From Lacihabitans soyangensis (GTDB lineage Bacteria > Bacteroidota > Bacteroidia > Cytophagales > Spirosomataceae): a stretch of 39,515 bases of DNA. The position numbers and the translations under genes were made by a program. Below are positions 1 through 39,515 of the stretch, piece by piece. Location: contig NZ_RJUF01000026.1 in the NCBI RefSeq assembly GCF_024343775.1, forward strand, positions 1 to 39,515, given 5' to 3'. The notes beneath the pieces were generated by a model, which saw only the letters and a list, made by a program, of their open reading frames with translations, ran no database searches and was not told where the DNA came from. Numbering within the stretch: position 1 is the first letter of the stretch; each line of letters opens with the position of its first letter.

Positions 1-621
1 GGTAAGCTCTGACGTGAAATCAGCGTAGTAATAAGTGGTCTTTAGCTTGGTTTCGGACAATTGCTCCAACACAAACTTAGTTTTCCCTGCCACCCATTTA
101 TCATCTTTTTTGTTTAGTAAAAAACCATAAAACTTAGTGGCAACAGCTGCATCTTTAACTATTCCGAGCCTATATGCCTTGTCGTCACTTTCCCAAATAC
201 CCTCCAAATAGGCCAATTTGGCCAAGTTAGCATTCAGATAGGCTTGAAAACTAGCCTCCGAATTAAACTTTTGGACTGGCACGGCAGCGGCTCTCTTAAG
301 CAATGCATCGGCAGGTTCCGCTGGTACTATTGGATTAATGGTATTTATAAACAAATGTCCGTCCTTGAAAAACTCCGTCCATTCTTTGAGTATGAAATAA
401 CAAGCTGTTGGGTCGGTAACACCTGCAGACTTTTCCTTGACTTTTTTAGAAAGTGCATCGAATGCTGGTTTTGTAGTGGCGTTGACTTTCATGCTAAAAG
501 CACCGTAGTTGTCACGCACTTTTTGATAGATTTCATCAAAATTTTTCTGGCAATTGCAGTCACTTTGGGCGTTTGCAGTGGCGGAAAATAGGACAAGCAA
601 GGCTATTATAAATTGTTTCAT
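1..621 (-). CDS. S41-type secreted peptidase, N-terminal part (cut by window edge)
   Basis: The reading frame starts at the ATG at 621 and stays open to base 1, giving 207 codons with no stop, so the C-terminal part lies outside the window. Residues 1-19 form a signal peptide (hydrophobic IIALLVLF, then ATANAQ), so the product should be exported. The following CNCQKNFDEIY and the later WTEFFKDGHLFI segment resemble the N-terminal helical region that precedes the protease core in Bacteroidota S41 (C-terminal-processing-like) peptidases. A later segment around LEGIWESDDKAYRLGI resembles the beta-rich insert of these proteins. The catalytic Ser/Lys region is not in the window, so peptidase activity cannot be confirmed. 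Family assignment is by recalled similarity only. Confidence 0.6.
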   Translation of the reverse strand, partial: MKQFIIALLVLFSATANAQSDCNCQKNFDEIYQKVRDNYGAFSMKVNATTKPAFDALSKKVKEKSAGVTDPTACYFILKEWTEFFKDGHLFINTINPIVPAEPADALLKRAAAVPVQKFNSEASFQAYLNANLAKLAYLEGIWESDDKAYRLGIVKDAAVATKFYGFLLNKKDDKWVAGKTKFVLEQLSETKLKTTYYYADFTSELT

Positions 622-743
622 ATTAGAAAAATAGTAATTTGGCTAGAAAGCATGAAATCCAAATTCGTGCCTAAATGCTTAGAACAAGAAATAATTTTAA
701 AAATTTGTTATTCAAAGGCCATTTTTCATAGAAAAACAGCATT

Positions 744-1961
744 TTAATCCACTTCAATGTCGTCGCCGCCACCAAGTTCGAGATATTGAATGGGAGCTAT
801 AGCGTTGCCCGCAATACCCTTAATGCTGCCGTACATATCAATGGTGTTGCCAATAACCTTCTCTATTTGCATTTCGCGTTCTTTCCAAATCCTTTGCATG
901 GCTCGCTTCTCTTTATCCAACTCGCTTTTGAGATTGGTAAAACCATCCACAATGGCTTCCATCTGCTGTTTAAACTGACTGCTGGTCAGGAAACTATACA
1001 GCATCCCCATTTTGTCGGCCTTGTTGTCGTTGACTGATTTGGCCATTTGAGTACGTATCAAAATCTCCCTCAAAACAAACACTAAACTCTTGACCTCGTG
1101 GAAACCACATACCCAAACACCCTCTTTTTCACCAAATCTTTCTAATTCTTTCGGCATGGTTTGAGTAACCAACACCGCTATTTCAGCACCCGTTTCACGT
1201 TGGTCGGTCTTAAGTTTTTCTATCCAATCTCCACCGAAATTCTGGGTACGTTTACTCTCAAAAATAATTTTGCCGCAAATTTGCCCAAACTCGTTGATGA
1301 CTGTCTGAATGGCGTCGGCACCACGTTGCCCTTTCTTTATTTCCTCTATTTGGTCATAAGGAAAAGCCTGCGTCAACATAGATTCTATGGCCAGTTCTTG
1401 CACTTCGCCTTGTAGTTGCATGGAGCCCTGGTCGGCTTTTCGTTTCATTTCGTTCACAAGATCTACTTGAGCTTTCAGTTTTTGTTCAAAGTCCTTTTTG
1501 ACCAACTCAAACTCATCGTCTTTACGCTTTTTGGCTGCTTCTTCTATCTCTTTTGTTTTTTCGAGCATCGTTTTTTCGAGCTGAATTTTCATCAATTCCT
1601 GTTGATTTTTCAGTTCTTGCTCTTTTTTCAAAAGCTCAATCTCTTTCTCTCTACTCTGAATTATTAGTTTTTGCTTCTGTTCATTGTCTTCTTTGAGTGC
1701 GGCTAACATCGCTGCATTTTTCTCATCCGAACGTTTTTGGGCTTCGGTTTGGGCTATAGCCCACATTTTTTTCTTTTCTTCTTGTTCAAAAACACGCTTC
1801 TCCTCAGCCATTTTAGCTTTCAACTCCTCTATTTTCAAAGCATTTATTTTTTCTTGGGCTTCGATACCTTTCTTGAGTTCTATTTCTAAATGTTTTTGCA
1901 AAGCTTCGCCAGCATCAAATTGATGGCCGCAGTTAGGACAAGTAGTAAGGTTTTGTTTCAT
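744..1961 (-). CDS. DUF2130 domain protein (coiled coil plus PD-(D/E)XK-like core)
   Basis: This 405-residue protein opens with a zinc-ribbon-like CPNCGH at residues 8-13. A long charged coiled coil rich in K, E and Q follows (about 25-180), then a compact DUF2130 domain (about 185-340). The compact domain has the layout of a PD-(D/E)XK nuclease fold: GAD with D216, then a strand ending FESK with E235 and K237, then W247 and a segment ending AVLVT. From family knowledge DUF2130 is uncharacterised; the nuclease-like fold is my reading of the motif spacing. No signal peptide or membrane segment is seen, so it is probably cytoplasmic. It is flanked by unrelated genes on the same strand with gaps over 100 bases and appears to be transcribed alone. 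Confidence 0.85.
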   Translation of the reverse strand: MKQNLTTCPNCGHQFDAGEALQKHLEIELKKGIEAQEKINALKIEELKAKMAEEKRVFEQEEKKKMWAIAQTEAQKRSDEKNAAMLAALKEDNEQKQKLIIQSREKEIELLKKEQELKNQQELMKIQLEKTMLEKTKEIEEAAKKRKDDEFELVKKDFEQKLKAQVDLVNEMKRKADQGSMQLQGEVQELAIESMLTQAFPYDQIEEIKKGQRGADAIQTVINEFGQICGKIIFESKRTQNFGGDWIEKLKTDQRETGAEIAVLVTQTMPKELERFGEKEGVWVCGFHEVKSLVFVLREILIRTQMAKSVNDNKADKMGMLYSFLTSSQFKQQMEAIVDGFTNLKSELDKEKRAMQRIWKEREMQIEKVIGNTIDMYGSIKGIAGNAIAPIQYLELGGGDDIEVD

Positions 1962-2151
1962 TGCTTATATTTTATCGCTAGGTTGCTAGGACGCAAAGGA
2001 GGAAATCTCCTAATGAGCCTTAAGACATTTCACTTATGATTCAGATGAGTTCTTGAAAAACCCAATTTCACAAAAGTAATGAAAATAAAAAAAGAGTGGT
2101 GGAATGATAAGTAATTTAGCAAAGGGGGAACTCAAAATAGGGAAACAGAAT

Positions 2152-2184
2152 AAAAATGGTGTCTATTGCTCCATAGACACCATT
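2152..2184 (-). terminator. Intrinsic terminator of the FAH hydrolase gene
   Basis: A perfect 12-bp inverted repeat (AATGGTGTCTAT at 2155-2166 and its complement at 2173-2184) encloses a 6-base loop. Read on the minus strand it is followed by a run of five T. It lies 20 bases beyond the stop codon of the FAH-family gene. Confidence 0.85.
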
Positions 2185-2204
2185 ATCTGAACTACATCAA
2201 ACAA

Positions 2205-3053
2205 TCAAGTCCAAGCCACAGCCGTCTGTTTCTGTTGGCCGAGGCCTTCAATTCCCAGCTCAACTACATCCCCAGCTTTAAGGTAAGTCGGTGGTTTGAG
2301 TCCAAGTCCTACACCCGCTGGAGTACCAGTAGATATCACATCACCCGGGAGCAAAGTCATAAAATTGGACAAATAACTTACCACCTGTGGTATATTGAAT
2401 ATCAGATCATTGGTATTAGAATCTTGTAATCTAGTTCCGTTTAGCTCTAGCCAAAGGTGCAAATTATGCGGGTCAGCCACTTCGTCTTTGGTTGCCATAA
2501 ATGGTCCCAAAGGTGCAAATGTATCACATGATTTTCCCTTTACCCATTGGCCTCCACGTTCCAGCTGAAACTCACGCTCTGAGTAGTCGTTATGCAAGGC
2601 ATATCCTGCCACATAGTCCATAGCTGATTCCTCGGTAATGTAAGAGGCTTTTTTGCCAATTATAACCGCTAATTCTACTTCCCAATCCGTTTTTACTGAA
2701 TTTCTTGGAATAATTACATCGTCATTTGGACCACAAAGTGCAGTGGTAGCTTTAAAGAAAACCACAGGTTCTTTCGGCACATCCATACCCGATTCAGCTG
2801 CATGTTTGGCGTAGTTGAGGCCAATACAAATGATTTTAGATGGTCTCGCTACACAAGAACCCAATCTTTCACTTTCCAAAACTTCAGGGCAGTCGTTTGA
2901 TTTCAACCATGCCTCTAATCTTTCTAAACCGTTGGTAGCAAAGAATTTCTCATTATAATCTTCACCAAAAGCACTTACGTCAAGCCTTTTTCCGTCAACT
3001 GTTAAAACTCCTGGTTTTTCGTTTTCAAAAGCTCCAAATCTTATTAATTTCAT
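2205..3053 (-). CDS. Fumarylacetoacetate hydrolase family protein, probable 2,4-diketo-3-deoxy-L-fuconate hydrolase
   Basis: The chosen start at 3053 gives 282 residues beginning MKLIRFG, the usual N-terminus of this subfamily; an in-frame ATG 36 bases upstream would add 12 unconserved residues. The FAH fold is clear from IGLNYAKH (77-84), the metal-binding acids in DWEVEL (E125, E127) and HND (D156), the SCDTFAPLGP loop (175-184), and a late GDVISTGTPAGVG segment. Proteins of this type are often labelled ureidoglycolate lyase. Next to an SDR of the 2-keto-3-deoxy-L-fuconate dehydrogenase type, the more likely role is splitting the diketo acid into pyruvate and lactate in oxidative L-fucose/L-rhamnose breakdown. 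It lies 112 bases downstream of the SDR gene, same strand, and is closed by a strong terminator. Confidence 0.85.
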   Translation of the reverse strand: MKLIRFGAFENEKPGVLTVDGKRLDVSAFGEDYNEKFFATNGLERLEAWLKSNDCPEVLESERLGSCVARPSKIICIGLNYAKHAAESGMDVPKEPVVFFKATTALCGPNDDVIIPRNSVKTDWEVELAVIIGKKASYITEESAMDYVAGYALHNDYSEREFQLERGGQWVKGKSCDTFAPLGPFMATKDEVADPHNLHLWLELNGTRLQDSNTNDLIFNIPQVVSYLSNFMTLLPGDVISTGTPAGVGLGLKPPTYLKAGDVVELGIEGLGQQKQTAVAWT

Positions 3054-3165
3054 ATTTTTTTGTTTTGTACTGCCAAGTTGCCTAGACATGAAAAATTAAA
3101 ATTTCCCAACTTTCAATACTTGGCTTTTTTGAATAAATGTATAGTTTTCAGCGATTTACACGCCA

Positions 3166-3939
3166 TTAATTGTTCAATTTCACAAATCCTCCATCAATCA
3201 CATAGTCGTTTCCTGTTACGAAACTGGCTTCATCGGAGGCCAAATAAACTACCAAAGCTGCTATTTCTTCTGGCTTAGCCATACGTCCTATAGGCTGAGT
3301 TTTTGAAAGTTTTTCAAACATTTCTTTCTCTTTGCCCGGATAATTTTTCTTGATAAATCCATCCACAAAAGGCGTATGCACCCGTGCTGGCGATACGCTG
3401 TTGCAACGGATATTGTCCGCCACATAGTCGCGAGCCACCTGCAAAGTCATGCTATAAATGGCCCCCTTGCTCATTGAATACGCAAACCGGTCAGGTATAC
3501 CTACTGTAGCCGCAATGGACGCCATGTTTATGATTACTCCGCCTTCATTTTTAATCATATATGGAATCACGGCATGCATACAGTTATAAGGACCCTTTAT
3601 ATTGATATTGTATATCTTGTCCATATCGGCCTCTTCTGTGGTTTCTACTGTGCCTATGTGTGCTATTCCGGCATTGTTGACCAAAATATTTATAGGCTGA
3701 ATGGCATTAATTTTGGCCATTTTTCGCATAACAACTTCTTGGTTGGATACGTCCACTTTATGACAATACGCCTTTCCGCCACTGGCATTTATAAGATCTG
3801 CTTCACGCTCAGCAAGGTCAATGTTGAGTTCGAAAATATGCACGGTGGCTCCTTGCTTGGCAAAAGCCCTAGAAATTTCGAGTCCTATACCACTGGCTCC
3901 TCCAGTGACTACTGCTACTTTTTTGTGTAGTTTAAACAT
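3166..3939 (-). CDS. SDR family oxidoreductase, probable 2-keto-3-deoxy-L-fuconate dehydrogenase
   Basis: The start at 3939 gives 257 residues, a classical SDR length; the in-frame ATG 30 bases upstream adds an unlike extension. The glycine motif TGGASGIG is at 12-19, NNAG at 88-91, catalytic Ser at 141, and Tyr154/Lys158 in YSMSK. Glu37 at the end of the second strand suggests NAD rather than NADP. The substrate-loop region PARVHTPFVDGFIKK and the later TQPIGRMAKPEEIA resemble 2-keto-3-deoxy-L-fuconate dehydrogenases. Together with the downstream FAH hydrolase this would be the last two steps of the non-phosphorylating fucose route. Fucose dehydrogenase, lactonase and dehydratase genes are not in this window. 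The family is certain; the substrate is inferred. Confidence 0.85.
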   Translation of the reverse strand: MFKLHKKVAVVTGGASGIGLEISRAFAKQGATVHIFELNIDLAEREADLINASGGKAYCHKVDVSNQEVVMRKMAKINAIQPINILVNNAGIAHIGTVETTEEADMDKIYNINIKGPYNCMHAVIPYMIKNEGGVIINMASIAATVGIPDRFAYSMSKGAIYSMTLQVARDYVADNIRCNSVSPARVHTPFVDGFIKKNYPGKEKEMFEKLSKTQPIGRMAKPEEIAALVVYLASDEASFVTGNDYVIDGGFVKLNN

Positions 3940-4031
3940 CTCATTTTTTGATTTACAGAGAAAACCCAATTTTATCCAAAAATAAGGTAGTTTTTTTGAA
4001 GAAAAAAGTAATTAAAAAAACTCACTCAAAA

Positions 4032-4062
4032 TTTGACTGAATCATTTTTTTATCTAATTTTG
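4032..4062 (+). promoter_or_regulatory. Bacteroidota-type promoter of tRNA-His
   Basis: TTTG at 4032-4035, a 19-base spacer, and TAATTTTG at 4055-4062 match the Bacteroidota consensus TTTG-N19-TAnnTTTG. The tRNA begins 17 bases after the -7 box, so the primary transcript would carry only a short 5' leader. Confidence 0.8.
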
Positions 4063-4078
4063 CACTCCAATTCAATAC

Positions 4079-4153
4079 GGAGGTTATAGCTCAGTTGGTT
4101 AGAGCACTGGTTTGTGGTGCCGGGGGTCGTGGGTTCGAGCCCCATTAGCCTCC
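4079..4153 (+). tRNA. tRNA-His (GTG anticodon)
   Basis: A cloverleaf can be folded by eye. The 7-bp acceptor stem pairs GAGGTTA with TAGCCTC. T8-A9 and a D arm with AGCTCAGTTGGTTAGAGC follow. The anticodon loop is TTGTGGT, with GTG as anticodon. The T arm reads GTGGG-TTCGAGC-CCCAT. G4079 can act as the encoded G-1 opposite discriminator C4153, the hallmark of tRNA-His. The 3' CCA is not encoded. A promoter lies directly upstream and an intrinsic terminator begins 9 bases downstream, so this is a single-gene transcript. Confidence 0.95.
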
Positions 4154-4161
4154 CCGTATAT

Positions 4162-4191
4162 AGCGAGTCTTTTTTAAGGCTCGCTTTTTTT
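4162..4191 (+). terminator. Intrinsic terminator of tRNA-His
   Basis: AGCGAGTCTT (4162-4171) pairs with AAGGCTCGCT (4176-4185), with one G-T pair and a TTTT loop, and is followed by a run of T to 4191. Confidence 0.9.
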
Positions 4192-4383
4192 ATGCTTTTT
4201 TTTATTCAAAAACTTGTATAGGTTGCAGGTACCAGATTTGAGACCCGAATCTTTGAACTAAAGGAATATAATAAATTAAAAACCTCCAAGAACCACCAAA
4301 ACCCTAATAGATTGGTCGGTTTTTGCCTGAAAAATCAAAATTTGATATTTTTTTATGAATTTGTTTTAATAATTCCTTAACAA
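4192..4383. other. Non-coding stretch before the alpha-E promoter
   Basis: AT-rich intergenic DNA with no convincing reading frame. The only structure seen is a short inverted repeat, ATCAAA-a-TTTGAT (4334-4346), 37 bases upstream of the promoter's -33 element. It could be an operator or chance in AT-rich DNA. Confidence 0.4.
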
Positions 4384-4414
4384 TTTGCCTGTATTCAATA
4401 TTTGGGTATATTTG
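4384..4414 (+). promoter_or_regulatory. Bacteroidota-type promoter of the alpha-E/Anbu/transglutaminase operon
   Basis: TTTG at 4384-4387, 19 bases, then TATATTTG at 4407-4414 is a full match to the phylum consensus. The alpha-E start codon is only 23 bases after the -7 box, so the leader is very short. The alpha-E gene is therefore the first gene of the transcript. Confidence 0.8.
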
Positions 4415-4437
4415 AAATATAATAAAACCAAAGAAAA

Positions 4438-5385
4438 ATGTTAAGTAGAGTTGCTAATTCCATCTATTGGATGAATCGCTACATTGAGCGAGTTGAAAAT
4501 TACGCTCGTTTCGTTAGTGTCAACATAAATCTATCGTATGATTTGCCCGGAATGATTTCTGAGCATTGGGGATTGCTGCTCGAAGCCACGCATGACAGAG
4601 ATACTTTTGACAAGCTCTATCCCGAAGAAACCGAAGATAAGATAATTTATTTTATAACCTTTGATTCGCAAAATCCCAACTCCATCTACAATATATTGGG
4701 CAATGCCCGTGAAAACGCCAGAACCGTAAAAGAAACCCTTCCAAAAGAGATTTGGGAGCATTTAAATAGTTTCTATTTGAGTTTCAAGCAATTTTCTACC
4801 AACAAAAAGCTCGATTTTGAGGAGTTGCCGAGATTTTATGAAAACATAAAACAGCAATGTCAGCTATTCGCCGGCATGATAGATGGCACCTTGCTCAGAG
4901 ATGAGGCCTACTATTTTGCAAACATGGGTAAGTTTTTGGAAAGAGCCGACAAAACCTCTAGGTTTTTGGATATTGGGTATTTCAACTTCCAGTCAGTTTC
5001 AGACGTTAAAACTGCCAACCCTCAGGATTTATTGGTCTGGTCAGCCGTATTGAAGTCAGTGAGTGCCTTTAATATGTATCGCCAACAATACAAAAGCCTG
5101 AAACAAGAGAATATCATCGAGTTTTTGATAAAAGACCGAGATTTTCCGAGAGCTATTTGCCATAGCATCAAAAAAGCCGAGTATGCCATATATAGGATTT
5201 CCGGTTCTAGGCCACAAGACAGCTATTCCAACCAAGCCGAGAAAGCCATCACTCAGCTGAAGCATGAGATAGACTTTACGGAAACCAATGAGATTATTAA
5301 ATATGGCTTACACAAATATTTGAATGATTTTCAGGTCAAAAACAACATCATAGACCAAGAAATATTTAAGGTGTATTTTGCCTGA
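4438..5385 (+). CDS. Alpha-E domain protein (DUF403/COG2307)
   Basis: This 315-residue protein begins MLSRVANSIYWMNRYIERVE, the characteristic first helix of alpha-E proteins, and appears helical throughout, with no membrane segment or signal peptide. Length fits the family (about 310). From published genome-context work on amidoligases, alpha-E proteins occur with a circularly permuted ATP-grasp enzyme, a transglutaminase-like protein and Anbu. Together they are thought to make or process a peptide or peptide tag, but no reaction has been shown for this domain. Here it is first in the operon, directly behind a consensus promoter, and the ATP-grasp partner that usually precedes it is absent. 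Anbu follows after 62 bases. Confidence 0.9.
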   Translation: MLSRVANSIYWMNRYIERVENYARFVSVNINLSYDLPGMISEHWGLLLEATHDRDTFDKLYPEETEDKIIYFITFDSQNPNSIYNILGNARENARTVKETLPKEIWEHLNSFYLSFKQFSTNKKLDFEELPRFYENIKQQCQLFAGMIDGTLLRDEAYYFANMGKFLERADKTSRFLDIGYFNFQSVSDVKTANPQDLLVWSAVLKSVSAFNMYRQQYKSLKQENIIEFLIKDRDFPRAICHSIKKAEYAIYRISGSRPQDSYSNQAEKAITQLKHEIDFTETNEIIKYGLHKYLNDFQVKNNIIDQEIFKVYFA

Positions 5386-5447
5386 ATTCGGGGATTTAAT
5401 AGATTGAAAAGACTAAATTTGCATCGAATTATTATCAGAATATCAGA

Positions 5448-6170
5448 ATGACTTTTTGTTTAGGAGTTAAGACAGCCCAGGGTTTAGTGGCCATTTCAGA
5501 CCGAAGAATAACCTCAGGCAGTGAGGTTTCGAGCGAAAAAAAACTATCGGTTCATCAGGTTAAAAACCACTCTTTGTTTATAATGACAGCTGGTTTGAGG
5601 TCAGTAAGAGACAAAGCCATCACTTATTTTCAAGAAGTTCTTGATAAAGAAGACAACAATTTCGATAAGCTTTTTCTTGCGGTTAATGCTTTCGGAACAC
5701 AGCTCAAACGTGTAGCGGCAGAAGACAAAGAGTCTTTAATGAACGCAGGGCTGAGATTTAACCTGTCAGCTATTGTGGGTGGTCAACTTCAAAACGACAA
5801 AGAACACAAGCTGTTTCTGTTGTATCCCGAAGGCAACTGGATAGAAGTTACAGAGGGTTCACAGTTTATAATAATAGGTAATTCGGGCTATGGAAAGCCC
5901 ATTTTATACAGAAACATTAAGTATTCTAGCCCATTTGAGGAAGTTCTGAAACTTGGCTTTTTGGCTTTTGACTCCACACGTGTGAGTGCCAACGACGTGG
6001 ACTTTCCGATTGATGTTTTAATTTACGAAAAAGACAGTTTTAACATTGTGGAACACACTTTCGAAAAACAAGATTTAGAGCATATATCTTATCAATGGAA
6101 CGCTTTACTGAACAATTCTGTGCAAAAACTACCCATAGATTGGATAGATCCTTTACTTAGAAAAAAATAA
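5448..6170 (+). CDS. Anbu-type proteasome-like peptidase (COG3484)
   Basis: This 240-residue protein starts MTFCLGVKT. Removal of Met would expose Thr2, the expected N-terminal nucleophile of the Ntn-hydrolase fold. ISDRR supplies the conserved Asp18, and the EKKLSV segment has Lys31/Lys32 near the position of the proteasome catalytic lysine. Anbu (ancestral beta subunit, also called BPH) forms open-ring cytoplasmic assemblies; its natural substrate is not known. It sits between alpha-E and transglutaminase genes, the typical Anbu neighbourhood, and the transglutaminase start codon follows its stop by one base, which suggests translational coupling. Identification rests on the N-terminal motif and the context. 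Confidence 0.9.
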   Translation: MTFCLGVKTAQGLVAISDRRITSGSEVSSEKKLSVHQVKNHSLFIMTAGLRSVRDKAITYFQEVLDKEDNNFDKLFLAVNAFGTQLKRVAAEDKESLMNAGLRFNLSAIVGGQLQNDKEHKLFLLYPEGNWIEVTEGSQFIIIGNSGYGKPILYRNIKYSSPFEEVLKLGFLAFDSTRVSANDVDFPIDVLIYEKDSFNIVEHTFEKQDLEHISYQWNALLNNSVQKLPIDWIDPLLRKK

Positions 6171-6171
6171 T

Positions 6172-7020
6172 ATGACTTTAGAGGTTGAGCATCAACTAAG
6201 CTATTCGTATTCCGACTATGTGAGCCTCAACCCACATTACTTTTTCTTAAGTCCGAAGCCTACTCCGTATCAGTATTTGGTTAGTCATGAAATGAGTATA
6301 CTCCCTTCGCCTGATTTGCTAAATAAAAACATCGACCAAGAGGGAAATCTTCAGCACGTATGTTTTATCAATCTCAAATTGAAGACCTTCGAGGTAAACT
6401 CAAAGTTTATAATAAAATCAGAAAACTTTAAAGGACTAAACTTTGTATTTTTCCCTTTTGAATGTGCCAAAATACCTTTTGTATATCCCAAAAGGATGGC
6501 AAAATATGTGGAATTTATATTAGCCACCAAGGTAATTTCCGAAGAAGTGAAGGCTTACGCCTTGGCTGCTGCTGAAAGGGCAAACCACAGCACCATTGAT
6601 TTTTTAATGGAAGTAACAACACATATACATAGAAACTTTCGTTATATATCGAGAGAACGAGGTGATGCCGAAAAAGCCGATGATACCTTAAAAAACCAAA
6701 GTGGGTCTTGTAGAGATTTTTCGGTATTTATGATGGAGGTGTGTGCTTCTATGGGTATTCTGGCCAGATTTGTAAGCGGTTATTTATACGGCAGTGAGCT
6801 CCATCAGCATGATCTGCATGCTTGGGTGGAAGTTCTACTTCCAGGAGGTGGTTGGAGAGGATTTGACCCAACAGAAGGTCGGGTAGTGGATAAAAACTAT
6901 ATAGCATTGGCCGCCTCTATAGAATCTGCGGGACTCAATCCAGTACGAGGAACTTTTAGGTCGTCGGGCAATGTTGAATCAGTACTGAACACGCTAGTGA
7001 CCATTAAAGAAATTAGCTAA
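6172..7020 (+). CDS. Transglutaminase-like cysteine protease family protein (COG1305)
   Basis: This 282-residue protein has an N-terminal beta-rich domain (about 1-110) typical of bacterial transglutaminase-like proteins, then the catalytic core. The triad is visible as Cys180 in GSCRDFS, His216 in LHAWVE and Asp232 in GFDPTEG. There is no signal peptide. In Anbu clusters such enzymes are proposed to cleave or form peptide bonds in the same pathway as the alpha-E protein. It is the last gene of the operon. A weak 8-bp inverted repeat with a 45-base gap (7020-7027 and 7073-7080) follows the stop but is not a typical terminator. Confidence 0.9.
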   Translation: MTLEVEHQLSYSYSDYVSLNPHYFFLSPKPTPYQYLVSHEMSILPSPDLLNKNIDQEGNLQHVCFINLKLKTFEVNSKFIIKSENFKGLNFVFFPFECAKIPFVYPKRMAKYVEFILATKVISEEVKAYALAAAERANHSTIDFLMEVTTHIHRNFRYISRERGDAEKADDTLKNQSGSCRDFSVFMMEVCASMGILARFVSGYLYGSELHQHDLHAWVEVLLPGGGWRGFDPTEGRVVDKNYIALAASIESAGLNPVRGTFRSSGNVESVLNTLVTIKEIS

Positions 7021-7170
7021 AATAGCCTTGAGAATGTAATTGGAGGTTTAATTGCGTTTTTAAATTTAACACGGCTATTTCAATTGCTTCTAAATTACTA
7101 TAATTGCTAAAATTATAAGACCAATAAACCAAAAAGTAGTGTTATTTTTGAAACCTAATTTATATTCTAC

Positions 7171-8568
7171 GTGACGTTAATTAAATCTATCTCTGGAATT
7201 AGAGGAACTATTGGAGGAAAAAGCGGAGAAAGTTTAACTCCGTTGGATGTTGTGAAATTTACAGCTGCATTTGCAGCAACCATCCTTGGCAAACCCGAGG
7301 TAAACAAAAAAGTAGTTATCGGTCGTGACGCTCGCCCTTCGGGCAAAATGGTGTCAGATTTGGTAGTTTCTACGCTTATAGGCATGGGTATTGATGTGTT
7401 AGATTTAGGTCTATCAACCACACCTACGGTAGAAATAGCCGTGCCTTTAGAAAATGCTGGCGGTGGAATTATCCTTACAGCCAGTCATAACCCCATACAG
7501 TGGAACGCTCTTAAATTGCTTAACGAAAAAGGCGAGTTTATCTCTGGAAACGACGGCGAAAAACTACTTGAAATAGCCGCAAAAGAAGACTTTTCGTTTG
7601 CCGAAGTGAAACAATTGGGTAAATATCAAACCGATGATACCTATCTCCAAAAACATATAGATGCCATCCTGAAGCTTTCTTCAGTAAATGTAGAGGCCAT
7701 AAAGAGTGCGAACTTTAAAATAGTAGTAGATGCAGTTAATTCTACTGGTGGGTTTGCAGTACCTATGCTGCTCAAAGCATTGGGTGTTACGGAAATAAAG
7801 GAACTGAACTGTGAGCCAACTGGTATTTTTGCCCATAATCCCGAGCCACTTCCTGAAAACCTCAGAGAAATATCTGGTGAAATGAAAAAAGGAGATTATG
7901 ATCTAGGAATTGTGGTAGATCCAGATGTAGATAGGCTGGCTCTAATCTGTGAAGACGGGGAACCATTTGGGGAAGAATATACACTTGTGTCAGTTGCAGA
8001 CTATATTTTGAGCATCAACAAAAAGCAGAAAAATACCACGGTGTCTAATCTGTCATCTACAATGGCATTGAAAGACATAACCGAAAAACACGGTGGGGAA
8101 TATTTCTCAGCGGCTGTTGGCGAGGTAAATGTCGTTGAAAAAATGAAAGAAGCTGGTTCAATTATTGGTGGAGAAGGTAACGGTGGTATTATTTTCCCTG
8201 AGCTACATTACGGTAGAGATGCTTTGGTGGGTATAGCGTTATTTTTGACGCATTTGGCTAAGTTCAATAAACCTGTTGGCTTTCTAAGGAAAAAATACCC
8301 GAATTATTTCATTGCCAAAAAGAAAATTGAACTGGACCACGGTACAGATGTAGATTCAATTTTGGAGCGAATTCAGAAAAAATACAACAAGTACAACCTC
8401 GATACACGAGACGGTGTAAAAATTCATTTTGATAAAGAATGGGTTCACCTAAGAAAATCCAATACCGAGCCCATTATTAGAATTTACGCCGAAAGTGAAT
8501 TTGAAACCAAGGCCGACAACCTTGCAGATAAAATAATACAGGATATTAAAGAATTGATGACGGCCTAA
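7171..8568 (+). CDS. glmM: Phosphoglucosamine mutase
   Basis: This 465-residue alpha-D-phosphohexomutase interconverts glucosamine-6-phosphate and glucosamine-1-phosphate, feeding UDP-GlcNAc for peptidoglycan and lipopolysaccharide. Residues 1-15 (SISGIRGTIGG) are the typical Bacteroidota GlmM start. The phosphoserine loop TASHNP is at 103-108 with Ser105. The metal loop DPDVDR is at 250-255 (D250, D252, D254). The C-terminal phosphate-binding segment RKSNTEPIIRIYAES is present. The start codon is GTG at 7171; no ATG lies near, and the conserved N-terminus begins there. A possible -7 box TATTTTTG lies at 7143-7150 without a clear -33 partner. A phosphomannomutase role is less likely because the sequence matches the GlmM type of the phylum. 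Confidence 0.88.
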   Translation: MTLIKSISGIRGTIGGKSGESLTPLDVVKFTAAFAATILGKPEVNKKVVIGRDARPSGKMVSDLVVSTLIGMGIDVLDLGLSTTPTVEIAVPLENAGGGIILTASHNPIQWNALKLLNEKGEFISGNDGEKLLEIAAKEDFSFAEVKQLGKYQTDDTYLQKHIDAILKLSSVNVEAIKSANFKIVVDAVNSTGGFAVPMLLKALGVTEIKELNCEPTGIFAHNPEPLPENLREISGEMKKGDYDLGIVVDPDVDRLALICEDGEPFGEEYTLVSVADYILSINKKQKNTTVSNLSSTMALKDITEKHGGEYFSAAVGEVNVVEKMKEAGSIIGGEGNGGIIFPELHYGRDALVGIALFLTHLAKFNKPVGFLRKKYPNYFIAKKKIELDHGTDVDSILERIQKKYNKYNLDTRDGVKIHFDKEWVHLRKSNTEPIIRIYAESEFETKADNLADKIIQDIKELMTA

Positions 8569-8614
8569 TTTTCACGAAAAATTAGAAATGTTTTCAATAA
8601 AATATTAAGTTTAC

Positions 8615-8653
8615 AAAGAAGCAGGAAATTAACCTTCCTGTTTCTTTTTTTTA
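8615..8653 (+). terminator. Hairpin plus T-run between glmM and the glycosyltransferase
   Basis: AGAAGCAGGAA (8617-8627) pairs with TTCCTGTTTCT (8635-8645), with one G-T pair and a 7-base loop, followed by nine T to 8653. It has the form of an intrinsic terminator for glmM, yet the next gene starts only 8 bases after the T-run (see findings). Confidence 0.85.
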
Positions 8654-8660
8654 AGAAAGA

Positions 8661-9635
8661 ATGCAAAAGCAAAAGCCATTGGTAAGTGTACATTTGCTCA
8701 CTTACAATCACGCCAAATTTATTGCCCAGTCGATAGAAAGTGTTGTAAATCAAAAGACTACCTTTCCTTTCGAGATTGTCATTGGCGACGACCATTCAAC
8801 AGATGGTACCAGCCAGATTGTTGACCAATATGCTGCAAAATACCCTGAGCTCATAAAAGTAGTAAGAGGTAAAACTAACGGTGGTCCACAACCGAACTCT
8901 ATACGAATACTTGAGAACTCCCAAGGCAAATATATGGCGGCTCTCGAGGGCGACGACTATTGGATAGACCCCTTGAAACTACAGAAACAAGCAGATTTTA
9001 TGGAGCAAAATCCAGATTTTGCCATTTGTTTCACCAATACCCGCGTAGAGTTTTTTGAAAATAACGAAGAACCTTATTTGCTGAATGCCAGCATAGAAAA
9101 GGATGTTTTCGAGCTAAAAGACTTGATAGCCGAGACCGAAGTGTGGTTTATGGGTACTGCTACCCTATTTTACACGATGTCTTCAATTTTTCCTGTGCAA
9201 CCGTGGTTTCATAAAACCAAGAGTGGCGACATACCCATGATTATGCTAGCAGCTAGACACGGAAAAATCAAATATTTACCGGATGTGACTGCAGCTTACA
9301 GAAGGCATTCTGCCGGGGCAAGCAACACCGACCACAAAGACGACGCCGTTTTTCTAGAGAATAGAATAATGATGTACACCAATCTTGACAGAGATACTGG
9401 TTACAAGTTTCATGATAAATTCAAAAGAAACCTGGGTGGTTGGTATTATTTACTACTTAACTCTAGGCAGTATAGGGGATTATATTTCAAAAAATTGAGA
9501 ATTACCACCAAATATATTTCTCTAATGTATCCCAATATTCCTCATCTTAAATTGGTATTGAGGGACCACATAATACCTGAATGGATAATGGAAATAACTA
9601 GAAAAATTAGGAGAGCTTTGGGGATGATAAATTGA
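8661..9635 (+). CDS. Family 2 glycosyltransferase (GT-A fold)
   Basis: This 324-residue protein begins with the GT2 first strand (PLVSVHLLTYNHAKFI), which fixes the start at 8661. GDDHSTDGT is at 42-50, EGDDYWID with the DxD-like metal/nucleotide site is at 96-103, and the C-terminal third ends in a basic segment. There is no membrane helix, so it is a cytoplasmic or peripheral enzyme that transfers a sugar from a nucleotide donor. Donor and acceptor cannot be told from the sequence. No other polysaccharide genes are adjacent. It is convergent with lgt, with a shared terminator in the 61-base gap. The upstream terminator-like hairpin leaves no room for a separate promoter. Confidence 0.88.
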   Translation: MQKQKPLVSVHLLTYNHAKFIAQSIESVVNQKTTFPFEIVIGDDHSTDGTSQIVDQYAAKYPELIKVVRGKTNGGPQPNSIRILENSQGKYMAALEGDDYWIDPLKLQKQADFMEQNPDFAICFTNTRVEFFENNEEPYLLNASIEKDVFELKDLIAETEVWFMGTATLFYTMSSIFPVQPWFHKTKSGDIPMIMLAARHGKIKYLPDVTAAYRRHSAGASNTDHKDDAVFLENRIMMYTNLDRDTGYKFHDKFKRNLGGWYYLLLNSRQYRGLYFKKLRITTKYISLMYPNIPHLKLVLRDHIIPEWIMEITRKIRRALGMIN

Positions 9636-9650
9636 GGATTATAAGAGTTT

Positions 9651-9690
9651 AAAAGGCAGTAAGGAATTTAACCAAATCCTTGCTTCCTTT
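9651..9690. terminator. Bidirectional terminator between glycosyltransferase and lgt
   Basis: AAAGG-CAGTAAGGAATTT and AAATCCTTGCTTCCTTT form an imperfect hairpin (one mismatch, one bulge, 4-base loop) in the gap between two convergent genes. A-rich and T-rich flanks allow it to act on both strands. Confidence 0.7.
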
Positions 9691-9696
9691 ATTATT

Positions 9697-10512
9697 TCAC
9701 CCAATCGGCTTCTCCCTAAGTGCCTTCACCATCACAAAAAGTCCAAAAAGAACTACTGGAATACTTAGAATTTGACCCATGTTAAGAGCCATGGTGTCTT
9801 CAAATTTCTCTTGGTTTTCTTTCAAAAACTCGTAGCAGAATCGTAAACCAAATATCCAAACAAAGAAAATACCAGTCAATAAACCTCTTGGCGTTTTCTC
9901 TTTCCAGCGTTCATATAAAAAGAATAATATCACAAAAAGCACTAAACAACTGATGGATTCGTACAATTGTGCTGGATGACGTGGAACTTGCTCAAACTCA
10001 AAATTTCTTTTAAACAACACGCCCCAAGGCTTATCGGTAGCCTTTCCGACGATTTCGGAGTTCATAAAATTACCGAATCTTATAAAAGCACCTCCCAACG
10101 CACTTACGATAACCATGCGATCCGTCAACCACAGATAATCATAACTTGGATTCCTTTTCTTAAAAATTATCAAGCCTATCAAAACTCCGAATGCAGCACC
10201 ATGACTAGCCAAACCTGAATACGGTGGAACGAGCATATCCCACAAGAAAGCCAAGGGATTATCCATAAAATGGCCGCCTTCGTAAAATACATAATGGCCG
10301 ATTCGAGCACCCAAAACGATAGATAGAATCATGGTTAGCAGCAACTTGTCCAAATCCTTCTCGTCTCTATTCTCGAATTTAAAAACTCGGGCAATTATCT
10401 GGAAGCCAATAAGAAAACCCATGGCAAACAAAAGACCGTACCAACGAATTTCGAATGTTCCTATTTTAACAATAGTTGGCGACACATCCCATACTATTTG
10501 ATTTATCAGCAT
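9697..10512 (-). CDS. lgt: Prolipoprotein diacylglyceryl transferase
   Basis: This 271-residue integral inner-membrane protein has about seven hydrophobic segments. It transfers diacylglycerol from phosphatidylglycerol to the lipobox cysteine of prolipoproteins, the first step of lipoprotein maturation. Diagnostic motifs are LGARIGHYVFYE (67-78), SHGA with His104, the Lgt signature RFGNFMNSEIVG (145-156) and RHPAQLYE (178-185). Length and motif order match the family. At least two putative lipoproteins in this window (the BACON-like and PepSY-like proteins) would be its substrates. It is transcribed alone, convergent with the glycosyltransferase and divergent from argC. Confidence 0.97.
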   Translation of the reverse strand: MLINQIVWDVSPTIVKIGTFEIRWYGLLFAMGFLIGFQIIARVFKFENRDEKDLDKLLLTMILSIVLGARIGHYVFYEGGHFMDNPLAFLWDMLVPPYSGLASHGAAFGVLIGLIIFKKRNPSYDYLWLTDRMVIVSALGGAFIRFGNFMNSEIVGKATDKPWGVLFKRNFEFEQVPRHPAQLYESISCLVLFVILFFLYERWKEKTPRGLLTGIFFVWIFGLRFCYEFLKENQEKFEDTMALNMGQILSIPVVLFGLFVMVKALREKPIG

Positions 10513-10599
10513 CTTTAGAATTTATGATTTTGAAAAAGTAAAATTAACCCATATCGTCAAAACAAACTAAAATTATTAAATTTCTTAACAAGATTTAAT

Positions 10600-10698
10600 T
10601 ATTTTTGCAGGGATAAGAAGCAAAATTGAGAACATACCATTTCATATCGCCCCTTCGAAGACCTATTCGAAACACCCTCCGATGAGATTCACCTCGTC
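10600..10698 (+). promoter_or_regulatory. Probable argC promoter element and structured leader
   Basis: TATTTTTG at 10600-10607 matches the -7 box TAnnTTTG; the -33 element is weak. About 130 bases then separate it from the argC start. This leader holds two copies of the palindrome TTCGAA 12 bases apart (10654-10659 and 10666-10671). It also holds a 6-bp hairpin GATGAG/CTCGTC (10681-10698) followed by T-rich DNA. The arrangement would suit attenuation or repressor binding, but no known riboswitch class was recognised. Confidence 0.4.
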
Positions 10699-10740
10699 TG
10701 AAATATTCTTTTTTATCATTTTTTCAAAAAACTTATTTTC

Positions 10741-11709
10741 ATGAACTCCATAAAAGTTGGAATCATAGGTGGAGCTGGCTACACAGGCGGCGAGCTACTG
10801 AGAATACTAATCAATCATCCGTCAGCAGAGTTGGTTTTTGTCAATTCGCAAAGTCAAGCTGGTAAGCCAATTTACAGTACACATACTGATTTGTTGGGCG
10901 ATACCGATTTACTTTTCACTGATCAATTGCCATTTGAATCTGTTGATGTAATATTTCTTTGTTCGGGACACGGACAATCTGCCAAGTTTTTGGCAGAGAA
11001 CGCAGTTCCATCATCGGTAAAAATCATTGACTTAAGTACAGATTATAGAGATGAATCAAACGGTTTTGTTTACGGTTTGCCAGAATTGAATCGAGAAAGA
11101 ATTAAATCCGCCAATAAAATCGCAAATCCAGGTTGTTTTGCGACATCAATCCAACTGGCCCTTTTACCTTTGGCGAAAAATGGTCTACTGAAATCAGAAG
11201 TGCATGTAAGTGCAGTTACTGGCTCAACTGGTGCTGGACAATCATTAAGTGCTTCTACTCATTTTAGCTGGAGAAGCAGCAATATATCAATCTATAAAGC
11301 ATTTACTCATCAACACTTAGCCGAGATTGGTCAGAGTTTAAAGCAACTTCAAACGGGGTTTGAAAAAGAAATAAACTTTATTCCTTACCGAGGCAATTTT
11401 ACACGAGGCATAATGGCCAATGTATATTTGGATTATGATGGAACGCAAGAAGATGCTGAAGCTATTTTCGAGAAATATTATGCGGAACATCCATTTTGTA
11501 CCATATCAAAAAGCCCAATAGACCTGAAACAAGTGGTAAATACCAATAAGTGTATTTTGGAGATTCAAAAACACGGTAACAAACTTTTGATAACCGCCAT
11601 AATTGATAATTTGGTAAAAGGAGCTTCAGGTCAAGCCGTGCAAAACATGAACCTTGCCTTTGGATTGGCAGAAAGAACTGGGTTAAATTTAAAAAGTGTA
11701 GGATTCTAA
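10741..11709 (+). CDS. argC: N-acetyl-gamma-glutamyl-phosphate reductase
   Basis: This 322-residue enzyme reduces N-acyl-glutamyl phosphate to the semialdehyde with NADPH in arginine synthesis. The nucleotide-binding GGAGYTGGELLR is at 10-22, the catalytic Cys132 is in NPGCFAT (129-135), and the later KAFTHQHLAEIGQ supplies the conserved His. It is followed after 11 bases by argD, so the two are co-transcribed. Many Bacteroidota use N-succinylated instead of N-acetylated intermediates; the sequence alone does not show which is used here. Confidence 0.95.
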   Translation: MNSIKVGIIGGAGYTGGELLRILINHPSAELVFVNSQSQAGKPIYSTHTDLLGDTDLLFTDQLPFESVDVIFLCSGHGQSAKFLAENAVPSSVKIIDLSTDYRDESNGFVYGLPELNRERIKSANKIANPGCFATSIQLALLPLAKNGLLKSEVHVSAVTGSTGAGQSLSASTHFSWRSSNISIYKAFTHQHLAEIGQSLKQLQTGFEKEINFIPYRGNFTRGIMANVYLDYDGTQEDAEAIFEKYYAEHPFCTISKSPIDLKQVVNTNKCILEIQKHGNKLLITAIIDNLVKGASGQAVQNMNLAFGLAERTGLNLKSVGF

Positions 11710-11720
11710 AATTAAGAAAA

Positions 11721-12842
11721 ATGAAATTATTTGATGTCTATCCAATAAACAATATAGAACCAGTAAAAGCTCTTGGAAGCACGATATGGGATGAAAAAGG
11801 GCAAGAATATTTAGACATGTATGGTGGTCATGCAGTTATTTCTATAGGCCATTCGCATCCTCATTATGTGAAAAAACTCACCAAGCAGCTGAAAAACTTG
11901 GGATTTTACTCCAATTCTGTAAAAATTCCTTTACAAGACGAACTTGCTGACAAACTTGGAAAACTTTCCGGACTGAAAGATTACAGTCTGTTTTTGGCAA
12001 ATTCTGGAGCTGAAGCTAACGAAAATGCACTAAAATTGGCCTCATTTCATACAGGTAGAACTAAAATTGTGGCATTTACCAAAAGTTTTCATGGCAGAAC
12101 TTCCGCAGCCGTGGCAGTTACAGACAATCCATCAATAAAAGCACCCATAAACTTTGCTGATCACGTAGTGTTTGTACCTTTTAACGATGTAGAAGCTACA
12201 AAAAAGGCAATCGATGATGAAACCTGTGCGGTTATCGTGGAAGGTATACAAGGCGTGGGTGGGATTCAGGTAGCTACTGAAGAATTCATGAAGGCCATCC
12301 GAACATCGTGTGATAAAACCGGTGCAATTTTTATACACGACTCGGTGCAGTGCGGCTACGGGCGTTCTGGAAAATTCTTCACTTTCCAACACTATAAAAT
12401 CAAGCCAGACATTGTTTCAATGGCCAAAGGTATGGGCAATGGCTTCCCGATTGGTGGAATCTTGATATCTCCAAAATTCCAAGCCAAGCATGGGCTTTTA
12501 GGAACAACATTTGGTGGAAATCACTTGGCTTGTGCAGCAGGAATAGCAGTTTTGGATGTAATCAAAAAAGAAAAATTGATAGAAAATGCAGCTGAAACTG
12601 GAAACTACCTGTTTTCAGAATTAAGCAAGCTCAAAGGCATAAAAGAACTTAGGGGCCAAGGTCTTATGATTGGAATTGAACTACTAGAATCAGTTTCTGA
12701 AATACGAAACAAATTACTTTTCGAAGACCATATTTTCACGGGCGTTGCAGGAGCGAATACTATTCGTCTTTTACCGAGTTTGGCCCTTACCAAGGCCGAA
12801 GCAGAAAGGTTTTTAGAGGCATTAAGAAAATACATTAAATGA
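11721..12842 (+). CDS. argD: Acetylornithine (or succinylornithine) aminotransferase
   Basis: This 373-residue class III PLP aminotransferase acts on the semialdehyde made by ArgC, giving N-acyl-ornithine. NSGAEANENALK (94-105) and FHGRT (123-127) contact the cofactor. Lys236 in SMAKGMGNG is the Schiff-base lysine. D207 in IHDSVQCGYGRSG is the pyridine-nitrogen Asp. The family's usual DEVQ is DSVQ here, with Ser in place of Glu. The protein is slightly shorter than E. coli ArgD (about 400). It is the last gene of the argC-argD pair and is closed by a perfect hairpin. No other arginine genes follow. Confidence 0.92.
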   Translation: MKLFDVYPINNIEPVKALGSTIWDEKGQEYLDMYGGHAVISIGHSHPHYVKKLTKQLKNLGFYSNSVKIPLQDELADKLGKLSGLKDYSLFLANSGAEANENALKLASFHTGRTKIVAFTKSFHGRTSAAVAVTDNPSIKAPINFADHVVFVPFNDVEATKKAIDDETCAVIVEGIQGVGGIQVATEEFMKAIRTSCDKTGAIFIHDSVQCGYGRSGKFFTFQHYKIKPDIVSMAKGMGNGFPIGGILISPKFQAKHGLLGTTFGGNHLACAAGIAVLDVIKKEKLIENAAETGNYLFSELSKLKGIKELRGQGLMIGIELLESVSEIRNKLLFEDHIFTGVAGANTIRLLPSLALTKAEAERFLEALRKYIK

Positions 12843-12844
12843 CA

Positions 12845-12866
12845 AAAAGAGGCTTCGGCCTCTTTT
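12845..12866. terminator. Bidirectional terminator shared by argD and the convergent lipoprotein gene
   Basis: AAAAGAGGC (12845-12853) pairs perfectly with GCCTCTTTT (12858-12866) around a TTCG tetraloop. Its right arm overlaps the stop codon of the minus-strand gene (12865-12867), so one hairpin ends both genes. Confidence 0.9.
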
Positions 12867-14385
12867 ATTTTGCCTTTTTCCTCGCTTGAGGATACCTGTT
12901 CATAAAACCACATCCAATATTTTGATTCGCAAAACTGCTTGAATTGCTCACCAAATACTTGTTGCCATTAACCGTCAAAGTTTGGTTTAGAATTAATTGA
13001 AAACAGTTACTAGCTGAGATCGTATTGTTTTTGAAGCCATCGATCACCTCAAGGTGTGTTTGATGGCTGAATTTCTTCCTTGCGAAGTTTGAATTGGTAA
13101 TGTTAACAGTGCTATTATTGGTTGAAAAATTAATATCAATGTAACAATAATCACCCAAAAACTCACAATCCTGAATATTAACCTTTTTTGTATCGGCGAA
13201 TTTCAAACTGAAAAAATAAATATCTCTAAAGCTGAGGTTTCGTAAAGTGGACTCCAAGTTTGATTTTAAGTCCAATATTCCGATTACACAATTATCAAAA
13301 AAGACATGATGAATACTAGGTAAAGCCGTACCGAACGAGGACAAAGAAACATTCTCGAAGTTGAGACCAACTTTGGCGTTTTTAATCAAGGCATATGAAA
13401 ACTCAAGGTCATATTGAGACACAATACCGCCCCAATCTCCATCAGTTCCGGCACTTTCACTGGATCTGAATTCGATAATTTTAGAAGACTCCCCATTAGC
13501 CACAAATTTTCCCAAAATATTTATAACCAATGGTGTAGGTGCTTTTTTGACTTTTATAATCGTCCCAGGCTTTATGCTTAATGTAAATCCTTTAGGAACA
13601 ATTATATCACCATTCAGACTTATATTCCCCGTCCAAGTTTCATTTTTGGTGAGTGTGTGGCCCTCTATGGTACCCGTAATGGTGTCGTCATAAATCCCTG
13701 AGACAGAAACAACAATTGGCTTGCCAATAACGCCGAGTACTTTGGGCGTTACGGTTATTTTCGCTTCAAATGCCCCTGCAGTAAGTGAGGTTGGGTCTAT
13801 TCCGACTTCTAAAGAATCCTGAGCTAAAACAGTACCATTACTTTTGTTCAATTTAGCCCATGGTTTATCAGAAGCAGCCTCGTAGCTGAGAACTTCCAGT
13901 CCTAATTTTTTTAAGCTTATTTTGACCCTCGTGGCATTTTTTATGGTTCCCAGAGCAACCGTTGGTGTGGTAGTTTGTAATACTGTTGCGGTAAACTTGC
14001 CCTTTATCTCCACCTGATAATCAGGCATACTGACATCATTTATGCTTGACTTTACAATTAACAAAGCAGTATTATCTCCCTCAGTCAAATCCTTGGCTAG
14101 CATATCAGTATGAAACTTTATGGTATCTGAGAGAAAACCCAAAGAGCCTTCTTTTTGATCCACAATCAGCCAAGATTTATTGGAAATAACGGTGTATTTT
14201 ATTCTCCCTATACCATCCTTCTTTAACTTTATATAGGCCTTAGAGGTTGACGATATATTGCCCAAATCAACGAGATTTTTTGAAACAGAAAGTTTGGGAT
14301 CAGGTATAGGAAGTGGCTCGGCAACAGGATCTTTACAGGCCCAAAAAAGTATAAAAAAACAAACCGAAAAAGCGAGTACTCTCAA
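12865..14385 (-). CDS. Putative lipoprotein with two BACON-like domains and a beta-helix-like C-terminal part
   Basis: This 506-residue protein has a hydrophobic leader ending LFWAC, so Cys17 is the probable lipidation site. Two Ig-like segments follow (about 30-130 and 132-230). Both have the BACON pattern: a Lys/Ser-Trp motif (SNKSWLIVDQKEGSL, SDKPWAKLNKSNGTV), then a D-x-I/L-x-x-x-x-D strand, then a strand ending in TVTPK-like sequence. From about 235 the sequence has short strand repeats (TWTGNISLNGDIIVP, GTIIKVKK, GDWGGIVS, FSYALIKNAKVG) like a right-handed parallel beta-helix. This suggests a surface carbohydrate-associated protein, but no catalytic residues are recognised. It is probably transcribed alone. 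Confidence 0.65.
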   Translation of the reverse strand: MRVLAFSVCFFILFWACKDPVAEPLPIPDPKLSVSKNLVDLGNISSTSKAYIKLKKDGIGRIKYTVISNKSWLIVDQKEGSLGFLSDTIKFHTDMLAKDLTEGDNTALLIVKSSINDVSMPDYQVEIKGKFTATVLQTTTPTVALGTIKNATRVKISLKKLGLEVLSYEAASDKPWAKLNKSNGTVLAQDSLEVGIDPTSLTAGAFEAKITVTPKVLGVIGKPIVVSVSGIYDDTITGTIEGHTLTKNETWTGNISLNGDIIVPKGFTLSIKPGTIIKVKKAPTPLVINILGKFVANGESSKIIEFRSSESAGTDGDWGGIVSQYDLEFSYALIKNAKVGLNFENVSLSSFGTALPSIHHVFFDNCVIGILDLKSNLESTLRNLSFRDIYFFSLKFADTKKVNIQDCEFLGDYCYIDINFSTNNSTVNITNSNFARKKFSHQTHLEVIDGFKNNTISASNCFQLILNQTLTVNGNKYLVSNSSSFANQNIGCGFMNRYPQARKKAK

Positions 14386-14435
14386 AAGGAAACATTTTAA
14401 AACTCAAAATTAGGATATATTATTCATAAATAACA

Positions 14436-14482
14436 AAAGAACCTATTCAGCAAGTGTTCTAAACTCAAAAAATAGGTTCTTT
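14436..14482 (-). terminator. Long-loop terminator of the permease gene
   Basis: A perfect 12-bp inverted repeat (AAAGAACCTATT at 14436-14447, complement at 14471-14482) has a 23-base loop. It lies 18 bases beyond the permease stop codon and ends in T residues on the minus strand. The loop is longer than usual for an intrinsic terminator. Confidence 0.65.
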
Positions 14483-14499
14483 AGAATTGAGAATTCGGA

Positions 14500-15954
14500 C
14501 TACTCTTCCTTTCGGTTCAATTTGGTGAAGCCATAATAAATTGGTACTCCAATACCCACAATGAATAAACCCGGAACAGTGAATTGAGGTTTTTCAATAA
14601 ACAAAATCACCACCAAGGCAATGGCCAAAAACACATACAAAGCAGGCAAAATGGGGAACAAAGGTGCCTTAACCGGTCGTTCGAGACTCGGTTCTTTTTT
14701 TCTTAATATAAAAATACCAAAGATTGTAAATGCATAAAAAAGTATAACCACGCCCATCAAGTAGTCTAGCAAATCACCGTATTTACCAGTAAAACAAAGG
14801 AAACAAGCCCAAAAACATTGCCACCATAGGGCGTTTTGAGGAACTCCATTGTTATTTAGTTGACCAAAACTCTTGAAAAACAAGCCATCTTTGGCCATCG
14901 TATAATAAACTCTTGCACCAGAAAGAATCAGCCCATTATTACAGCCGAAAGTTGAAATCATAATCAAAATAGCAACAAAAATGGCGAATTTTGCACCACC
15001 AATAATGATTGCTGTAGCTGCCGCAACTCTGTCTTCAGAAGCAAACTGAATACCACGAGCCATCACATCAACTCCATTAGGGTCGCCCTTTAAAGGCAAA
15101 ATACTCAGGTAAGAAAGGTTCATGAGAAAGTATAGAACCGTAACCAATATGGTACCAATGGCCATGCCTCGAGGAATGGTTTTCTTCGGATTTACTACCT
15201 CATCACCAGCAAAAGTAAGCCCGTTCCAAGCATCTGACGAAAACAACGTACCCACTTGCGTGACTCCCAAAGCCACAATTATTCCTAAAAACGAAAGATT
15301 TGTCACATTAAGGACTCCATCTACAGATTCTGATTTACTTGCAGAAAACATATCCCCAAAGTTCAGTGAAATCACGTCGGCATTGGCTCCCAGGGCAAAA
15401 CCAAGCACAATCAATAAACCGATGGCCATGAGTTTGGTACTGCTAAATATATTCTGGATTATCTTACCATAATTGACTCCGTTTGTATTGGCCCAAGTTA
15501 AAAGTATAATACTTAAAATCGCCAAAACTCGCTGTGGTGTGATTTTGAAAGATGTTTCTCCCAAGGCCAACCATACATCAGTGTCGTTGATAATAGTCGG
15601 AAACAAAACTCCCGTATATTTGGCAAAAGCTACCGCCACAGCAGCTATGGTCCCAGTTTGAATTACTGCAAAAAACGACCAACCATATAAAAAGGCTAGA
15701 AGACGGCCATAAGCTTTTTGTAGAAATACATATTGGCCTCCCGCTTGTGGGTACATGGAGGTGAGTTCTCCATAACAAAGGGCTCCAGTCATGGTAAGTA
15801 AACCCGCCAACAACCACGAACACAACAGCCATCCAGCCGAACCTGTTTGACGTGCTACATCGGCACTAACTACAAATATTCCAGAGCCTATCATCGACCC
15901 TGACACCAACATAACAGCATCAAAAAGCTTTATTTCTCGTTTAAATCCAGACAT
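14500..15954 (-). CDS. APC-superfamily amino acid permease
   Basis: This 484-residue integral membrane protein has about twelve hydrophobic segments. The first helix carries the APC motif SGSMIGSGIFVVSADVA (18-34), and YGELTSMYPQAGGQYVFLQKAYG (61-83) is the typical helix 2-3 loop of amino acid transporters. The first-helix G-S-G-I-F unwound region binds the substrate amino and carboxyl groups in characterised relatives. The substrate cannot be named. There is no partner such as a decarboxylase nearby. It is a single-gene unit with its own terminator and is divergent from the PepSY-like lipoprotein gene. Confidence 0.9.
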   Translation of the reverse strand: MSGFKREIKLFDAVMLVSGSMIGSGIFVVSADVARQTGSAGWLLCSWLLAGLLTMTGALCYGELTSMYPQAGGQYVFLQKAYGRLLAFLYGWSFFAVIQTGTIAAVAVAFAKYTGVLFPTIINDTDVWLALGETSFKITPQRVLAILSIILLTWANTNGVNYGKIIQNIFSSTKLMAIGLLIVLGFALGANADVISLNFGDMFSASKSESVDGVLNVTNLSFLGIIVALGVTQVGTLFSSDAWNGLTFAGDEVVNPKKTIPRGMAIGTILVTVLYFLMNLSYLSILPLKGDPNGVDVMARGIQFASEDRVAAATAIIIGGAKFAIFVAILIMISTFGCNNGLILSGARVYYTMAKDGLFFKSFGQLNNNGVPQNALWWQCFWACFLCFTGKYGDLLDYLMGVVILFYAFTIFGIFILRKKEPSLERPVKAPLFPILPALYVFLAIALVVILFIEKPQFTVPGLFIVGIGVPIYYGFTKLNRKEE

Positions 15955-16135
15955 ACAGTTTCATTTTTAGGGTTATAATTTTTAGTTTGTCAAAAACTTT
16001 ACAAATAAAGCAAAAAAAATACACAATAAATTTTTAAAGTTTTTAAACAAAAGAAATGCCTCATAACATACTGTTGGCTAGATTTTTGCTAGAAATTACT
16101 TGTCGAATATCGAGTGAAAAAACAATTACAAAAAA

Positions 16136-17320
16136 ATGAAAAACCTAAAATTAATTTTTGGTTTGGGGGCAATTACATTGGCTTCCAACCTGATGTCTTG
16201 TGAGCAAGATCAAATCAATTCAGCAGATTTTGTAAACTCAGAAAACTCCATTACTGTAGATCCTGTAGAAATTAAACTAAAGTTAATAGATTTACCCGCA
16301 CCCATTAAAACCCAGCTCCAAAGCCTTTATACAGGCTTTGTATTTTTAGAGGCAAAAAAAACAACCACCACAGCCGGAGTAAATTTTTACACTGTAAAAT
16401 TCCTACTGAAGTATGTACCCTACGAAATAAAATTTGATACGGAAGGCAAAATTTTGGAGTCAAAAAAAGCCGGAGTGCCAGAGACTACATTGAAAGAAAC
16501 AGACCTTTTGGCCGGCATAACAACTTATCTTAAGACCAATTATGCAGGATACAAATTTGTTTCAGCCAAAAAATATGAGTCAAATGGAAAAACATACTTT
16601 GAAATAAAAATCAAAAATAGCTCTGGGGCTACGGTAGAATTAAAATTTGACGGTACTGGCAAAATCATTCTAAGTTCTTCAAATGGACAGGTAGTCACGA
16701 TAGTCAAGGAATCGGAGTTATTGCCGAACATCGTCACCTATTTAAAGACAAAATATACGACCTACAGCCTAGTCTCGGCCACCAAAATTGCCAAAAACGG
16801 AGCCATTTACTATGAACTCAAAGTTAAAGTTGGTACTAAAACCTATGAGATACAGTTCAATGCCAACGGGGTAATAATGGAGAGTTCCGATACAAATGTC
16901 AAATCAACTGCCATAACACCAAATACCATTCCAGCGGGTATATTGGAATATTTAAAGGCCAATTATGCCGGTTATGTTTTTGTTTCGGGAGAAAAAAATG
17001 AAAGGGCCACTGGAACAATCATAATTATTAAAATCAAGCAAAACAACGTAACCTTTGAGCTGAAGTTTGATGAAAAAGGTGTTTTTCAGAGCGTTTCAGG
17101 AAGTAATAAGACTTCCGAGGTAAAGATTAATTTGGCGGATTTACCTGCCAATGCAGCCAGCTATTTGAAAACTACCGTTACTCAAATGGTACTCATATCT
17201 GTCAAGAAAGTTACCAAAAACGAAGCAGTTACTTATGTGGTCAAAATTAAATCGGGATCAAAAGAATATACAGTGATTTTTGATTCTACTGGTAAAATGC
17301 TCTCTAACAAGCGTTCATAA
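16136..17320 (+). CDS. Lipoprotein with five tandem PepSY-like repeats
   Basis: This 394-residue protein has a leader ending LMSC, making Cys22 the likely lipid-anchored residue. The rest is five repeats of about 58 residues on a 69-72-residue spacing, at about 51-109, 122-180, 193-250, 262-319 and 333-390. Each has the pattern: I..YLK..Y.GY.FVS..K, then a charged turn, then Y.E.KIK, then .YELKFD..GKI.ES. This matches the PepSY-like fold (PF11396) found in Bacteroidota periplasmic proteins, usually in one or two copies. The likely location is periplasm or outer surface. Function is unknown; metal binding or protease inhibition has been suggested for relatives. A clear terminator follows. Confidence 0.8.
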   Translation: MKNLKLIFGLGAITLASNLMSCEQDQINSADFVNSENSITVDPVEIKLKLIDLPAPIKTQLQSLYTGFVFLEAKKTTTTAGVNFYTVKFLLKYVPYEIKFDTEGKILESKKAGVPETTLKETDLLAGITTYLKTNYAGYKFVSAKKYESNGKTYFEIKIKNSSGATVELKFDGTGKIILSSSNGQVVTIVKESELLPNIVTYLKTKYTTYSLVSATKIAKNGAIYYELKVKVGTKTYEIQFNANGVIMESSDTNVKSTAITPNTIPAGILEYLKANYAGYVFVSGEKNERATGTIIIIKIKQNNVTFELKFDEKGVFQSVSGSNKTSEVKINLADLPANAASYLKTTVTQMVLISVKKVTKNEAVTYVVKIKSGSKEYTVIFDSTGKMLSNKRS

Positions 17321-17345
17321 GAAGGAATAATAGATATTTACTCGG

Positions 17346-17373
17346 AAGCCAGAAGAAATTCTGGCTTTTTTTT
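17346..17373 (+). terminator. Intrinsic terminator of the PepSY-like gene
   Basis: AAGCCAGAA (17346-17354) pairs perfectly with TTCTGGCTT (17359-17367) around a GAAA tetraloop, followed by a T-run to 17373. Confidence 0.9.
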
Positions 17374-17413
17374 ATAAATAATACTAAACCGTTGAACTTT
17401 TAAAGCCTGATAT

Positions 17414-17425
17414 ATGTATATACAT
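17414..17425. promoter_or_regulatory. 12-bp palindrome upstream of the YceI gene
   Basis: ATGTATATACAT is a perfect palindrome 30 bases before the YceI start codon. It could be an operator. No consensus -7 box is visible beside it, so the assignment is tentative. Confidence 0.3.
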
Positions 17426-17455
17426 TAATTGTTAAAACTTAAAACAAATTCTAAA

Positions 17456-18019
17456 ATGAAAAAGGTAATTTTATCACTAGCCGCTGGCTTGTTTTCGTTG
17501 GCGTCGTTCGCACAAACATGGTCATTAGACAAAGCTCACTCAAATGTTGGTTTCAGTATCACACACATGATGATTTCTGATGTAGACGGAAGTTTCAAAA
17601 CTTACGATGCTAAATTAACTTCAACTAAACCAGATTTTACAGATGCTAAATTTGAATTTTCAGCTGAGGTAAACAGTATCAACACTGCAAATGACATGAG
17701 AGATGGACACCTAAAGAGCCCTGATTTCTTCGATGCAGCTAAATTTTCGACGGTAAGTTTCAAAAGCACCTCTATCAAAAAAGGTAAAGGTCAAAACTAC
17801 ACTATCAGCGGAAACTTAACGATGCACGGTGTTACTAAACCAGTGGTTTTGAAAGCAGTTATAAAAGGACCAGTAGAAAATCCAAGAAGCAAAAAACCTA
17901 TGATGGGTATTTCGGCAACAGGAACTGTTAATCGTATAGCTTTTGGTGTGGGTACCTCCGGTGCTACATTGAGTGACGATGTAGCCATCAAAATTTCAGG
18001 TGAATTCAACAAAGACTGA
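17456..18019 (+). CDS. YceI family periplasmic lipid-binding protein
   Basis: The start at 17456 gives 187 residues beginning MKKVILSLAAGLFSLASFAQ, a normal signal peptide with cleavage before QTW; an in-frame ATG 27 bases upstream would spoil the signal. The mature part starts WSLDKAHSNVGFSITHMMISDVDGSF-like, the YceI opening. It continues with DMRDGHLKSPDFFDAAKF and the later GNLTMHGVTKPV, the two most conserved YceI segments. YceI proteins form a lipocalin-like barrel that binds polyisoprenoids or fatty amides and are often induced by acid, base or osmotic stress. It is a single-gene unit with a palindrome upstream and a strong terminator downstream. Confidence 0.93.
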   Translation: MKKVILSLAAGLFSLASFAQTWSLDKAHSNVGFSITHMMISDVDGSFKTYDAKLTSTKPDFTDAKFEFSAEVNSINTANDMRDGHLKSPDFFDAAKFSTVSFKSTSIKKGKGQNYTISGNLTMHGVTKPVVLKAVIKGPVENPRSKKPMMGISATGTVNRIAFGVGTSGATLSDDVAIKISGEFNKD

Positions 18020-18037
18020 TAAAACACTTCATCAAAC

Positions 18038-18067
18038 AAAAAAGGTGAGCCAACGCTCACCTTTTTT
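18038..18067. terminator. Bidirectional terminator between YceI and the ATP-grasp/HAD gene
   Basis: AAAAAAGGTGAGC (18038-18050) pairs perfectly with GCTCACCTTTTTT (18055-18067) around a CAAC loop. A and T runs on both sides let it serve both convergent genes. Confidence 0.92.
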
Positions 18068-18087
18068 GTTTGTATTCTATAGAAACC

Positions 18088-19377
18088 TCATTCTCGCCAA
18101 TCTATCAAAGTTGGCAATGCATCTACATCAAATACAGGCAGATTTAAATGTTTTTTTATGGCGAGTCGCTCGCCAAAAGCATTATCCACAAATATTACCT
18201 TTTCAGTTTCCTTAATAAACTTATACTTATCGTCCTCCATTTTCAAGTGGATAATTTCATCAAAGATACCTTTGTGAATGGCCAGGCTCTCTAAAGTTTG
18301 GAAAATATCATGCTTATGTTTTGTAATCAACTTGATAATCCTACCCTTATTTTTTTGATGATAAATAAACTGCATGACATTCGCATTGACCTTCCCGTTT
18401 TTGGTTATGGTGTCATCGAAATCAATATAAATGGTATCGTACTCAAAACGAGCATTGTATCTGCTATATAGGGCTCGCTCACCTTCTAAAACGTAATCAT
18501 TTGAGAAAACCTGCACGTCGTAGTCCAGATAATCATAGACCATCAACATCGGAAAATTAACCCCTAAACCCCTAAAAACGTTCATGTTACCCGCTATCTT
18601 ATTAGAGGCTTCCAGAAGTTTATACTTACCGTTTTGATCTCTTTTCAATTGAAAATACCAAGAGCCTCTGATGCCAATTTGGTCAGAGACAATTTTCCCA
18701 ATGGTCTTTATTTCATCCGTCGCTTCTACTGTTTCACTGTTTACGCACACCCCATCAAAGACCCTTTTTCTGATTCTTGGACCCACAAATTGGAGATTAC
18801 CGTGTCTGTCCGTAAAGCAGTCTATCGTCAATTCTTCACCCGGCAAAAACTCCGTAATTACGTAATTCTCTGGGTCTTTTAGTTCATCAAAAGTCTTTTT
18901 ATCTCTCAGAATAAACGCTCCTTTGCTTCCCTGGCCTTCGTCGAGCTTTACGTATACAGGATACTCTTTTACATCATCAATCGAATGAAAAACGATTGGG
19001 CAAAAGTCATAATCTTTAAACAAGTCGTAGATTTTTTTCTTACTTCTGCAAATTTCTGCTTGCCTTAGACCGGGTACAGCAACTTTCGTTTTTATTTTAT
19101 CGGCGTTTTTTGCCATAAAAACCAAAACCGTATCGTGTGTGGGTAAAATCAAATCAATTGATTCCTTCTCTATCAAGTCATTGAGTTTATCTATGAACTC
19201 AGGTTCAGAAATATTAGGAAAATCCCCATAATAATTTTCATAAACCATACGCCCGTGATCTTCTCTACCCGAAGCTCCTACAAGCCTCATGTTCATGATA
19301 TCTTTGAGAGCTATGTGGATTTCTAAGGCACTCTCGGCACCACACGGAAACACCAAAACATTGGTTTTCTTATTCAT
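18088..19377 (-). CDS. ATP-grasp ligase fused to a HAD-like phosphatase domain
   Basis: This is a 429-residue fusion. Residues 1-300 are an ATP-grasp enzyme of the CarB/PylC-like type. An N-terminal Rossmann-like part (NVLVFPCGAES) comes first, followed by YVKLDEGQGSKGAF (142-155) as the nucleotide loop, ITEFLPGEELTIDCF (174-188), and LEASNKIAGN (255-264) with Glu256 and Asn259 as probable magnesium ligands. Residues 315-429 are a HAD domain. Its motif I is DFDDT at 319-323, LITKH (350-354) is the likely motif II, Lys381 or Lys384 may be motif III, and FVDNA (396-400) may be motif IV. ATP-grasp enzymes form amide or similar bonds through acyl phosphates; the substrate is unknown. It is translated right behind wbqC (3-base gap), so the two probably act in one pathway. 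Confidence 0.85.
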   Translation of the reverse strand: MNKKTNVLVFPCGAESALEIHIALKDIMNMRLVGASGREDHGRMVYENYYGDFPNISEPEFIDKLNDLIEKESIDLILPTHDTVLVFMAKNADKIKTKVAVPGLRQAEICRSKKKIYDLFKDYDFCPIVFHSIDDVKEYPVYVKLDEGQGSKGAFILRDKKTFDELKDPENYVITEFLPGEELTIDCFTDRHGNLQFVGPRIRKRVFDGVCVNSETVEATDEIKTIGKIVSDQIGIRGSWYFQLKRDQNGKYKLLEASNKIAGNMNVFRGLGVNFPMLMVYDYLDYDVQVFSNDYVLEGERALYSRYNARFEYDTIYIDFDDTITKNGKVNANVMQFIYHQKNKGRIIKLITKHKHDIFQTLESLAIHKGIFDEIIHLKMEDDKYKFIKETEKVIFVDNAFGERLAIKKHLNLPVFDVDALPTLIDWRE

Positions 19378-19380
19378 AAA

Positions 19381-20091
19381 TCAATTTCTAATTACATCAA
19401 ATTCACCAAACCAAAGTTTGATTTGGTCCGTACTATTAAACATTAGTAAGTCCAAAACTGACAACCAAGGCACAAAATTATTGCTAAACTGCGGATATTC
19501 TATTGGTCTAGACTTAATAAAACTCAAATCCAAACCGTTGCTTTCAAATTCGGAACGATTATAAAGTTCTAAACCACCAATGGGATTAACATAATGAGTT
19601 GCACGAACAGATTTACATAGTGCAATAACCTTAGACTGGCCTTTTAATGTATGGTCAATGTCCAAAACCGAGGATATCACAAAAGGCGTTTGGATATCGA
19701 GTTTACCGCATAACGCCTTTAAGGAGTTAAGGATGAATACGAAAAGGTTTTCGTCTTGAAAGTTATAAATATCTTCAATTAACGGAAAAACCGATTCAAA
19801 AAATGGAGCCTTTCGATAGTTCTCCTTGAATTTTCTTAACGTTTTTTCTCTTTCGGATGGCCAAAGGTCACTCAAAAAGCGTTGGTCTACATTCAAATAG
19901 TCGGAGTCCTTCTTCAACGGAAGTGTAAAATACTCGTCGGAGCCATTTTGCAGAAACCTGTTCCGATGAAACCATCCTTTTTTCGAAAACTGAATATTGT
20001 CATAAACTATGAATTCATCTACAGCATTAATCAACTGAAAATAACCAATATATGGCAAAAAATACGGTTGCATGATGGCAACTTTCTTCAT
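19381..20091 (-). CDS. WbqC-like family protein
   Basis: This 236-residue protein has the two WbqC-family hallmarks near its N-terminus: MQPYFLPYIGYFQLI (8-22) and DNIQFSKKGWFHRNR (31-45). WbqC-like proteins (PF08889) are found in O-antigen and other surface-sugar loci; their reaction is not established. No signal peptide is seen. The start codon is preceded by AAAGGAAAAGG, one of the few Shine-Dalgarno-like stretches in the window. The gene is followed after 3 bases by the ATP-grasp/HAD gene. No glycan genes flank the pair here, which is unusual for a family usually seen in such clusters. Confidence 0.85.
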   Translation of the reverse strand: MKKVAIMQPYFLPYIGYFQLINAVDEFIVYDNIQFSKKGWFHRNRFLQNGSDEYFTLPLKKDSDYLNVDQRFLSDLWPSEREKTLRKFKENYRKAPFFESVFPLIEDIYNFQDENLFVFILNSLKALCGKLDIQTPFVISSVLDIDHTLKGQSKVIALCKSVRATHYVNPIGGLELYNRSEFESNGLDLSFIKSRPIEYPQFSNNFVPWLSVLDLLMFNSTDQIKLWFGEFDVIRN

Positions 20092-20143
20092 ATTCCTTTT
20101 CCTTTATTAAAGACTTTCGGACATCTAATGGTCACGAAAAACA

Positions 20144-20183
20144 AAAAAGTGATAGAATTGAAAAATCAAAACTATCACTTTTT
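20144..20183 (-). terminator. Terminator of the DUF349 gene
   Basis: AAAAAGTGATAG (20144-20155) and CTATCACTTTTT (20172-20183) form a perfect 12-bp stem with a 16-base loop. On the minus strand it lies 17 bases after the DUF349 stop codon and runs into T residues. It also lies 53 bases upstream of the wbqC start. Confidence 0.75.
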
Positions 20184-20200
20184 AAAATATTTTCTAAAAA

Positions 20201-21472
20201 TTATAAAACAGCAACTTTTTGTCTTAATTCTTCCAAAATCACCTCTTTCATCAAGAGCTTTCTTTTTTGGGTCTTAAGGTTAGACTGCATCATTTGATCC
20301 ATTTCGTAACCTTGGCTTTGGCCATCATAGCTATGTATCAAATCTTCCAAATCTGTTCTGGCTCTTTTCACGATGTTCTCCATTTCTCTGTACTTCGTGA
20401 GGTCTTTTTGCTTATCGCTCAAGAAGTTAAAAGTAGGATATTTACGAGCAATCACTTTAAACAAATAACTCAATTCAAATATCTTATCACAAGCAGCTCT
20501 GAATCTCTCAGCCACATTTCTGTCAGCCAAATGTGCAGGTACTCTGATGGTTTTCCACTCATTGAGCAAATATTTGGCTCTGTTTGTAGCAGACACCATG
20601 TCCTCCGACTCAGCAAGTTTTTCAACCTCCTTCACCATTTTCATTTGAGCTTCTATTCTTGGATCTACTCTGCGTTTAGGCACAATACCCTTAGCTCTGC
20701 AATATCTGTCATAAAACAGCGAAGTGGGCTTCTTGAAGTTTTTGTAAAGAACTTTCAATACCTTCGGCGGAATATCTCCAATGATTTTCCACTCGGTTTG
20801 CATGTTTTTCAAATCCAAAAAGGCCTCGTCCCAGTCTGTACGATTTTGCAACTCCTCCCCTTTTCTGATAAGTTCGTTGTATTTGAAGATTCGCTCGTCA
20901 ATAATACGATTTTGTTCTTCAAAAAATACTTTACGAGCCTGATAAAAGGTATCCAAAATAGATTTGAAGTCCTCCTCTATTCTGTCATTCAGTTCTTTCT
21001 CTACCGGCCCAGTCCTAATCCACTTGGTTCTGATTTCCTGAAGTATATCAGCAGTTTCTTTCCAATCTTCACTGTGTTCGTAGGGCCTTGCTTCTTCAAT
21101 AAGAGCTCGTTTAATTTCGAGGTTAGCTGATTGATTTTCACCAATCAACGAAGTAAGACTGGCTTCTAAGACATCCAGTTTTTCGAGTAAAGGAATAAAA
21201 TTACCGATGCCATCAAAGTTCAATAACCTCTTGCGAAGTTGGATGAGTTTGGTAAGGTAAGAACCTTTGTTTTGGGCTTCCTCGATTTCGGTTTCGAGCT
21301 GATTCACCTTAGATACGGCTATGTCGTATCGATTAACGAAGTACTGAAAAGCTTCCTCTTCTGTTCTTTTAACTTCTCCAATTTGTCGGTCGGGCATACC
21401 CATATACCCTTTTAAAAATACCTTACTATCAAGGATGTAAGCGTATTCGTTTTCTAATGTAACGCCTTTCAT
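20201..21472 (-). CDS. DUF349 repeat protein (coiled coil)
   Basis: This 423-residue, highly charged and helical protein has at least three DUF349 repeats. Each is recognised by a Trp-x(13-16)-Trp pattern ending in a G/R-P-type turn: EDWKETADILQEIRTKW, TDWDEAFLDLKNMQTEW, and ATNRAKYLLNEWKTIRVPA. The N-terminal 60 residues have a different make-up (DRQIGEVKRTEEEAFQYF). There is no signal peptide or membrane helix, so it is cytoplasmic. Family members are widespread in Bacteroidota without a firm function. It is divergent from ettA across 145 bases and ends in its own hairpin. Confidence 0.88.
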   Translation of the reverse strand: MKGVTLENEYAYILDSKVFLKGYMGMPDRQIGEVKRTEEEAFQYFVNRYDIAVSKVNQLETEIEEAQNKGSYLTKLIQLRKRLLNFDGIGNFIPLLEKLDVLEASLTSLIGENQSANLEIKRALIEEARPYEHSEDWKETADILQEIRTKWIRTGPVEKELNDRIEEDFKSILDTFYQARKVFFEEQNRIIDERIFKYNELIRKGEELQNRTDWDEAFLDLKNMQTEWKIIGDIPPKVLKVLYKNFKKPTSLFYDRYCRAKGIVPKRRVDPRIEAQMKMVKEVEKLAESEDMVSATNRAKYLLNEWKTIRVPAHLADRNVAERFRAACDKIFELSYLFKVIARKYPTFNFLSDKQKDLTKYREMENIVKRARTDLEDLIHSYDGQSQGYEMDQMMQSNLKTQKRKLLMKEVILEELRQKVAVL

Positions 21473-21617
21473 AATTTAAGGAGTGGCTACTTTTTGTTTG
21501 TAATAAAATGGTTTTAAAAATGTAAAAATCGTAGTTTTTTTGCATATTACAAAGTAAGCTAACGATATTTGTACAAAAAATTAATATAACGGTTATAAAT
21601 ATTACTAAAAATTTAAT

Positions 21618-23282
21618 ATGAGCGAGCAAATAATCTTTTCGATGGCAGGTGTCAGTAAAATCATTCCACCCCAGCGACAAGTATTAAAAAATATTTACCT
21701 TTCGTTTTTTTACGGTGCCAAAATTGGTGTTTTAGGTCTAAACGGCTCAGGAAAGTCTACTCTTTTGAGGGTTATTGCTGGTATTGATAAAAACATCAAC
21801 GGCGAGGTAGTTTTTTCCCCTGGTTATTCCGTGGGAATGCTCGAACAAGAACCCCAACTTGACCCTAACAAAACCGTCAAGGAAATTGTGGAAGAAGGCG
21901 TACAAGAGGTAGTAAATCTTCTCAAAGAATTTGATGAAATAAACGAAGCTTTTGCCGATCCAGACGCTGACTTTGACAAACTAATGGAACGCCAAGGTGA
22001 TGTACAAGAAAAACTTGATGCCACAGATGCATGGGAGCTCGACAACCGACTTGAAAGAGCTATGGACGCACTGCGTTGTCCTCCAAGTGAGGCCAAAGTT
22101 GGCAATCTCTCAGGTGGAGAAAAAAGACGCGTGGCTTTGTGTAGATTGCTCTTACAACAGCCTGATGTACTGCTACTTGACGAACCAACCAACCACTTGG
22201 ACGCAGAGTCGGTTTTGTGGTTAGAACAGCACTTAAATCAATACAAAGGAACGGTAATTGCCGTAACTCACGATAGGTACTTTTTGGACAATGTAGCCGG
22301 TTGGATTTTAGAACTTGACCGCGGCGAGGGTATTCCATGGAAGGGAAATTACTCTTCTTGGTTGGAGCAAAAACAAAACCGATTGGCCCAGGAAGAAAAG
22401 TCGCAATCGAAGCGTCAAAAATCTTTAGAACGAGAGCTTGAATGGGTAAAAATGAGCCCGAAAGGAAGGTCTGCAAAAGGAAAGGCAAGATTGAATGCCT
22501 ATGATAATTTGCTGAACCAAGATGTAAAAGAAAAAGAAGAAAAACTAGAGTTATTTATACCACCAGGACCAAGGCTGGGCAATAAAGTAATTGAAGCGAC
22601 AGGCATAAAAATGGGCTTTGAGGACAGATTGCTTTACGAAAATCTAAATTTCGCTTTGCCACCTGCCGGAATTGTCGGAATTATTGGGCCAAATGGTGCA
22701 GGTAAAACCACCCTCTTCAAACTTATCACTGGTCAATTGAAGCCTCTGGAGGGGACTTTCGATGTGGGTGAGACAGTAAAAATAGCCTATGTGGACCAAG
22801 AGCATGACAAACTTGACCCAAACAAATCTGTCTATGAACTCATTTCAGAAGGAAACGACTGGATAATGTTGGGCAACAAACAGGTAAACGCTCGAGCTTA
22901 TGTGAGTAAGTTTAACTTTGGAGGGTCTGACCAAGAAAAGAAAATTGGCGTTCTTTCAGGAGGTGAAAGAAACCGAGTTCATTTGGCCATGATGCTCAAA
23001 GAAGGCGGCAATCTTTTGTTACTTGACGAACCAACCAACGACTTGGATATCAACACCTTAAGAGCCTTAGAGGAGGGTCTAGAAAACTTTGCTGGCTGTG
23101 CAGTAGTTATCTCTCACGATAGGTGGTTTTTGGATAGAATTGCCACGCACATTTTAGCTTTTGAAGGTGATTCAAACGTAGTTTGGTTTGAAGGAAACTT
23201 CTCAGAATACGAAGAAAATCACCGTAAACGCATGGGCAACGACCTCACTCCTAAAAGAATTAAATACCGTAAACTTCAATAA
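21618..23282 (+). CDS. ettA: Energy-dependent translational throttle protein EttA (ABC-F)
   Basis: This 554-residue soluble protein has two ABC ATPase domains and no membrane segment. Walker A motifs are GLNGSGKST (40-48) and GPNGAGKTT (357-365). Signature motifs are LSGGEKRR (164-171) and a second LSGGERNR. LLLDEPTN occurs in both halves. The arm insert (about 95-140) and the basic inter-domain linker (241-310) are of EttA type and length. EttA binds the ribosomal E site and gates entry into elongation according to ATP/ADP level. An aminotransferase gene starts 2 bases after the stop codon, so the two are very likely co-transcribed. Confidence 0.93.
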   Translation: MSEQIIFSMAGVSKIIPPQRQVLKNIYLSFFYGAKIGVLGLNGSGKSTLLRVIAGIDKNINGEVVFSPGYSVGMLEQEPQLDPNKTVKEIVEEGVQEVVNLLKEFDEINEAFADPDADFDKLMERQGDVQEKLDATDAWELDNRLERAMDALRCPPSEAKVGNLSGGEKRRVALCRLLLQQPDVLLLDEPTNHLDAESVLWLEQHLNQYKGTVIAVTHDRYFLDNVAGWILELDRGEGIPWKGNYSSWLEQKQNRLAQEEKSQSKRQKSLERELEWVKMSPKGRSAKGKARLNAYDNLLNQDVKEKEEKLELFIPPGPRLGNKVIEATGIKMGFEDRLLYENLNFALPPAGIVGIIGPNGAGKTTLFKLITGQLKPLEGTFDVGETVKIAYVDQEHDKLDPNKSVYELISEGNDWIMLGNKQVNARAYVSKFNFGGSDQEKKIGVLSGGERNRVHLAMMLKEGGNLLLLDEPTNDLDINTLRALEEGLENFAGCAVVISHDRWFLDRIATHILAFEGDSNVVWFEGNFSEYEENHRKRMGNDLTPKRIKYRKLQ

Positions 23283-23284
23283 CA

Positions 23285-24106
23285 ATGCACCACTGTTGGT
23301 TTAATGGAAAAATAACCGAGGCAAATGCTACGCAAATAAACATCAACGACCTTGGTCTTATGAGAGGCTATGGGCTGTTTGATTATTTCAGGACTTACAA
23401 CCAAAAACCGTTTCAGTGGGACTGGTATTGGGAACGCTACGAACGCTCCGCCAAACTGCTCAAAATTTCGAATCCAATAACCAAGGAAGAAGCACAGGAA
23501 GTTGTTCATTCATTGATAAAAATGCACGGAGATGGTGAAGTTGCCATAAGATTTTTGTTGACAGGCGGTTATACATTTGACTCTGTGACGTCTGCCAAAC
23601 CGAACTTAATGATTATTTCGGAATCATTGCATTTTGCTTCTCCAAAAGACTATGAAACAGGTATAAAAGTAATATCCTACGAGTATGTGAGAGATTTACC
23701 GACTATAAAAAGCATTGACTATAAGCACTATATGATTCTCCAGGGCGAACTAAAAGCCAATAGTGCCGCTGATGTACTTTTCCACAAAAATGGTGAAATA
23801 AGCGAACTCAGCCGCAGCAATGTTTTTATTGTAAATGGCAATAAACTCATTACGCCTGACAAAAACATTTTGGAGGGAATTACCCGTAGGACAGTTTTGG
23901 AATTAGCCAAAAACGACTTTGAAATAGAGCTTCGCTCGGTAGGTTTTCAAGAAACACTTGATGCTGAGGAAGTTTTCACAACAAGTACCACCAAGCGTGT
24001 TTTACCTATTTCAAAAATCGATGACAAGGTCATAGGAAATGGCGGAATTGGGCCAAAAACTCAGTTTTTGTTGGATAAAATTAATGCTTTAGTAGAGAAT
24101 TGGTAA
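23285..24106 (+). CDS. Class IV PLP-dependent aminotransferase (branched-chain / D-amino acid / aminodeoxychorismate lyase type)
   Basis: This 273-residue fold-type IV PLP enzyme has the early RGYGLFDYFRTY (27-38), the Schiff-base Lys147 in IDYKHYM, E174-x-S-R-S-N (174-179), and a late LEGITRRTVLELA-like segment that binds the phosphate. Fold IV enzymes include IlvE, D-alanine transaminase and PabC. The sequence seen here does not decide between them, and the length (273) suits PabC-like or unassigned members better than IlvE (over 300). It follows ettA by 2 bases, with no known functional link. No terminator is seen before the repeat array downstream. Confidence 0.85.
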   Translation: MHHCWFNGKITEANATQININDLGLMRGYGLFDYFRTYNQKPFQWDWYWERYERSAKLLKISNPITKEEAQEVVHSLIKMHGDGEVAIRFLLTGGYTFDSVTSAKPNLMIISESLHFASPKDYETGIKVISYEYVRDLPTIKSIDYKHYMILQGELKANSAADVLFHKNGEISELSRSNVFIVNGNKLITPDKNILEGITRRTVLELAKNDFEIELRSVGFQETLDAEEVFTTSTTKRVLPISKIDDKVIGNGGIGPKTQFLLDKINALVENW

Positions 24107-24155
24107 ATAGCCAAACATCATTCTTCCTGTTATAACAATTTCCCACAAAAAACCA

Positions 24156-24275
24156 TTTTGTATCTTCAAAAATACACTTTTATGTACTTTTTGTATTTTA
24201 CAAAATACATTTTTTATGATATTTTGTATTTTTCATAATACAATTTGGAATATTTTTTGTATCTTTGAAAATACA
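24156..24275 (+). repeat. Array of four 21-bp inverted-repeat units at exact 33-bp period
   Basis: Units lie at 24156-24176, 24189-24209, 24222-24242 and 24255-24275, so starts are 33 bases apart without deviation and spacers are 12 bases of unrelated AT-rich DNA. Seventeen of 21 positions are identical in all four. Each unit begins TTTTGTAT and contains the inverted repeat TGTATYTTNNAWAATACA; the second unit is perfect over 18 bp. The last unit contains TATCTTTG (24260-24267), a match to the -7 box TAnnTTTG. It runs into a perfect palindrome TACAATATTGTA (24272-24283), 9 bases before the ATPase start codon. Placement and phasing suggest operator sites for a protein that binds one face of the helix. 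Confidence 0.9.
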
Positions 24276-24292
24276 ATATTGTAAAATCGAAG

Positions 24293-25486
24293 ATGCAAGA
24301 GCTATTTGAAAGCCAAAACAGGGTATTAGAAAAGGTAAATTTGGACTTTAAACGTTCTCTTTACGAAGCACTTCCGTGGGACGAAAGAGCCATCATGCTC
24401 ATGGGTGCGAGAGGTACAGGCAAAAGCACGATTTTTCTACAACACCTGAAAGAAAACTTCAAAGCTGATGAGGCACTTTACATCACTTTAGATGATATCT
24501 ATTTCAAACAACATACACTGGTAGATACCGCACGAACTTTCTTGCAAAACGGCGGAAAACTCTTGCTGATGGATGAAGTCCACAAATACCCTGATTGGAG
24601 CAGAGAAATAAAGAACATTTACGATTTAATGCCAAATCTGAAAATGCTGTTTACAGGTTCATCGATTTTGGAATTACAAAGATCTAATGCAGATTTGAGC
24701 AGACGCGTACTGAATTATTATTTACCTGAGCTTTCGTTTAGAGAATTTCTGGGAATAAAATATGGGTTAAAACTACCCAAATATACGCTTGAAGAGGTTC
24801 TAGCTAATCATGTGGAAATAGCAAAAGACTTAAAAACCAAACTTGAAAACCCTTTGGTGTTTTTTAAAGAGTATTTAAAATCTGGGGCTTATCCGTTTTT
24901 TAAGGAAACAAACTTAGTGGATATCCGACTCAAACAAACCGTGAACTTGATTATAGATACGGATATACCCAATGCAATACCCGTGGAGTTTTCGACTTTG
25001 AGTCAATTGAAAAAACTGCTGTACATTATTGCACAGAGTGTACCTTTTAAGCCCAATATCACCAAACTAGCAGAGCAAGTAGGCACCGCAAGACCAAAAC
25101 TGTACGAAATGCTAAAAATGCTGGAAGCTGCCAAACTAATATATGGCCTACACCACAGCAGCACCAACATTACGGTTTTGAACAAACCTGAGAAAATATT
25201 CTTGCATAACACCAACTTGCTTTATGTATTCTCAGAAAATCAGCCCGAAATGGGAACCATACGAGAAACGTTTTTTATAAATATGCTCGAAAGTGCCGGC
25301 CATAAGGTAAATTACACTGAAAAAGGTGATTTCACGATCAACAACAAATGGACGTTTGAAGTAGGCGGAAGAAACAAAACCCAGAAACAAATTTCAGGGA
25401 TTTCTAATGCTTTTTTGGCATTGGATGAAATTGAATATGGCTACGGAAATAGTGTGCCGTTGTGGTTATTGGGGTTTATGTATTAA
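24293..25486 (+). CDS. AAA ATPase (AAA_14 type) with DUF4143-like C-terminal region
   Basis: This 397-residue protein has Walker A GARGTGKST (38-46), Walker B LLLMDEVHK (90-98) and a sensor-like TGSS (121-124), the AAA_14 layout. A winged-helix-like segment (about 239-285, around ITKLAEQVGTARPKLYEMLKML, here split at 256-265 and 266-277) follows. The C-terminal end has a restriction-fold-like GDF (345-347), FEVGGR (355-360) and K362. In this the usual ExK has become ExG, so nuclease activity is doubtful. Such ATPases are common as isolated, patchily distributed genes with no assigned function. The gene stands alone behind a phased array of inverted repeats; with a DNA-binding-like segment of its own, autoregulation is plausible but inferred. 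It is convergent with the Dabb gene. Confidence 0.85.
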   Translation: MQELFESQNRVLEKVNLDFKRSLYEALPWDERAIMLMGARGTGKSTIFLQHLKENFKADEALYITLDDIYFKQHTLVDTARTFLQNGGKLLLMDEVHKYPDWSREIKNIYDLMPNLKMLFTGSSILELQRSNADLSRRVLNYYLPELSFREFLGIKYGLKLPKYTLEEVLANHVEIAKDLKTKLENPLVFFKEYLKSGAYPFFKETNLVDIRLKQTVNLIIDTDIPNAIPVEFSTLSQLKKLLYIIAQSVPFKPNITKLAEQVGTARPKLYEMLKMLEAAKLIYGLHHSSTNITVLNKPEKIFLHNTNLLYVFSENQPEMGTIRETFFINMLESAGHKVNYTEKGDFTINNKWTFEVGGRNKTQKQISGISNAFLALDEIEYGYGNSVPLWLLGFMY

Positions 25487-25503
25487 GAGCTCTTTACAAC
25501 AAA

Positions 25504-25530
25504 AAAAGCCCATTTGTAAATGGACTTTTC
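25504..25530. terminator. Terminator between the AAA ATPase and the convergent Dabb gene
   Basis: AAAAGCCCATTT (25504-25515) and AAATGGACTTTT (25518-25529) pair with one mismatch. The hairpin lies 17 bases after the ATPase stop codon and is symmetric enough to serve both strands. Confidence 0.7.
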
Positions 25531-25553
25531 AAGCAATAACCTTTGTACACAAA

Positions 25554-25952
25554 TCACCTCCTAGGCCCAACAGAGTCATAAACATTCACCTTTGACCATA
25601 GATAAGAGTAATCTTCAATGAATTTTAAGTGAATAGGATGAGCTTGATAGACCTCTTCTTCTTCTAGATTATCAAAGAAACACATCCATGAAATGGCGTA
25701 GTCTCTTACGATTACCGAGCGGGTGGTTGAGGCAGGCTCACCAATATGAAATTGTCTGATTGTGGGCACCTTAGATAGTTTCAGTAAGCCTTCTGTAAGT
25801 TTTGCACGGTTTTCTGGAGAGTCTTGCTTTAGATAAAAATATACGTGATGTATAAACAATTCTTTTGACTTAGCCGTATTGGCTAATGCTGCCGTGGCTG
25901 GTAAAGTGCTCAAAAGGGCCGCTTTTTTGATAAATTCTCTTCTGTTTTTCAT
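25554..25952 (-). CDS. Dabb (stress-responsive A/B-barrel) protein with Tat-type leader
   Basis: This 132-residue protein starts MKNRREFIKKAALLSTLPATAALA. The N-terminal RREFIKKAAL matches the twin-arginine pattern followed by a mild hydrophobic stretch, so the product is probably exported folded. The rest is one Dabb domain: FIHHVYFYLK, then a central helix with RAKLTEGLLKLSKVPTI, then FHIGEP, AISWMCFFDN and YQAHPIHLKFIED. Dabb proteins are small dimeric alpha/beta barrels; the function of exported members is unknown. It is transcribed alone, downstream of fba on the same strand but separated by the fba terminator. Confidence 0.88.
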   Translation of the reverse strand: MKNRREFIKKAALLSTLPATAALANTAKSKELFIHHVYFYLKQDSPENRAKLTEGLLKLSKVPTIRQFHIGEPASTTRSVIVRDYAISWMCFFDNLEEEEVYQAHPIHLKFIEDYSYLWSKVNVYDSVGPRR

Positions 25953-25997
25953 AGTAATATTTTGAATAAATGGTTTTTGAAATAAGCTATTTTTGAC

Positions 25998-26038
25998 AAA
26001 AAAAACCCCATCATCTTAGAAAACCAGAAATGATGGGG
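25998..26038 (-). terminator. Intrinsic terminator of fba
   Basis: CCCCATCAT (26006-26014) and ATGATGGGG (26030-26038) form a perfect 9-bp stem with a 15-base loop. On the minus strand the stem is followed by an uninterrupted T-run. It lies 21 bases beyond the fba stop codon. Confidence 0.85.
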
Positions 26039-26059
26039 AAATATATAATTTACAATGGA

Positions 26060-27142
26060 TTAATACAATCCCTCGCAACGATTGATGCAGTTCAAGTCTT
26101 CGAAAGCCACTTTTAGTCTTGCTACCATGGTTTCTTCACCTTTACGCAACCACACACGTGGGTCGTAATATTTTTTGTTTGGAGAGTCAGCACCCTCAGG
26201 GTTACCCAATTGCGACTGAAGATATCCTTCTTTGTCTTTGTAATATTTCAAAATACCTTCCCAAGTGCTCCACTGCATGTCGGTATCGATGTTCATTTTC
26301 ACGGCACCGTATTCTATCGCCTCTCTGATTTCGGCACGGCTAGAGCCTGAACCACCGTGGAATACAAAGTTTACTGGCAATTCTCCCGTTCCATATTTCT
26401 CGATGATGTAATCCTGAGAATTTTTCAAGATAATTGGTTGCAATGAAACGTTACCTGGCTTGTAAACACCATGAACATTACCAAATGCCGCTGCAATAGT
26501 GAAGTTTGGAGAAATTTTACCCAATTCTTCGTAAGCATAAGCAACTTCTGAAGGTTGTGTATATAGTTTTGAGCTATCTACATCCGAGTTATCTACACCA
26601 TCTTCCTCACCGCCAGTTACACCTAATTCAATTTCTAAAGTCATGCCCATTTTAGACATTCTCTCTAAATATTTAGCACAAATCTCGATGTTTTCTTCAA
26701 TTGGCTCCTCCGAAAGGTCAATCATGTGCGAGCTAAACAATGGGCTGCCTGTAGCCGCAAAATGTTTCTCACTTGCATCCAAAAGTCCATCAATCCAAGG
26801 CAATAATTTCTTAGCACAGTGGTCAGTGTGCAACACCACTGGCACACCATAATGCTCAGCCATTTGGTGAATATGCAATGCACCAGAAATAGAACCCGCG
26901 ATGGCAGCTTTTTGACCTTCGTTAGAAAGGCTTTTTCCTGCATAAAATATACCTCCACCATTAGAAAACTGAATGATTACTGGAGAATTTACGGCTTTAG
27001 CCGTTTCTAATACTGCATTGATAGAGTTAGTTCCTACAACATTCACCGCAGGAAGGGCATAATTATTTTCGTTGGCATGACGCAACAATTGGTTGAGTGC
27101 TTCGCCTGTAACTACGCCCGGTTTGATCAAAGATTGGCTCAT
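26060..27142 (-). CDS. fbaA: Class II fructose-bisphosphate aldolase
   Basis: This 360-residue, zinc-dependent enzyme splits fructose-1,6-bisphosphate to DHAP and glyceraldehyde-3-phosphate in glycolysis and runs backward in gluconeogenesis. HTDHC at 105-109 supplies catalytic Asp107 and zinc ligand His108. LEIELGVTGGEEDGVDN has Glu172. His224 (GNVHGVYKPGN) and His262 (FHGGSGS) complete the site. All are offset by two from the E. coli FbaA numbering, and length also matches the type A subclass. The gene has its own probable promoter (27220-27253) and a strong terminator, so it is a single-gene unit. Confidence 0.96.
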   Translation of the reverse strand: MSQSLIKPGVVTGEALNQLLRHANENNYALPAVNVVGTNSINAVLETAKAVNSPVIIQFSNGGGIFYAGKSLSNEGQKAAIAGSISGALHIHQMAEHYGVPVVLHTDHCAKKLLPWIDGLLDASEKHFAATGSPLFSSHMIDLSEEPIEENIEICAKYLERMSKMGMTLEIELGVTGGEEDGVDNSDVDSSKLYTQPSEVAYAYEELGKISPNFTIAAAFGNVHGVYKPGNVSLQPIILKNSQDYIIEKYGTGELPVNFVFHGGSGSSRAEIREAIEYGAVKMNIDTDMQWSTWEGILKYYKDKEGYLQSQLGNPEGADSPNKKYYDPRVWLRKGEETMVARLKVAFEDLNCINRCEGLY

Positions 27143-27219
27143 AAATAAATTTTTAGAATTAAATTAAGTTTTTCTTGTATTTTCTGTCTGCTGAAGGAGT
27201 TAAACTGCTAATAATGACA

Positions 27220-27253
27220 CAAAAGTACAAAATATATACTTTATCCTATCAAA
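27220..27253 (-). promoter_or_regulatory. Probable fba promoter
   Basis: On the minus strand TTTG (27253-27250) precedes TACTTTTG (27227-27220) by 22 bases. The -7 box fits TAnnTTTG; the spacer is at the long end of the known 17-23 range. The fba start codon lies 77 bases downstream. Confidence 0.55.
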
Positions 27254-27315
27254 AAAAGACAAGATTCTAAGGTCCGAAAATTTGGCTTTTAAGTGATTTC
27301 CCTCAGAAAAGATTG

Positions 27316-28026
27316 TTATTTAAGGCTTAAGAAGTACTTTCTTTCGTGTTCCTCCATTTTCTCGATGGCATATCGCAGTGCAGTTCTAGGAATTACTCGG
27401 AAGTTTTCGGTTAAAAACTCTTCTACCTCCTCACGGCCTCCTTTGCTCCAAATTTCACGTAGCATCCAGCCCACGGCTTTGTGAATTAAATCGTGCTTGT
27501 GGTTGAGCAGCATTTCGGACAGTTTAAAAGTCAGGGCAAAATCACCCTGTCGGATGTAATAGTGTGTCGAAATAATGGCAATTCGCTCAGACCAAAGATG
27601 GCCGATATTAGCCAAATTTTCCAAAACAGAATTATCCTTTGTTTCATAACAATAAGGTCCAAGAATAAACATAGAAGAACAATCCACCAAATCCCAGTTG
27701 TTGATATAGGGTATATTTCGAAGATAGAGATTTACGAAATCCGTTTTCTCTTCAAGTTTTTTAAGTTTCTTGTATTTCAAAACCAAGAGTGTCAAAGCAG
27801 CAAATCTGACCTCATGAATTTCATCTTTTATTAGCATTTCTATATCCTCCAAGTTTACCAAATCTCTGTAGTGCTTGCATATCTGATGTACCTCTGGATT
27901 GGTCAAACCAATAAAAACATCTCCTTCTGCATATTCACCTTTGCCACTTTTAAAATACTTAGCTTTGGAGATTGCCTTCTCCGGATTTGATAGAAAAAGT
28001 AAGTCGTTTTTGACAGATTGGTACAT
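27316..28026 (-). CDS. AlkD-like DNA alkylation repair protein (HEAT-repeat glycosylase family)
   Basis: This 236-residue, all-helical protein is typical in length for AlkD. Residues known to matter in Bacillus AlkD can be placed: Trp111 and Asp115 in NNWDLVDCS (W109 and D113 there), Arg148 in SERIAIIST, and Trp187 in KAVGWMLRE. AlkD removes bulky or cationic N3/N7-alkylated purines without flipping the base. Conservation of the aromatic cleft and the catalytic Asp suggests an active enzyme. It is divergent from an FMN reductase gene over 69 bases that contain an 8-bp inverted repeat. Confidence 0.9.
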   Translation of the reverse strand: MYQSVKNDLLFLSNPEKAISKAKYFKSGKGEYAEGDVFIGLTNPEVHQICKHYRDLVNLEDIEMLIKDEIHEVRFAALTLLVLKYKKLKKLEEKTDFVNLYLRNIPYINNWDLVDCSSMFILGPYCYETKDNSVLENLANIGHLWSERIAIISTHYYIRQGDFALTFKLSEMLLNHKHDLIHKAVGWMLREIWSKGGREEVEEFLTENFRVIPRTALRYAIEKMEEHERKYFLSLK

Positions 28027-28047
28027 AAAACAAGTATTTTAGAACTC

Positions 28048-28082
28048 TTTACGGTATTTTTTGTTGAAATAATAACCGTAAA
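28048..28082. promoter_or_regulatory. Inverted repeat between divergent alkD-like and FMN reductase genes
   Basis: TTTACGGT (28048-28055) and ACCGTAAA (28075-28082) are perfect inverted copies separated by 19 bases. They sit in the 69-base gap between two divergent start codons, where a shared operator would be expected. No promoter box could be placed with confidence. Confidence 0.35.
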
Positions 28083-28095
28083 AATCTGAATTTAA

Positions 28096-28632
28096 ATGTC
28101 AAAAACCAAAATAGGAATAATAGTAGGAACCAACAGAAAAGATTCAAGAACAGAAGAAATAGCGTCTTATTATTCCAAAAAAATCAAAGAGGCTGGTTTT
28201 GAAACCAATTTTATCAATCTGATTGACTTGCCGCACGACTTTGCATTTTCTGCACTTTATGACAATGGTGGAAAGAACCCAGAATTTCAAAAAATACAAG
28301 CCAAAATAGATGAGTGCGATAAACTAGTCTTTGTTTTACCAGAATACAATGGCTCTTATCCGGGTGTTCTAAAAACTTTTGTAGATGGATTGAGACACCC
28401 AGACAGTTTGGCTTTTAAAAAAGTAGCTTTAGTAGGAGTTTCTTCAGGTGTTTTGGGTAATGCCGTTGGACTAGGGCATTTCGACGATGTTTTGAGCTAT
28501 CTCAACGCCAACGTAATGGGCCTTAGAATAAAGCTTGGTAACATCAACCAGCACTTTGTCGATGGTGTATTCACCAACCCGATCTATCAGAATTTTACCG
28601 AAAAACAGATTAAAAATTTCCTAGAATTTTGA
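28096..28632 (+). CDS. NAD(P)H-dependent FMN reductase family flavoprotein
   Basis: This 178-residue flavodoxin-like protein has the N-terminal phosphate loop IVGTNRKDSRTEEIA (9-23), the PEYNGSYPGVLKTFVDGL segment around 102-119 that binds the isoalloxazine ring and forms the dimer contact, and VGVSSGVLGNAVG (133-145). It is a cytoplasmic enzyme that reduces FMN or, in relatives, quinones, azo dyes or chromate. The substrate cannot be told. Divergent from the AlkD-like gene, it may share its control region; a joint stress response is only a guess. Confidence 0.9.
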   Translation: MSKTKIGIIVGTNRKDSRTEEIASYYSKKIKEAGFETNFINLIDLPHDFAFSALYDNGGKNPEFQKIQAKIDECDKLVFVLPEYNGSYPGVLKTFVDGLRHPDSLAFKKVALVGVSSGVLGNAVGLGHFDDVLSYLNANVMGLRIKLGNINQHFVDGVFTNPIYQNFTEKQIKNFLEF

Positions 28633-28667
28633 TTTCGTCTATTTCTTTTGGCTTAGTATCAATTATT

Positions 28668-28699
28668 ATTTAGAATAATGAATTTTTATTCTAAATTTG
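28668..28699 (+). promoter_or_regulatory. Probable promoter of the DUF1080 gene overlapped by an inverted repeat
   Basis: TAAATTTG at 28692-28699 fits the -7 box TAnnTTTG, 26 bases before the start codon. A perfect 11-bp inverted repeat, ATTTAGAATAA (28668-28678) and its complement (28686-28696), overlaps it. A repressor at this repeat would block the promoter. The repeat could also be a weak terminator of the upstream gene, but no T-run follows. Confidence 0.5.
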
Positions 28700-28724
28700 A
28701 AATCCAATAACCTTATTATACAAA

Positions 28725-29513
28725 ATGAAAAAACAAAACCTCATTCAAGTTCTTTGTCTTTCGCTTATCACGACATTTGCAATAGGTCAAAATAAATATC
28801 CAAATACGCCCCCAGAAGTATCTCCAATGCCCATGAAGCCTGAGATGACGGAGATTTGGGATCCTGAAGTGCGGGTAGTAACGCCTGCCAAAAAACTAGG
28901 AGATGCACCCTCAGATGCTATCATACTTTTTGATGGTAAAAACCTTGACCAGTGGGTGAGCCAAAAAGACATCACAAAACCTGCACCTTGGAAAATAGTG
29001 GACAATGACCACATGGAAGTGGTGCCACAAAGTGGTGGAATTCAAACCAAAATGAAGTTTGGGGATTGCCAAATACATATAGAATTCAGTGCCCCTGACG
29101 TCGTAGAAAGTGCTGGTCAAGGACGTGGAAATAGCGGATTATTTTTGCAAAACAGATACGAGTTGCAAATTTTGGACAGCTACAACAACAGAACTTATGC
29201 CAACGGCCAGGCTGGAAGTATTTATAAAGACGTTCCGCCATTGGTAAACGCCATGCGTAGCCCGTTGGAGTGGAATTCTTACGATGTTATATACACCGCA
29301 GTGAGATACAAAGCCGACGGCAGAGTAGATGCTCCAGCAAGAATAACGGTATTGCACAATGGTGTTTTGGTACAAAACAATACCACGATAGCGGGTTTGA
29401 CCAATTACATTGGCCTACACATGTACCCTGCCGCTCATGGCGACGATGTGATTTCACTTCAAGACCACGGCAACAAAACACAATTCAGAAATATCTGGAT
29501 TAGAAAATTGTGA
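28725..29513 (+). CDS. Secreted DUF1080 / 3-keto-disaccharide hydrolase domain protein
   Basis: This 262-residue protein has a signal peptide (residues 1-21, ending TTFAIGQ). The mature part is one LamG/concanavalin-like DUF1080 domain (about 62-262) with the family hallmarks: ILFDGKNLDQWV (67-78), WKIVDNDHMEVV, GNSGLFLQNRYELQILDS, and a C-terminal QFRNIWIRKL strand. Characterised relatives hydrolyse 3-keto-glycosides in the periplasm. The active residues of those enzymes cannot be checked here by eye, so activity is inferred. It is a single-gene unit with a promoter overlapped by an inverted repeat and a strong terminator directly before prmC. Confidence 0.9.
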   Translation: MKKQNLIQVLCLSLITTFAIGQNKYPNTPPEVSPMPMKPEMTEIWDPEVRVVTPAKKLGDAPSDAIILFDGKNLDQWVSQKDITKPAPWKIVDNDHMEVVPQSGGIQTKMKFGDCQIHIEFSAPDVVESAGQGRGNSGLFLQNRYELQILDSYNNRTYANGQAGSIYKDVPPLVNAMRSPLEWNSYDVIYTAVRYKADGRVDAPARITVLHNGVLVQNNTTIAGLTNYIGLHMYPAAHGDDVISLQDHGNKTQFRNIWIRKL

Positions 29514-29535
29514 TCGAATAAAATTTAATATTTGG

Positions 29536-29562
29536 GGGAGAGCTAACACTCTCCCTTTTTTT
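29536..29562 (+). terminator. Intrinsic terminator between the DUF1080 gene and prmC
   Basis: GGGAGAG (29536-29542) pairs with CTCTCCC (29549-29555) around a 6-base loop and is followed by seven T that end exactly at the prmC start codon. Confidence 0.88.
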
Positions 29563-30399
29563 ATGATGTTAGACCTCAAAACCGAATATAAACACTGTTG
29601 TGAACAAGTAAAAGCTTATGAACCTTCAGAGGCTAAAGAGATAGTCTTTATGGTATTCAATGAACTTTTAGGCGTAAGCAAAAATGACTTAATTACCTCA
29701 AAATCAATCCCTGAAGAGTACTTATCAGGAATAGTTGACATCATAAAACGTATCAATAATTTTGAACCTATTCAATATGTTTTAGGCAAGACATGGTTTT
29801 ATGAGCATAGTTTTTTTGTAAATGAAAACGTACTTATTCCTAGGCCAGAAACCGAGGAATTAGTCCAAAAGGCCATAAGTCTTTCTCCAAAAACTGTACT
29901 AGACTTAGGAACAGGAAGTGGTTGTATAGCTATCAGCACTGCATTGGGTTTAAACAATGCCGAGGTTTTTGCTATTGATATTTCGGAAAACGCATTAGAG
30001 ATTGCAAAAAGAAATAATGTTAATCTGAAAGCAAATGTAAACATCCAAAAAGCCGATATCTTAAATTTTGAAAGTCCGTTTGGTGAACAGAAGTTTGAAC
30101 TAATAGTGAGTAACCCGCCGTATGTAAAAGAAAATGAAATGCCCGAAATGCGTTCGAATGTCTTAAACTTCGAGCCGCATTTGGCACTATTTGTAAGTAA
30201 CGATGATCCTCTGGTTTTTTACAAAAAAATTGCAGAAATAGGGCAAACTTACCTACAAGATGAAGGCCATGTTTTGGTAGAAATCAACAGTTATTTGGGA
30301 CAAGAAACCTGTGAGGTGTTCACAAACGCTGGATATTCGAAGGTGGAATTAATTCAAGATTTTTTCGAGAAAGACCGCATGGTTCTGGCAAAAAAATGA
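29563..30399 (+). CDS. prmC: Peptide chain release factor N5-glutamine methyltransferase
   Basis: This 278-residue enzyme methylates the GGQ glutamine of release factors RF1/RF2 using S-adenosylmethionine. It has an N-terminal helical domain (1-90) that docks the release factor, with QYVLGKTWFYEHSFFV and RPETE (94-98). The SAM motif DLGTGSGCIA is at 114-123, and the catalytic NPPY is at 184-187. Two adjacent ATG codons at 29563 and 29566 are both possible starts; a later start would remove the docking domain. The preceding terminator leaves no room for a promoter of its own. The MoxR gene follows 69 bases downstream and may be co-transcribed. Confidence 0.94.
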   Translation: MMLDLKTEYKHCCEQVKAYEPSEAKEIVFMVFNELLGVSKNDLITSKSIPEEYLSGIVDIIKRINNFEPIQYVLGKTWFYEHSFFVNENVLIPRPETEELVQKAISLSPKTVLDLGTGSGCIAISTALGLNNAEVFAIDISENALEIAKRNNVNLKANVNIQKADILNFESPFGEQKFELIVSNPPYVKENEMPEMRSNVLNFEPHLALFVSNDDPLVFYKKIAEIGQTYLQDEGHVLVEINSYLGQETCEVFTNAGYSKVELIQDFFEKDRMVLAKK

Positions 30400-30468
30400 G
30401 CGTTTTTCAATTCAAATTCGCCCATTTAAATATATTTAGCTAAATTCACATCTTTGAAAACCTACTCC

Positions 30469-31440
30469 ATGAATAAAATAGATTCTTTATATAAAAAAAT
30501 AGACGATGTACTTGCCGAAGTTCACAAAGTGGTAATCGGGCAAGAATATCTTATAAATAGATTGTTAATAGGGTTATTTACAGACGGCCACATTTTGCTT
30601 GAAGGTGTCCCCGGATTGGCTAAAACAAAAACCATCAATACTCTCGCAAAAGTATTGGATCTAGGATTCAGAAGAGTTCAATTCACACCCGACTTATTAC
30701 CCTCAGATTTGGTCGGAACCATGATTTACAACCAAAAATCTGGTGATTTTGAAGTAAAAAAAGGACCCATTTTCGCAAACTTAATTCTGGCGGATGAAGT
30801 AAACCGTGCCCCTGCGAAGGTGCAGTCAGCATTGTTAGAAGCCATGGCCGAGAAGCAGATTACCATCGGTGAGGAGTCTTTTCAGCTTGATCCTCCTTTT
30901 TTAGTAATGGCCACCCAAAACCCAGTGGAACAGGAAGGTACTTATCCCCTACCTGAAGCTCAGGTAGACAGATTTATGATGAAAGTATATGTTGATTATC
31001 TCGACAAAAAATCGGAGCTGGAGATGATTCGCAAGATTGCCAACATGGATTTTAGGGAAAATGTAAAGTCGGTTTTGGGCAAAAACGACATTCTCGAAAT
31101 AAAGAAAATCATCAACGGCATTACAATTTCGGATATGTTGGAACGCTACATTGTGGAGTTGGTTTTTGCTACCAGAAATCCAGAAGATTATGGTCTGAAA
31201 GAAGAAGCGAGATATATTCAGTACGGTGTTTCGCCAAGGGCTGGAATAGCGATTCACAAAGCCGCAAAAGCCCTAGCTTTCTTTGATAAACGTGATTATG
31301 TACTACCAGAAGACATCAAAGCTGTAGTGAGCGATGTATTCAACCACCGCATCATCCTCAATTACGAAGCCGAAGCCGACGGTATCAATACCCGACAAAT
31401 TGTGGAAGCAATTTTGAAGAAAGTGGCAATTGGGGGATGA
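30469..31440 (+). CDS. MoxR family AAA+ ATPase
   Basis: The ATG at 30469 gives 323 residues; an in-frame TTG 15 bases upstream is less likely. Walker A reads GVPGLAKT (46-53), Walker B LILADEVNRAP with Asp109/Glu110, and sensor 1 is MATQNPVEQEGTYPLPEAQVDRF-like (residues about 145-167). The C-terminal lid holds VSPRAG. MoxR ATPases act as chaperones that help mature or activate partner proteins, often encoded next door with DUF58 and von Willebrand factor A genes. No such partner lies downstream here, where hemB is convergent. It is cytoplasmic. Confidence 0.93.
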   Translation: MNKIDSLYKKIDDVLAEVHKVVIGQEYLINRLLIGLFTDGHILLEGVPGLAKTKTINTLAKVLDLGFRRVQFTPDLLPSDLVGTMIYNQKSGDFEVKKGPIFANLILADEVNRAPAKVQSALLEAMAEKQITIGEESFQLDPPFLVMATQNPVEQEGTYPLPEAQVDRFMMKVYVDYLDKKSELEMIRKIANMDFRENVKSVLGKNDILEIKKIINGITISDMLERYIVELVFATRNPEDYGLKEEARYIQYGVSPRAGIAIHKAAKALAFFDKRDYVLPEDIKAVVSDVFNHRIILNYEAEADGINTRQIVEAILKKVAIGG

Positions 31441-31477
31441 TGGGATTGACGATTGATTCGATTTTAGATTTTAGATT

Positions 31478-31507
31478 AATGATTGATTCGATTTATCCTC
31501 AATCATT
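31478..31507. terminator. Possible terminator between MoxR and hemB
   Basis: AATGATTG (31478-31485) and CAATCATT (31500-31507) form an 8-bp inverted repeat with a 14-base loop in the convergent gap. The right arm covers the hemB stop codon. It is AT-rich and lacks a clear T-run, so this is a weak call. Confidence 0.4.
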
Positions 31508-32479
31508 CAACAAAACAGCCACTTCTTTGGCAAAATAGCTCAGAATAATATCAGCTCCGGCACGCTTCATACTTAACAGCATTTCCATCATGGCTTTGTC
31601 GCCATCTATCCAGCCGTTTTGAGCGGCAGCTTTTATCATGGCGTATTCTCCAGAAACGTTGTAGGCCGAGATGGGAATATTAAAGTTTTCTTTTAATGCT
31701 TTTATGACATCCAAATAGCTAAAGGCAGGTTTTACCATCATGATATCTGCTCCTTCAGCAAAGTCCAATTCTGCTTCTAAAATTGCTTCCTTGACATTGG
31801 CTGGATTCATTTGGTAGGTTTTCTTGTCTCCGAATTTGGGAGCAGATTCTAGAGCATCTCTAAAAGGTCCATAAAATGCACTGGCGTATTTGGCGGTATA
31901 AGCCATGATGCTTACATCTGTAAAACCTTCTGCGTCCAATCCTTTTCTGATAGCTCCTATGCGGCCGTCCATCATGTCGGATGGTCCAATGATATCTGCA
32001 CCAGCTTTGGCTTGAGCAATTGACATTTTCACCAAAATCTCAACGGTTTCATCGTTGATTATCTTTCCATTGTCTACAATTCCATCATGACCATCAGAAC
32101 TATAAGGATCCAAAGCCACATCCGTCATGATGACCAAATCTGGGAATTTCGATTTAATTTCGGAAAGAGCTTTAAGATATAAAGTATCTGAAACTAAGCT
32201 TTCAGAACCATATTTGTCTTTTTTACTTTCTGGGTAATTTGGGAAAAGACAAATTGATTTTATTCCCAGAGATTGGACTTCTTTTAATTCTTCTAAAAGC
32301 GTATCCAAAGTGAATCGGTAAATACCTGGCATAGATTTAATTTCTACTTTTGTGCTGGTACCCTCTTGTACAAACATGGGAAAGATGAAATCATTTACCG
32401 ATAGCGTATTTTCTTGAACCATGGCTCTGATAACACCTGTGGCTCTATTTCTTCTTGGACGTCTATTTAGAATTTGCAT
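31499..32479 (-). CDS. hemB: Porphobilinogen synthase (delta-aminolevulinic acid dehydratase)
   Basis: The start at 32479 gives 326 residues beginning MQILNRRPRRNR, the normal N-terminus; an upstream in-frame ATG adds 13 unrelated residues. It joins two 5-aminolevulinate molecules to make porphobilinogen for haem. The two active-site lysines are Lys197 in AYTAKYASAFYGPF and Lys250 in MMVKPAFSY. The metal loop reads DVALDPYSSDGHDG, without the three cysteines of zinc-dependent enzymes, so this is the magnesium or metal-independent type. It lies downstream of atpG on the same strand but is separated by the atpG terminator. Confidence 0.96.
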   Translation of the reverse strand: MQILNRRPRRNRATGVIRAMVQENTLSVNDFIFPMFVQEGTSTKVEIKSMPGIYRFTLDTLLEELKEVQSLGIKSICLFPNYPESKKDKYGSESLVSDTLYLKALSEIKSKFPDLVIMTDVALDPYSSDGHDGIVDNGKIINDETVEILVKMSIAQAKAGADIIGPSDMMDGRIGAIRKGLDAEGFTDVSIMAYTAKYASAFYGPFRDALESAPKFGDKKTYQMNPANVKEAILEAELDFAEGADIMMVKPAFSYLDVIKALKENFNIPISAYNVSGEYAMIKAAAQNGWIDGDKAMMEMLLSMKRAGADIILSYFAKEVAVLLND

Positions 32480-32522
32480 TTCTTTTGAATTTTGACAAAG
32501 GTACAATGTGAACGTCACCCAT

Positions 32523-32555
32523 AAAAAAAACGTCTCGAAAATAATCCGAGACGTT
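32523..32555 (-). terminator. Intrinsic terminator of atpA-atpG
   Basis: AACGTCTCG (32529-32537) and CGAGACGTT (32547-32555) form a perfect 9-bp stem with a 9-base loop. The minus strand then has a run of eight T. It begins 26 bases beyond the atpG stop codon. Confidence 0.9.
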
Positions 32556-32581
32556 CACTTTAAATATTCGTTTGAATACTT

Positions 32582-33463
32582 TTAAGCTCCTTTCAAAGCT
32601 TCCGCTCCGCCAACAATCTCCAAAATCTCTTTGGTGATGGCTGCTTGACGAGAACGGTTGTATTCTATCTTAAGTGCTTTTAAAAGCTCACCACCATTTT
32701 CTGTTGCTTTGTCCATAGCTGTCATTCTAGCTCCATGCTCTGAGGCATTTGAGTCTAATACAGCTTTGAAAACTGACAACTTGATGGCTTTTGGAATCAA
32801 CTCAAGAATGATTTCTTCTTCAGATGGTTCAAAGATATAGTCTGTGTTCGAAGTCTTCTCTTCTGTTTCTTCACTTACCAATGGAAGGATTTTCTCGGTC
32901 CTGATGATTTGTGTTGCAACGTTTTTGAATTCGTTATACACCAAAACCACCTCGTCGTAGGTACCTTCAGCAAAAGCAGCCATTACTTTTTCAGCAGCTT
33001 CCTTTGCAGTATCAAAACTTAATCTTTGGAAAATATCGGTAAACTCATTGTCTACTTTTATACCTCTTCTTGCAAAAGCCTCACTACCTTTTTTACCCAA
33101 TGACAATACCGAAACATTGCCTTTTTCGAGTTGAGTAGGATAGTTTTCGTTGATAAAAGCAACTGCAGCCTTGATAACGTTGGTATTAAAAGCTCCACAT
33201 AGACCTCTGTCTGATGTTACCATAATGATAAGGACGTTTTTCACTTCTCTTACCTGCGTGTACGGGCTTGATGCTCCAACCTCCGTGCCTTGAGAAACCT
33301 GAGCAATAAGCTCGTTGAGTTTCTTGGCATAAGGTCTCATCTGAATGATTCTATCCTGAGCTCTTCTCAACTTAGCTGCCGCCACCATTTTCATGGCTTT
33401 GGTGATTTGCATGGTAGAGTTTACCGAGGTTATTCTATTTCTTACTTCTTTTAATGAAGCCAT
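32582..33463 (-). CDS. atpG: F-type ATP synthase gamma subunit
   Basis: This 293-residue central-stalk subunit rotates within the alpha3-beta3 ring. The N-terminal helix begins MASLKEVRNRITSVNSTMQI-like with the conserved ITKAMKMVAAAKLRRAQ segment. The C-terminal helix ends with SRQAAITKEILEIVGGAEAL, the most conserved gamma signature. Length is normal. It follows atpA by 60 bases, a gap made of GATTT-type micro-repeats, and is the last gene of the unit. The beta subunit is not in the window, as usual in Bacteroidota, where atpD-atpC lies elsewhere. Confidence 0.97.
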   Translation of the reverse strand: MASLKEVRNRITSVNSTMQITKAMKMVAAAKLRRAQDRIIQMRPYAKKLNELIAQVSQGTEVGASSPYTQVREVKNVLIIMVTSDRGLCGAFNTNVIKAAVAFINENYPTQLEKGNVSVLSLGKKGSEAFARRGIKVDNEFTDIFQRLSFDTAKEAAEKVMAAFAEGTYDEVVLVYNEFKNVATQIIRTEKILPLVSEETEEKTSNTDYIFEPSEEEIILELIPKAIKLSVFKAVLDSNASEHGARMTAMDKATENGGELLKALKIEYNRSRQAAITKEILEIVGGAEALKGA

Positions 33464-33523
33464 TTTCTTTATTTATGATTTACGATTTGCGATTTTAGAT
33501 TTACTAAAAACACTTATCAAAAA

Positions 33524-35107
33524 TTAAGCGTACTTCTTAGCCAAGTCTTTTCCGAAAGAAATGATATAATCTGTATCTTCTTTCTCCATTTTACCTTTTG
33601 ACAGGTTATCGATGATAGCTGGCTTGGTTGATTTCAAGATAGTCAAGAACTCAGTCTCGTATTCTTTCACTCTCGCAACTGGCACTAAGTCCATGATACC
33701 GTTGATAGATCCGAAAATGATAGCTACTTGGTCACCTACGGGGCTTGGTTGATATTGCCCTTGCTTCAAAATCTCTTGGTTACGACGACCACGCTCGATT
33801 ACCAATTTGGTAGCGGCGTCCAGGTCTGAACCAAACTTAGCAAAAGCTTCCAATTCGCGGAACTGAGCTTGGTCTAGTTTAAGTGTACCAGCCACTTTTT
33901 TCATTGACTTGATTTGAGCATTACCACCCACACGTGATACCGAAATACCCACGTTGATAGCTGGACGAATACCTGCGTTAAACAAGTTAGACTCCAAGAA
34001 TATCTGTCCGTCTGTAATAGAGATTACGTTTGTAGGAATATACGCCGACACGTCACCGGCTTGAGTTTCGATGATTGGAAGGGCTGTTAATGAACCACCA
34101 CCTTTCACTTTTCCTTTCAACGAAGGAGGAAGGTCGTTCATCTCCTGAGCAATTTTGTCTGACTGGTTGATTTTAGCCGCACGCTCCAACAATCTCGAGT
34201 GAAGGTAGAAAACGTCTCCTGGATACGCCTCACGACCTGGTGGACGACGAAGCAATAGAGAAACTTCACGATAAGCAACGGCTTGTTTAGACAAGTCATC
34301 ATATATAACTAGGGCCGGACGACCGGTATCTCTGAAATATTCACCAATAGCTGCACCTGTAAAAGGAGCAAAGAACTGCATTGGAGAAGGATCAGAAGCT
34401 CCAGCGTTTACGATTACCGTGTAATCCATGGCTCCGTAACGTCTCAAAGTTTGCTCAACCGCCTTAACAGTAGAGTTTTTCTGACCACAAGCTACATATA
34501 TACAATAAACTGGCTCTCCTTTATCGAAAAATTCTTTTTGGTTGATGATGGTGTCAATACAAACGGCAGTTTTACCAGTTTGACGGTCACCGATAACCAA
34601 CTCACGCTGACCACGACCGATTGGAATCATCGCATCTACGGCCTTGATACCAGTTTGAAGAGGCTCAGTAACTGGCTGACGATAAATAACACCTGGTGCT
34701 TTTCTTTCCAATGGCATCTCGAAAAGTTCACCAGTGATAGGTCCGTTACCGTCGATTGGCTCTGCAAGGGTATTTACAACACGTCCAATGATGCCCTCAC
34801 CTACTTTTACAGAGGCAATTTCACCGGTACGTTTTGCTATAGCACCTTCTTTGATACCCGCTGAGTCACCCAATAATACGGCTCCAACGTTGTCTTCTTC
34901 AAGATTAAGTGCAAGTCCTTTCAGACCGTTTTCGAATACGATCAACTCTCCTTGTTGTACTTTTGAAAGTCCATAAATACGAGCAACTCCGTCACCTATT
35001 TGGAGTACCGTACCTACTTCTTCTAATTCTGCTTCGGTTTTTGCACCCGCCAATTGCTCACGCAAAATTGCCGAAACTTCATCTGGTCTAACTGATGCCA
35101 TGCTCAT
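33524..35107 (-). CDS. atpA: F-type ATP synthase alpha subunit
   Basis: This 527-residue, non-catalytic nucleotide-binding subunit of F1 has the P-loop GDRQTGKTA (173-181), the [15 protein letters not shown]-terminus (6-19) that contacts the delta subunit, and [11 protein letters not shown] with the Arg finger that reaches the beta active site. ATG codons at 35107 and 35101 are both possible; the second gives the family-typical MASVRPDE. atpH, atpF, atpE and atpB normally precede atpA in this phylum, but here 359 non-coding bases and an unrelated gene lie upstream. The pair atpA-atpG therefore appears to be transcribed on its own. Confidence 0.97.
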
Positions 35108-35466
35108 TATGCTTATTAATTTTATTCTATTTAAAAACGCCTTTTTGGAGAAAAGTCTTCAAAGAGGGTGATTTTTCGGGTGCGAAATAACGAAGAAAAT
35201 TTCATAATTCCGATAAAAACCTAAAAAAAAGTGTAAAAAGGTAGGATTATTTTGGGATTGTGAAAGTCTTAATTTCAGAAATTCAAAATAAACCAAGACA
35301 AAGCACTGAGGAGTACAAATACTTTTATTGTTAACGAAATTATCGATTAAAACCATTTAAAGAAAGCAAAACCACGAAGACCAATTTATAGATTTATGAA
35401 AAAAAATTGGCATAAAAAAACGGAAAGTAGTTTTCAATTACCATCCGTTTTAAATCAATCTAGGCT
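35108..35466. other. 359-base intergenic region upstream of atpA
   Basis: No convincing coding frame, RNA gene or full TTTG-N19-TAnnTTTG promoter was found. The right end holds the terminator of the giant protein gene (35414-35451). The remainder must carry the atpA promoter and leader, but I could not place it. Confidence 0.5.
35414..35451 (-). terminator. Terminator of the giant T9SS substrate gene
   Basis: AAAACGG (35417-35423) and CCGTTTT (35445-35451) form a 7-bp stem with a 21-base loop that can pair further (GAAA with TTTC). A T-run follows on the minus strand. It lies 15 bases beyond the stop codon. Confidence 0.65.
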
Positions 35467-38400
35467 CTAGTTCTGTTTAATCGCAAATCTGAGAGAGCAG
35501 TTTCGCCCAAATTGATCACTCAGAACCAAATAATAAAAATTAGAACTTTCGATCTTTGAACCTATCTGTAACTGATATCGCTTTTCATCAATTGGCTTCA
35601 TTATTACTTCAAGCTGGGTACCAGTGACAGTACTCAAAGACAGTTTTTTAGGTATTAAATTTTCTAATTCTAGATTAATGTTATTCAATTCTGAAACAGG
35701 ATTTGGATAAATTGAACATTTTGGAGGTAAATCTTCCGTTCTGTTAAGAGTAACATTAGATTTTTCCAAAACTTTACCATTCGGAACTCCTGCTTGTATT
35801 GAACTGGTATCAAGCACTTTACGAGTTCCATCAGTATCAACAAACGATATCCGATAACAACTAGTAACAGCAGGCGTTGAATTATCAGAATAATTATATA
35901 ATCCTACTGTTTTCGTGGGAACTTTGGCCAAGGTGGCAAATTGTTTACAATCGTTACTTCTTTCTATTAAATAATAAGCTCCTCTTACTTCTAAAGTCGA
36001 CTCCCATTTAAGGGTTACGACATTTTCTTGTTTTGTGGCATTAAAACCCTTTAAAGAGTTAAACATATTGGCTGTCGCACCAAATTCGGCCAAATTATGG
36101 GTGTTAAACTGTATGGCAATGGCTTTATATAAAGTATCATTTGTGATGTCTTTATAAATAACATCACTATACCCTTCAATAAAATTATCGTTGTCCTCTA
36201 ATCTACAGTTCTGATTTGGACCTACATAACGAACTATATTAAAGTCCTTTGGTGTAAATGCACTTAGATTTACCGCTTTTTTGTACCTGGCAAATTCCTC
36301 ATCTGTAAAGTATAATTTTACAGAGACTGGATTTTCATAAGTGTTTTTTATTGTGCTGACGAAATCAAAGTAACGTGACATAAATTTAGTGCCGCTTTTT
36401 GTGCTAGGTACATTAGACAATAAATTACCATAATGGCTTACAGACAACGAAACTTTGCCCATATTTTGTCCATTGGGATTAATTGAGGCAAATAAACGCC
36501 CGTTTTTATCAAAGAAATGGTGCCATTTAGTGCCGTTTATGGAGTCTTGAGAGAGGGCAAAACAATTAATATCACCTACCACTATTAAGGCAGGGTCTTC
36601 ATCATCTTCATCATGCTCAGTTAAAATACCATTGACTATGTCATAATGTTCGTCTCCATCTCCTGAAATATTGTTATCAGTCGCCGAATTTACTTTACCT
36701 CCAATATCATTCGATTGATCTCGGTCAAGTGTTCCGTCTTTGTCATAATAAATTGGATTTGTTCCGGCAAAATCGGTTGTCGCACCATAGATTTCAGCTC
36801 TATTAATATATTCGCCAGCTTTTGCATCTGCCTTTATTTTTAGAACAATTTCTATGATTTTCCCTTCCATCGCCATTAGACTGTCAATCCTTGTAACAGC
36901 GTTTGTGTCAATACGAATTATGCCACTACTGGTTCTAATTGTATCCAAACTTATATTCCAAGGCTTGTTTAATGGATTATCTATATCCAACTCCATTCCT
37001 TTCGGAATATAATTAACCACATTTACATTGTAAATTTTACAGTTTTTACATTGATTGAAGACCGTTAATTCAAACTTTACAGAGTCTTTCGGAAGATACA
37101 TAGGTGCTACCAAACGATATTCAGGCTGATTGCGGATAGCCAAATCGTTACAACGGTTTGCAAAAGGTACTACAACAATAGCAGCTGGGTCTTCATCATC
37201 CTCGTCATGGTTTAGGTTAACACCTCTCACAACATCTAAGGTTTTATCACCGTCGCCCAAAATCATATCGTCAGTAGGAGAATACTCTCTTCCTCCAATA
37301 TCATTGAAAGCATTTTTATCAAAATAGCTATCTACATCTGCAAGGAGAGGAATGGCACCAAACTTATCTAAATATGCACCAAAAATCTCGGCTTTTGTTA
37401 TATACAGTCCAGGCCTAGTTAGATGGTTTACTCTTAAAACTATTTCAATGTTAGTACTATCTCCTCCTGCTAGGCTATCAATTCTTGTGATAACCTCATT
37501 GTTATTTATTTGCCAATATCGGTTAGTGCTATCTTTTATATCAAAATCTAAACCTTTTGGAATATAATCTATAATGTCAATATTATACGCAGTCGAAGTT
37601 GGACATTGATTATAAACCGTTATCTGAAATCTTGCCAAGTCATTTGGTAAATATGTAGCAGATGCATTATGAATAACTCGTTTACGCAAAGCCAAGTCTG
37701 AACACAGTTTCTTAATAGTTTGAATATTGATGGCTGCTGGGTCTGCATCGTCTTCGTCGAATTCTGGATTTATTCCTCCAACAATATCATTCTCTCCATC
37801 ACCATTGCCAAAAATAGCATTGTCAGTAGCTGAATTTTCTTTACCTCCAATATCGTTGGTAAAGTTTCTGTCGAAACGACTATCTTTATCTGCTAGTAAA
37901 CGATTCTTTCCTAATTTATCTGTATCGGCACCAAATATCTCGGCTATGTTTATCAATTTACCCGATATTTGGTCAGCATTAATCCTAAGAGCTAATTCTA
38001 TACTAATACTATCTCCTGCAGCTAAACTATCTATTTGAGTTGTCAATTGATTATCTTTCCATGTCCAGTTTTTATAATTTTCGAAAGACATACCTTTTGG
38101 AATATAATTTATAACCGAAACATTGTAAGCTTTTGCCTTACCTTGATTGTAAATAGTAGTTTTGTATTTAACCAAAGTATTGGCATAAAATACTTTATTT
38201 GTATCAATGACCGTGGTTCTTAATGCTAGGTCGAAATCATTAGGTGTTTGGCATGTGCTTATTTCTAATTTTGCTGGTTGAGAAATAATTGTCTTACAAT
38301 TGCCAGTAATTATACAAGAATATTGAGCTATATCTCCTTCATTAGCAACCAAAATATTAAAATTCTGAGCGTTTGCTCCTTTGATATTTACACCATTCTT

Positions 38401-39515
38401 TTGCCATTGGTACGCTTTGACGTAGCCTTGAGTAACAACACCAAATGTAGCAAATGCATTTTTACAAACGGTTTGTTGTATTGGATGTTGTATGATTGCT
38501 AAAGCGGAATCTATTACTTTAATCGTAATTGGCATTCTAACACTCTCGCAATCGCTGCTATCATTTGTTTGGCTTACATAATAGGTGAAAATACCAACGG
38601 AATCCGTATTAGGTTTGTTAACAAACTCATTTCCATTCACCGTTCTATGCCAAATATATTTGTTTTTGATGTTCTTATTTACTGGCAACAAGAATTTATT
38701 TCCTAAACAAACAGTGGTGTCTCTTGGCAAAGGTGTAGTAGCAATAGTTGGGGAATTGATAGTTACTGTTTTAATTCCCGCAACGCATCCAAAGCTATTT
38801 CTAACATAAAATGTACTACTACCTGTTTTTACATTATTGAAAATAGGGCTATCTTGATAATCACTTCCATTAGAAGAATATTGGTAATTATTACCAGAGC
38901 ATCCATTCAAAATGCCTAGCGAAACTGTTGCCGTGCTTCCAAAATCGCAGCTACATATAACATTACTTACATCTGTTTCAACAGAAATAACCTTTTGTTG
39001 AACTTTTATAGTTTGGGTTCGAGAGCTGCTATTTCCGCAAACATCAGTAGCTGTCCAAGTTCGAAATAAGGTATAATTTCCGCAAGACTCTTCATTTCTG
39101 ACCTCGCTACTCACAACATTTACCGCAGTCCCACAATTGTCCACAGCGGATAAACTCTCCATTGTTGGTACTGCTTCACAACTTACGGTTACATTTGCCG
39201 GGGCGGTACTTAATACTGGGGCGGTTTTGTCTTCTACCGTGATGACTTGTTGTTTGCTGCTCGTATTTCCACATACATCTGTTGTTGTCCAGGTTCTGGT
39301 TAGCGTGTAGCTGTTTGCACATGTGCCGTTGGTTCTTGCTTCTGCATATGTTACTACCGGTGCGGTGTCGCAATTGTCGGTAGCTGTTAAGACGGCTGCT
39401 GTTGGTACTGCTTCACAACTTACGGTTACATTTGCCGGGGCGGTACTTAATACTGGGGCGGTTTTGTCTTCTACCGTGATGACTTGTTGTTTGCTGCTCG
39501 TATTTCCACATACAT
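35467..39515 (-). CDS. Giant secreted multidomain protein with HYR-like, Ig-like and DUF11-like repeats and a T9SS sorting domain (N-terminus cut by window edge)
   Basis: The frame is open from the stop at 35467 to the window edge, 1348 residues; the internal ATG at 39162 is not the true start. In protein order there are HYR-like repeats (VTVEDKTAPVLS, TATDNC, TLTRTWTTTDVCGN) at the edge, then a SprB-like segment (about 38955-38755), then two Ig-like segments (about 38745-38252). Three DUF11-like modules follow (38241-37720, 37704-37171, 37152-36577), each ending in an acidic linker such as DEDDEDPA. A unique region with an FN3-like part comes next, and finally a C-terminal type A sorting domain starting IYPNPVS (35467-35712). 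It is predicted to cross the outer membrane by T9SS and be anchored or released at the surface, as in adhesins and gliding-related proteins. Cysteines in the HYR repeats may form disulfides. Confidence 0.9.
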   Translation of the reverse strand, partial: VCGNTSSKQQVITVEDKTAPVLSTAPANVTVSCEAVPTAAVLTATDNCDTAPVVTYAEARTNGTCANSYTLTRTWTTTDVCGNTSSKQQVITVEDKTAPVLSTAPANVTVSCEAVPTMESLSAVDNCGTAVNVVSSEVRNEESCGNYTLFRTWTATDVCGNSSSRTQTIKVQQKVISVETDVSNVICSCDFGSTATVSLGILNGCSGNNYQYSSNGSDYQDSPIFNNVKTGSSTFYVRNSFGCVAGIKTVTINSPTIATTPLPRDTTVCLGNKFLLPVNKNIKNKYIWHRTVNGNEFVNKPNTDSVGIFTYYVSQTNDSSDCESVRMPITIKVIDSALAIIQHPIQQTVCKNAFATFGVVTQGYVKAYQWQKNGVNIKGANAQNFNILVANEGDIAQYSCIITGNCKTIISQPAKLEISTCQTPNDFDLALRTTVIDTNKVFYANTLVKYKTTIYNQGKAKAYNVSVINYIPKGMSFENYKNWTWKDNQLTTQIDSLAAGDSISIELALRINADQISGKLINIAEIFGADTDKLGKNRLLADKDSRFDRNFTNDIGGKENSATDNAIFGNGDGENDIVGGINPEFDEDDADPAAINIQTIKKLCSDLALRKRVIHNASATYLPNDLARFQITVYNQCPTSTAYNIDIIDYIPKGLDFDIKDSTNRYWQINNNEVITRIDSLAGGDSTNIEIVLRVNHLTRPGLYITKAEIFGAYLDKFGAIPLLADVDSYFDKNAFNDIGGREYSPTDDMILGDGDKTLDVVRGVNLNHDEDDEDPAAIVVVPFANRCNDLAIRNQPEYRLVAPMYLPKDSVKFELTVFNQCKNCKIYNVNVVNYIPKGMELDIDNPLNKPWNISLDTIRTSSGIIRIDTNAVTRIDSLMAMEGKIIEIVLKIKADAKAGEYINRAEIYGATTDFAGTNPIYYDKDGTLDRDQSNDIGGKVNSATDNNISGDGDEHYDIVNGILTEHDEDDEDPALIVVGDINCFALSQDSINGTKWHHFFDKNGRLFASINPNGQNMGKVSLSVSHYGNLLSNVPSTKSGTKFMSRYFDFVSTIKNTYENPVSVKLYFTDEEFARYKKAVNLSAFTPKDFNIVRYVGPNQNCRLEDNDNFIEGYSDVIYKDITNDTLYKAIAIQFNTHNLAEFGATANMFNSLKGFNATKQENVVTLKWESTLEVRGAYYLIERSNDCKQFATLAKVPTKTVGLYNYSDNSTPAVTSCYRISFVDTDGTRKVLDTSSIQAGVPNGKVLEKSNVTLNRTEDLPPKCSIYPNPVSELNNINLELENLIPKKLSLSTVTGTQLEVIMKPIDEKRYQLQIGSKIESSNFYYLVLSDQFGRNCSLRFAIKQN
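39164..39515 (-). repeat. Tandem HYR-like coding repeat, 237-bp period, identical at DNA level
   Basis: Bases 39164-39278 and 39401-39515 are identical over all 115 positions, offset by 237 bases (79 codons). The second copy runs into the window edge, so the identity may continue. The repeat encodes one HYR-like unit of the giant protein. Sequence between 39279 and 39400 is the rest of one full unit; the unit toward the C-terminus (below 39164) is clearly diverged. Confidence 0.92.

Follow-up and report, generated by a model that had tools for sequence, protein, structure and literature searches.

Phased palindromes upstream of an AAA_14-family ATPase gene are probably a private operator of the ATPase itself

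Background

Self-regulated operator arrays are found with lambda CI, in toxin-antitoxin operators and with the C proteins of restriction-modification systems. In all of these several phased palindromes lie over the regulator's own promoter, and cooperative repression is expected. The locus described here shares this layout. It differs in its putative reader, an AAA+ ATPase whose third domain is probably nuclease-like, and in the inner bases of the site, which vary between members of the family. Plasmid iterons, which are read by winged-helix Rep proteins, are another point of comparison. There too helically spaced repeats sit beside the gene of a winged-helix protein, but the units described here are palindromic, lie over a promoter and are not known to act in replication.

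PDC-S01 is a phage defence candidate in which an ATPase is fused to a PD-(D/E)XK domain (PMC12988326), and the ATPase considered here agrees with that description in its domain order. According to the accessible part of the same source, validation is pending for most candidates of this kind, and the defence label is itself a prediction (PMC12988326, PMC13356809). As far as the accessible text of PMC12988326 and the PADLOC description go, they mention neither a phased operator array nor self-recognition for PDC-S01. Inferring specificity residues from cognate sites has a precedent in the site-protein covariation of MerR-type regulators (Prot-DNA-Korr, PMC5045206). The proteins in the accessible part of that work are known transcription factors, whereas our ATPase is not described as a regulator in the literature that was searched. 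In that literature, which was mostly non-subscription, we found no report of a phased operator array read by an AAA+ ATPase of this family. Autoregulated operator arrays are already a known kind, but one putatively read by an AAA_14-family ATPase appears to be new.

Results and Discussion

The four-unit array

We refer to the whole stretch of DNA that was analysed, 39,515 nucleotides from Lacihabitans soyangensis, as the window. It contains an AAA_14 ATPase gene (P0001, 397 aa) at 24293..25486 on the + strand, identified by Pfam and PADLOC profile matches. Ahead of this gene lie four predicted operator units at an exact spacing of 33 bp, with no strand assigned. Unit 1 is at 24158..24177 (TTGTATCTTCAAAAATACAC), unit 2 at 24191..24210 (TTGTATTTTACAAAATACAT), unit 3 at 24224..24243 (TTGTATTTTTCATAATACAA) and unit 4, which overlaps the promoter box, at 24257..24276 (TTGTATCTTTGAAAATACAA). 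The symmetric form of the unit is TTGTATNTTNNNANAATACAN. It is 20 bp long, and 7-8 of the 10 pairs in each unit are self-complementary. A previous sequence-only reading had reported 21-mers at 24156, 24189, 24222 and 24255 with 17 of 21 positions invariant and 12-base spacers that differ, and our re-measurement agrees with it. It called these inverted-repeat units. The palindromy and the 33-bp phase hold, but the register has to be moved to 20-bp units that begin at 24158.

The window array scores 38.8 in a de novo search for phased palindromes that allows any period between 22 and 48 bp and 2-6 units; the best of 24 dinucleotide-shuffled versions of it scores 9.1. A related scan of 1,966 sliding windows scores the array at 46.2, and the highest value elsewhere in the window is 13.2. 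The array can also be compared with those of the orthologues L009-L012 and a remnant in genome G002. Across these six arrays the arms have a mean pairwise identity of 0.86, the spacers one of 0.55. Arms that are kept while spacers are lost point to selection on the units. The palindrome TACAATATTGTA, which had been noted just before the start codon, is real and is kept in L009 and L010, but it is lost in L011 and L012 and so is not a conserved part of the array. The idea of one fixed site motif as a general feature also has to be given up. Since the inner motif is private to each family member, neither that motif nor the extra palindrome is general.

Arrays across the ATPase family

Relatives were taken from 59 nearby genomes (19 with a match) and from 395 genomes of the class (63 with a match), where only the best few candidates per genome were scored. 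Further relatives came from the best 80 of 563 confirmed contig stretches, a choice that biases the sample to near relatives, and from 4 viral contigs. After 11 cases were dropped for low identity, for being partial or for lying at the edge of a contig, 191 were left that match over >90% of their length; 3 of them (L020, L189, L212) have an early stop. A phased array scores above the 99% level of 3,820 shuffles in 154 of the 191, and above the shuffle maximum in 95. Upstream regions of other genes at the same loci pass that 99% level in only 5 of 244 cases. There are 283 gaps between units, most of them 33 bp (155) or 32 bp (95), followed by 29 bp (11), 31 bp (10) and a few others. This makes 250 of 283 gaps 32 or 33 bp long, in a scan that allows about 27-36 bp and favours the TTG...CAA frame. 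When the period is left free between 22 and 48 bp, 135 of the 191 members still exceed the control 99% level and 226 of 261 gaps are 32 or 33 bp, while the periods in control upstream regions are spread flat. The array is present in 28 of 53 members gathered later, 52 of them from a phylum draw and the other being L275, and all 41 gaps in these are 32 or 33 bp. The check proposed with the sequence-only reading, a look for similar phased arrays upstream of homologous ATPases, therefore came out in its favour in both sets.

It must be noted that 37 of the 191 relatives and 25 of the 53 later members have no array at threshold. Some of these have a single palindrome at the promoter; others belong to one branch, L123-L135, in which only L127 scored. 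In the later set 20 of the 25 fall in two close clusters. We viewed 13 array-less members by eye, and at least L224, L231, L236 and L245 have a single palindrome over the promoter.

Units at 33 bp were also found outside the Bacteroidota, as judged by record title, on MAG contigs assigned to Fibrobacter (L183), Syntrophobacterales (L163) and Lentisphaeria (L174). A Desulfuromonadales MAG (L195) has weak 33-bp units; it scores 10.1 in one scan, where the shuffle maximum is 11.0, and 15.2 in the 191-member scan. Because all four are metagenome bins, their host labels may be in error. In the 191-member scan no array scored in the isolate Geobacter argillaceus (L184), nor in the MAGs L211 (Trichlorobacter) and L172 (Chlorobiaceae).

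A few members depart from the usual spacing. L014, L027, L101, L107 and L116 have 28-29 bp instead of 32-33 bp, and spacing may follow the branch of the protein. A 29-bp spacing does not keep the units on the same helix face, which counts against the mechanism proposed below. A Tannerella MAG (L168) has nine units in a row with one 23-bp break in the 32-33 bp phase.

Register with the promoter

The last unit had been said to contain a TAnnTTTG-type -7 box, and it does. This is TATCTTTG at 24260..24267 on the + strand, inside unit 4, and TAnnTTTG is kept in the orthologues L009-L012. The box and the -33 region are assigned from what we take to be the Bacteroidota -7/-33 consensus. A TAnnTTTG box lies within the last 70 bp in 145 of the 182 array-bearing members and is missing there in the other 37. 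In 93 of these 145 the TTG of the box coincides exactly with the TTG that opens the last unit. It lies 8 bp inside the last unit in another 8, the window's own arrangement among them. With one unit beginning at the -7 TTG the start site is covered, and the -33 region falls under the neighbouring unit 33 bp further upstream, which is the geometry of repression. Palindromic sites over the ATPase's own promoter are what one looks for in an autorepressor.

The ATPase

The AAA domain is encoded at 24383..24751 (+ strand), with a P-loop at G38-K44 and the acidic pair D94-E95. The AAA_14 profile (PF13173) matches at 99.3 bits (E 2.1e-28), above its gathering score of 27 bits. In the same Pfam search DUF4143 (PF13635) reaches 23.1 bits (E 6.8e-5), below its gathering score of 28.1 bits. 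The PADLOC protein models for PDC-S01 match residues 31-346 (88.7 bits, E 8.7e-26). This assignment is a match at the level of protein models rather than a PADLOC system call.

An AlphaFold model built with 81 sequences has a pLDDT of 95.5. It shows helices at 256-263 and 267-279 and a lower-confidence loop at 287-300. In this model residues 256-300 are a winged helix, made up of a helix-turn-helix, a recognition helix and a wing. Covariation and the predicted structure together place the recognition helix at residues 267-279 (P268, Y271, K275; 25091..25129, + strand) and the wing at residues 287-300 (T294, N297; 25151..25192, + strand), where pLDDT is only 74 over 291-300. Residues 268 and 271 both fall within the modelled recognition helix. 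The C-terminal domain, residues 301-397 (25193..25483, + strand), is a confident separate fold in the model. D346, E356, G358, G359, K362 and Q366 are invariant or nearly so within it, E356 and K362 fully. It is probably PD-(D/E)XK-like, a nuclease assignment that draws on the accessible part of the PDC-S01 description (PMC12988326).

Fold searches say little about function. The 50 matches listed are generic AAA+ and STAND proteins at a TM of about 0.3, among them weak similarity to Cdc6/Orc1, RFC and RuvB. Solved structures give only partial matches (60 of 96 considered), mostly over the P-loop region, and in that search the winged helix of CodY against residues 258-299 is not significant (E 0.29).

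Covariation of the site with the protein

If each ATPase reads its own array, then the private bases of the site should follow its DNA-reading residues. Most units share the frame TTG-N14-CAA, with a weighted T of 0.83 and G of 0.84 at positions 2 and 3, and the frame is also seen in scans that do not favour it. Bases 4-7 of the unit vary by member, giving TTGTAT (the window's own), TTGCTT (L081 among others), TTGCAC, TTGGTT, TTGATC, TTGACT, TTGTTA and others.

Mutual information across 151 members peaks in nine-residue windows whose centres lie at 263-272, and additional signals appear at 294-302. Summed over bases 4-7, D224 is the highest single column, ahead of P268, A260, A266 and Y271. 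A second test predicts the site bases from single protein columns while leaving out whole clades (179 members, 32 clades, bases 4-8). Of its 1,985 column/base pairs, residue 271 and base 4 come out best at 0.22 nats, followed by 297 with base 5 (0.092 nats) and 268 with base 5 (0.075). Residues 256-300 supply 11 of the top 25 pairs, where 2.8 are expected.

Closely related proteins can also be compared directly, using non-overlapping closest pairs. For base 4 there are 62 pairs that differ and 71 that agree. Residue 268 differs in 53/62 of the unlike pairs and 34/71 of the like pairs (p 4e-6), and residue 271 in 53/62 and 36/71 (p 2e-5), with the unlike pairs slightly more distant (mean identity 0.53 versus 0.58). 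Ranked over all 397 columns for base 4, 268 is first, 271 second, T294 third and K275 fourth. A260 leads for base 5, where D224 comes second; for bases 6 and 7 it is D224 that leads. In example pairs at 58-68% identity TTGCTT changes to TTGTTT or TTGGTT alongside N268 to V, I, S, A or Q. Some pairs break the pattern, such as L198 and L148, which both have N268 yet carry C and T at base 4.

A one-residue code was considered. Of the 78 first-set members with N268, 52 have C at base 4 and 12 have no clear base; among the 73 with another residue, C is seen in 3. Among 19 dereplicated held-out members the rule scores 4/8 against 1/10 (p 0.12), which is the right direction but not significant, so the site code is not one-letter. 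We therefore reject a simple one-residue code as the full account. Y271 goes with T at base 4 in 13/13 members of the first set, five of which are the window protein and its close orthologues, and in 5/5 of those with Y271 among the held-out members, a relation noticed post hoc rather than predicted beforehand. Taken as a whole, the covariation, on which the three tests agree, points to the ATPase's own winged helix as the likely reader rather than to an outside repressor.

D224 lies before the winged helix. It is a D/E switch and covaries strongly with base 7 of the site (Z 14). Its signal may mark clade or shared ancestry, or an oligomer contact.

Confinement to the cognate gene

A family of repeats scattered through the genome was a possibility raised with the sequence-only reading, and it can be rejected. 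The exact site pattern occurs in the window's own genome only at the four array units, and places with a single mismatch number 8 elsewhere against 4 for a reversed control pattern. Six other genomes with TTGCTTA-type members were searched with the motif of another member, palindromic matches being counted once. They have seven exact places, in 4 of the 6 genomes, all upstream of the cognate gene, and 13 single-mismatch places elsewhere against 8 for the control. The slight excess of single-mismatch sites away from the cognate gene counts against a strictly private array. Across the 182 loci, about 700 kb, the members' own motifs have 21 matches outside the proximal arrays, of which 17 lie further upstream and 4 within the gene or downstream of it; 12 of the 21 belong to a simple repeat in L079.

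Distal cognate units were seen 177-220 bp upstream of the promoter array in L090, L097, L100 and L320 (G465). They are pairs at 177-192 bp from the proximal array in L090, L097 and G465 (L320 by eye) and a single unit in L100, and look as if made for DNA looping.

No recurrent partner gene stands out. Among neighbouring ORFs of at least 90 aa, the most frequent families are present at 8, 6 and 5 of 244 loci, largely because close relatives share synteny. Within one genome, the site motifs of three members differ. We considered that paralogues might be insulated by avoiding each other's sites. Of 41 pairs from the 22 genomes that have at least two array-bearing members, none has like sites, but chance predicts about 1.7, so this is no more avoidance than chance would give.

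The gene and its array can be absent together. In G004 (L283, contig C37) the aminotransferase gene and the Dabb gene (the latter by eye), the same two neighbours, adjoin each other without the ATPase and the array, and by eye no terminal repeats were noticed at the boundaries between G004 and the window. G001 (L011) had seemed to be a second insertion site. This was dropped since the downstream neighbour is the same, which means only the left side is rearranged; a DNA search of five relatives with the L011 flank gave no match. Relatives of the ATPase are found on 27 of 72,556 plasmid records and 1 of 50,697 phage records. In G002 (L279/L023, contig C129) the four-unit array is intact and the ATPase gene is mostly gone, with the last 60 or so codons remaining.

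Proposed mechanism and alternatives

The sequence shows the array, its spacing, its register with the promoter, its confinement to the cognate gene and the covariation of site and protein. From these we infer that the ATPase binds the units as a dimer, cooperatively and with repression as the outcome, and that it is released by its ATP state or by a trigger such as phage infection. We argue that the gene and its upstream array probably form a self-contained unit, in which each ATPase would repress its own promoter through its private phased array. The sequence-only reading had suggested that a repressor, or the ATPase itself, binds cooperatively over this promoter. The arrays across the family, the sites that are not scattered and the winged-helix covariation support that suggestion.

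The winged helix, presumably in a symmetric dimer, would bind each 20-bp palindrome. The units are about three helical turns apart, so neighbouring bound ATPases would face the same side of the DNA and could touch each other through their AAA domains. With the last two units occupied the promoter would be closed, the last covering the -7 box and start site and the preceding one the -33 region. The outer TTG/CAA frame would be common to the family and the inner bases would be read mainly by residues 268, 271 and the wing. Since the inner bases are private, each ATPase copy would control only itself. Release by a changed ATP state or a phage signal is a natural guess from the PDC-S01 label.

One can imagine scenarios in which the array is real and repression is not its purpose. 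The ATPase could read the array to activate its own promoter or to store itself poised on the DNA. The same covariation data fit this, and arrays that extend beyond the promoter, such as the nine units of L168 and the distal pairs, exceed the needs of simple occlusion. However, in 93 of the 145 members with a -7 box the last unit lies over that box itself, where a bound protein normally blocks the polymerase, and we consider this scenario quite improbable. A separate host regulator could bind the arrays, with the ATPase gene merely its target. Phased palindromes are a usual operator layout, and autorepression by the ATPase is itself a deduction from sequence. Against an outside regulator, the recognition helix of the ATPase tracks base 4 of the site better than the protein's other columns do, the motifs differ between three members of one genome, no neighbour family of at least 90 aa recurs at more than 8 of 244 loci, and the window's own genome has no further exact site. 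We give the idea little credence.

The array could instead be an iteron- or centromere-like element that serves replication, partition or the movement of a mobile unit, with the ATPase acting like an initiator. The weak fold similarity to Cdc6/Orc1, RFC and RuvB, the plasmid and phage records, and the absence of the gene between the same two neighbours in G004 would all suit such an element. Yet this is a single gene without a recurring partner, no terminal repeats are visible by eye at the G004/window boundaries, and the array is locked in register to a promoter, which leaves an iteron only a very slim chance. As for chance or low-complexity A+T repeats, the array region is A+T rich and one counted member, L079, truly is a simple repeat that was caught by the scan. 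That explanation is already refuted by the shuffles and real upstream control regions, which score far lower, and by the orthologues, which retain the units and lose the spacers. The motifs of many members contain GC besides, and the probability of a chance array is negligible.

Autorepression through a private array could be part of something larger. The array might be a parking or assembly platform for an AAA+ ATPase-nuclease. Its subunits would be rowed up at three-turn intervals on a private address with the enzyme inactive and the gene silent, and a phage signal or a change of ATP state would clear the row to release an active assembly along with a burst of new protein. We think this extension unlikely. 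Since arrays with other spacings and motifs recur in some other AAA_14 branches, it would mean, if true, that DNA arrays addressed to their own ATPase underlie a candidate defence family that is very common.

The ATPase family is widespread in bacteria, and a private operator would be a first concrete handle on its role. There are now predictions for the DNA ligand, for the residues that read it and for the promoter, which makes it possible to test binding, repression and induction together. The relation of residue to base appears partly readable, and the family offers a natural set of many differing putative repressor-operator pairs.

Other AAA_14 branches

Four of about 23 AAA_14 loci outside this subfamily beat the shuffle maximum (L314, L305, L295 and L298) and the rest do not. 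L310, another of these, has 39-bp repeats just below the shuffle maximum. L305, which is in the window's own genome (contig C177), L295 and L298 have 31-33 bp repeats before their genes, with quite different motifs. L314 has six 22-bp direct repeats with the core ATGTAATTTCAAAATT, about 90-220 bp before a distant AAA_14 domain. Arrays of other layouts in other branches imply that the array plan may be wider than the subfamily.
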